Positions 1-35,268 of a DNA stretch of 35,268 nt are shown here, one piece after another. A program made the position numbers and the translations under genes. Below the pieces are notes generated by a model that saw only the letters and a program-made list of their open reading frames with translations, had not been told where the DNA came from and made no database searches. Numbering within the stretch: the first letter of the stretch is position 1; each line of letters begins with the position of its first letter. Origin of the DNA: a virus; IMG/VR virus record IMGVR_UViG_3300035703_000250, positions 1 through 35,268 of that record, one strand, 5' to 3'.

Positions 1-54
1 CTGAGGTGCGTAAGAAGGTTGATTCCCAAAAAGCCGTGCGAGTAGTTCGTCCAT
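1..54 (-). CDS. Ejection-type virion protein, first 18 codons (cut by window edge)
   Basis: Only the start codon and 17 more codons (MDELLARLFGNQPSYAPQ) are present before the window edge. They are identical to the start of the 423-residue protein at 33494-34765. On the inferred circle this is the same gene seen a second time, so it should not be counted as an extra gene. Confidence 0.7.
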   Translation of the reverse strand, partial: MDELLARLFGNQPSYAPQ

Positions 55-533
55 ATTTACCTCACAGCAGAGAAATGATCGGATTGCGCTTTCTCTTCTG
101 CTCTAAGAGTGAAGCAGGCTGCATCATGTTCACAGGTCGCCCTGGACGCATTTGCATCCCAACGGTTGTCTGCTGACGAGGCTGCATTGCCCCCATCATT
201 CGAGCCGCTTGAAGTCCTTGCATCATTGTCAAACCAGTCGCGGCCTTGCCGACACCAGGAGCGATCACAGCAGGGTTTACCCCAGGCATCAGGCTGCCTC
301 CAGCCAATTCGTAAGGCCCAGGAGGAGGAAGCCCGGCCATCGCTTGAGTCGCGTAACCTCTCATCCCCTCAGCGGCGGCTTGTTCAATTCCCCCGGTAAG
401 GAAGGGACTCGCGGTGTTTGCGGCAGTCGCAGCAGTTTGTGCCGCCTGCATTGCAGTTGCAGCCTCAGCAGCCGCAGCCGTTGCCGCAGCAGCCTCAGCC
501 GCCGCCGCAGTAGCAGCAGCCGCCTCAGTAGCA
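1..533. repeat. Left copy of imperfect terminal repeat
   Basis: This stretch matches 34712-35268. Bases 1-126 equal 34712-34837 and bases 369-533 equal 35104-35268. The middle has many substitutions and lacks 24 bases found in the right copy. Because both copies sit at the contig ends, the simplest reading is an assembly overlap of a circular genome, in which each end carries a different population variant. A true duplication cannot be excluded from the sequence alone. Confidence 0.85.
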
Positions 534-583
534 CCGATAGCAGCCGCAGCCTCAGCCGCGATGATTGGCTCTGCTCCGCTCAT
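62..583 (-). CDS. Ala-rich virion-associated protein (left-end allele)
   Basis: 173 residues, no recognised family. Residues about 10-45 are almost pure Ala/Glu/Thr with a ten-residue periodicity (AAAATAAAAE), probably helical. The centre is Gly/Pro-rich (GGSLMPGVNPAVIAPG), and the tail is basic (EQKRKRNPIISLL). It starts by ATGA overlap with the gene before it and sits in the late operon between two virion proteins, so a small structural or ejection-associated role is inferred. A second allele at 34773-35268 differs in the centre and carries eight extra residues. The flanks are identical, so the two copies probably represent strain variation at one locus. Confidence 0.65.
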   Translation of the reverse strand: MSGAEPIIAAEAAAAIGATEAAAATAAAAEAAAATAAAAEAATAMQAAQTAATAANTASPFLTGGIEQAAAEGMRGYATQAMAGLPPPGPYELAGGSLMPGVNPAVIAPGVGKAATGLTMMQGLQAARMMGAMQPRQQTTVGMQMRPGRPVNMMQPASLLEQKRKRNPIISLL

Positions 584-1701
584 CCCAGTAGCCCTCCAAG
601 GAGTGCCCCGGCAGCAGTACCCGTAGCACCACCGCCAAGAGCCTGACCAAGAATCGCTCCACCCGCTGCACCAGCTAGGGGATTACGATAGGTCGGACTG
701 ACCTGAATCCCGCCCATCGGTGAGCCATAAGCCGCCGACAGGAACTGCTGAAGTTTCGCAGACGGAAGGTTCTGAAGGAAGTTGAATCGCTGAATATCAG
801 CCTCAAGAGCAGCCTGTTGATACTGCTCGGCAGCCTGACCCGTCTGTAGCAGCTTGTTGATGTCTTGATATTCAGCCTCGGCCAGCGCGGGAGCCAACTG
901 AGCCGCACCCATTTGACGGGCCAAGTCCTGAGCGGCAAGAGTCCCAACCCCACCAGCGGCGGCGAGTTGGTTCTGGAAGGCTTGTTGAGCCTCTTGACTC
1001 AGCGCGCCAGCACCAGCCAACCGAGTAGACAGAGCCTGCTGACCCAATCCCGCGAGTTGCTGACGGGCCTGCTCCTGGAGGCCTCGCTCCATCCCATAAC
1101 CTTGGTATGCCAACTGTCCAGCCGTACCAGTCAGAGCCTGGGCAAACTGAGCCGCAGCGCGATCCTGAAGCTCCTGGGCGGCACCAGAACCGTACCGACC
1201 AGCCCTCGAAGCGGTGGACTGAACCTGACGGATCGTGTCCATGTACTGCTGTTGAGCGCGTTGGGCGGCAGGATCAAATGCCTGCTGGAAGAACGGGTTT
1301 AGCCCCAAGAACTGCCCTTCGGCCACCGCTTGAGTTCCCTGCATTGCAGGATTCTCAAACTGCCCAGCCCGCAGAGACTCGTAGAAACCCAAAGAAGGAT
1401 CACGAGATGCGGTGTTATAGAGCTGCTGATAAGCCCCTGTCGCGGGGTTTTGAGCCTGCATCAGAGCCGAAACCGTACCCTGAGCCTGACTCGTCAGAGG
1501 ACTTCCTGCAAGGGCGCGATTCTGAGCAGCCGCGAGTGCAGCTTGCGTCTGTTGGCTCGGGCCAATGTAGGTCTGTCCGGGATAATACTGAGGCGTGGGA
1601 GTGGCATAAAGCCGCTGCGCCTCGCTCAAGCCATAGGTAACGTATGGCGCGATATTAGGGTCGAGTTCAGTCCTCGTTACTGTATTTCCACCGCCACCCA
1701 T
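580..1701 (-). CDS. Gln/Ala-rich virion protein, putative internal or ejection protein
   Basis: 373 residues, opening MGGGGNTVTRTELDPNIAPY. The body is Gln/Ala-rich helix without Cys, and the last 30 residues are a Gly/Ala stretch (AGGAILGQALGGG and on) resembling an amphipathic or membrane-inserting segment. Proteins with this start and composition recur after the tail genes of environmental podoviruses and are usually left as hypothetical. Position after the tail hub and before two other Gln/Ala-rich proteins fits the internal core or DNA-ejection proteins of short-tailed phages. That function is inferred from context; no enzymatic motif is visible. Confidence 0.6.
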   Translation of the reverse strand: MGGGGNTVTRTELDPNIAPYVTYGLSEAQRLYATPTPQYYPGQTYIGPSQQTQAALAAAQNRALAGSPLTSQAQGTVSALMQAQNPATGAYQQLYNTASRDPSLGFYESLRAGQFENPAMQGTQAVAEGQFLGLNPFFQQAFDPAAQRAQQQYMDTIRQVQSTASRAGRYGSGAAQELQDRAAAQFAQALTGTAGQLAYQGYGMERGLQEQARQQLAGLGQQALSTRLAGAGALSQEAQQAFQNQLAAAGGVGTLAAQDLARQMGAAQLAPALAEAEYQDINKLLQTGQAAEQYQQAALEADIQRFNFLQNLPSAKLQQFLSAAYGSPMGGIQVSPTYRNPLAGAAGGAILGQALGGGATGTAAGALLGGLLG

Positions 1702-2097
1702 TTAGACCTCCAGCGCCCACGAACGGGGCTTAAAACCTAGTTGTTTGGCTTTTCTGGCCCAACCAGGTCGCCAAGATTCGAATGTGATGCGTTGAGCATC
1801 ACCTTGTTGAACGATGTTCATGAGATGTTGCCAGCCTGCATCGAAGTACCCGACTTCGGAAAGGTACGCGCACCAAACATGGAGCGCGTTTTTTCGGGGC
1901 TGGAGAACCATGAACCCGACTGGCCTTGCATCGACCAGGCCGACCCAGAGCATAGATTTCCCGTTAAAACAGTCTGTGTAGACATCCTCGGGTATCCAAT
2001 GTTCCGGGGTCTTGTGGAGAATCATCTCCAGCCCTGGTCTGACGAATCGCCACCATTGTCGCAGATCGTTGGGGGAAATCAATCGTGCTTCCATCAT
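1702..2097 (-). CDS. GNAT-like acetyltransferase family protein
   Basis: 131 residues. The pattern resembles compact phage GNAT proteins: N-terminal helices, a central strand with GLVDARPVGFMVLQP, then a helix and the C-terminal AKQLGFKPRSWALEV, like the closing strand of the fold. The acetyl-CoA loop (Q/RxxGxG/A) is not clearly kept, so catalytic activity is doubtful. Comparable small GNAT genes lie among the structural genes of several podoviruses, where their substrate is unknown. It overlaps the upstream gene by four bases (2094-2097) and runs directly into the downstream one. Confidence 0.55.
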   Translation of the reverse strand: MMEARLISPNDLRQWWRFVRPGLEMILHKTPEHWIPEDVYTDCFNGKSMLWVGLVDARPVGFMVLQPRKNALHVWCAYLSEVGYFDAGWQHLMNIVQQGDAQRITFESWRPGWARKAKQLGFKPRSWALEV

Positions 2098-2876
2098 CCC
2101 ACCAAAATGTAAGCAAAAGTCTTATCGGCTGTGGAATTAGCGTAATGGCTGATAGTTGCCGATCCCTGAGTCTGCGATGAAACGTACACATTTGCAATGC
2201 TCGCCATTGACACACATTGAGCCGTCACGATTGCACTCGGAGTCGCGGGACGGGTTGGGCTTGTCTGAGCCGGGAGTTGTTCAATCGTCACCAATGTCGA
2301 GGTGGTCGACCACATGATCTCCATGTAGTCATTCGCCGCCAGCTCAATAAAGTAATTCAGAGCCGCAATCAGATGCCCGTCAGTCCCACCGTGGGAGTTT
2401 GGTACAGAGAACTTACTATTGCTCCCCGCAACATCGGTTCCGTTCTTCCTGAACCAAATATCCACATCTTGAATCTGGGTGTCGTCGTTGGCAAGCTGAA
2501 TCGAAAACTGGAGGTTATATGTCCCAGGGTTCTTGAAGTTGATCCGAGAACTGTTGGAGATCGTGATCCCGTTTGTGTAATCAGTCGTGTTTAGAGTGAC
2601 GGCATAGGCCGCTGTGGTTGAGGCAGCAGCCTGATCGGTTGTGTCCTGAAACGCTCCGAAAGGCAGTTGATCGGCATAAGCCGCAGCCGAGAACGGGAGA
2701 AGAATGATCTTCGTGTCTGTACTGATCCGCTCGTCGTAAAGAGTCGTGGTCAATGCCCCACCCGTGGCGAGAGTGACAGTCCCCGTATTGTTGGACTTGC
2801 CATTCATCAACCCATTGACTACCTCGGAAATGCCTCGAGGATCAGCGCCAAACGGGGGGAGAACACGAAACATCAT
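2094..2876 (-). CDS. Virion beta-rich protein, putative receptor-binding or fibre component
   Basis: 260 residues. Residues 1-60 (FGADPRGISEVVNGLMNGK, then a run ending LYDERIS) match a module common in environmental podoviruses downstream of the tail hub gene. Residues about 85-200 alternate short hydrophobic strands with a phrase like FKNPGTYNLQFSIQL, typical of C1q/TNF-like jelly-roll domains found in phage appendages. A role as a tail accessory or host-binding protein is inferred from that fold-like pattern and from its place after the tail hub. It starts by ATGA overlap with the preceding gene. Confidence 0.6.
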   Translation of the reverse strand: MMFRVLPPFGADPRGISEVVNGLMNGKSNNTGTVTLATGGALTTTLYDERISTDTKIILLPFSAAAYADQLPFGAFQDTTDQAAASTTAAYAVTLNTTDYTNGITISNSSRINFKNPGTYNLQFSIQLANDDTQIQDVDIWFRKNGTDVAGSNSKFSVPNSHGGTDGHLIAALNYFIELAANDYMEIMWSTTSTLVTIEQLPAQTSPTRPATPSAIVTAQCVSMASIANVYVSSQTQGSATISHYANSTADKTFAYILVG

Positions 2877-4288
2877 CGACGGCCCCTCCCGACGATGTTC
2901 ACATCAACCCCGGCCATCGTTGTCCAGTTGCCAGTAGGAACAACCTTCACGCGATGGTACTTGCCGGAGCTTCTCAGAGAGACTCTATTCTCATCACTCG
3001 CAGCCACCGCCGTCGAGTAGATGATGTCGTCGTCCAGCATCTCACGAGAGGCAACCGCCACAGTCGCAGACCCGTTATCAATCTGGGGACGCGCCAAGGT
3101 GATGATGCTGGCCATAGAGGAAAGATCACCAGTCTCAATGAAGGCAGACATAGGCTGACCCTCAAAGGTGACGACTTTTGCATCTCTGATTCCTGCAAAA
3201 ACCAACCTTCCACCGAGCCATTGACGAGCATCCAAAGACACGCCCAGCGCATCAATCGAGGCCGAGAACAGATCAAGACCCTCAAGGGTCACAGCAGAAG
3301 TCGCTGCCGAAGAAATGTAAGAGGCCGCAGTTGCTCCGTAAGACCAGCGATTGAGCTGCCAGTTGTAAACCAGGAGCGAATAGCCTGCATTGGTGTTCTG
3401 ATAGCACCAAATCACCACCTTTTTGATGGGATCAATCGCGGCGCTGAACTTCGTGTATGAGGGGGAAAGATCGTTCCAGAACCACCGATCAACCTTCTCA
3501 GCTCCAATAGGCGTGACTCTTTGACCGTCACACATATAGAACCCGTCATCAGACAGGAAGAAGGTCATGTTCCCGTACTGGGTCACAGAGCCAGGCTCAT
3601 AGCACCCGATCTCGCGGGAGATAGTGTCGAATTGAAAGTAAAGCGGTGAGCCAACATAGCTCATCCGAACTATCGCCTTCTCCAGTAAAACAAGCCCGAA
3701 CTCTCCACCTGTTATCCCCTGAATATCCCCGCCATCAGGAATGTCCTGGAAGTCAGACTGAGAAGCACCACCGGAAGTCCAATCGGTTTCGTCGTTGATG
3801 TCAGACCATTGGACTCGGTTCGGATTGGACGAGATGTTTGCCGCGACAACGAAGTCACGGACAACAGTCAGATACTTACAGACCGGAGCAGCGGCGGCAA
3901 CATCAGCGAAAGCGGTACTGCTGTTGAGAGTAAATGCTTGAATCTTTTGCGAGTTGTTCGCAGCAAGAACCACATCACCGAACTGGGTAAAGCTCCAATT
4001 CCCGCCCGTGTACCCGCCAACCTTGGACACATCATCCAGGTTGCGGTTGGTCGAGTTGTACTTGAAGAGCTTGGTCGCACCTCCGGCGAACATCGTGGAA
4101 GTGCTGCTGATCTTCCCAGAGAAGACGCGAGTCAGGTTCTCAGAGGCCGAGTTTGAGTAGTCCGTCAGGCTCGGGATAGGGCCATATCCAATCTGTTGAG
4201 GATAGACGTTGTATGCGGCTTGGAGCGCACCAGCGATGCCTGGTTGATCTGGCAACCACTCTCCGAATGTAATCTTAGTTTCAGGCAT
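2873..4288 (-). CDS. Beta-propeller tail hub/nozzle protein (P22 gp10-like)
   Basis: 471 residues, rich in Gly, Ser, Trp and Phe, with repeated blade-like segments (FTQFGDVVLAANNSQKIQAF; DFVVAANISSNPNRVQWSDI; GNMTFFLSDDGFYMCDGQRV; VVIWCYQNTNAGYSLLVYNW). This is the pattern of the beta-propeller proteins that close the tail tube in P22-like and related podoviruses (P22 gp10, T7 gp12 type). The gene follows the adaptor and small head-tail genes, the expected place. Length is in the usual range. The exact homology class cannot be settled by eye, but a tail-tube end protein is the best reading. Confidence 0.6.
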   Translation of the reverse strand: MPETKITFGEWLPDQPGIAGALQAAYNVYPQQIGYGPIPSLTDYSNSASENLTRVFSGKISSTSTMFAGGATKLFKYNSTNRNLDDVSKVGGYTGGNWSFTQFGDVVLAANNSQKIQAFTLNSSTAFADVAAAAPVCKYLTVVRDFVVAANISSNPNRVQWSDINDETDWTSGGASQSDFQDIPDGGDIQGITGGEFGLVLLEKAIVRMSYVGSPLYFQFDTISREIGCYEPGSVTQYGNMTFFLSDDGFYMCDGQRVTPIGAEKVDRWFWNDLSPSYTKFSAAIDPIKKVVIWCYQNTNAGYSLLVYNWQLNRWSYGATAASYISSAATSAVTLEGLDLFSASIDALGVSLDARQWLGGRLVFAGIRDAKVVTFEGQPMSAFIETGDLSSMASIITLARPQIDNGSATVAVASREMLDDDIIYSTAVAASDENRVSLRSSGKYHRVKVVPTGNWTTMAGVDVNIVGRGRR

Positions 4289-4289
4289 T

Positions 4290-4937
4290 TCACACCCTCA
4301 CCCATGTTCCACCAGCAGCGGCAACTGGAGTCCAGTTCGTTTCGGTGTCTGTAACATCAGTCCATGTGTCGGAATTGCTTGCGACGACATCCCATGTGGT
4401 CTCGGTATCGGTCACAGGAGTCCATGAACTCTCATCAACCTGGACATTGCTCCACTCGTCGCCTTGCTTATTCGCAAGACACCCAACCGAGGCAAGAGCA
4501 TTGACCGAGGCAAACGCCGAGAAGGTCGCATTCGCTACGCAAGTGACCGTGGCCTCTGCCGTGACGCTGGCTTGACCGCTCGCAACCAATCCACCGAGAC
4601 AGGTCACCACCGAGGTAGTGATGATGTCTCCAGAGCCAAACTGAACCCGGATTGCACTACAAACAACCGAGGCCGATCCGTCAAAAGAACCAGCGCCGAA
4701 TTGAACCCTAATGCCTTGAGCCGTTACCGCTGCATCAGCAGTAATCGATCCTGCTCCGAACTGAACCCGTGTTGCGTCTGCTGCAACACTCGCAGAAGCC
4801 GCAATAGAGGCATCCCCATCCCACCGAGTAACGCTTGTGATGTATAGAGGCGAATCAAGCGTTAGAGTCAGGTCATCCAGACTCGCCTTGAGGTTATCAA
4901 GGGAGTCAATCGACCACGGTGGGTAGAGATCGGCCAT
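4290..4937 (-). CDS. Repeat-containing virion protein
   Basis: 215 residues, not assigned to a family. Residues about 60-130 hold three copies of a 20-residue repeat centred on RVQFGAGS with alternating Ala/Ser/Val strands. The C terminus has a second repeat family, also about 20 residues, built on W-x-x-V-x-D-T-E-T-x-W. Both look like beta-solenoid or extended strand arrays. It lies between the 128-residue protein and the tail hub protein, so a head-tail or tail decoration role is inferred. Its start overlaps the preceding stop at base 4937. Confidence 0.6.
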   Translation of the reverse strand: MADLYPPWSIDSLDNLKASLDDLTLTLDSPLYITSVTRWDGDASIAASASVAADATRVQFGAGSITADAAVTAQGIRVQFGAGSFDGSASVVCSAIRVQFGSGDIITTSVVTCLGGLVASGQASVTAEATVTCVANATFSAFASVNALASVGCLANKQGDEWSNVQVDESSWTPVTDTETTWDVVASNSDTWTDVTDTETNWTPVAAAGGTWVRV

Positions 4938-5323
4938 TACGAAATCGTAACCGTCAGCGAGCCAATGGCGATGCGGAAAACATCACCCGTAGCGATGGTC
5001 TTGGAGGCATCCAAAGGCGTGTGATACAGCAGATTCCCACCCGAGGACGCATCCCGAAGCCCGATATAGGCCACCGTTCCCCACGAACCAGTCGCTTGAG
5101 GGAACTCCACCGCCGCCGAGTTTGACGTTGCACCGTTGGACGGGGCAGAGAAGGTCACGCTCTGACGAGCATAAGCGTTGCCGCTCACCTCAGTACCCGT
5201 ATCCGCATCGGTAGGGTCTGTGGTGTATAGCGCCACATAAACCGTGGTCGGGCTTGTATACGCCGTGTTCCGCAGAGTTGCGTTGATTAGCGCATTCTCA
5301 AGATAGTTTGAGATTTCAGACAT
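4937..5323 (-). CDS. Small beta-rich head-tail or fibre-like structural protein
   Basis: 128 residues. An N-terminal helix (MSEISNYLENALINATLRNT) is followed by beta-rich sequence (TVYVALYTTDPTDADTGTEV, YARQSVTFSAPS, GTVAYIGLRDASSGGNLLYH). This is a recurring small phage virion family, commonly annotated as a phage tail-fibre or head-decoration protein, in which the YVALYT and AYIGLRDA phrases are typical. It sits directly after the adaptor. The structural assignment is by family resemblance and position; its exact location in the particle is unknown. Confidence 0.6.
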   Translation of the reverse strand: MSEISNYLENALINATLRNTAYTSPTTVYVALYTTDPTDADTGTEVSGNAYARQSVTFSAPSNGATSNSAAVEFPQATGSWGTVAYIGLRDASSGGNLLYHTPLDASKTIATGDVFRIAIGSLTVTIS

Positions 5324-5325
5324 AT

Positions 5326-5946
5326 TTATCTCCGTGCGAGAGTCATCGTCAGGGGAACACCTGCGTATTCTCCCCGATCATCGGATGCGTTGATAGTGTC
5401 AATTGCCCTTTGATACAGCGAAGCCCAGGTGTTCAGACGCTCATCATTCATGATGTAAGGCTCTGCCTCTCCCAAAGAAGCGTAAAGCAGCGCATCGGGA
5501 CAGTTCGCCAAGAACACATTTGAGGTGTTGGAGTCGCTCAGATAAGTCGGAGCTGCGTAGTACAGCATCCGCACGTTGTAAGCCGAATCCGGGATCGGGG
5601 CGAACTGGAAATCACTCGCCAACAAGGTGTATTTCTTCGGAACGCCCGTGTTTGTTGCGTCTGCATTGCGATAGAAGATATTGGGAGAGAGGTACTCCAA
5701 AGCATAGTTCGGAGTGGTGTTCAGATGGATGTCCCGCATCTCCAGGAAGTCGCTCGGAAGCGATAGCGTGGAGTCGTTAGCGGTCATCGCTGCATTGACG
5801 AGCTTGAGCATCTGACGAATCCGCAAGTCCCGGCGAAGGCGGTTCTCTGCGAATGTGATGAAGTCAGGAATCTTGCTGGTCAGATCAGACCGAGCCAGAT
5901 AGTCTGCAACTGCGGTCTTGAGATCGGAATAGGTAGAGATAGCCAT
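5326..5946 (-). CDS. Head-tail adaptor protein (SU10 adaptor-like)
   Basis: 206 residues. The N-terminal helix (YSDLKTAVADYLARSDLTSK), the segment FITFAENRLRRDLRIRQML and the strand LPSDFLEMRDIHLN are hallmarks of the podovirus adaptor family found with SU10-like capsids. The adaptor forms the ring under the portal onto which the tail assembles. Its place two genes after the capsid gene, and before the tail hub, agrees. The start overlaps the preceding stop at base 5946. The paired SU10-type capsid strengthens the call. Confidence 0.7.
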   Translation of the reverse strand: MAISTYSDLKTAVADYLARSDLTSKIPDFITFAENRLRRDLRIRQMLKLVNAAMTANDSTLSLPSDFLEMRDIHLNTTPNYALEYLSPNIFYRNADATNTGVPKKYTLLASDFQFAPIPDSAYNVRMLYYAAPTYLSDSNTSNVFLANCPDALLYASLGEAEPYIMNDERLNTWASLYQRAIDTINASDDRGEYAGVPLTMTLARR

Positions 5947-6275
5947 TAGACCCTCCCTGGACGGGTGCGGAATGCGCGGTTGTCAGGATGATTGAGCCAC
6001 TCTTTGAAACGAGCCTGGTCAATCACATGGAATCCCCGCATGATGCCCTTTTTGTTGAGATCGTCAATCACCACCAAAGGAACCGAGGCGATCTTGTTCC
6101 CAAATAAATGGTCACTCCATCGAGCGCGTTCATCGTATGAGTTGAATTGAGCCTTGTTGGACTCAATGATCCCACCCACATCCTGCGAACTCTCGATCAC
6201 GATCCCGCCATCTTCAGCGGCGTGAGCCTTGCGCTGGACTACCTTGGTGTTTTTTGCGATTTCGTTGATGTTCAT
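5946..6275 (-). CDS. Conserved small virion-operon protein
   Basis: 109 residues, mixed charge, no membrane segment, no catalytic motif seen. It resembles small proteins that follow the capsid gene in SU10-like environmental phages; none has a function I can name. A terminator-like hairpin (6279-6309) lies immediately upstream and leaves no room for a good ribosome site before the ATG at 6275, so translation may be weak or coupled through readthrough. A head-completion or accessory role is possible but not shown. Confidence 0.5.
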   Translation of the reverse strand: MNINEIAKNTKVVQRKAHAAEDGGIVIESSQDVGGIIESNKAQFNSYDERARWSDHLFGNKIASVPLVVIDDLNKKGIMRGFHVIDQARFKEWLNHPDNRAFRTRPGRV

Positions 6276-6278
6276 GTG

Positions 6279-6309
6279 AAAAAGGGGGCTGAGTTTCCCC
6301 TGCCCCCTT
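6279..6309 (-). terminator. Rho-independent terminator after the capsid gene
   Basis: On the minus strand an eight-base-pair G/C-rich stem (6302-6309 with 6282-6289) with a 12-base loop is followed by a run of five T (6283-6279). It starts 22 bases after the capsid stop codon. Terminators directly behind major capsid genes are common and lower expression of later genes relative to capsid. Confidence 0.75.
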
Positions 6310-6330
6310 AGTTGTCACCGATAAATCGGC

Positions 6331-7278
6331 TTACGACAGGTCAGCGATGATGCCGTGAGCGGCTTCGTTCTTGACCTCGAGGGTGTATTCCACCAGCAGC
6401 TGGGTGCGATCCGAGTCGCCGTTCTTCGCCAACTCAATGGTCTGGAAGGGACGCAGATAAGCAACAGCAGCGTACTCGGGATCAAGCACAAATGCCACTT
6501 CGTTAGCAGAGTTGCCCGACAGCATGAAGCGGTTGGGAACAACGCTCACCGAGCCGAAGTCCGACAGATAGATGTCGGCAGCGCCAATGATGGTCGTCGG
6601 AGCATCCGAAGGAGCCATGTAACGCTGGGCAGCGATACCCGCAAAAGCCGAAACCGTCTGCTTGTGCGCCGGGGTCACCATCAGAATCTTCGGGCTACCA
6701 CCCGACTCGAACACTTCCTTGATGACCGTCTTGAGTTCGGTCTCAGTGAAGGTGCGGTTCGTGCCGTTCGTGCGAGCGGTCGTGCCGGAAGAACCAGCAG
6801 AGCCACCCGAACCGAAGTCGCCGTTCGTCGCCAGCCAGGTCTGGAGGCCACCCAACACACGGGCGGTAGAACCAGCCGTGCCGTTGCTCTGAACGGTGTT
6901 GTTCAGGAAGGTGAACTCCATGTCGCGCTTGATCTCGGACGAAGCCTTCGAAAGTTGATAAGCCAGTTCCGACTTGCGGCCAGCCTTGTCAACAGCCTGG
7001 AGGGTTCCGGTCACGCCAACAGTCTTCTGACTGATCTGGGTGCGGTTGCCAACACGGGTCGTCGGGCTGAGCGTCGCGGTGGAAGCGTCAGCACCTTCAA
7101 CTGCGGCGTTAGCAGCAGCAGCGGCCAGAGAGTCGGTCTGCCACTCGTGATAAACGGCAGTCGCCTTGGTCTTGCCCACGGAGGACATGAAAGGCGTGTC
7201 GGTGGGGGAGATGTTATAGATGATGTCGCTCAGGTCTTCGCGCAGACCAATAGCGGCGTAGGTACGAAATTGGGTCAT
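6331..7278 (-). CDS. Major capsid protein (SU10-like, DUF5309-type)
   Basis: 315 residues. The N terminus (MTQFRTYAAIGLREDLSDII, then NISPTDTPFMSSVGK) and the segment TRVGNRTQISQKTVGVTGT are diagnostic for the SU10-type HK97-fold capsid family. Other family-like stretches are SKASSEIKRDMEFTFL and ILMVTPAHKQTVSAFAG. The length is normal for the family. It builds the icosahedral shell around the scaffold encoded just upstream and is followed by a strong terminator. This is one of the safest calls in the window. Confidence 0.88.
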   Translation of the reverse strand: MTQFRTYAAIGLREDLSDIIYNISPTDTPFMSSVGKTKATAVYHEWQTDSLAAAAANAAVEGADASTATLSPTTRVGNRTQISQKTVGVTGTLQAVDKAGRKSELAYQLSKASSEIKRDMEFTFLNNTVQSNGTAGSTARVLGGLQTWLATNGDFGSGGSAGSSGTTARTNGTNRTFTETELKTVIKEVFESGGSPKILMVTPAHKQTVSAFAGIAAQRYMAPSDAPTTIIGAADIYLSDFGSVSVVPNRFMLSGNSANEVAFVLDPEYAAVAYLRPFQTIELAKNGDSDRTQLLVEYTLEVKNEAAHGIIADLS

Positions 7279-7287
7279 GATCTTTCC

Positions 7288-8238
7288 TTAGAGTAGACGT
7301 TCAAACAGGGCCGCAGCATCGGAGACTTTTCCAGACTTCCTCAGCCGCGAATGGGCATTTTTGATGTTCTCGTCTGCCGCCACCTTTTGGGTCGCTGCCG
7401 TGCCTGGACGAAGCATCTTCGGCGCTTCACTTACTTTCTTGGTTACTTGAGGCTTCTGGCTCTGTAACTTCGCGTATTGCGCGGCCATATACAGAACCTG
7501 AACAGCTCGAGAATCGTAAGCAGTTGCCAGTTCCTGATCGGAAAAACCAATGGACTTGGCAAACTCTCGAACCATCTTCTTGACTTCGGTTCCCTTCTCA
7601 GGGTGCGCGTAGTCAGGAATCACCTCCGCAAGTCGCTGCGCTTCACGGTTGACAGCTTGGGCTAGTGCGGCTTGACGCTCGGCGGTTTGCTGTTCTGCAA
7701 TCCGCTGCCTCTCAGCCTGCACCATCGCAAGTTGCTTCTCGCGCTCTGTGCGCTCGGCTACCTTGACGGCATAACCAATGGGGTCTGTCTCTTTCAACGC
7801 CTCGAGATTTTCCCCGGTGTCTTGTTTACTGATGAACTCTTCGATCAGGTTCAGCCTTTGCGCGTAGGCATCCCGCGCCTGCTTTGCCTGCTCTACGGCC
7901 ATCCTCTCAGCTTCTACAGCTTTACGCTGCTCGGCAAGAGTCTGTGACTTCTTGGTGTAGTCCAGCCCCTTTTGATACCCATCCACCAATTCGTCGAAGG
8001 TGACTTCCTTTTCCTCACCAGCGGCTTTCACTCGGAATCGCTGTGGTTCAGGCTCTACCTCTACTTCTTCGGTTTCAAGCACCTCGGGTTCGGACGCCTC
8101 GACTTGTTCTGGTTCCTCTTGAGCTTGCGGGGCGGCTTGTTCAGCTTCCGTCGGCTCCATCATCCCCAAAAACGCGCCTGCGGCTTCGTTTACCGTCATC
8201 GAGACATTCCCGGATTCCGGGGCCATGTTCTCAGCCAT
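7288..8238 (-). CDS. Capsid scaffolding protein
   Basis: 316 residues, strongly Glu/Gln/Ala-rich. It has an acidic N-terminal half (repeated EVEVEPEP-like text), the phrase FRVKAAGEEKEVTFDELVDG at about residues 68-87, then a long predicted coiled coil and a basic C terminus (residues about 265-316) of the kind that contacts coat protein. Composition, length and position directly before the capsid gene match scaffolds of podoviruses. The FDELVDGYQKGLDYTKKSQ segment is frequent in scaffolds paired with SU10-like capsids. Confidence 0.75.
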   Translation of the reverse strand: MAENMAPESGNVSMTVNEAAGAFLGMMEPTEAEQAAPQAQEEPEQVEASEPEVLETEEVEVEPEPQRFRVKAAGEEKEVTFDELVDGYQKGLDYTKKSQTLAEQRKAVEAERMAVEQAKQARDAYAQRLNLIEEFISKQDTGENLEALKETDPIGYAVKVAERTEREKQLAMVQAERQRIAEQQTAERQAALAQAVNREAQRLAEVIPDYAHPEKGTEVKKMVREFAKSIGFSDQELATAYDSRAVQVLYMAAQYAKLQSQKPQVTKKVSEAPKMLRPGTAATQKVAADENIKNAHSRLRKSGKVSDAAALFERLL

Positions 8239-8276
8239 TTCGTTCCTCAGTTGTGTCTGAAAGCGTCAGACTCGCA

Positions 8277-8507
8277 TCAGAGGATTTTCCACCGCTTCTT
8301 GACCAACTGGTCTTCGGAAGCAATTGCGGAAAAGTGCCCCATTATTTCATCAAGTAAGCGAAGTTTCAAATAGGCTCGCTCACGAATGTCTATGTCCATC
8401 TCATCCGAATTGGTAATAACACTCATAAGCGTTGACCGAATGGAATCAATCTCCCCGGTAAACCATTCGTCACCCAGAAGCGTTTTAGCCCGTTCTGACT
8501 TGTTCAT
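8277..8507 (-). CDS. Small protein between portal region and scaffold
   Basis: 76 residues, acidic N-terminal half, mostly helical, ending VKKRWKIL. I do not recognise the family. The gene shares ATGA with the stop of the 428-residue gene upstream and is followed by a 38-base gap before the scaffold start. Similar short helical proteins occur at this place in related phages. A head-assembly accessory role is only inferred from position. Confidence 0.5.
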   Translation of the reverse strand: MNKSERAKTLLGDEWFTGEIDSIRSTLMSVITNSDEMDIDIRERAYLKLRLLDEIMGHFSAIASEDQLVKKRWKIL

Positions 8508-9790
8508 TGAAAGCCTTGGCCAATTGTGTAGCCCATGCTCGGAAGCATCGCTACGGCACGATTAAATTGATTTTCGTCGACGCCGAAGTTGTTAAACGCC
8601 CCCATTTGGATGTCGCCAAGGTTGTACCCTTGCCCTAGTGCCTCCATGACTGCCTGTGCAACTTGGTTGTCTGGATAACCAACTGAAGCCGAGATCGGCG
8701 CGACTGGCTGAATTGCCTGCTGAATCTGATCTAGATTAGTTCCTTGACCAAGTGAATCAATGGCCGTTTGTGCGAATTGCGTATCTGTAATTCCCGTGTT
8801 GAGAGGAGGTGTTACGGGTGGCGTAACAGGAGGCGTGAATGTGGCGTCTGGAGTTGTTGAAAGAAGACCCGTGTCAACAACTGCTGGCATTGTCAATAGC
8901 CCTGATGTGGTTCCGGCGGTGGTTCCGGTTGTCAATCCAGTTGTCGCGGGAGTGTTTTTTGTCGCGTTCAGTTGCTCAAGCGCAAGGATGTCGCCAACTC
9001 TATATAGCTGATCCTGAGGAATCCCATAAACGCGACCAGCCCCAGCCATTGAATCAAGAAGGCTAAAGCCCTGACCCATAGACTCTCGAAGCCCTTGCAA
9101 GACTTGTGCATCCGTATATTGATATTTCGGCGCGGCTGGTGCTGGTGCTGGTGCGGCAGGAGTCGTCACAGGATTCACAGAGCTGGGAGCAACAGCTTTT
9201 GATGGCATATTTCCACCTTCGATCTGATCCACAACACCAGCCTGTTGGTTCCTGATTGCTTCGTAATCAAAAGCACCAGGCTGGAACACAAACTCTGCGT
9301 TATCAACCATTGGCACATCGTACAGAAGCGATCCTGGTGTGCCAGAGATGAAACGCTGCGCTCCAGTTGGCATCTGCTGTCGGTCAGTCAAAAGACCAGG
9401 AAATTGATAGGTCGGCGCTGATCCACGGAATTGAAGGTTCAACTCATTGACTGCTTTGTCAAACTCCGCGCCAGACAAGCCAAAGTTTGTCATTGCGCCA
9501 ATCTTGGCTTGCTGAACAGTAAAACCAGCTGCAATTGCATCTTGGATTGCCCTGGCGACTTGCTGCGTGGTGTATGTAACGGCTGGCGGTCTAGTCGTTG
9601 GAACAACAGCGCCACGGGAAATCTGCTCATTGATTCCGGCTTGATTGATGGCCGGGAAGTTGTCCAACAAGTCTTTCTGAGTCAGCCTGAGTTGCTTTAC
9701 AAGATCATTGAATGATCCGTAATTGCCAGACTGCTGCGCCGAAACCAAGCGTCCAGCAAGCTCGTTCTTTTGTGCGGTGGTGAGTGCCAT
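8504..9790 (-). CDS. Helical-repeat virion-operon protein
   Basis: 428 residues, Gln/Thr/Pro-rich, no known family. At least four diverged copies of a roughly 40-residue helical module are visible, with consensus like QVAQAIxDALGQGxxLxDIQ followed by NFGVxxxQFNRAV. They start near residues 75, 220, 330 and 375 and are separated by Thr/Pro linkers. It lies between the portal and scaffold genes. Such an architecture suggests a virion-internal or portal-associated linker protein, but function is unknown. It starts three bases after the portal stop. Confidence 0.55.
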   Translation of the reverse strand: MALTTAQKNELAGRLVSAQQSGNYGSFNDLVKQLRLTQKDLLDNFPAINQAGINEQISRGAVVPTTRPPAVTYTTQQVARAIQDAIAAGFTVQQAKIGAMTNFGLSGAEFDKAVNELNLQFRGSAPTYQFPGLLTDRQQMPTGAQRFISGTPGSLLYDVPMVDNAEFVFQPGAFDYEAIRNQQAGVVDQIEGGNMPSKAVAPSSVNPVTTPAAPAPAPAAPKYQYTDAQVLQGLRESMGQGFSLLDSMAGAGRVYGIPQDQLYRVGDILALEQLNATKNTPATTGLTTGTTAGTTSGLLTMPAVVDTGLLSTTPDATFTPPVTPPVTPPLNTGITDTQFAQTAIDSLGQGTNLDQIQQAIQPVAPISASVGYPDNQVAQAVMEALGQGYNLGDIQMGAFNNFGVDENQFNRAVAMLPSMGYTIGQGFQ

Positions 9791-9793
9791 GAT

Positions 9794-11839
9794 TTACCCC
9801 GGAATCTCAATGTTGGAGGAGATGCCTGCGCCGATCTTTGCCGCCTTGAGTTGGACTTCAGCCTCGAACTCTTGCCTCTTCAGCTCTAGTTCAGCCGCAG
9901 CTTTCTCTCGGGCTAGTTGAATCTCAGCCGCCGCTTTCTCTCGCTTGGCCTGAATATCGGCCATCGCCTTCTCGCGGTCAATCTCCAACTGGGCCTGAGC
10001 CTGCATCATCATCGCTTGGATGGCCGGATCAGGCTGCTGTTGCTGCGGAGGAGGATTGCTCAGAGCCTGGTCGATCTCAGGCGTGATCGGCTTGAAGAAA
10101 GTCGCCGAGTCCTTGAACCCTGCGGCCTCAATCATCCGTCCCAGAGTCTCGCGGTACTGACCCACGGTAACCAAAGGATTGGCAGGGCCGAACTGCTGAA
10201 GAATCCGCTCCTGCTTGTCCAGGATCATCGCAAGCATCGCCATCTGCTCTTGCTTGTTACCAGTTCCAAGACCCACAGAGATGCTCACATCGTACTGATT
10301 CGACCACTCACGGGGATCCATTTGGATGTACTGACCACGCATCCGAATGATCCGGGGCTTGTCCTGGTACTTGCACAGGAGTTGCAGGATGCCCTTGAAC
10401 AGACTCTTCACCCCTGTCTCAGCGAAGTTCCGAGCGATCAGTTCCATCTTTCCCGCAGAGGCGTTCTGGAACGCAGCCACAGCGGTAGCGGTGACGTTCT
10501 GGAGGACATTGGGGTCAAGACCCTGCGTGGCATCCGACACACCCGTTCTCTTTGCTTGGACTTGATCCAGATACTCGAGCATCGGGAAGGCTTGGTTCGC
10601 CACAGGCTGAACCGCCATCGGAACCACCGCATTGGGGTTCTTCATCCGAATCACACCACCAGGCGTGGGAGAGATGAGATCGTCCAGGTTGACCTGACCA
10701 TCCACCGCGCCAACCCGGTAGTTATTCGTCAGATACAGGTTATCCAGCATCTGCCGAGTGATAGTGGACTTCTGAAGCTGCAAGTCCATGACCTTATCCG
10801 CGAGTGACAAGCCATAGAACTTGTGCGGAACAGGGATCGGGCAGAGGCTATGGAAAGGAATGTAATCCGTTTCCGTTTCCTCAAGAATCTCGCTGCCTGC
10901 GTACCAAACTTGGAGAAGCTCGGCCAGACCGTCACCATCCCGGTCTGCGCGGATGTAGCACTCGTACACCTCCACATCCTGCATGGCGGGGTCGAGGCTT
11001 TCGTCTTGGCTGGGTTGTTCGCCTTCAGAGTACCGAGCCACCCGCTCAGGAGAGAAGCTCAGATCGTCATAGGCCGGGAGGTCGCGGACAACATCTTCCG
11101 GGAACCCCATTGCCACCAGGTCAGACCGAGGGATCAGTCTGCGGTGAGCGACAAAGGGAGAGTCTTGGATCGTCGTGGCCTTCTTGGAGATCAGGAATTC
11201 CTCGGGAGGAATGTTCTGAATCGCCACCCGTCCGACTTGATTCTTCTTGCGAACCTTGACGTTGTAAGAGACTTGGGTGATTTGAACGCCGTCCATCCCG
11301 ATTGCGGGAGTTCCGTCGATGTTTGTGATCTGCGTCACAAAAGTCTCTTGTTCGATGATCTCCCGAGTGCCGTCTTGCAGTAGAAGCGCAAGCTCCGCAT
11401 CACTCAGGTTCTCGTAGGTCTCCTTGACAACATCAATGCGGTTGTCCCAGTAAGCCTTTACGACACCGACCTTCTCAAGTAGCGCATCCTTGAACCAGTC
11501 ATGCAGGATGGCAAACCCAGGGTTGTCCTTGTAGAACACCCAGTTTGAGTAGTCCGTGGCTTGATTCGCGCCTTGCTCATCACCAGGGCCAACAGGCTCA
11601 TAGCGGATGATGTCATCCGAGGCGGTGAAGATGCGGATCAGTTGAGGAATCGCGCCGTCAATGACCTCTGCCACCTCTCCGGTGACGATCTGGCTTCGAC
11701 CCTCTACCTCGTTACCGTAAGGGTAACGAAGGTAATACTCAAGTGACCGGGTTCTCTGCTCGGTTGTCTCCGTTTGGAGATACCCGATCGCTCCATCGAT
11801 TTCGGCCTCGAGCAGGCTTTTCAGGCTTATCTGATTCAT
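9794..11839 (-). CDS. Portal protein (P22-like)
   Basis: 681 residues, the size of P22-type portals. Recognisable segments are YPYGNEVEGRSQIVTGEVAE (about residues 39-58), the acidic linker region around 260, VPHKFYGLSLADKVMDLQLQ (about 340-360) and TQGLDPNVLQNVTATAVA. The C-terminal 70 residues are a charged coiled coil of repeated AREKAAAEL-like units, plausibly the portal barrel. The ring at the special vertex docks the terminase and lets DNA in and out. It lies downstream of the large terminase with a small overlapping gene between. Confidence 0.85.
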   Translation of the reverse strand: MNQISLKSLLEAEIDGAIGYLQTETTEQRTRSLEYYLRYPYGNEVEGRSQIVTGEVAEVIDGAIPQLIRIFTASDDIIRYEPVGPGDEQGANQATDYSNWVFYKDNPGFAILHDWFKDALLEKVGVVKAYWDNRIDVVKETYENLSDAELALLLQDGTREIIEQETFVTQITNIDGTPAIGMDGVQITQVSYNVKVRKKNQVGRVAIQNIPPEEFLISKKATTIQDSPFVAHRRLIPRSDLVAMGFPEDVVRDLPAYDDLSFSPERVARYSEGEQPSQDESLDPAMQDVEVYECYIRADRDGDGLAELLQVWYAGSEILEETETDYIPFHSLCPIPVPHKFYGLSLADKVMDLQLQKSTITRQMLDNLYLTNNYRVGAVDGQVNLDDLISPTPGGVIRMKNPNAVVPMAVQPVANQAFPMLEYLDQVQAKRTGVSDATQGLDPNVLQNVTATAVAAFQNASAGKMELIARNFAETGVKSLFKGILQLLCKYQDKPRIIRMRGQYIQMDPREWSNQYDVSISVGLGTGNKQEQMAMLAMILDKQERILQQFGPANPLVTVGQYRETLGRMIEAAGFKDSATFFKPITPEIDQALSNPPPQQQQPDPAIQAMMMQAQAQLEIDREKAMADIQAKREKAAAEIQLAREKAAAELELKRQEFEAEVQLKAAKIGAGISSNIEIPG

Positions 11840-11918
11840 GCTTTTCCTCTAACGCTTTGATGCGGCGTTCTAGCTCCGCGAGTTTGGCGTTGACGTTGCC
11901 TTGAGGCGTTGCCCACAT
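11739..11918 (-). CDS. Small coiled-coil protein between terminase and portal
   Basis: 59 residues from the ATG at 11918, which overlaps the terminase stop as TAATG. A GTG 12 bases upstream is also in frame. Residues 11-25 form a short coiled coil (AKLAELERRIKALEE), and the rest is basic and polar. It fills the 78-base gap before the portal and overlaps the first 101 bases of the portal gene in another frame. Short genes at this spot occur in related phages. The heptad pattern and coupled start favour a real gene, but the overlap lowers certainty. Confidence 0.5.
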   Translation of the reverse strand: MWATPQGNVNAKLAELERRIKALEEKHESDKPEKPARGRNRWSDRVSPNGDNRAENPVT

Positions 11919-13180
11919 TAGACCACCCACCTTGTGTTAACGCTAATCGGCTTGCTCCAGTCGCCCTGTTCGTGAATCCCGATAGCGAAGTATCGGAACG
12001 CATCGGACGAATGAGAGGCCCAGTCGTGTAGCGGTGTGTCAAAGAATACGTTTCTCTTCTCGTCAAAGTTGCGCCGATAGTTCCTGAGCGCGTCTAGACC
12101 CTGCTTCACCTTCGGCACGTTAAACCAGCACTTCGGGAGAATGCGTCTGACGCTCTGGATTCCATCTGCAACTGACAAGCGCGGAGCAACCGTTATTTGC
12201 AGCCCTGCCTCTTGCAGCATTTCCTTTCTGCTGCGTCCTGTCCCCAATTCTCGCACTTCTACGTCATGAGGCAAGATGTGTTCGGCTGTATGCCACTTAT
12301 TCTCTTTGAGCCAGTTCACATACCAATCCAAACCTTGACCGTGGTTTTCCACGAAATCCATCACTCGGTACTCTTGTCCGGCCACCTGAACCACCCAGAT
12401 CGCGGTGGTGTCAGACATACCCAAGTCCCAAGCGGTGAATGTCCGGGTCAGATCGTCCCGGTCAATGTTCGTGAGCCTGCCCTTCTCCTCCAGGTCGTTT
12501 ATGAGCGCCCCGAAATAAGAACCCTCGACAGCGGCATGGAAGGAGCATTCGAACTCCTGGTTGTACTTGTCCTGCCCCATCTCCCGCCTGGCGGCGTGCA
12601 GTTCGCTCTCAGGAATAAGGTGGGTCTGGGAGGCTTTGAACTCCAGTAAGCCCCAGTCTTCCTCTTCCTCGGCCTGGTCTCTCAGGTCTTTGAAGTGGTT
12701 TGATCCCTTTGGGGTTCCGAGGAACAGCGCCCATCCCAGTCGGTCTGACAGCGCAGGACGAACAATGTCAGTCCAGATTCGCGGGTCTTGGTCGGCAATC
12801 TCGTCAATGATGACCCCATCGAAGTATTGGCCTCGGAGGGAGTCAGGATTGTCTGAGCCGTAGAGCTGAATGCGCCTGCCCCAGAAGTCCGTGCGGAGTT
12901 CCGAGATGTTCGGGGTCGCGCCCAGAGGTTCTGTGTACTTCAGCAGATAGTCCCAAGCCACCCGCTTTGCCTGCCCATAAGTAGGCGCGATGTAAGCATA
13001 CCGGGGAGCCTCCTTGCGGTTCTCCACCGCATCCCGAATGATGTGGTTCAGAGCGGCGACGGTCTTACCCATCCGTCGGTGAGCCACCACCACCCCAAAG
13101 CGGTGTTCCCGCATCATCTGATGGATGGCGAGTTGTGGCTCTCGAGGAGAGTACGGGATTACGATTTCTCGTTTGCCCAT
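11918..13180 (-). CDS. terL: Terminase large subunit (DNA packaging ATPase-nuclease)
   Basis: 420 residues. Motor part: Walker A AHRRMGKT (33-40), Walker B VIIDEIAD (about 123-130), and coupling motif FLGTPKGS (about 153-160). Nuclease part: AWDLGMSDT with Asp252 as first metal ligand, and SSDAFRYFA near residue 395 as the last. It cuts concatemeric phage DNA and pumps it through the portal. It overlaps the small-terminase candidate upstream by 22 bases. Length is slightly short for the family but all motifs are present. Confidence 0.9.
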   Translation of the reverse strand: MGKREIVIPYSPREPQLAIHQMMREHRFGVVVAHRRMGKTVAALNHIIRDAVENRKEAPRYAYIAPTYGQAKRVAWDYLLKYTEPLGATPNISELRTDFWGRRIQLYGSDNPDSLRGQYFDGVIIDEIADQDPRIWTDIVRPALSDRLGWALFLGTPKGSNHFKDLRDQAEEEEDWGLLEFKASQTHLIPESELHAARREMGQDKYNQEFECSFHAAVEGSYFGALINDLEEKGRLTNIDRDDLTRTFTAWDLGMSDTTAIWVVQVAGQEYRVMDFVENHGQGLDWYVNWLKENKWHTAEHILPHDVEVRELGTGRSRKEMLQEAGLQITVAPRLSVADGIQSVRRILPKCWFNVPKVKQGLDALRNYRRNFDEKRNVFFDTPLHDWASHSSDAFRYFAIGIHEQGDWSKPISVNTRWVV

Positions 13181-13455
13181 GAGACCATCATCTCAATCGG
13201 AGTTCCGTTCTCGCCAGTAACCTCAGTACGGGCCAGCTTTGGAATGTGGTACTCAATCGCTCTGAGATACAAATCAGCCGCTCTACCGGGATCGGGTTTA
13301 ACGCCCTCAGAACCCTCTGCAACGCGATCAAGCCATTCTTGGAGCTTGTGTGCGTTACCCTCTGCGAAAGTGGCTATAGCGGCCCGTACATCAGCCGTAG
13401 CCCTATTTGGTGAGCCTTTTGGCCTTCCTCGATTATTGGAACCTTGTTTATTCAT
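13159..13455 (-). CDS. Putative terminase small subunit
   Basis: 98 residues. Basic, Gly/Pro-rich N terminus (NNRGRPKGSPNRATADVRAA), then helices, then PGRAADLYLRAIEYHIPKLA. The GRPKGSPN start and the LYLRAIEYHIPKLAR segment are frequent in small proteins immediately before large terminases in environmental phages, where they are taken as DNA-recognition subunits. Position and 22-base overlap with terL support this. No structurally proven relative is known to me, so the function is inferred. Confidence 0.6.
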   Translation of the reverse strand: MNKQGSNNRGRPKGSPNRATADVRAAIATFAEGNAHKLQEWLDRVAEGSEGVKPDPGRAADLYLRAIEYHIPKLARTEVTGENGTPIEMMVSWANEKS

Positions 13456-13494
13456 GTTTCCGACTCCTTTCGGGCCATCGGTAGTTAAGTTGGC

Positions 13495-14568
13495 TTAGTC
13501 TAACAGGCTTTGGATTGGGACTCCGTTGCGCTCAAGGATTCGCAGGAGTTCTTCTTCTCCTGGGAACACTACGAAGTTGGATGTTCCTTGTCCTTGTCCT
13601 CTTGATCCTTGGTCTAGATAGCGGATGCCGGGGATTCCAGCTTGTCTGAGGGCGGAAGCAGCCTTATCACTTCCAAACATACCGCCGCCGAGTTCTTCGT
13701 AAACCTGTCTTCCTGTCATCTGTGGGCGCATGAATGATTGCATCCAGTTTGCCCTGAATGATTCAGGTGTGCCGCCTTCTTGAATGTTCCCAATGATTCG
13801 TTCATCGGCATTCACAAAGGCGTGCTTTTTTCCATCATCTACCAATTTGTATCTGAGGCCCATCGACTCCGGGCTGATGCGCTTCAGAATGCTTGCCTGC
13901 TCACTTATGGGCTTGTCCCAGTCCAGCATCCGGGCGATTGCTTCGTCTGGTAGGTCTATCTTGTAGAAAGCCCCTTGGTTCTGGCTCATTCCACCAGATG
14001 CCTTTACAGCCTCTAATTTTGCTAAGTCCCTTGCGGCTTTTGCTGCCGTCTCAGGATAGTCTCTATCAGGGCCGCTGAATTTTCTTGCAAGTTCAATTGC
14101 TTTATCTAGATCACCTTTACGAACCTCAGCTTTTACGTTCAGGTGTTCAAGCTCACTTGGATCAAATAATCCAGTTTTGGTTAAAAACTTATCTTTTGAA
14201 GTTGCCGACTGATATCCCTTCGCAACCTCCGGTGACTCAGCCACATACAAACCATGCCCATAGGCTTGCGCCCCCTCACCAGTCCCGATCTTCTTGGGGT
14301 CAAACTTGGTGAACTTATGGGGTGAGCCGTGGAATACAGTCGCGGCCTTGAGCGCGGTCAGCCCTTGAGCCGGGGCACTCATCCGGGCGGCGTTCTCGTA
14401 AACCTCTCGTTGAATCGGGGTTGCGTTCTCTGGGGCATCCATGCCCAAAAGCCCACGAGTCGCGGCTCCTCGGATACCACCACCCACCAACTTCTGCCCC
14501 ATGTTGCGGCGGTTGGCGAAGTCTCTTAGCTCATCCAAGAGTCCTAGTAGTGGTATCGGCCCAGCCAT
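13495..14568 (-). CDS. ADP-ribosyltransferase-like protein (ART-PolyVal type)
   Basis: 357 residues. Residues 76-120 contain VFHGSPHKFTKFD and then AYGHGLYVAESPEVAKGY, the paired His and Tyr strands of H-Y-type ADP-ribosyltransferases. The C-terminal AGIPGIRYLDQG and NFVVFPGEE segments (about 310-336) complete the fold seen in the ART domain of phage polyvalent proteins. Such enzymes transfer ADP-ribose from NAD to a target; here the target is unknown. The N-terminal 70 residues are a separate helical extension. Placed at the start of the virion operon, it could be packaged and act on the host early, which is speculation. Confidence 0.6.
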   Translation of the reverse strand: MAGPIPLLGLLDELRDFANRRNMGQKLVGGGIRGAATRGLLGMDAPENATPIQREVYENAARMSAPAQGLTALKAATVFHGSPHKFTKFDPKKIGTGEGAQAYGHGLYVAESPEVAKGYQSATSKDKFLTKTGLFDPSELEHLNVKAEVRKGDLDKAIELARKFSGPDRDYPETAAKAARDLAKLEAVKASGGMSQNQGAFYKIDLPDEAIARMLDWDKPISEQASILKRISPESMGLRYKLVDDGKKHAFVNADERIIGNIQEGGTPESFRANWMQSFMRPQMTGRQVYEELGGGMFGSDKAASALRQAGIPGIRYLDQGSRGQGQGTSNFVVFPGEEELLRILERNGVPIQSLLD

Positions 14569-14571
14569 GAC

Positions 14572-14868
14572 TTACCTCTTTTTATTTCGCTCAGAAATAG
14601 CCTTTGCCTTTGCTTTGGCATCGGCCTTACTGTTTGCTCCCCATGCCTTTAGGCTCAGGAGGAGTCTTGTGGGTTCGCCGTTCTTGTACTCTGGCCCCGG
14701 CATATTGCCCATCCTTGCCAAGAAAGATGCGCGTCTAGGGTTATCCCCACTCTTTACAGGGGGCTTTAGGTTGGAACCAGGGTTTTCCCGCTCATAGGAC
14801 TTTCGGCCCTTTTCATTGAGGCCCCCCTTGGCATTCTTCCCCTCTTTGCGAGACCAGGCGGCGCTCAT
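14572..14868 (-). CDS. DUF6321-like small basic phage protein
   Basis: 98 residues, very basic. The opening MSAAWSRKEGKNAKGGLNEK, the phrase NLKPPVKSGDNPRRASFLAR and the pair MGNMPGPEY match a widespread small family in environmental tailed phages, which I believe is named DUF6321; function unknown. Its high charge suggests nucleic-acid or capsid binding. Its ATG overlaps the stop of the 56-residue gene as ATGA, and it ends four bases before the ADP-ribosyltransferase-like gene. Confidence 0.65.
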   Translation of the reverse strand: MSAAWSRKEGKNAKGGLNEKGRKSYERENPGSNLKPPVKSGDNPRRASFLARMGNMPGPEYKNGEPTRLLLSLKAWGANSKADAKAKAKAISERNKKR

Positions 14869-15035
14869 TTCTTTGCCGTCTTAGCAGCAGCCTTGAAAGC
14901 AGCGGCAGTCGGCGCTCCCTTGGTTCCGGGCTTTCTCATGCGCTCAGGAGTCTTGCCTGCGGCCTTCTGGCGCTCGATGCGCTCACGCTTGGCGTGGATT
15001 GCTGCATAGAGTCCGGGTGATCCAGGCTTTTTCAT
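14865..15035 (-). CDS. 56-residue lysine/arginine-rich protein
   Basis: The protein opens MKKPGSPGLYAAIHAKRERI and ends KAAAKTAKK; about a third of residues are Lys or Arg. Similar tiny proteins, with GLYANIHAKRERI and KPGTKGAPT phrases, stand beside DUF6321-like and DUF6496-like genes in many environmental phages. No function is known to me; DNA binding in the virion is plausible from charge. Start and stop both overlap neighbours as ATGA. It is shorter than common gene-calling cut-offs. Confidence 0.65.
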   Translation of the reverse strand: MKKPGSPGLYAAIHAKRERIERQKAAGKTPERMRKPGTKGAPTAAAFKAAAKTAKK

Positions 15036-15193
15036 TTCTTTTTCATCGCTTTCCGAGCTTCGCTCATTGCTATCGCAGTCGCTTGGGCACGGCTCTTGAC
15101 AACGGGGCCACCCTTGCCAGAGTGCAGTTCACCCTTGCCATACTCGCGAAAAACTTTAGCTATCTTCTTCTCGCCCTTCTTCGTCATCTTCAT
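15032..15193 (-). CDS. DUF6496-like small protein
   Basis: 53 residues. The core REYGKGELHSGKGGPVVKSR followed by QATAIAMSEARKA is the signature of the DUF6496 family, short proteins found in phages and bacteria with unknown role. Two in-frame starts exist (15193 and 15187); the first is given. It overlaps the end of the Cys-containing protein gene by 38 bases and shares ATGA with the next gene. Confidence 0.65.
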   Translation of the reverse strand: MKMTKKGEKKIAKVFREYGKGELHSGKGGPVVKSRAQATAIAMSEARKAMKKK

Positions 15194-15626
15194 ACTCGCC
15201 CTTTCGTGCGTTGTACTTAGCCATTTGAAGCATCTGCTTGCGCTTCTGAGTCATCTTGGTGATCGGGCCACCCGTGAGCCATGCGCTACAGGTTCGGTCT
15301 GCCGCACACTTGAACTCGAATAGCTCACAGTAACCCAGATCAGCCGCCTCGACAACCTCGGGAGCATAGGTCTCATCGTCGGATTCTTCCTTCTGAATCC
15401 CTCCGGTGATGCAACCCATCATCTCTGGCGTTTGAATGAAAGCAGCGCAGTTCCCGCACCTCATCGACTGAGCGATCTCGGGAGTGGTGTTCCATTCCTC
15501 TGCGCGTTCGTCCCAGAAATCACCCGGGTTTTCGGGATTGGCAGGCCCGTAACCGTACTCCTCGAAGGCGTGATTACGGTTCTTGAGGTTGACCTCTGTG
15601 TCCTGGGTGGCGATGGGGCACTTCAC
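15156..15626 (-). CDS. Cys-containing conserved phage protein (HiPIP-like pattern)
   Basis: 156 residues from a GTG start that overlaps the preceding stop (GTGA). The spaced cysteines CGNCAAF, MMGC, GYCELFEFKC and RTCSAW lie at about residues 57-115. The pattern recalls high-potential iron-sulfur proteins and is often so annotated in environmental phages, but the whole-protein match is loose, and structural zinc is equally possible. The N terminus (MKCPIATQDTEVNLKNRNHA) is also conserved in that phage family. Function unknown. Confidence 0.6.
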   Translation of the reverse strand: MKCPIATQDTEVNLKNRNHAFEEYGYGPANPENPGDFWDERAEEWNTTPEIAQSMRCGNCAAFIQTPEMMGCITGGIQKEESDDETYAPEVVEAADLGYCELFEFKCAADRTCSAWLTGGPITKMTQKRKQMLQMAKYNARKGEYEDDEEGREEDS

Positions 15627-15778
15627 TTCTTCATCGCCTTCTGCATCTCAATGGCTTCATAGCCCTTGCCGAACTCGTCTGCCATCTTGTAAGCCTTCAT
15701 GGGCTTCGTTTGATGGTACTTGCGCTTGTTCTGATTGAGATACTTTTGCATCTCTTCCACAGTCTTCTTTTTCATCAT
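15623..15778 (-). CDS. 51-residue basic protein at head of virion operon
   Basis: The protein opens MMKKKTVEEMQKYLNQNKRK and ends with AIEMQKAMKK; it is Lys-rich and helical. A ribosome site (CTGGAG, 15786-15781) stands right after the terminator-like hairpin at 15787-15809. The stop overlaps the next start (GTGA). I do not recognise the family; it resembles the other small Lys-rich proteins that follow. Confidence 0.55.
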   Translation of the reverse strand: MMKKKTVEEMQKYLNQNKRKYHQTKPMKAYKMADEFGKGYEAIEMQKAMKK

Positions 15779-15786
15779 CGCTCCAG

Positions 15787-15809
15787 AAAAAAAGGGGCAC
15801 TATGGCCCC
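15787..15809 (-). terminator. Rho-independent terminator between HNH gene and virion operon
   Basis: On the minus strand GGGGC (15809-15805) pairs with GCCCC (15798-15794) around a six-base loop, followed by seven T (15793-15787). It would end the replication/modification transcript 27 bases past the HNH stop codon. The next ribosome site begins at once, so late transcripts must either read through it or need anti-termination. Confidence 0.7.
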
Positions 15810-15836
15810 ACCCCGGCAACTGCGGATTAAGGGGCA

Positions 15837-16157
15837 TCACAATTCTATATCGGGAATCGGAATGTCAATAGGCCATTTTCCCTGATCCTGTAGAGCCTGG
15901 ACTGTCCTACGGTGAGCAGCAAGCCACTTCTCCTTCCTCTCCTCTTTGGTCATCTTGTTTCCCTGGTCGATCTCCCAATGGCACTTGAGGCATAAGGCGG
16001 CTATGTGGTTGTCGTCTGCCTTCACTCCTCTACCCTTTCCTCCTGACCAGTTGGAGTGAGCCGCTTGGGAGTTCGGGTGTCCACAGCATTGACAGGACAA
16101 CTCCGCGACCGCTCTAAGGAGTTTGGGGCTTCTGATGTAGGTGTGCTTTTGAAACAT
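15837..16157 (-). CDS. HNH-type zinc protein, putative endonuclease
   Basis: 106 residues. SCQCCGHPNSQAAHSNWSGG (about 21-40) gives CxxC plus AAHS, then GRGVKADDNH and ALCLKCHWEIDQG give the second CxxCH and the final helix. This is the phage HNH family in which AAH...KADDN...LCxxCHxxID is typical. It probably nicks or cuts DNA, with a role in recombination or packaging. The gene overlaps the end of the transporter gene by 44 bases. It is the last gene before a terminator. Confidence 0.7.
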   Translation of the reverse strand: MFQKHTYIRSPKLLRAVAELSCQCCGHPNSQAAHSNWSGGKGRGVKADDNHIAALCLKCHWEIDQGNKMTKEERKEKWLAAHRRTVQALQDQGKWPIDIPIPDIEL

Positions 16158-16617
16158 GATGAATGATCCAAGACCAGATTGCGCCGCCTGCGACTTTTGC
16201 TACGAACTGCATCAGAACAATGTGCGGCATGAGAGTACCAAACGCGATGGTCGGGAAGATAACCGAGTCAACCGCCGCCCCAGCCACATTAGAGACATTC
16301 GCCCTTTTAAGCCAATCTCCGGCCAGCTTGGTAAAAACCGCCCAATCAACAACAGCAGCAGCAGTAAAAGCCACCGCAGAAGCTATGGCAATCATCTGTG
16401 CTGATGGGTTGGCAAGATAAGTAATCCCACCCGAAACCAAGATTAGCGCAAACATCTGCTTTTGATTGATCTTCGTGTGCAGCCAGTCCCTGAGAGTCAG
16501 GTCTAACCCTATGAGAAAGAAAGCATTGATTGGGCTGACCCAAGGCCCAAATGCGGCAATTGACAGGTTAGCCACCGTCATTGCGGCGGCATAGATCACG
16601 ATTGAAACGTAAAGCAC
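16114..16617 (-). CDS. yhhQ: YhhQ/VUT-family queuosine-precursor transporter
   Basis: 167 residues with about five or six membrane segments. Key family stretches: TVANLSIAAFGPWVSPINAF followed by FLIGLDLTLRDWLH (about 14-47), then AFTAAAVVDWAVFTKL, and NVAGAAVDSVIFPTIAFG. E. coli YhhQ (about 220 residues) takes up 7-deazaguanine precursors (preQ0/preQ1); phage forms are shorter, as here. It follows the DpdA-like gene with a 22-base overlap, strongly linking the two. Proposed role: raise precursor supply in the infected cell for DNA modification. Substrate is inferred. Confidence 0.75.
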   Translation of the reverse strand: MLYVSIVIYAAAMTVANLSIAAFGPWVSPINAFFLIGLDLTLRDWLHTKINQKQMFALILVSGGITYLANPSAQMIAIASAVAFTAAAVVDWAVFTKLAGDWLKRANVSNVAGAAVDSVIFPTIAFGTLMPHIVLMQFVAKVAGGAIWSWIIHHVSKAHLHQKPQTP

Positions 16618-17330
16618 AGCTCCTCCTGAGTGTCGATAAACATGGGCGCGGAATTGTTCGCCTCGATTCTTTCCGCGATGACCTCTGCCCTTTGAGCAGC
16701 GGTTGGTGAAAGATAAGACCCAAACCGACTAAGCGAACCCGAGTTCACGGATGCATTGGTCGAGTCGGCAGAGGAAAGAGGCAGCTTGGTAAAGATGTCC
16801 GGGTCAAGCATTCTCAACCCGTGTAGCTTACAGATCGGCCTTCCCTTGTCATCGCAGATGGCATTCATAGCTTGTTTCATCCTGCGCCACCATTGCTCAG
16901 TACCAGGCTGAGAAAACTCCCCGCTTGACCCTAAAGCTACCGTCTTGAACTGCCTTGCCAACCATGTCAGTCTTGGGGTGGGTTCGTGCATATGCCAGAC
17001 CGGGACTCCGGTCATGGACTTGGGCCACCTTTCAATCAAGGCATCGTTTTCCCGATCCGTCCCATCAATCACATCAGGGATCAGGGCAAAGTCGAACCCA
17101 GGATGGCGATGCCACTCCCACACCCACTTGATGTATCCAGCTACATCCAACTTTCCACCCTGCTTCCAGACCGTGAACGCACCGTTATCAAGGCAGAACG
17201 ATTGGCAAACCTCTGCCGCGATGGGCAAGTCTTCGGGATAGCTGAACGGCACTAGAGCGTGCCTCCCAGCCAGGAACCTGGCGGCGTCTTTGCGCTGTCC
17301 CCCTACAGGGGTTCCATGATAGTGAATCAT
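16596..17330 (-). CDS. dpdA: DpdA-like 7-deazaguanine DNA transglycosylase
   Basis: 244 residues, shorter than tRNA-guanine transglycosylase (about 370). TGT-type motifs are in order: LDNGAF (Asp48, base-binding), IPDVIDG (Asp86), VALGSSGE (131-138), KLHGLRML (168-175) and SSADSTNA (Asp189, candidate nucleophile). The family swaps guanine for a 7-deazaguanine; phage DpdA members act on DNA and shield it from restriction enzymes. The zinc site of bacterial TGT is not seen, as in phage forms. The adjacent precursor transporter supports the role. No folE, queD, queE or queC homologue is in the window. A tRNA substrate is the main alternative. Confidence 0.72.
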   Translation of the reverse strand: MIHYHGTPVGGQRKDAARFLAGRHALVPFSYPEDLPIAAEVCQSFCLDNGAFTVWKQGGKLDVAGYIKWVWEWHRHPGFDFALIPDVIDGTDRENDALIERWPKSMTGVPVWHMHEPTPRLTWLARQFKTVALGSSGEFSQPGTEQWWRRMKQAMNAICDDKGRPICKLHGLRMLDPDIFTKLPLSSADSTNASVNSGSLSRFGSYLSPTAAQRAEVIAERIEANNSAPMFIDTQEELCFTFQS

Positions 17331-17653
17331 GTTGTTGCCCTCATCTCCATGCGCTTAGTGCTTTCTTCTGTTCTCCAGCAGTCCACCCTCATCCTCGCGG
17401 CCTCCAGCTTCCATTTCAGGTCTTCCTCAACCTCTATCGCCGCCGCCAGTCCCTTCAGAAGCTCTTGATACTCAGGATGTGAGTACGCCTCCCTCTCTTG
17501 TGCGTTGACTGCCTCAAATTTAAGCATCGCTTCTTTCATCAGCAGAGCTTTCTTTGATTTTCTAAATTCCTCAAGCAGCACGCGCTGGGCCTTAGCCTTT
17601 GCGTAGTCGCCTGAGTTTCTGATGATGAAGTCGATGGCGGCGTGGGCGTTCAC
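17327..17653 (-). CDS. Conserved coiled-coil phage protein
   Basis: 108 residues from a GTG start overlapping the previous stop. Almost wholly helical: AKAQRVLLEEFRKSKKALLM, then EREAYSHPEYQELLKG, then a Lys/Trp/Arg-rich end with MRVDCWRTEES. This belongs to a family common in the early regions of proteobacterial phages, with typical phrases EREAYxHPxY and RxxxWRxxE. No function is known to me. ATGA overlap couples it to the DpdA-like gene downstream. Confidence 0.6.
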   Translation of the reverse strand: MNAHAAIDFIIRNSGDYAKAKAQRVLLEEFRKSKKALLMKEAMLKFEAVNAQEREAYSHPEYQELLKGLAAAIEVEEDLKWKLEAARMRVDCWRTEESTKRMEMRATT

Positions 17654-17742
17654 TTGATGAGTCTCTCTATCGTCTTGAGGAGTACCGCGATGATCGCTAT
17701 GGAGATGAATATCTCAATCTCGGACAAAGATTCCATTTGCAT
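17650..17742 (-). CDS. 30-residue single-span membrane peptide
   Basis: The peptide has one hydrophobic helix (residues 10-22, EIFISIAIIAVLL) with charged ends. It has a good ribosome site (AAAGGA, nine bases before the ATG) and its stop overlaps the next GTG (GTGA), as in the neighbouring genes. The first 29 bases lie inside the end of the MazG-like gene. Function unknown; translational coupling alone is also possible. Confidence 0.45.
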   Translation of the reverse strand: MQMESLSEIEIFISIAIIAVLLKTIERLIK

Positions 17743-18016
17743 GGAGTGTTCCTTTCCGATCTTTTATCTCTTCATATGCCCTGTTTAGACAGGTAATCAG
17801 ATCAAGCCCAGCCAAGTCTGCCGCCAGGATAAGAGTTACCAGAACATCGCCGAACCCGTCAATCTGAGCCTCGCGGTTTCCTTTTAATGTCGCAGATACT
17901 AATTCTCCGAGTTCTTCCATGCACTTGAGAAGTTGTTTCTCGGTTGTGCTGTTTGGGATGATCTTGCGAGCCTCGGCCCACCGAATAATATCTAGCTCAA
18001 GAATCGAATAACTCAC
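17714..18016 (-). CDS. MazG-like nucleotide pyrophosphohydrolase
   Basis: 100 residues from GTG at 18016, chosen because it overlaps the RusA stop (GTGA) and has AGAGGA seven bases upstream; a longer reading from 18037 is possible. MEELGELVSATLK and DGFGDVLVTLILAADLAGLD give the ExxE and ExxD/GD metal ligands of all-alpha NTP pyrophosphohydrolases. YEEIKDRKG is the usual closing helix. It would hydrolyse dNTPs or alarmones and so tune nucleotide pools during replication. Single-domain size is normal for phage members. Confidence 0.75.
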   Translation of the reverse strand: MSYSILELDIIRWAEARKIIPNSTTEKQLLKCMEELGELVSATLKGNREAQIDGFGDVLVTLILAADLAGLDLITCLNRAYEEIKDRKGTLHANGIFVRD

Positions 18017-18441
18017 AGTATTTCCTCTCTTACACAAACATCAACACCAGCAACCATTGAGTAAACTTTCTTCGCGGATACTCTGACCACTTGTGTATCG
18101 TCTAGATATACAACTCCATTCATTCCGTCGAGATATGCCTTGATTATGTTGTCGATGTCAGGCTTCTTCGTCGGTCTCTCCCTTCCTTCAAAGCACTCGT
18201 TCTGGCGGCGTTTGGAGAAAGATGAGGGGCAAGGTACTCTGATGTAGAGATCGACGCTCACAGGGCTTTCTAGTGGGCTTGCTGACCCCATTGCGCGAGC
18301 AGATGAGTCTCGGATGGTTGCTTCATAGCTCTTTGTCTTAGCGTCGGTGTAAGTTTGGACGAAGTTTCCAGCCCTTCGGAACCTTGGTCTTCCCTTGCCT
18401 TGAGGGATTCCTTCGACGGTAAAGACAACTATGAATGTCAT
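18013..18441 (-). CDS. rusA: RusA-type Holliday junction resolvase
   Basis: 142 residues. GIPQGKGRPR (11-20), and KKPDIDNIIKAYLDGMNGVV with LDDTQVV (about 92-118), hold the acidic catalytic residues Asp95, Asp97 and Asp114/115 and the invariant Lys101. The enzyme is a homodimer that cuts four-way junctions, here clearing replication or recombination intermediates before packaging. Length fits the family. It is coupled by ATGA to the gene upstream and by GTGA to the MazG-like gene. Confidence 0.88.
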   Translation of the reverse strand: MTFIVVFTVEGIPQGKGRPRFRRAGNFVQTYTDAKTKSYEATIRDSSARAMGSASPLESPVSVDLYIRVPCPSSFSKRRQNECFEGRERPTKKPDIDNIIKAYLDGMNGVVYLDDTQVVRVSAKKVYSMVAGVDVCVREEIL

Positions 18442-18608
18442 TTCTTCAACCTATTCATTGCGTCGCGGAGTTCTTGGGCGGCTTTCTGGCCTCGCTTCTT
18501 TTCAATGTCTCGTATTGTTTGCCCCCACCACGCCGAGGCAGTAATCAGACCATGATCGGCTTTCATTGAGTTGAATGTCTTGACCCAATGTTTCGCCTCG
18601 CATTCCAT
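18438..18608 (-). CDS. Small helical protein, C-terminal half of an overlapping gene pair
   Basis: 56 residues from the ATG at 18608, preceded by AGGAGA eight bases upstream; an in-frame start at 18671 would add 21 poorly conserved-looking residues. MECEAKHWVKTF and IRDIEKKRGQKAAQELRDAM resemble a small family in proteobacterial phages (xCEARHW...xxxRGxxAAxxLRxxM) of unknown function. It overlaps the frame at 18502-18714 by 107 bases and the RusA start by four. Confidence 0.55.
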   Translation of the reverse strand: MECEAKHWVKTFNSMKADHGLITASAWWGQTIRDIEKKRGQKAAQELRDAMNRLKK

Positions 18609-18714
18609 CCGAAATGTCTCCTGTGAGGAAGAGAGCGTAGGTGATTGATTCTGTGCTGTGATTGATTCCATCTTTAACCTCGTTGAGAAGTTTTACGGCT
18701 TCAAAATAGTTCAT
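18502..18714 (-). CDS. Small protein overlapping the 56-residue gene in another frame
   Basis: 70 residues. The first 34 residues (MNYFEAVKLLNEVKDGINHS then ITYALFLTGDIS) look like a real short phage family with an E-A-xx-LLxxVxxG...ALxLTGD pattern. The remainder, past residue 36, runs antiparallel in meaning with the other frame and looks random. The start overlaps the stop of the replication gene (ATGA). Either the protein simply has a junk tail, or ribosomes shift to the other frame near 18608 and make a fused product. Confidence 0.5.
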   Translation of the reverse strand: MNYFEAVKLLNEVKDGINHSTESITYALFLTGDISDGMRGETLGQDIQLNESRSWSDYCLGVVGANNTRH

Positions 18715-19433
18715 ACTTTTTTGATGATCGAATTCAGCATCTGGCGAATCTCAGGAGGAGGCGCGACCTTCCTCAGAGAATCCTCCTCGATCTTGACCAA
18801 AGCAGGATCACGCACCGGTGCGCTCGGGACAGTCAGCGATGGGGCCGGGACATACCAGCTCGCCTTGAAGCCACCCCACCCTCTCAGGCAGCACTCCTTC
18901 AGAGCTTCCTGCATTGAGATGCCTGCCTTCTTCACCTCGGCCTCGACTTGAGCCATAGCGGTCTTGGTCAAGGGAAGTTTCTTGGCTTTGCGGATCGCCA
19001 ACCAGTCATTCCAGACTTGAGGATCAACACCAGAGAAGCACTCGACGACAGTCGATGTGCGTTTCTTCTTTGTCTCTTTCTCTGTCTTTGTCTCTGTCTC
19101 TCTCTCTGTCTCTGGGATAGCAACTTGCAAGCAATCTGCTAGCACTCCGCTAGAGACAATAAAAAAGCCTTTATCAATCAAAGGCTTAAGTCCGTTCTGG
19201 ACATCTGCGTCAGAGACCCGCAGTCTGAAGGTCAATTCCTCGATTGAGGCATCAAATGAGCCATCTTTTGACTCACTCGCAAGCAACCAAAGGAGTGGTG
19301 CTAGCGCCTTGCTAGCAATAGGCAAGCACATGAACTCCCGGTCATTCAGGAGGTCGCGGTGCAGTTTGATCCAAGGAGGGCAGCGATCCTTGTAGTGCTG
19401 AAACTTTGCCCAGTTGCGTGGTTGTAGCAACAT
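18711..19433 (-). CDS. Replication organiser / phage O-like initiator
   Basis: 240 residues from ATG at 19433, chosen for the AGAGAGGAAG ribosome site six bases upstream; an in-frame GTG at 19535 has none. The N terminus (NWAKFQHYKDRCPPWIKLHR, LLNDREFM, KALAPLLWLLASE) is the winged-helix module of phage replication proteins. The middle is a Glu/Thr/Lys linker encoded by a TCTG-type simple repeat, and the C-terminal part (ALKECCLRGWGGFKASWY) is the helicase-loader-like segment. It likely binds the origin and recruits the host helicase, since no phage helicase or polymerase is present. Confidence 0.68.
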   Translation of the reverse strand: MLLQPRNWAKFQHYKDRCPPWIKLHRDLLNDREFMCLPIASKALAPLLWLLASESKDGSFDASIEELTFRLRVSDADVQNGLKPLIDKGFFIVSSGVLADCLQVAIPETERETETKTEKETKKKRTSTVVECFSGVDPQVWNDWLAIRKAKKLPLTKTAMAQVEAEVKKAGISMQEALKECCLRGWGGFKASWYVPAPSLTVPSAPVRDPALVKIEEDSLRKVAPPPEIRQMLNSIIKKV

Positions 19434-19494
19434 AACTTCCTCTCTCTGTCCCTCACGAAAGGAAACCGTCGGCAGGCGGGAGGGCACGCTTTTC

Positions 19495-19516
19495 GGGAAG
19501 GTAGCTACTCCTTCCC
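19495..19516. other. Seven-base-pair hairpin upstream of the replication gene
   Basis: GGGAAGG (19495-19501) pairs with CCTTCCC (19510-19516) around an eight-base loop. No T run follows on either strand, so it is not a standard terminator. It lies in the 108-base gap between the Cys-rich peptide gene and the replication gene, where it could be an RNA-processing, protein-binding or stability element. Confidence 0.4.
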
Positions 19517-19541
19517 TAGCCGGGTTTCGCATCACTCTACA

Positions 19542-19703
19542 TCAGTTGCAAGTAGTTGTGCAAGTCCTGAACTGACCCTCTCCGTAGCAGCAGGTCATAC
19601 AGGTCACCGTCTTGCCATTGACGATGTATGTGTGGGAAGTGCAGGCCGCATGAGCGTTAGCACCAAGCAGCATCATTGCGGCAGCGATAGCCAGTTTCTT
19701 CAT
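19542..19703 (-). CDS. Secreted cysteine-rich peptide
   Basis: 53 residues. Residues 1-20 (MKKLAIAAAMMLLGANAHAA) are a textbook Sec signal with an AHA-A cleavage site. The remaining 33 residues carry six Cys (TVTCMTCCYGEGQF and CTTTCN), suggesting disulfides in the periplasm. The mature pattern (SHTYIVNGKxVTCxTCCYG) resembles short phage peptides of unknown function. It starts by ATGA overlap with the Cro-like gene, so it is an early product. Superinfection exclusion or envelope modulation is possible but not shown. Confidence 0.68.
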   Translation of the reverse strand: MKKLAIAAAMMLLGANAHAACTSHTYIVNGKTVTCMTCCYGEGQFRTCTTTCN

Positions 19704-19861
19704 GTTTGCTCCTCAAACCACTCGGGGTGAAGGGTCTTGAGTTGCCACAGCCGAGCCTGCGGAACCCGCTTCCATTGATAAATCGCAGGACAGGAGATGC
19801 CCAGAAGTCTCGCTAGTGCGGTGACTCCTCCAGCCTTCTTGATTAGCTCTTTCTTGTCCAT
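19700..19861 (-). CDS. Cro/YdaS-like helix-turn-helix regulator
   Basis: 53 residues. GGVTALARLLGISCPAIYQW (11-30) is a helix-turn-helix of the Cro/YdaS class, followed by KRVPQARLWQLKTLHPEWF, the usual dimerisation end. AAGGGAG provides the ribosome site. It is the first gene of the leftward operon and probably represses one or both divergent promoters via the TTAGG motifs at 19975-20035. No integrase or second large repressor is present, so a lysogeny switch is not supported. Confidence 0.75.
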   Translation of the reverse strand: MDKKELIKKAGGVTALARLLGISCPAIYQWKRVPQARLWQLKTLHPEWFEEQT

Positions 19862-19871
19862 GTCTCTCCCT

Positions 19872-19958
19872 TGGTGGGGCCAGCTCTCATGTAGCAGAGT
19901 AGCTCCTGCTGATAATTCGAAAACACCAGGCGCACGGCGCTAACCCGTTCCTGGCCCC
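19872..19958 (-). other. tRNA-shaped leader RNA candidate before cro
   Basis: On the minus strand GGGGCCAG (19958-19951) pairs perfectly with CTGGCCCC (19883-19876), followed by A and CCA (19875-19872), exactly like an acceptor stem with discriminator base and CCA end. Between them, three shorter hairpins can form, giving a cloverleaf-like shape of 87 bases. The T-loop consensus is missing and the middle loop is 9-11 bases, so it is not an ordinary tRNA. It ends just before the ribosome site of cro and may be a structured 5' leader. Confidence 0.35.
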
Positions 19959-19974
19959 GCTGTAGTGTAAGCCC

Positions 19975-20035
19975 GATTAGGATAAGGGGACTTAGGGAAA
20001 GTCCTATGTTGTGATCCCATAAGATCGCTTAGGAT
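19975..20035. promoter_or_regulatory. Divergent control region with TTAGG repeats (operator candidates)
   Basis: TTAGG occurs at 19977-19981, 19992-19996 and 20029-20033. The middle copy forms a dyad with CCTA (TAGG, six bases, CCTA at 19993-20006). The region separates the leftward and rightward operons and carries no gene. These are plausible sites for the Cro-like protein. I could not pick convincing sigma-70 -35/-10 pairs by eye on either strand. Confidence 0.45.
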
Positions 20036-20045
20036 TCATCCCATG

Positions 20046-20065
20046 CCGCAATGTTGCGGTCTTTT
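20046..20065 (+). promoter_or_regulatory. Leader hairpin with short T run in the rightward operon
   Basis: CCGCA (20046-20050) pairs with TGCGG (20055-20059) around a four-base loop, followed by TCTTTT. It precedes the AGGAG ribosome site of the first rightward gene by a few bases. It resembles a weak terminator or attenuator. Confidence 0.35.
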
Positions 20066-20075
20066 AGGAGCCAGT

Positions 20076-20297
20076 ATGAACCCCTGCATTCGCTGCCAGT
20101 TCGTGATTGAGAATCATCAGAATGTGATGAACTCAAAGTGCGGCCACCCTGACCTTCAGATCGTCAATGTGGTGACGGGCGACAAAGAACCTCTCTTCTG
20201 CACCACCGCACGCATTCGCGGTAACAAGTGCGGCCCTGAAGGAGAGCTGTGGGCTTATGACGATGCCTTTCCTCCTGCTCAGGAGTGGGAAGAATGA
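20076..20297 (+). CDS. Cys-rich small early protein (zinc-binding candidate)
   Basis: 73 residues from ATG at 20076, selected because AGGAG lies six bases upstream; the longer frame from 20043 begins inside a hairpin. MNPCIRCQFVIE, NSKCGHP, FCTTARIRG and NKCGPEGELW give five Cys plus His in the pattern of a small phage family common in proteobacterial phages. Metal binding is likely; function is unknown. It is the first gene of the rightward early operon and overlaps the next by ATGA. Confidence 0.65.
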   Translation: MNPCIRCQFVIENHQNVMNSKCGHPDLQIVNVVTGDKEPLFCTTARIRGNKCGPEGELWAYDDAFPPAQEWEE

Positions 20298-20416
20298 GAT
20301 ACGTCTATCGCCCTTCTCATGAGGCTATCGAGGCTCGCCGTAAAGGCGCTATGGATGTGCTGTTTGCCATCTTCCTCGGTTTGTGTGGTGCACTCTTTTT
20401 CTTCTTCTTTCTATGA
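20294..20416 (+). CDS. 40-residue membrane peptide
   Basis: The basic, polar first 20 residues (MRYVYRPSHEAIEARRKGAM) are followed by one hydrophobic span (DVLFAIFLGLCGALFFFFFL) running to the C terminus. Both ends overlap neighbours as ATGA, which argues for real translation. No family is recognised. Confidence 0.5.
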   Translation: MRYVYRPSHEAIEARRKGAMDVLFAIFLGLCGALFFFFFL

Positions 20417-20958
20417 AAAACATCGCAACAGCTTTGGTCGCGGCGCAGAAGGCTTTTGGCCCCGCTCTTAAGTCCTCATCGAATCCTCACTTCAAGAACC
20501 GCTATGCTGATCTAGCGGCTTGCGTTGAGGCAGTCATCGACGCTCTGAATGCAAACGGAATCATGCTGATGCAGCAGAACACCGAATGCTCTGATGGTGT
20601 GATTGTCGAGACCGTGTTCCTCCACGAGTCGGGAGAAATGCTCTCTAGCGGGAAGCTCCATGTTCCTGCTTCAAAGCAAGACCCGCAAGGTTACGGATCG
20701 GCCCTGACCTATGCGCGGCGCTATAGCCTGATGGCGGCTTGTGGAATCGCTCCAGAGGATGACGATGGCAACGCAGCAAGTCGCAGTTCCGGGGCAGAGG
20801 ATCAAGCGTTTGAGGCTCAACACCTGGACGCACTCAGAGATGCGGCTATGGAGGGTTTAGACGCGCTCCAGGCGGCTTTCAAGGCTATCCCTGCATCTCC
20901 GGCCAAGACTCGGTTCTGGACGAAGCACCAGGCTTCATTGAAAGGAGCGGCTAAATGA
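20413..20958 (+). CDS. erf: ERF-family single-strand annealing recombinase
   Basis: 181 residues from ATG at 20413, overlapping the membrane-peptide stop. KNIATALVAAQKAFGPALKS, NPHFKNRYADLAA (25-37) and GSALTYARRYSL (95-106) are ERF-superfamily signatures, followed by an acidic PEDDDGN tail. The protein anneals complementary single strands and, with the YqaJ-type exonuclease two genes on and the SSB-like protein, forms the usual phage recombination trio. Confidence 0.88.
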   Translation: MKNIATALVAAQKAFGPALKSSSNPHFKNRYADLAACVEAVIDALNANGIMLMQQNTECSDGVIVETVFLHESGEMLSSGKLHVPASKQDPQGYGSALTYARRYSLMAACGIAPEDDDGNAASRSSGAEDQAFEAQHLDALRDAAMEGLDALQAAFKAIPASPAKTRFWTKHQASLKGAAK

Positions 20959-21188
20959 ACACGAAAAAAGACGGAGGGCCTGCATTCCCATGCGACCTAA
21001 CGGCATATGACAAAGAGGTTAGACGCGAAAACGAGGGTATGGCCCTGCGCGACTATTTTGCTGCCAAGGCCATGCAAAGTTATATCGCAGTATTTTGGGA
21101 GCATCATGAAAATATCGTTGAAGAGCAGCTGGCCGCTGCTGCATATGTAATGGCAGATGCCATGATAAAAATTAGAAAAATAACTTAA
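20955..21188 (+). CDS. Conserved small early protein (GMALRDYFAAKAM family)
   Basis: 77 residues. GGPAFPCDL near the N terminus and GMALRDYFAAKAM (28-40), then AAAAYVMADAMIKIRK, mark a frequent family of small proteins in phages of proteobacteria. Its function is not known to me. It starts by ATGA overlap with the ERF gene and ends ten bases before the exonuclease gene. Confidence 0.65.
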   Translation: MNTKKDGGPAFPCDLTAYDKEVRRENEGMALRDYFAAKAMQSYIAVFWEHHENIVEEQLAAAAYVMADAMIKIRKIT

Positions 21189-21197
21189 GGAAATACC

Positions 21198-21809
21198 ATG
21201 ACTGAACAACGGACAGACTCATGGTTTCAAGATCGGCTAGGACGCTGCACCGCATCCTCTGTTTACAAGGTCATGGCAAAGACTAAGACGGGGTATGGCG
21301 CGGATCGGGATAACTACAAAGCCCAACTGGTCGTTGAGAGGCTCACAGGCCAGCCTGCCAAGACTTACTCCAACGCCGCGATGGAATGGGGAGTCCAAAC
21401 AGAGGCAGAGGCTAGAGCCGCATATGAGGCCCGTATGGGCGTCTTGGTGACCGAGGTGGGGTTCATGCCTCACCCGACCATTGAGATGTGCGGAGCCTCA
21501 CCAGACGGGGTTGTCGGAGAGGGATTGGTGGAGATCAAGTGCCCTGAAACGGCCACCATGATCGACCAGCTCCTGACAAGAAAAATCCCGGATAAATATT
21601 TCAAACAGATGCAGCTTCAGATGAAGTGCGCTGATAAGAAGTGGTGTGACTTCGTGGTCTATGACCCGAGGATGCCAGAGAGTATGCAAATGTTCGTTGC
21701 TCGAGTGGAGAGGGACGAGCGTTTCATAGCAGAGATGGAAGCCGAGATCGTCAAGTTTCTGGCAGAAGTCGATTCAACCGTAACTCAATTGAAAGCACAG
21801 TATGAGTAA
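21198..21809 (+). CDS. YqaJ-like (lambda Exo-type) recombination exonuclease
   Basis: 203 residues. RTDSWFQDRLGRCTASSVYK (5-24), AMEWGVQTEAEARAAYE (61-77), GASPDGVVGEGLVEIKCPE (99-117) and FKQMQLQMKCADKKWCDFVV form the complete PD-(D/E)XK set, with Asp103, Glu112 and Lys114 as metal and catalytic residues. It degrades one strand of DNA ends to give substrates for the ERF annealase. Length and gene partners are typical. Confidence 0.9.
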   Translation: MTEQRTDSWFQDRLGRCTASSVYKVMAKTKTGYGADRDNYKAQLVVERLTGQPAKTYSNAAMEWGVQTEAEARAAYEARMGVLVTEVGFMPHPTIEMCGASPDGVVGEGLVEIKCPETATMIDQLLTRKIPDKYFKQMQLQMKCADKKWCDFVVYDPRMPESMQMFVARVERDERFIAEMEAEIVKFLAEVDSTVTQLKAQYE

Positions 21810-22050
21810 AGTCATGTATGAAATCACAACGATAACAGGGAAATACACCAACAAAGACGGAGAAGAGAAGTACCGTTATCTGAAGATCGGTTCGATCATC
21901 GACACCAAAAACGGCCCCATGCTCAAAGTTGACTGCATTCCAAATGTAGAGGGCGGCTGGAGTGGTTGGGCCTACATGAAGCCTCCCGCCGATGAAGATC
22001 AGGACAAGCCTATCCGTCGAGAACAGAACGACATGGATGTGCCGTTTTAG
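21802..22050 (+). CDS. SSB-like small protein
   Basis: 82 residues, overlapping the exonuclease end by eight bases. Beta-rich core (YEITTITGKYTNKDGEEKYR, LKIGSIIDTKNGPMLKVDCI) and an acidic flexible tail ending NDMDVPF, matching the D-x-P-F tail by which single-strand DNA-binding proteins recruit partners. The size is that of short phage SSB-like proteins. The OB-fold is inferred, not proven. Confidence 0.6.
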   Translation: MSKVMYEITTITGKYTNKDGEEKYRYLKIGSIIDTKNGPMLKVDCIPNVEGGWSGWAYMKPPADEDQDKPIRREQNDMDVPF

Positions 22051-22088
22051 GGTAATCACTAGGCCACCTATGCATAAGGTGGCTTACC
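22051..22088 (+). promoter_or_regulatory. Intergenic hairpin after the recombination genes
   Basis: AGGCCACC (22061-22068) pairs with GGTGGCTT (22078-22085) around a nine-base loop, with an alternative outer pairing GGTAA (22051-22055) and TTACC (22084-22088). No T run follows, so it is not a classical terminator. It sits directly after the SSB-like stop and before a strong AAGGAGG ribosome site (22110). Confidence 0.45.
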
Positions 22089-22121
22089 ATCACACAGTCC
22101 GTTACTACTAAGGAGGCTGAA

Positions 22122-22397
22122 GTGAGTGGACTAGCACGAAACACCGATCCCGACACCTCACACGAGGCAGCGAAGCTCAACACCACCACCCTAGAGGGTA
22201 TGGTGCTTGAGGCCATCAACGCGAATGGCCCAATGACCACCGAGGAGATCGCCAGAGCCACGGGGATTGACCTCCAAAGCATTACACCTAGGATCGCTCC
22301 TCTGATGCGCTTGGGACTTCTCGTAGACACAGGGCTTCGTAAGCCTGGTGTGTCTGGCCGCAACCGCCGAGTGATTGGGGTGAAAAATGTTTTTTAA
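22122..22397 (+). CDS. Winged-helix DNA-binding protein
   Basis: 91 residues from GTG, with AAGGAGG six bases upstream. NTDPDTSHEAAKL is a short conserved opening in phage winged-helix proteins, followed by VLEAINANGPMTTEEIARAT and ITPRIAPLMRLGLLVDTGLR, the recognition helix and wing of a MarR/ArsR-like fold, and a basic end. Likely a transcriptional regulator of the accessory array that follows, or a replication accessory. It overlaps the next gene by 11 bases. Confidence 0.65.
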   Translation: MSGLARNTDPDTSHEAAKLNTTTLEGMVLEAINANGPMTTEEIARATGIDLQSITPRIAPLMRLGLLVDTGLRKPGVSGRNRRVIGVKNVF

Positions 22398-22575
22398 GAC
22401 TTACATGGGCGACTGCTTGGCTGAAGTAGAAGCCAAGATCAGCAGGAACCACCGGGCCAAGATCATCAGCATGACCATAAACGGTTTGGAGTTTGATATC
22501 GATGATCTAAGTGCTAAGGCTCTGGCGAAGCTGGAAGACGAAGCTGATGAGAAGGCGCTGGAGGTGGAGGAATGA
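22387..22575 (+). CDS. 62-residue hypothetical early protein
   Basis: The first half is basic and mixed (SRNHRAKIISMTINGLEFDI), the second an acidic helix (AKALAKLEDEADEKALEVEE). No family is recognised. The start lies within the end of the preceding gene and the stop overlaps the next start as ATGA, which supports translation. Confidence 0.5.
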   Translation: MFFKTYMGDCLAEVEAKISRNHRAKIISMTINGLEFDIDDLSAKALAKLEDEADEKALEVEE

Positions 22576-22931
22576 GCCTACGAGAAGCAGCGCAGCAGGC
22601 GCTTAAGGCGTTGGAAAAATATGACCGAGTGTCGGCGCTCGAATTCCTACGCACCGCGCTTGCGGAGCCTGAGCAGGAGCCGCTCCCGAAGATGCGCTTA
22701 CTGCCCTGTTGTGGGTATCACGACGGTAGGGCGGTTTTTTGGAATCGGTTTAACGGTGTTGTTCAGTGCCACAGTTGTGGACAGCAATACGCCCCTCATT
22801 CACCGCAGCGCAAGCCGTTATCGGATGAGGAGATTGACGCCGTGTGCGCTCCGCTTGGGTTTGCCCAACTGTCTCCGCGAGAAGTCGCACGCGCCATCGA
22901 ACGCGCACACGGGATTGGAGGTGAAGCATGA
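22572..22931 (+). CDS. Zinc-ribbon accessory protein sharing a module with its neighbour
   Basis: 119 residues. Residues 1-38 carry a helical repeat segment ending LRTALAEPEQEP that is also in the next gene. LPCCGYHDG and VVQCHSCGQQY (44-75) make a CxC-type zinc ribbon, followed by PLSDEEIDAVCAPLGFAQLS and an amphipathic helix with FAQLSPREVARAIERAHGI, common in phage accessory proteins. Looks like a mosaic of phage modules. Function unknown; the shared DNA repeat (22650-22682) suggests recombination built it. Confidence 0.55.
   Translation: MSLREAAQQALKALEKYDRVSALEFLRTALAEPEQEPLPKMRLLPCCGYHDGRAVFWNRFNGVVQCHSCGQQYAPHSPQRKPLSDEEIDAVCAPLGFAQLSPREVARAIERAHGIGGEA
22650..22682 (+). repeat. 33-bp direct repeat, first copy
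   Basis: An exact match to 23180-23212, encoding the RTALAEPEQEP segment in both of two neighbouring genes. Such intragenic repeats can drive recombination between accessory genes. Confidence 0.85.
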
Positions 22932-23455
22932 GCAATGAGCCTGTGGCGTGGGTAAAGACTGAAAACTTCGTTGACGATGACGGCCTTTGGAGTGGACGCA
23001 TTGTGTTCAACCAACATGGTGACGGGATGCCCCTCTACACCCGCCCCGTCGATGACACCGCCCTGCTGCGGCAGGCTTTGTCCACCTTGGATGGTTGGGC
23101 CAATTACGGCAAGTGGGTGTGGCCCGAGTCTGCACTTGAGCAGGCTAAACGCAACACAGAAGAAACCATCACCGCCCTCCGCACCGCGCTTGCGGAGCCT
23201 GAGCAGGAGCCGATGGCATTAGAAACAGTCTACGAAACCATCATCAACTGGGACGAAAGCGGCGGAAAACGCAGCCGCAGGGAGTTGGCGCAGCGCATCG
23301 TGGCCCTCTACACGCACCCCGCAGACGACACCGCCCTGCTGCGGCAGGCGTTGGAGGCAATTGAAGGCGACCTTTCGTTGTTCAACATTCCGGCTACGGC
23401 GCGAATGTTGGAAGCCATCACCGCCCTGCGCGACCGTCTTGGAGAGAAGACATGA
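22928..23455 (+). CDS. Internally duplicated accessory protein
   Basis: 175 residues. The segment PLYTRPVDDTALLRQALS (about 35-52) recurs as ALYTHPADDTALLRQALE (about 126-143), and LRTALAEPEQEP between them is shared with the preceding gene. The opening NEPVAWVKTE is typical of phage accessory proteins with variable small modules. Coding DNA repeats 23 bases exactly (23054-23076 and 23327-23349). No enzymatic motif is seen; function unknown. Both ends overlap neighbours as ATGA. Confidence 0.6.
   Translation: MSNEPVAWVKTENFVDDDGLWSGRIVFNQHGDGMPLYTRPVDDTALLRQALSTLDGWANYGKWVWPESALEQAKRNTEETITALRTALAEPEQEPMALETVYETIINWDESGGKRSRRELAQRIVALYTHPADDTALLRQALEAIEGDLSLFNIPATARMLEAITALRDRLGEKT
23180..23212 (+). 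repeat. 33-bp direct repeat, second copy
   Basis: Exact second copy of the repeat at 22650-22682, 530 bases downstream and in the same reading frame of the following gene. Confidence 0.85.
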
Positions 23456-23700
23456 CCCGCGACGACATCATCCGCATGGCGCGGGAGGCGGGGATATGGC
23501 CAACAGAAGAATGGTCAAAAGAATACGGCATACCAACACCTAATGAGCAATGGTTGCCTGAACTTGAACGCTTCGCCGCCCTTGTCGCCGCTGCCGAGCG
23601 TGAGCGACTCGCCGCAAAGTTTATGGAGATGCACAACGCTCAACAGCACAGGAACAACTATTTTGCTTTTGCCGCAAGAGTCATTCGGGAGGAAGCATGA
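23452..23700 (+). CDS. MTRDDIIRMA-family accessory protein (copy 1)
   Basis: 82 residues. The start MTRDDIIRMAREAG and the helix ELERFAALVAAAERERLAAK define a large family of small accessory proteins in phages of proteobacteria, unknown in function. The first 32 bases around its start are identical to those of the gene at 23885-24163. It is coupled by ATGA on both sides. Confidence 0.6.
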   Translation: MTRDDIIRMAREAGIWPTEEWSKEYGIPTPNEQWLPELERFAALVAAAERERLAAKFMEMHNAQQHRNNYFAFAARVIREEA

Positions 23701-23888
23701 CCCGTGAAGAGGTGAAAGACCTTCTCAACGCAATCCCTCCAAATCTCACCGCTAATGAGTTCATCATGGCCGTGGTGAATGCCGCAGCAGAGTGGGAGCG
23801 CAGGGCTTGTGCAAAAGTGGTGGAGACTCATCCTGGCGATAAAGAGTCTCTGCTCCAGGCGGCGGCAAAGATAAGGAATCGAACATGA
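23697..23888 (+). CDS. Short accessory protein related to its neighbours
   Basis: 63 residues, starting MTREEVKDLLNAIPPNL. The segment AAAEWERRACAKVVETHPGD parallels QERDACAKVCEERSKG in the next gene, so it is probably a diverged relative. No function known. ATGA overlaps on both sides. Confidence 0.55.
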   Translation: MTREEVKDLLNAIPPNLTANEFIMAVVNAAAEWERRACAKVVETHPGDKESLLQAAAKIRNRT

Positions 23889-24163
23889 CCCGCGACGACA
23901 TCATCCGCATGGCGATGGAGGCTTGGTTGGACGTCTACGGGCTTGGTAAAGACCGTACTAAGTTTGCCGAGGCGCTTGAAAGATTCGCTGAACTGGTGAC
24001 TGCACAAGAGCGTGATGCGTGCGCGAAAGTTTGCGAAGAACGATCTAAAGGATGGGACAACCCCCGTCCTGCACGCGATGAAGCCGAAGCAATGATGCGG
24101 TACGCCGCGAAACATGAGGCCCGTGCGCTCGGAGAAGCCATCAGAGCAAGGGGGCAGGAATGA
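23885..24163 (+). CDS. MTRDDIIRMA-family accessory protein (copy 2)
   Basis: 92 residues. It shares MTRDDIIRMA with copy 1, then has EALERFAELVTAQERDACAK and a C-terminal HEARALGEAIRARG typical of the family. An exact 32-base identity with copy 1 (23450-23481 and 23883-23914) shows recent duplication or gene conversion. Function unknown. Confidence 0.6.
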   Translation: MTRDDIIRMAMEAWLDVYGLGKDRTKFAEALERFAELVTAQERDACAKVCEERSKGWDNPRPARDEAEAMMRYAAKHEARALGEAIRARGQE

Positions 24164-24219
24164 GCTTCATTGATTGGGTGATCTTTTGCATCTTGTGTGT
24201 TCTTGCGGAGGCCAAATGA
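24160..24219 (+). CDS. 19-residue hydrophobic peptide
   Basis: MSFIDWVIFCILCVLAEAK is one short membrane-type helix. Start and stop overlap the neighbouring genes as ATGA, and GGAGG for the next gene lies inside it. It may be a true micropeptide or only a coupling device. Confidence 0.35.
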   Translation: MSFIDWVIFCILCVLAEAK

Positions 24220-24395
24220 AAACAAAGCTCAATATCAAACTGCTTTCGATGGTCAGAAAGCATTGGAGCAATCCAGAACTCCCAAGAGAGGTGAATCGGG
24301 CCTACCAAAGAAAGTGGGTCAAGTCGCTTCGTCTTCTCGGGGACAACTGGGCGCTTGCAAAATACGAAGAGCGTCTTTCAAAGGTGAAGAAATGA
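24216..24395 (+). CDS. 59-residue basic hypothetical protein
   Basis: Starts at ATG 24216 after GGAGG; an upstream frame from 24174 is less likely. Basic and helical (MKTKLNIKLLSMVRKHW, REVNRAYQRKWVKSLR). Nucleic-acid binding is possible from charge; no family is recognised. ATGA overlaps on both sides. Confidence 0.5.
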   Translation: MKTKLNIKLLSMVRKHWSNPELPREVNRAYQRKWVKSLRLLGDNWALAKYEERLSKVKK

Positions 24396-24484
24396 AAATC
24401 CTTTGCTTCTTTGGACTCCACCGCAGAACCATGACCAATAACCGTATCCGCTGCACCAGGTGTGGCCGCTTCCTCAAGAAATGA
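24392..24484 (+). CDS. 30-residue zinc-knuckle peptide
   Basis: MKILCFFGLHRRTM then NNRIRCTRCGRFLKK; the second part is a CxxC half-ribbon with flanking basic residues, common in tiny phage proteins. Coupled by ATGA to both neighbours. Function unknown. Confidence 0.5.
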   Translation: MKILCFFGLHRRTMTNNRIRCTRCGRFLKK

Positions 24485-24882
24485 AGAACGAAAAGGTATT
24501 AGAACTTCTCAAAGACGGGCCAATGACCAGCGCAGAAATCTCAGAAGCACTAGGCATTTGCGCTCACCATGCCTCCTCAATGATGCTCAGACTCATCAGA
24601 GAGAACAGAAAGCGCCCACAGCTTGTCCACATTAAGAGCTGGGTCACAGACCACAAGAACCAAAGAAGGTATCCTCGCGCACTCTACGAACTCGGGGCAG
24701 GCCCGAATGCTAGAAAGCCCAAGCCCGACCCAAACGCCAGAAAGCGTGAGTACGAGGCCCGAAAGAAATCAATCCTCAAGACCTCAAGTGTCTTTAACCT
24801 AGCCGTACCCCTGAAATGTTTACGCTCCCGAAATACACCTGGGACAAAGACCGCGAACTCTGCAAGCAATGCAAGCACTTGA
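24481..24882 (+). CDS. HTH DNA-binding protein
   Basis: 133 residues from ATG at 24481, overlapping the previous stop. KVLELLKDGPMTSAEISEAL and GICAHHASSMMLRLI (5-45) form a winged helix-turn-helix, then YPRALYELGAGPNARKPKP and a basic tail rich in Arg/Lys, with SSVFNLAVP near the end as in related phage proteins. Likely a regulator. The last 67 bases overlap the next gene in another frame, so the final 20 residues may be unconserved. Confidence 0.62.
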   Translation: MKNEKVLELLKDGPMTSAEISEALGICAHHASSMMLRLIRENRKRPQLVHIKSWVTDHKNQRRYPRALYELGAGPNARKPKPDPNARKREYEARKKSILKTSSVFNLAVPLKCLRSRNTPGTKTANSASNAST

Positions 24883-25064
24883 GAGAAGAGCCGCGCAAGC
24901 ACAGCCAGTACACCAGCATCTCAATGTCTTGCGTCAAGAATCCTTACAAAGCCAGTAAGGGGATCGGGTCTTGTATAGACAACCGCACCAGGGGGCCGTG
25001 CGGCCAAGATGGAAGGCTGTTCGAGGCTAACTCTCAGCCAAAAGATACAGCCCAACATTGCTGA
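24816..25064 (+). CDS. Cys-containing small phage protein
   Basis: 82 residues. ELCKQCKHLREEP, ISMSCVKNP, GIGSCIDNR and GPCGQDGRLFEA give the spacing of a frequent zinc-ribbon-like phage family (CxxCK...C...SCID...GPCGxxGxxF). Function unknown. It is the last rightward gene and overlaps the convergent gene at 25027-25173 by 38 bases. Confidence 0.6.
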   Translation: MFTLPKYTWDKDRELCKQCKHLREEPRKHSQYTSISMSCVKNPYKASKGIGSCIDNRTRGPCGQDGRLFEANSQPKDTAQHC

Positions 25065-25173
25065 AGGAATAGCCTGCGTACACCACGCACATAGGCCAAT
25101 TCCCTTTCAGTCCCTGTTCTAGAGCGATCCAGGCGTAGATACAGCCTGTCAGGGCTATGAGCCAGCCACTCAT
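25027..25173 (-). CDS. 48-residue two-span membrane protein
   Basis: MSGWLIALTGCIYAWIALEQ then GNWPMCVVYAGYSFSNVGLY, giving two hydrophobic segments. This text matches a small phage membrane family (GxxYxxxALEQxxKGNxxMAxVYAGYSFSNVGLY). It starts by ATGA overlap with the gene above and ends inside the convergent rightward operon. Function unknown; possibly lysis- or entry-exclusion-related. Confidence 0.6.
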   Translation of the reverse strand: MSGWLIALTGCIYAWIALEQGLKGNWPMCVVYAGYSFSNVGLYLLAES

Positions 25174-25376
25174 TGCCGAGATGATCTGTCGGCTATCTTG
25201 CGCTGGATTGCTTTGGATTCTTCCTCAGATACGGGCCGAGAATGCTCGAATAGTGTGCCGTCCTCAAGCATCTTGTGGAGCTGGGCGATGAGTTCTTGCA
25301 GCTCTTCCTGGGTTCCGTCGAAGTCGTCAAAGCACCCAGGAGCGAACTCAAGTTTCAGCTTTTCGGTCATGGTCAA
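25170..25376 (-). CDS. Small acidic conserved phage protein
   Basis: 68 residues; the likely core starts at the second Met (MTEKLKLEFAPGCFDDFDGT). That opening, with QEELQELIAQLHKMLEDG, is a recurring family in proteobacterial phages of unknown function. Coupled by ATGA on both sides. Confidence 0.6.
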   Translation of the reverse strand: MTMTEKLKLEFAPGCFDDFDGTQEELQELIAQLHKMLEDGTLFEHSRPVSEEESKAIQRKIADRSSRQ

Positions 25377-26359
25377 TCGGCAAAAAGCCGCCCCCTGAAG
25401 TACGCCTTCCCGTCATCCCGGACTGCACAGAACTCTGGATGGAGCAAAGTTCCCCCCTTCCAGGTCAACACCGCGAATCCTGATTGCCAGTTTAGCCCAG
25501 GCTTGCCGAGTCTGTAATCGAATTCTTGCTGATCGTCGTCAGCCAGCATCCCGGTCTTGATGCCGTAATGTGTTCCCTTGAAGCCCTTGTGCGCTTTGCA
25601 GCCTAGCTCATGGGTGTGTCCGGTGACTGTATGACAGCCACCCTTCAACACATCATTCCACCCCGAGTGAATCCCGGCGTGCCAGTCATGGATGATGACC
25701 ATATCCTCATTGACATCAATGCGATCAGAGTCCATCCATTTAGGCAAGTGATCTCTCAGGGTAAACCCCGCAACACCCTCATATTGAGGGGCCATAGAAG
25801 AAAGTCTCGACTCAAACCTAGCGCAATGGTTCCCATAGGTTCTGAATAGGTGTGTGCCGGGAATAACCGCCCGTTCGATGTCGCCAGTTCGCTCTATGAC
25901 GGCATCGAGTTCCTGCTTGACGGTTGGGACTTGCTTCCACCTGATTCGAGGATGGCGGCTGATGCTACCCCCATCCAGAATGTCTCCATTGAGAACGACA
26001 GCCTTGACCTCTCTCCCCATTTCGGTGATGAGGTTGCACAGGGCTTTATGGGCGATGGGAACCACTCCGGGAGAGTAGTGGGCATCTGACCCAACTAAAA
26101 CCACCCCGTCTTGGATTTCCAGACGGTTGACATCGCGCCTCGAGGACATGATCGCTCGCAGGGTCATTGGATCGTGCTTTATAGCCTTGGGGCTGCTTGC
26201 CACTAGAGCAATGCCATGCCGCTTTTCGATTGAGTCTCTGCGTAAATAAATTGCTCTCAGGCTAAGACCCAGCTGCTCACTCAAGCGAATAGGCGAGCCT
26301 CCAGAGGAGTGCCATGCCGCAATGAACTGCTCATCGCGCTTTTTACTAGGATGCCCCAT
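25373..26359 (-). CDS. Calcineurin-like metallophosphoesterase with N-terminal HTH
   Basis: 328 residues from ATG at 26359, where AGGGA precedes it; 27 more residues could be added from 26440 but lie over the next gene. Residues 5-50 form a helix-turn-helix (SPIRLSEQLGLSLRAIYLRR). The metal motifs follow in order: SDAHYSPG (D92, H94), NGDILDGG (D126), YGNH (N177, H178), HDWH (about 224-227) and GHTHE (247-251). A phosphodiesterase acting on nucleotides or DNA is expected; substrate unknown. The fused HTH suggests DNA targeting. Confidence 0.75.
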   Translation of the reverse strand: MGHPSKKRDEQFIAAWHSSGGSPIRLSEQLGLSLRAIYLRRDSIEKRHGIALVASSPKAIKHDPMTLRAIMSSRRDVNRLEIQDGVVLVGSDAHYSPGVVPIAHKALCNLITEMGREVKAVVLNGDILDGGSISRHPRIRWKQVPTVKQELDAVIERTGDIERAVIPGTHLFRTYGNHCARFESRLSSMAPQYEGVAGFTLRDHLPKWMDSDRIDVNEDMVIIHDWHAGIHSGWNDVLKGGCHTVTGHTHELGCKAHKGFKGTHYGIKTGMLADDDQQEFDYRLGKPGLNWQSGFAVLTWKGGTLLHPEFCAVRDDGKAYFRGRLFAD

Positions 26360-26726
26360 CATGTTCCCTGAACAAGACCGACTCAAGAACGTTGATAACC
26401 CCATGTTCAGCAGCGTCCAACTGCTCTGGGGTAGCGCCACGGTCTTGTGCGATGGCGATCAACTCATGGAGGAAAACATGAAGCACCTCGTGGAGTGCTG
26501 TCTGGGATAAGGACTTATTGTTTATCGGCGTTGCACCGAAATCCCCTAAGCGGTAAGTCGCCAGCTTCGCATCGTCGTTGAACTCGACTGATGCCATTGC
26601 ATCCTTGGCCTGTTTCTGGCCGCGCTCTATTCGCCATCGGTGCAGGCCCAGCAAGTCCTGCCAATGTTTAATAAATGCATCAAATTCAACGGCCTGACTT
26701 TGGCTCGGGATGTTTTGATGCTTCAT
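26346..26726 (-). CDS. HExxH metallopeptidase-like protein
   Basis: 126 residues. TALHEVLHVFLHELI (77-91) carries HExxH (His79, Glu80, His83) within a helix, and AAEHGVINVL follows with Glu107 as a candidate third ligand, the arrangement of small zincin-like phage proteins. It overlaps the phosphoesterase start by 14 bases. Substrate unknown; candidates are a host or regulatory protein, or cell-wall peptides because the endolysin gene adjoins. Confidence 0.6.
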   Translation of the reverse strand: MKHQNIPSQSQAVEFDAFIKHWQDLLGLHRWRIERGQKQAKDAMASVEFNDDAKLATYRLGDFGATPINNKSLSQTALHEVLHVFLHELIAIAQDRGATPEQLDAAEHGVINVLESVLFREHDGAS

Positions 26727-26730
26727 AACT

Positions 26731-27198
26731 TCAAAGTAAAGTGGCTTCTGCTAGTCTTCGCCTTGTTAGACCAGGGAGAACTCTGCCAGCGGCCTTATTC
26801 CATTTGACGATCTCTTCTTTGGCCCCAGGCCAATCCTTCGCGTCAATACGCTTCTTGAAGGTTGAGATGCGGTAGTTTCCCAATCCGACGTTGTAAGAAA
26901 AACTTATGACAGCAGCAAGTCTGCCGGGAGGCTCCTTGATAAGCCCTGGAGATAGTTTGAGCACCCCAACACAGAAATGCAGAAGATGCTTTTCCAGCTC
27001 GGCCTGGGCCTTCTCAACAGTCCAGACCGTCCCTTTCTCAATGTCAGGCCCGGTACACCCCCATCCAATAGTCCAAGGGTCTCCATTCGTCCCAGGATCA
27101 GGATAGGCGGTGCAGTCCCCGTTTGGCAGGCGCTTGGCATAGCCCTCAAAGGGCTTGACCAAGACGTCGCCAGCCAGTTTGATGGCCTCAGTGGTCAC
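26731..27198 (-). CDS. GH24-type endolysin (lysozyme)
   Basis: 155 residues from GTG at 27198, which overlaps the holin-candidate stop as GTGA; a longer start at 27246 is less likely. VKPFEGYAKRL, AYPDPG and DPWTIGWGCT hold the Glu18, Asp34 and Thr43 triad of the T4-lysozyme family, with AVISFSYNVGLGNYRISTF later. It hydrolyses the glycan strand of peptidoglycan. No Sec signal is visible, so it needs a holin for release. Confidence 0.85.
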   Translation of the reverse strand: MTTEAIKLAGDVLVKPFEGYAKRLPNGDCTAYPDPGTNGDPWTIGWGCTGPDIEKGTVWTVEKAQAELEKHLLHFCVGVLKLSPGLIKEPPGRLAAVISFSYNVGLGNYRISTFKKRIDAKDWPGAKEEIVKWNKAAGRVLPGLTRRRLAEATLL

Positions 27199-27677
27199 TT
27201 CTGATACTTCTCGATACTGCGGCCAACGAACCAAAAAGTTAAGCACATATTGAGCATGGCGAAGTCGTCCTCATCCCATACACGAGTGATGACTTCAGAC
27301 CAATGCCCACCAGACTGGAACGCCATGACGATCGCCGCGGCCTTGACCGCCGCATACATAAAGAACAGCGCCCAAGTAATCCCAGGACGCACCAAAGCAG
27401 AGACCGCTGCCACAAACCATCCCGCCTCTTTAGCGGTTGTGGCCTGCTCCTTAAAGGCTTCCTTGATGGCGTCGAGTTGGTTGACGCTGTAGTCAACATA
27501 TCGCTCTTCCATCTTGAATTGACCACGCATCTTCTCCAAATCGGTTTGGAGGCTGAACATGGATAGCTCATGCTTGCGCTCGTTGCCCTTATCCAAGAAC
27601 TTCAGAATTTCAGGAGCCAGACGAAACAGACCACCGAAGATAGAACCGAGCAACCCACCACTAAGAATTTCAAACAT
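27195..27677 (-). CDS. Holin-like membrane protein (3TM GTA-type candidate)
   Basis: 160 residues. An amphipathic N terminus (GGLLGSIFGGLFRLAPEILK), a helical cytoplasmic stretch, then hydrophobic segments around AAVSALVRPGITWALFFMYA and AAVKAAAIVMAF. The pattern ERKHELSMFSLQTDLEKMR followed by VRPGxTW is typical of the phage 3TM holin-like family, the VRP motif included. Placed directly before the endolysin, it is the best holin candidate. Confidence 0.65.
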   Translation of the reverse strand: MFEILSGGLLGSIFGGLFRLAPEILKFLDKGNERKHELSMFSLQTDLEKMRGQFKMEERYVDYSVNQLDAIKEAFKEQATTAKEAGWFVAAVSALVRPGITWALFFMYAAVKAAAIVMAFQSGGHWSEVITRVWDEDDFAMLNMCLTFWFVGRSIEKYQK

Positions 27678-27678
27678 A

Positions 27679-28149
27679 TCAGATCACCATCGCGTAAATC
27701 ATGAGAGAGGTTCCAAGTCCACCGACCAGAACACTCACCCACAGGAGTTGAACCATTACTGCAAGAATCGCAGCAGATGAGAGAACAATGGAGAGCTGGA
27801 GCGCCATGCCAGCGTACGAGAACCAAGGACTCCGTGTCTTGGCGAGGTCACGCGCAGCCTCAGCAGCCCGAGCCTTCTCAGATATCTCCTCCATGTCGGC
27901 TCTTTGCTTTGCTTCCTTCTCCGAGGCTCCAGAGGTCTCATAGATCGTTGCCCTGACATTCTTGGCTTGATACCACGCCCAGTAGTTATTGGCTTGGATC
28001 GTGTTGTTCAGGACTTTGGAGGAGTTAGACCCACCAAACATCCCATTCACGGCCAGGATCAGAGCAAAGATAGAAATGGTGATCGCAGCCCATTGTTTGA
28101 CATACGCCTCTCTTTCAGAGCGAGACATTGTGTTCGGCAGGACTCTCAA
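27679..28149 (-). CDS. DUF4337-like membrane protein
   Basis: 156 residues from TTG at 28149, chosen because AAGGAG lies about eight bases upstream and TTGA overlaps the previous stop; GTG 28158 and ATG 28128 are alternatives. One N-terminal membrane span (AAITISIFALILAVNGMFGG), a long helical middle with NYWAWYQAKNVRATIYE, and two C-terminal spans. The QANNYWAWYQAKxxR phrase is the DUF4337 signature; the family is common in phages and its function is unknown. Start uncertain. Confidence 0.6.
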   Translation of the reverse strand: MRVLPNTMSRSEREAYVKQWAAITISIFALILAVNGMFGGSNSSKVLNNTIQANNYWAWYQAKNVRATIYETSGASEKEAKQRADMEEISEKARAAEAARDLAKTRSPWFSYAGMALQLSIVLSSAAILAVMVQLLWVSVLVGGLGTSLMIYAMVI

Positions 28150-28640
28150 AATCCACACTCCTTAGAAGACTTGCAATGGCCCCATCCTAGATAAGCCATG
28201 TATGCCATAGCAAAAAGTGCTATAGCGATGATGACCGCCCCAATGACGGCCTCAATCATCTGAGCGATCTGCTTCTTGCGACGAGCAGCGGCTTCCTTTT
28301 CCCGCTTGGCCTCGAGCGCATCGTCGCGGTTCATCTGAGCCACTCGAATTTGGATGTTTTCCCAAACATCAGCATTTCCGGTGGTGAAGAACATCATCTT
28401 GAGTTCGTCTTCGAACTGCTTTTGCTGCATCAACTGGAGTTCGGCCTGGATGGCCGTCCCCATGTTGGAGCCGCCCTTCTTTTTAGCCTGGGCTACAGCT
28501 TTCGTTGCCTCGTGTTTGGCATCGAAATATTTACCAAGAAGAGGCCCAAGACTGCGAACATCGTCGACAGCCTTGGACGCCTTCTTGATTAGATTGACCG
28601 CTGACGATACAGCAGCTATGGCGGTGAGCGGATCGATCAC
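28146..28640 (-). CDS. Coiled-coil protein with C-terminal membrane span
   Basis: 164 residues from GTG at 28640 (GTGA overlap). MIDPLTAIAAVSSAVNLIKK is a hydrophobic start frequent in a phage family of unknown role. Long helices follow, with an arginine/lysine-rich AAARRKKQIAQMIEAV and one membrane span (IGAVIIAIALFAMAYMAYLG) near the C terminus. Possibly a membrane component of lysis; a spanin-like role is not supported by a lipobox or signal. Confidence 0.55.
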   Translation of the reverse strand: MIDPLTAIAAVSSAVNLIKKASKAVDDVRSLGPLLGKYFDAKHEATKAVAQAKKKGGSNMGTAIQAELQLMQQKQFEDELKMMFFTTGNADVWENIQIRVAQMNRDDALEAKREKEAAARRKKQIAQMIEAVIGAVIIAIALFAMAYMAYLGWGHCKSSKECGF

Positions 28641-28798
28641 AGCTTAAAGACCAACCCGAGAAGGAGAAGAATGATCGCTCCTGCGCCAGTAATCAGGATT
28701 TGCTCTAGCCTCTTGAGCCGAGCATTAATCCCTTCATATCTTTGAGCGCAAACCGCTTCATGAGTGCTCAGACGAGCTTCCACCTCGCTCACCATCAT
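28637..28798 (-). CDS. XhlA-like small membrane protein
   Basis: 53 residues. A coiled-coil N-terminal part (SEVEARLSTHEAVCAQRYEG, INARLKRLEQILI) and one C-terminal span (TGAGAIILLLLGLVF), the architecture of XhlA-type haemolysin-like proteins that accompany holins. GTGA overlap couples it to the next gene; its start overlaps the 79-residue gene by 41 bases. Confidence 0.6.
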   Translation of the reverse strand: MMVSEVEARLSTHEAVCAQRYEGINARLKRLEQILITGAGAIILLLLGLVFKL

Positions 28799-28997
28799 TC
28801 TTCCCCAATGATTGTTTAAGCATGGAAAGGAATGCCTCCTTCCCCACCCTCAATTGGTCTAGCTGGAACTGGCAAGAGTTCATCTTGCGATCCAGGTCGA
28901 CACAATGCTCTAGAAGCATCTTCTCCTCTTGAGAGAAGGTCTCCAGGTCATATTCTTGTCCATCGATCGTCACTTGGGGGGCTTTGTTGTTTCCCAT
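28758..28997 (-). CDS. DUF6447-like small phage protein
   Basis: 79 residues from ATG at 28997, which has GGAGA five bases upstream; a further in-frame ATG at 29009 is possible. APQVTIDGQEYDLETFSQEE, then a helical part (RKMNSCQFQLDQLRVGKEAF), resembles a family of short phage proteins with IDGxxYxLxxLSxE, which I recall as DUF6447. Function unknown; position after the tail fibre and DUF7936-like gene is usual. Confidence 0.55.
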   Translation of the reverse strand: MGNNKAPQVTIDGQEYDLETFSQEEKMLLEHCVDLDRKMNSCQFQLDQLRVGKEAFLSMLKQSLGKNDGERGGSSSEHS

Positions 28998-29011
28998 CGT
29001 GTTCTCCATTT

Positions 29012-29033
29012 ACCGCTGTCAAGGGCCAGCGGT
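29012..29033. other. Seven-base-pair intergenic hairpin
   Basis: ACCGCTG (29012-29018) pairs with CAGCGGT (29027-29033) around an eight-base loop, in the short gap between two minus-strand genes. No T run follows on the minus strand, so termination is unlikely. Confidence 0.35.
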
Positions 29034-29041
29034 TTGCCCAT

Positions 29042-29332
29042 TTACCAGGGCAGTCCCGACACCACAGGAGGGTTGGCCATGTCTTGCAGTTGCTTGTCCA
29101 GAGCAGCTTCCTTAGCAGCCATTCCGTCAGCACCCCAGCGATCCATTAGCCAGCCTTTAACGTCAGCCTCAGTCAGTTCAGCGAAAGGCTTGAAAGAGCC
29201 TTCCTCGGTGAACGACTCAGTGCCGTACTGAGAAGCAGTAAATTCACCAGATGTTTTGGTAACGCTCCAATGAACCACGGTCACGAATCCGTCTACGGAC
29301 AAGCGATCCATTTGGTTGATGATGATGTTCAT
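29042..29332 (-). CDS. DUF7936-like small protein after the tail fibre
   Basis: 96 residues. VDGFVTVVHWSVTKTSGEFT, then SQYGTESF and the ending KQLQDMANPPVVSGLPW, with the phrase PFAELTEADVKGWL, match a small phage family (VHWxxxx...LTExxVxxWL...P...GLPW) that follows tail-fibre genes in T7- and T4-like phages. A fibre-associated or assembly role is likely, not proven. It lies 14 bases after the fibre gene. Confidence 0.65.
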   Translation of the reverse strand: MNIIINQMDRLSVDGFVTVVHWSVTKTSGEFTASQYGTESFTEEGSFKPFAELTEADVKGWLMDRWGADGMAAKEAALDKQLQDMANPPVVSGLPW

Positions 29333-29346
29333 TTCAGTTTCCTTTC

Positions 29347-31782
29347 TTACTTGGCTTCAAGTTGCGCCACACGGGCGCGGAGGGATTGGATTTCTGCAAT
29401 CAGCAGCGGCACAAGAGAAGCGTGATCCATCTGCTGATACTTTGGCGTGCCGTCTTCATTCACTTCGTCCTTCACGCCGCTGACCGCATAGGGCGCAACC
29501 TGTTGGGCCTCGTGCGCGATCATCATGGGACGCTCAATCGTCGCCCCGTGCATCTTGCCGCTGTAGACCTTCAGGGCGTCAATTTGTGCGCCCGGGTCGG
29601 TGACGGGGCCGATGATGTCCTTGGCGCGATAGTCAGAAGTGGTGTTGTACCGAGTCAAGCCGCCTGCGCGGTTGTAGTCGATGGAGCCGCGAGTTGTAAA
29701 AGACGCTTCTGTTCCGAATGTGACCCACAAGTTGTCGTTTGCCGTAGCGGTATTGTGCAGACCAAGTGTTTGATAGTTGTATGTTTGGTTTGTGATAATT
29801 GCGCCGTTTGCGTTTGAACCTGTTTGTTCAACTGTTAATTTTCCACCGGTGCTCGTCGTCCCAACCAACAAATCCCCCCCACTGGTGATGCGGGCGGCAA
29901 GTGTCGCTGCGCTGTTTACGTAGAAATCAAACCCTGCGCCGTTGCGGTTAACAAACTCGTATTGCGTTGAAGTGCCGGGGTTAAAATTAAACTGCGTACC
30001 TTGATGGACAATACTTCCACCTGCTACGATCATTCGCGCACCGGAGCTGATGCTCGTCGTCCCCACCAACAAATTCCCACTCGCATCCAGTGTCATCGCC
30101 TGCGTGAAACTGATGGCGTTGCCTGCTGTGCCGGAGGGGGCGATTTGCCAGCGATGTGTTCCATCAATCTGTTGATAAGCAGACACACCAACACCCGTAG
30201 TGCCGCCATACCTCCAAGAGCCAGACAACCAGTAGGCATTTTGAGTCAGGTTGATATCGGCTGTGCCGCGATAAGCAAGTCCGTGACCTACTGCACCAAT
30301 CTCAAAAGCGCGTCCAGTCACAGCACTCGGCGTCACCCCCAGACCGAGGTTGCCGGAGGAGTCGATTCTGAGGCGCTCCGTTACTGAGCCGCCGCTGCTG
30401 GTGGTGTAAGCAGCAAGATATCCCGCAAAATTTCCAGATGTTGCGTTTTCTTTTAGGCCAGCAATTGCAGCGAATTTAAACGGATCAAACGGGGCGCCAA
30501 ACCCAGTTACTCCACCAAGGGAAATTACTCCACCCTTGTCGGCAGCCAAACTGTCAGTAGAAAAAACATTTATCTGACCGTATCCCCCGGTCAATGTCGG
30601 TGTTGTCGCTGAAACTTGAAGTTTTGCTTGAGGCGAACTCGTCCCAATGCCCAACCCGGTAGAGGTCAGGCGCATTTGTTCGGCAAGACCTTCTTTGAAT
30701 GCAAGGTACTTTCCACCAAAATAACTGATAGTTGTATTTCCATCGGCAGCGCCGCCGCTGATTACCCCGTTATCCCCAAAGAACGATTGGCTATCGCTCG
30801 CCAAGAAAACGCTTTTTGCGGTCAGCGTAGCCCCGTTAAAAATTAGCAGCGACCCCGTGGTCAGCACCTTTGACGCATTGAGGTAGGCCACTCCGTTGGC
30901 GGTTCCGCCTGAGAGGGTTGGATTGTTTACCAGCGATAGACCTGTAGAGGTCAGGCGCATGCCTTCGGCACCCGCCACATAAAAAAACTGCGCCCCTGCG
31001 CCCATGTAAAAGGACTCCGCTGCCGCAAGCGATGCACCATTGAAGATGCCGCTGTATGTGCTATCAGAGTAAGTCCGCAGTTTTGTTGTTCCGGCTCCAA
31101 AAACTCCTACACCGCTAACGGTAAAGTTCGTCCCATCAAACGTCAGCGCACTTCCCGTGGTCAGCGCACTCGTGGATGAGGCATAGACAACACCGTTTGC
31201 GGTGAAGGAAGTCAGGCCCGTGCCGCCGTTGGCAACAGGCAGAGTCCCCGTGATGTCTGCTGTGGAAATATCCAGCAAGTCCCAGGAAGTGTTCGTTCCA
31301 TCAGTCTTGAGATACCGGCCAGCATTTGAGGTCTGGGAGGGCGCTAGAGCGTTAAAAGCGGCGTTGGCCGTGGTTTGACCCGTACCACCAGCAGAGATGC
31401 CCAGAGTCGCAAAGGAGAGCGTTCCAGAGCCGTTTGTTTGGAGTGCTTGACCGGACGATCCATCAGCACTCGGGAGCGTCCATTGGACGTTAGAAGCGAT
31501 GGAAGCAGGAGCGATGAAGCCGACGTAATTCGTGCCGTTGTCGGTGTCCTCGTACAGCTTCAGATCGGCTCCAGAGGCCGAAGTACCCTTGGCCGCGAGC
31601 GTTCCAACCACGGTGATGTTGTCACCAGCAGCGCCGGACTGGAAGTCCTTGAGCTGGGCCATAAGCTCACGAATGGCATCGTTGACTAGGCTAGGGGCCA
31701 TGCCCTCAGCTAGATTGATTCCATCAATGTCGGTGTTATCACCAGCGGTGGTTGAAAACTCTGAGATTTTTGCGCGTGGCAT
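29347..31782 (-). CDS. Tail fibre with C-terminal S74 self-cleaving chaperone
   Basis: 811 residues. N-terminal adhesion part (MPRAKISEFSTTAGDNTDID, then SLVNDAIRELMAQLKDFQSG) is the usual virion-anchor start in such podoviruses. The shaft is made of Gly/Thr/Ser-rich strands, with repeated phrases LLVGTTS, MRLTSTGL and GNLGLGVTPS. The last 96 residues (from SDYRAK at about 716, with MIAHEAQQVAPYAV and MDHASLVPLLIAEI) are the S74 intramolecular chaperone, which releases itself after trimer folding. It is the host-recognition protein. Confidence 0.85.
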   Translation of the reverse strand: MPRAKISEFSTTAGDNTDIDGINLAEGMAPSLVNDAIRELMAQLKDFQSGAAGDNITVVGTLAAKGTSASGADLKLYEDTDNGTNYVGFIAPASIASNVQWTLPSADGSSGQALQTNGSGTLSFATLGISAGGTGQTTANAAFNALAPSQTSNAGRYLKTDGTNTSWDLLDISTADITGTLPVANGGTGLTSFTANGVVYASSTSALTTGSALTFDGTNFTVSGVGVFGAGTTKLRTYSDSTYSGIFNGASLAAAESFYMGAGAQFFYVAGAEGMRLTSTGLSLVNNPTLSGGTANGVAYLNASKVLTTGSLLIFNGATLTAKSVFLASDSQSFFGDNGVISGGAADGNTTISYFGGKYLAFKEGLAEQMRLTSTGLGIGTSSPQAKLQVSATTPTLTGGYGQINVFSTDSLAADKGGVISLGGVTGFGAPFDPFKFAAIAGLKENATSGNFAGYLAAYTTSSGGSVTERLRIDSSGNLGLGVTPSAVTGRAFEIGAVGHGLAYRGTADINLTQNAYWLSGSWRYGGTTGVGVSAYQQIDGTHRWQIAPSGTAGNAISFTQAMTLDASGNLLVGTTSISSGARMIVAGGSIVHQGTQFNFNPGTSTQYEFVNRNGAGFDFYVNSAATLAARITSGGDLLVGTTSTGGKLTVEQTGSNANGAIITNQTYNYQTLGLHNTATANDNLWVTFGTEASFTTRGSIDYNRAGGLTRYNTTSDYRAKDIIGPVTDPGAQIDALKVYSGKMHGATIERPMMIAHEAQQVAPYAVSGVKDEVNEDGTPKYQQMDHASLVPLLIAEIQSLRARVAQLEAK

Positions 31783-31806
31783 CTGATGCTCCTTGATCGT
31801 CGCAGT

Positions 31807-33492
31807 TTATTGCTGATTCTCTTCTTCGCGCTGACGAAGTTGATACAAGAGATTAAGCGTTCTGAAGTCTAGGGGAGGCAATTGCTGCCCGATAGCCGTG
31901 GCAGTTGGAGTAATCCTGAATTCTTCAGGCAATCTAGCCTCCAGGTCAAGCAGACCTCTTCCAACTTGTCCAGGCACTCCAGCAGCGCGGCCTGCATAGT
32001 AAGCAGATTCACCCACAAGCCTAGGCGAAGATGCCGCAGCAAGAGCGAGAGCCTCTGGAGTTCCTGCTACCTGGAATGCTCCCAACACACCCAATGGGCC
32101 TGTGGCTTGCTGAATGCCTCGAGGAATCGGGGAAGACAAAGCCTGACCAGCCAAGGCCGGGGCGAGCGCCCTTCCTCCTTGCTCTTCAAGCTCCTTCATC
32201 AGAGCCAGTCGCTGCCCGTAGTTGGTATTGACGTTGTTCCGCATGATTCCTTGCAGCTTACGAAGCGCAGTATCAGCGGAGGCTCGTTGACCAAGAGACA
32301 GAGACTTCTCGACCTCACGAATCAGATCAGAGGCTTCTGAATAAGCCTTCATCGTCTTATCGTAGGTCGGGGCTTGCTTGGAAATCTCACGCTTTGTGGC
32401 GTCGTAAACATTCCCAACCACAGCGCGAGCGTTCTTTTGCTCAAAAGGAATCTTGTCCAACTCTGCGCCGATTCTCTGCTTCAGCGCGTCTAGTCCTTCT
32501 GGCGTGTGGAACTCTGCCGGATCAAGAGCTTTCCACTCATCAACAATTGCTTTTACATCTTGCAACTTTGTATTTGCAAGCTCGTCCTTTACCTGTCCCT
32601 TGAAGGTGGTGCGCTCAAGTGCCTTGGTCACCGCATCATCAACACCAGCCAGATCAAGAATGGATTTATCACTCTTGATGGCCGTCATCGACTTGCGGTA
32701 ATCGGCCTGGCGAACATCTGCGATTGTTTGCAGATTAGCCTTTGCAGCATTCAGCACATCTTGCATATCCGCTTGACCACGGATGTTTGTGCGGAACGCT
32801 TGTGCTGCCTCTCCACCTGTTTTACCGGCCTTGAATGCCTCTTGGACGGGTTGCATCCCAGCACCAGTGGTCATCCCCAAAATACCAGGGAGAGCGGTTC
32901 CAAGACCCGCAGATGTGGCCTTTACTGTTGCAGACAGCGGATCAACATAACTCGCCGTCTTTGAAAGCACATCAGCCGCAGCAGTAGTCGCCCGTCCAGC
33001 CGAGGGTGCAGCCCTGCCAACAGCAGTACCTGTAGCGCGTGTAAGTCCAGCGCCACCAGTAAGAACCGTTGACACATCAGCCAAGAATCCAGCCGGGTCT
33101 TTGGCGATGGTTTGCTTCAGGTTCTCAGTCCCACCATATCGGTCAGCGTAGAACTGGGCAACCTGTCGAGCCGCCGCCTGCGAGGCAGGATCAGGGCCAA
33201 TCGCATCAACTACCGACTTGGGGAGAATGTTCTGAAGAGTCCCGGCAGCGACATCCAGGATAGCTTTGGTCGTTTGGACAGGGCTTGTCACCACTTGATA
33301 GATGTCCTGGGCCATCTGACCAAGAGAAGACGGAAGATTTCTGATTGCCTGAGTAGCGACCTGAGCGCCCGTCAAAGGCTTTTGCTCAGGAACTGCCTCC
33401 CGAAGCATCTGCAAGCCTTCGGTGGAAACATCCTTCAGCCGCCCCTCGCGAAGAGCGATCAAGTCGGCTGTTGAGAGTTTAGACAAATCCAT
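31807..33492 (-). CDS. Large virion protein, putative DNA-ejection protein
   Basis: 561 residues from ATG at 33492, which has GGAGG eight bases upstream; the start at 33507 is also open. The start MDLSKLSTADLIALREGRLK is typical for a domain at the front of virion-internal phage proteins. It then has Ala/Gly hydrophobic stretches (GAGLTRATGTAVGRAAPSAG; LGTALPGILGMTTGAGM) and long helices (ADTALRKLQGIMRNNVNTNY). No enzyme motif is seen. Its length and position before the tail fibre fit the ejection proteins of podoviruses; inferred. Confidence 0.6.
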   Translation of the reverse strand: MDLSKLSTADLIALREGRLKDVSTEGLQMLREAVPEQKPLTGAQVATQAIRNLPSSLGQMAQDIYQVVTSPVQTTKAILDVAAGTLQNILPKSVVDAIGPDPASQAAARQVAQFYADRYGGTENLKQTIAKDPAGFLADVSTVLTGGAGLTRATGTAVGRAAPSAGRATTAAADVLSKTASYVDPLSATVKATSAGLGTALPGILGMTTGAGMQPVQEAFKAGKTGGEAAQAFRTNIRGQADMQDVLNAAKANLQTIADVRQADYRKSMTAIKSDKSILDLAGVDDAVTKALERTTFKGQVKDELANTKLQDVKAIVDEWKALDPAEFHTPEGLDALKQRIGAELDKIPFEQKNARAVVGNVYDATKREISKQAPTYDKTMKAYSEASDLIREVEKSLSLGQRASADTALRKLQGIMRNNVNTNYGQRLALMKELEEQGGRALAPALAGQALSSPIPRGIQQATGPLGVLGAFQVAGTPEALALAAASSPRLVGESAYYAGRAAGVPGQVGRGLLDLEARLPEEFRITPTATAIGQQLPPLDFRTLNLLYQLRQREEENQQ

Positions 33493-33493
33493 A

Positions 33494-34765
33494 TCAAATG
33501 CCTCCACCGCGAGACTTCAGCTCGTCATCAATCTCTTTTTGAGTAGGCATCCTCGGAGCTTGCGTCTGCTGTCCAACTATTTTCGCAGGCTGACCAAGCA
33601 AGATGGAACCCTTCAAACCCTGAGATTGGCCGAATTGGAGATATTCATCGCGCTTCGTGTTGTAGGAGGTTGCTGCGGCGTTATACAACTGCTCAGCAAC
33701 ATTCCTGAAGTCAGCACGCTGCTGCCCTGTCAGCTTGGTTCCATCAATGATCTTTTTAGCAACATCTGTGAACCGATCAAGAGCACCAGTTGCCTGCATC
33801 GCCAATAACAATTCAGACTCTCGAACCACCGATCCAGGATCAAGCAGCTTCATGAACTTGGTGGCAGCAGTCAAGTCGCCAGCCGGGGACTTCTCATTCA
33901 GGCCAGTTGTGATCTGCTGGAATGATGCACGCATTTCATCAAATGCTTTGTAAACAGGCTCGCTTTTAAATGCGCTAGCCAATTTCATTTCATTCTCAAG
34001 GCCCTTTTGTCCTTCACCGACATTAACTTGGGTTGCTCCTGCTCGCTTGCGTTCAATAATGTAGTTTTGAATTTGTGATCGCTGTTGTGTGGATAACTGG
34101 CTTACAGGAACATTGATACCAAGCACTTGCATGGCTTCAAGAACCTCTCCAGCAGGCTTTTCAGCCTTCCCGGCTCCAGTAGCAACAACTCGTGTCTGCC
34201 CTTCTGGAGTGATCTCCGTAAGCGTTTCCTCTGCGCCAAGTTTGATGCGCTCAGGGGCATTCAGCTTGCGGAAGGCTTCGATGGTCGGCAGAACCTTCCC
34301 TGCAACGCTCGGGGCTTGCGTCAGAAGCCGCTGAAGCGTGTTCATGTCGATCTGGGGTTGACCGACCCGCACGCCTTCGCCAACCCGCTGACCCATGATG
34401 TCTTCACCATAGATTTCTTGGGTTGCGCCAGGACGCAGAATCTGCGGCAAAAGGGCTTGCGCGGCCTGCTGCTCTGCTCGAGCCTGCTGACGCTCTGCCA
34501 GTTGCTCCTGAAGCATACGCTCACGGACTGCGCGGTCATACGCTCCGGCGTAAGCCTGCTGGCCAGCCATTACACCTTGTGCAAGAAGCTCACCCACACC
34601 GCGACGCTGAGGGCTAGGGCCAGCCCCAGCCAATAGGGATAGACCAACATTCAAGAGTCCTTGCTGTTGTGCCTGCTGTTGAAGGAGTCGGGCTTGATCC
34701 TCTCCAAGCAACTGAGGTGCGTAAGAAGGTTGATTCCCAAAAAGCCGTGCGAGTAGTTCGTCCAT
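33494..34765 (-). CDS. Virion protein, putative DNA-ejection/internal protein
   Basis: 423 residues. The N-terminal third is Gln/Ala-rich (DQARLLQQQAQQQGLLNVGL, then REMLQEQLAERQQARAEQQA-like helices). The C-terminal half contains MKLASAFKSEPVYKAFDEMR, AATKFMKLLDPGSVVRESEL and TGQQRADFRNVAEQLYNAAA, a helical domain seen in internal proteins of environmental podoviruses. Coat-tail position and composition suggest a protein ejected with the genome. The first 18 codons recur at 1-54 because of the contig-end overlap. Confidence 0.62.
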   Translation of the reverse strand: MDELLARLFGNQPSYAPQLLGEDQARLLQQQAQQQGLLNVGLSLLAGAGPSPQRRGVGELLAQGVMAGQQAYAGAYDRAVRERMLQEQLAERQQARAEQQAAQALLPQILRPGATQEIYGEDIMGQRVGEGVRVGQPQIDMNTLQRLLTQAPSVAGKVLPTIEAFRKLNAPERIKLGAEETLTEITPEGQTRVVATGAGKAEKPAGEVLEAMQVLGINVPVSQLSTQQRSQIQNYIIERKRAGATQVNVGEGQKGLENEMKLASAFKSEPVYKAFDEMRASFQQITTGLNEKSPAGDLTAATKFMKLLDPGSVVRESELLLAMQATGALDRFTDVAKKIIDGTKLTGQQRADFRNVAEQLYNAAATSYNTKRDEYLQFGQSQGLKGSILLGQPAKIVGQQTQAPRMPTQKEIDDELKSRGGGI

Positions 34766-35268
34766 ATTTACCTCACAGCAGAGAAATGATCGGATTGCGC
34801 TTTCTCTTCTGCTCTAAGAGTGAAGCAGGCTGCATCAAATTCACAGGTTGTCCACGGCGCATCTGCATCCCTACCGTGGTTTGCTGCTTCGGCCCCATAG
34901 AACCAATTGCTCGAGCAGCCTGGAGTCCTTGCATCATCGTCAGACCAGTCGCAGCCTTTCCGACACCAGGAGCGATCACAGCAGGGTTTACCCCAGGCAT
35001 CAGACTGCCTCCAGCCAATTCGTAAGTGCCAGGCGGTACAAATCCTGGTGCGCCAGGAACAGGAACTCCTGCCATTGACTGAGTGGCGAAATTCCTCATC
35101 CCTTCAGCGGCGGCTTGTTCAATTCCCCCGGTAAGGAAGGGACTCGCGGTGTTTGCGGCAGTCGCAGCAGTTTGTGCCGCCTGCATTGCAGTTGCAGCCT
35201 CAGCAGCCGCAGCCGTTGCCGCAGCAGCCTCAGCCGCCGCCGCAGTAGCAGCAGCCGCCTCAGTAGCA
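34712..35268. repeat. Right copy of imperfect terminal repeat
   Basis: Second version of the sequence at 1-533: identical over the first 126 and last 165 bases, diverged between, and 24 bases longer because of eight extra codons in the enclosed gene. Supports circularity of a roughly 34.7-kb genome with a polymorphic site at the assembly join. Confidence 0.85.
34773..35268 (-). CDS. Ala-rich virion-associated protein (right-end allele, 5' cut off)
   Basis: Partial: the open frame continues to the window edge, with 165 codons including the stop present; an internal Met at 35186 is not the true start. It matches the protein at 62-583 except for the centre, where GVPVPGAPGFVPPGTYEL replaces GLPPPGPYEL and the part around ARAIGSMGPKQQTTVG differs. 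The shared Ala/Glu N-terminal region and the basic tail are identical. Most likely the same gene from another strain. If not, it would be a true paralogue. Confidence 0.65.
   Translation of the reverse strand, partial: ATEAAAATAAAAEAAAATAAAAEAATAMQAAQTAATAANTASPFLTGGIEQAAAEGMRNFATQSMAGVPVPGAPGFVPPGTYELAGGSLMPGVNPAVIAPGVGKAATGLTMMQGLQAARAIGSMGPKQQTTVGMQMRRGQPVNLMQPASLLEQKRKRNPIISLL

Follow-up and report, generated by a model that had tools for sequence, protein, structure and literature searches.

A phage gene pair of a DpdA-type transglycosylase and a queuosine-precursor-type transporter, predicted to form a salvage-only 7-deazaguanine DNA-modification cassette

Introduction

From where would a phage that encodes a DpdA-type guanine transglycosylase, but none of the genes for making preQ0, obtain a base for its DNA? 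The question is raised by two overlapping genes in the IMG/VR record IMGVR_UViG_3300035703_000250, the whole of which (35,268 bases, hereafter the window) was analysed. Transporter and DpdA together with the full pathway (CAjan, EC151) are known already, and so is DpdA without the pathway. Whether, and with what, the DpdA-only phages modify their DNA has been a standing question since 2019. In CAjan, formation of dPreQ0 (about 32% of G) depended genetically on dpdA, whereas among the measured DpdA-only phages Salmonella 7-11 contained trace dADG (about 0.02% of G) and mycobacteriophage Orion none (PMC6884629). 7-11 was the one gammaproteobacterial DpdA-only phage measured (PMC6884629). Hutinet et al. 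suggested in 2019 that the DpdA-only phages may take up precursor from outside, and YhhQ homologues were found in some phages, with no correlation with group reported (PMC6884629).

Results

Source phage and completeness of the record

The source phage is a small, freshwater-type phage, and its description as short-tailed agreed with the SU10-type portal and capsid. The original prediction had taken the window for a whole genome. The ends of the record (1-533 and 34712-35268) repeated each other with 89-94% identity over about 530 bases at a 24-base offset, and the nearest relative found by comparison of the portal protein was a circular genome of 34,712 bases. The record is therefore probably near complete, although IMG/VR classes it as linear. 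The end repeat could have arisen when a circular genome was assembled from strains that differ at the ends, or it could consist of two copies of a single gene that have diverged. A megablast comparison of phage records with the first 25 kb of the window gave no match, so no close cultured relative indicates the host.

Two further regions of the window were recorded. Several small plus-strand ORFs at 22572-24163 contained common repeated segments (MTRDDIIRMA.EA and ALAEPEQEP; repeats D6, D9 and D17) that look like internal duplication. A 357-aa ORF adjoining the terminase region (13495-14568) showed a weak match to ART-PolyVal (ADP-ribosyltransferase) at E=7.7e-5, below the cut-off.

Organization of the gene string

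The two genes lie in a string of overlapping genes on the minus strand, listed here in the direction of reading:

17327..17653, minus strand: 108-aa ORF of unknown family, heading the gene string; its stop codon shares ATGA with the start of dpdA
16596..17330, minus strand: DpdA-type guanine transglycosylase, 244 aa, ATG start, TGT-superfamily barrel, phrog_887
16621..16627, minus strand: Shine-Dalgarno-like AGGAGGA for the transporter, seen in the sequence within the 3' end of dpdA
16114..16617, minus strand: Vut_1/COG1738-type queuosine-precursor transporter, 167 aa, GTG start, six predicted membrane helices
15837..16157, minus strand: HNH endonuclease-like protein, phrog_131; its start overlaps the transporter end by 44 nt

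The arrangement first described for the two central genes was confirmed, with both ORFs on the minus strand at these positions. They overlap by 22 nt, the transporter GTG lying inside the 244-aa ORF, and AGGAGGA (16627-16621) is placed shortly upstream of this GTG within the end of the first gene. With this overlap and this motif, translational coupling was a fair description, and dpdA and the transporter gene are probably co-expressed. The 108-aa ORF matched no family in Pfam or PHROG profile searches, and its position was kept in close relatives. The HNH gene adjoined the pair in several related contigs but not in all. It was considered as a part of the system and rejected for now, because this adjacency is partial and the gene is of a common phage type; it probably lies outside the base pathway, though in the same gene string.

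The 244-aa protein is a DpdA-type transglycosylase

Profile comparisons identified the 244-aa protein as a phage DpdA-type transglycosylase of the 9g/CAjan type. The PHROG search assigned it to phrog_887 (E=8.5e-69), a family that also holds the DpdAs of phages 9g, Salmonella 7-11 and CAjan. In hhalign, an alignment of 31 relatives matched 9g DpdA with a probability of 97% at an identity of about 24% over 148 residues, whereas the probability against E. coli TGT was 0.4%, which is no detectable profile similarity. The protein itself had no Pfam or NCBIfam match, and the TGT Pfam family matched none of the 31 relatives. By profile, the enzyme thus belonged with the DpdAs of phages (9g, CAjan, 7-11) and not with RNA-acting TGTs, the placement that the original prediction had named as its own test.

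Asp48, Asp86, His113, His170 and Asp189 were invariant in 189 distinct relatives. Among the TGT-type motifs pointed out earlier, Asp48, Asp86, His170 (of HGL) and Asp189 therefore stood, and His113, which had not been named, was invariant too. Within the LGSSGE motif, Gly134 was the sole strictly invariant residue among the positions counted. Asp48 and Asp189 are the putative catalytic residues, as judged from motif order, and Asp86, His113 and His170 may form the base pocket. His170 aligned with His196 of 9g, a residue conserved in 9g-type DpdA and missing from DpdA2 (PMC6884629). The protein thus contains the conserved histidine of 9g/CAjan-type DpdA, together with a predicted TGT-like barrel and its two invariant aspartates, Asp48 and Asp189.

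The structure of the protein was predicted with a pLDDT of 84. Re-alignment of the best Foldseek chains from the PDB with VIA-align 2 gave TGTs and Cap10 throughout the matches listed (Z 14.0-15.7), and Cap10 of type IV CBASS (9ntn, Z 15.5) was level with the TGTs at the top (best Z 15.7). Tryptophan synthase alpha-subunit barrels, which came first in Foldseek alone, were read after re-alignment as generic barrel similarity. When the DpdA alignment was searched against PDB sequences, there was no match. The modelled fold supports the TGT superfamily and does not separate its DNA-, tRNA- and protein-acting members. The preference for DNA over tRNA or protein as the target comes instead from the sequence profile and from the CAjan experiments (PMC6884629).

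The transporter is related to YhhQ but is of the CAjan type

The 167-aa protein is a queuosine-precursor-type Vut_1 protein (PF02592, E=3.3e-10, 41 bits against a gathering cut-off of 27.2), and transport of preQ0, preQ1 or queuine is predicted from neighbouring genes. It also belonged to phrog_4899 (E=3e-38), which holds the 159-aa “putative preQ0 transporter” of CAjan; the idea of a subfamily new to phages was therefore rejected. The model had six helices and a pLDDT of 92, and its best structural matches were S-components of ECF vitamin transporters with Z of about 9-11, which is modest for a protein made of helices.

This protein had been called YhhQ-like. The family and the queuosine-precursor type were right, but the closeness to YhhQ was not: the models for YhhQ proper, TIGR00697 and PRK11212, scored 18.9 and 17.5 bits, under their cut-offs of 50.95 and 252. 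The conserved IAxAS and D(S/T)xxFxxIAF segments align with those of E. coli YhhQ, the COG1738/QPTR transporter of preQ0/preQ1 and likewise a Vut_1 protein, but YhhQ has 221 aa instead of 167 and the identity is 24%. Judged by sequence, the transporter is a relative of E. coli YhhQ and not its orthologue. The YhhQ type proper was present in phages as well, in Providencia PSTCR4/7 (annotated beside queE) and Pantoea Vid5.

Bacterial relatives of the transporter lay near queC, queD or queE in 9 of 75 genome loci. At one of them (L124), queC directly precedes the transporter gene and a PTPS-family (QueD) gene directly follows it. A further 4 of the 75 loci were phage-like, with DpdA adjoining the transporter (L112, L118, L120 and L127), and the remaining 62 had neither que genes nor DpdA within the flank read. 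Short Vut_1 genes beside queC, queD or queE were seen in bacteria at L124:5245-7619, L126:5989-8495, L113, L150, L162, L164 and L175, and this bacterial set possibly represents queuosine-precursor transporters outside classical YhhQ.

Precursor biosynthesis genes are absent

No member of the QueC, QueD, FolE, QueF or radical-SAM (QueE) families was found in the whole 35,268-base record. The claimed absence of folE, queD, queE and queC was thus borne out, with queF likewise absent, and the complete preQ0 cluster of CAjan and 9g (folE, queD, queE, queC) is not present. The CAjan (Seuratvirus) cluster consists of these four genes, the putative preQ0 transporter and dpdA, and the source phage shares with it the families of the last two proteins, phrog_4899 and phrog_887. 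The two phages differ in that the CAjan DpdA has 306 aa and its transporter gene lies apart from dpdA, whereas here the enzyme has 244 aa and the genes overlap. In having DpdA without preQ0 biosynthesis, the source phage resembles the Group 3 DpdA-only phages 7-11 and Orion; it differs from 7-11, in which no transporter was found within the 50 kb read.

The pairing is near-obligate for the transporter and recurs across phages

In viruses the pairing of the transporter with DpdA is near-obligate and has been repeatedly gained or lost. When viral contigs were fetched by the transporter alone, dpdA adjoined it in all 78, although these contigs are related and do not represent 78 independent events; the paired DpdAs fell into 32 rough clusters. 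Among the viral contigs fetched by DpdA alone, the transporter was present in 12 of 78. All loci together contained 101 distinct pairs, in both gene orders: 95 had the genes within 30 nt of each other and 76 had them overlapping, the latter figure being approximate, as distances were taken from aligned starts and aligned parts.

Annotated phages with the pair were PEAT2, AB3P2, Flyfo Tbat1_6, Opt-719, RCIP0319, ECO111 5-P, Lg3, LHE71 and Phc. LHE71, Lg3, AB3P2 and PEAT2 are cultured carriers; LHE71, a Tunavirus, has E. coli K-12 as its recorded host. The two-gene form had been thought notable in a podophage of 35 kb, but it is widespread: it turns up in dozens of phages unrelated to one another, and the genomes and contigs that carry it are of myo-, sipho- and podophage-like kinds.

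On the transporter tree, the label “next to phage dpdA” changed 7 times (6-8 in the bootstrap, and at least 3 by well-supported branches), and phage transporters were interleaved with bacterial ones. On the DpdA tree, a quick tree with long branches, the presence of the transporter changed 6 times. Gain and loss are indistinguishable on these trees. The DpdA of 7-11 was the sister of that of PEAT2, and PEAT2 has the transporter, while none was seen in the part of 7-11 examined, so the two phages offer a natural comparison. At L127 (Erwinia sp. S63), a BTP1-like DpdA had the transporter directly upstream, whereas BTP1 itself has none; this appears to be a gain, or a copy retained here and lost elsewhere.

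The lambdoid mEp021 group is an exception and counts against the salvage-only reading of the pair: mEp021 and MagusPhagus, the members tested, have a divergent phrog_4899 transporter and no DpdA in the genome. In both mEp021 (L009:3959-5226) and MagusPhagus (L192), its neighbours are DNA methyltransferase genes.

Discussion

The two genes are likely to constitute a salvage-only cassette for 7-deazaguanine DNA modification, that is, the CAjan pathway minus its biosynthesis genes. The transporter would import a base of the 7-deazaguanine type into the infected cell, or raise its level there, with preQ0 or preQ1 as the most likely candidates, and the DpdA-type enzyme would exchange guanine in phage DNA for the salvaged base. 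The modified DNA would then be shielded from host restriction enzymes. We infer that the target is DNA, which base is used, that the transporter works as an importer and that the modification is protective; replacement of guanine in the DNA of the source phage is accordingly a prediction. A further hint comes from the circular relative of 34,712 bases, in which no DpdA or transporter is annotated and the early region carries a C5 DNA methylase. This does no more than suggest a DNA-modification role for the pair. The gene-level part of the original prediction has stood, while the special place given to a 35-kb podophage and the closeness to YhhQ have not. In the literature searched, the salvage-only pair was not found described as a tightly coupled cassette that recurs, and an earlier description is possible.

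The main doubt about the cassette is chemical, since 7-11 yielded only trace dADG and Orion none. These measurements would also suit a degenerate remnant, a DpdA-only lineage that is mostly inactive and leaves trace modification of little effect. Decaying genes, however, would not be expected to keep five putative active-site residues invariant in 189 relatives, nor to keep the transporter beside the enzyme throughout the transporter-seeded contigs (78/78), and we regard degeneration as unlikely. The identity of about 24% to 9g DpdA, and the fact that Cap10, a protein-acting member of the superfamily, scores as high as TGT, also count against the cassette.

The other explanation of similar standing takes the enzyme to act on RNA. 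Transglycosylase and transporter would then restore or alter the queuosine of tRNA, from host or phage, in the course of infection, in keeping with the TGT-superfamily fold and with the gene context of bacterial transporter relatives, which places them in the queuosine pathway. The profile match, however, is to the DNA-acting phage DpdA, and the likeness to E. coli TGT disappears at the profile level, both in hhalign and in the Pfam search of the 31 relatives. The 244 aa show no evident RNA-binding domain or cysteine-rich zinc site, and the window contains no tRNA genes. An action on tRNA is accordingly improbable. Less probable still is that the pair counters 7-deazapurine-using immunity (type IV CBASS Cap9/Cap10, qatABCD), either by depleting the base or by undoing a protein conjugate, instead of modifying DNA. 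Cap10 binds a partner protein at its modified N-terminus (PMC11996544) and equals TGT at the top of the structural matches, but that likeness is only the one of the whole superfamily, no sequence link to the 244-aa protein was found, the profiles point to DNA-acting DpdA, and the transporter, if an importer, would raise the base pool and not lower it.

If the salvage-only cassette is taken as the working interpretation, a near-obligate and repeatedly assembled pairing with a transporter offers a testable answer to how the DpdA-only phages might modify their DNA, namely by reliance on a salvaged base, and cultured carriers such as the Tunavirus LHE71 make such testing practical. More tentatively, and with the balance still somewhat against it, these phages may form a widespread class with conditional DNA chemistry, in which the extent to which guanine is replaced, and hence the resistance to restriction, is set by the supply of 7-deazaguanine micronutrient, whether this comes from the host or from elsewhere. 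The transporter would then have been taken over repeatedly from queuosine-salvage genes of bacteria to serve DpdA. If this is true, many environmental phages would rely for their resistance to restriction on a diffusible micronutrient that other microbes produce.
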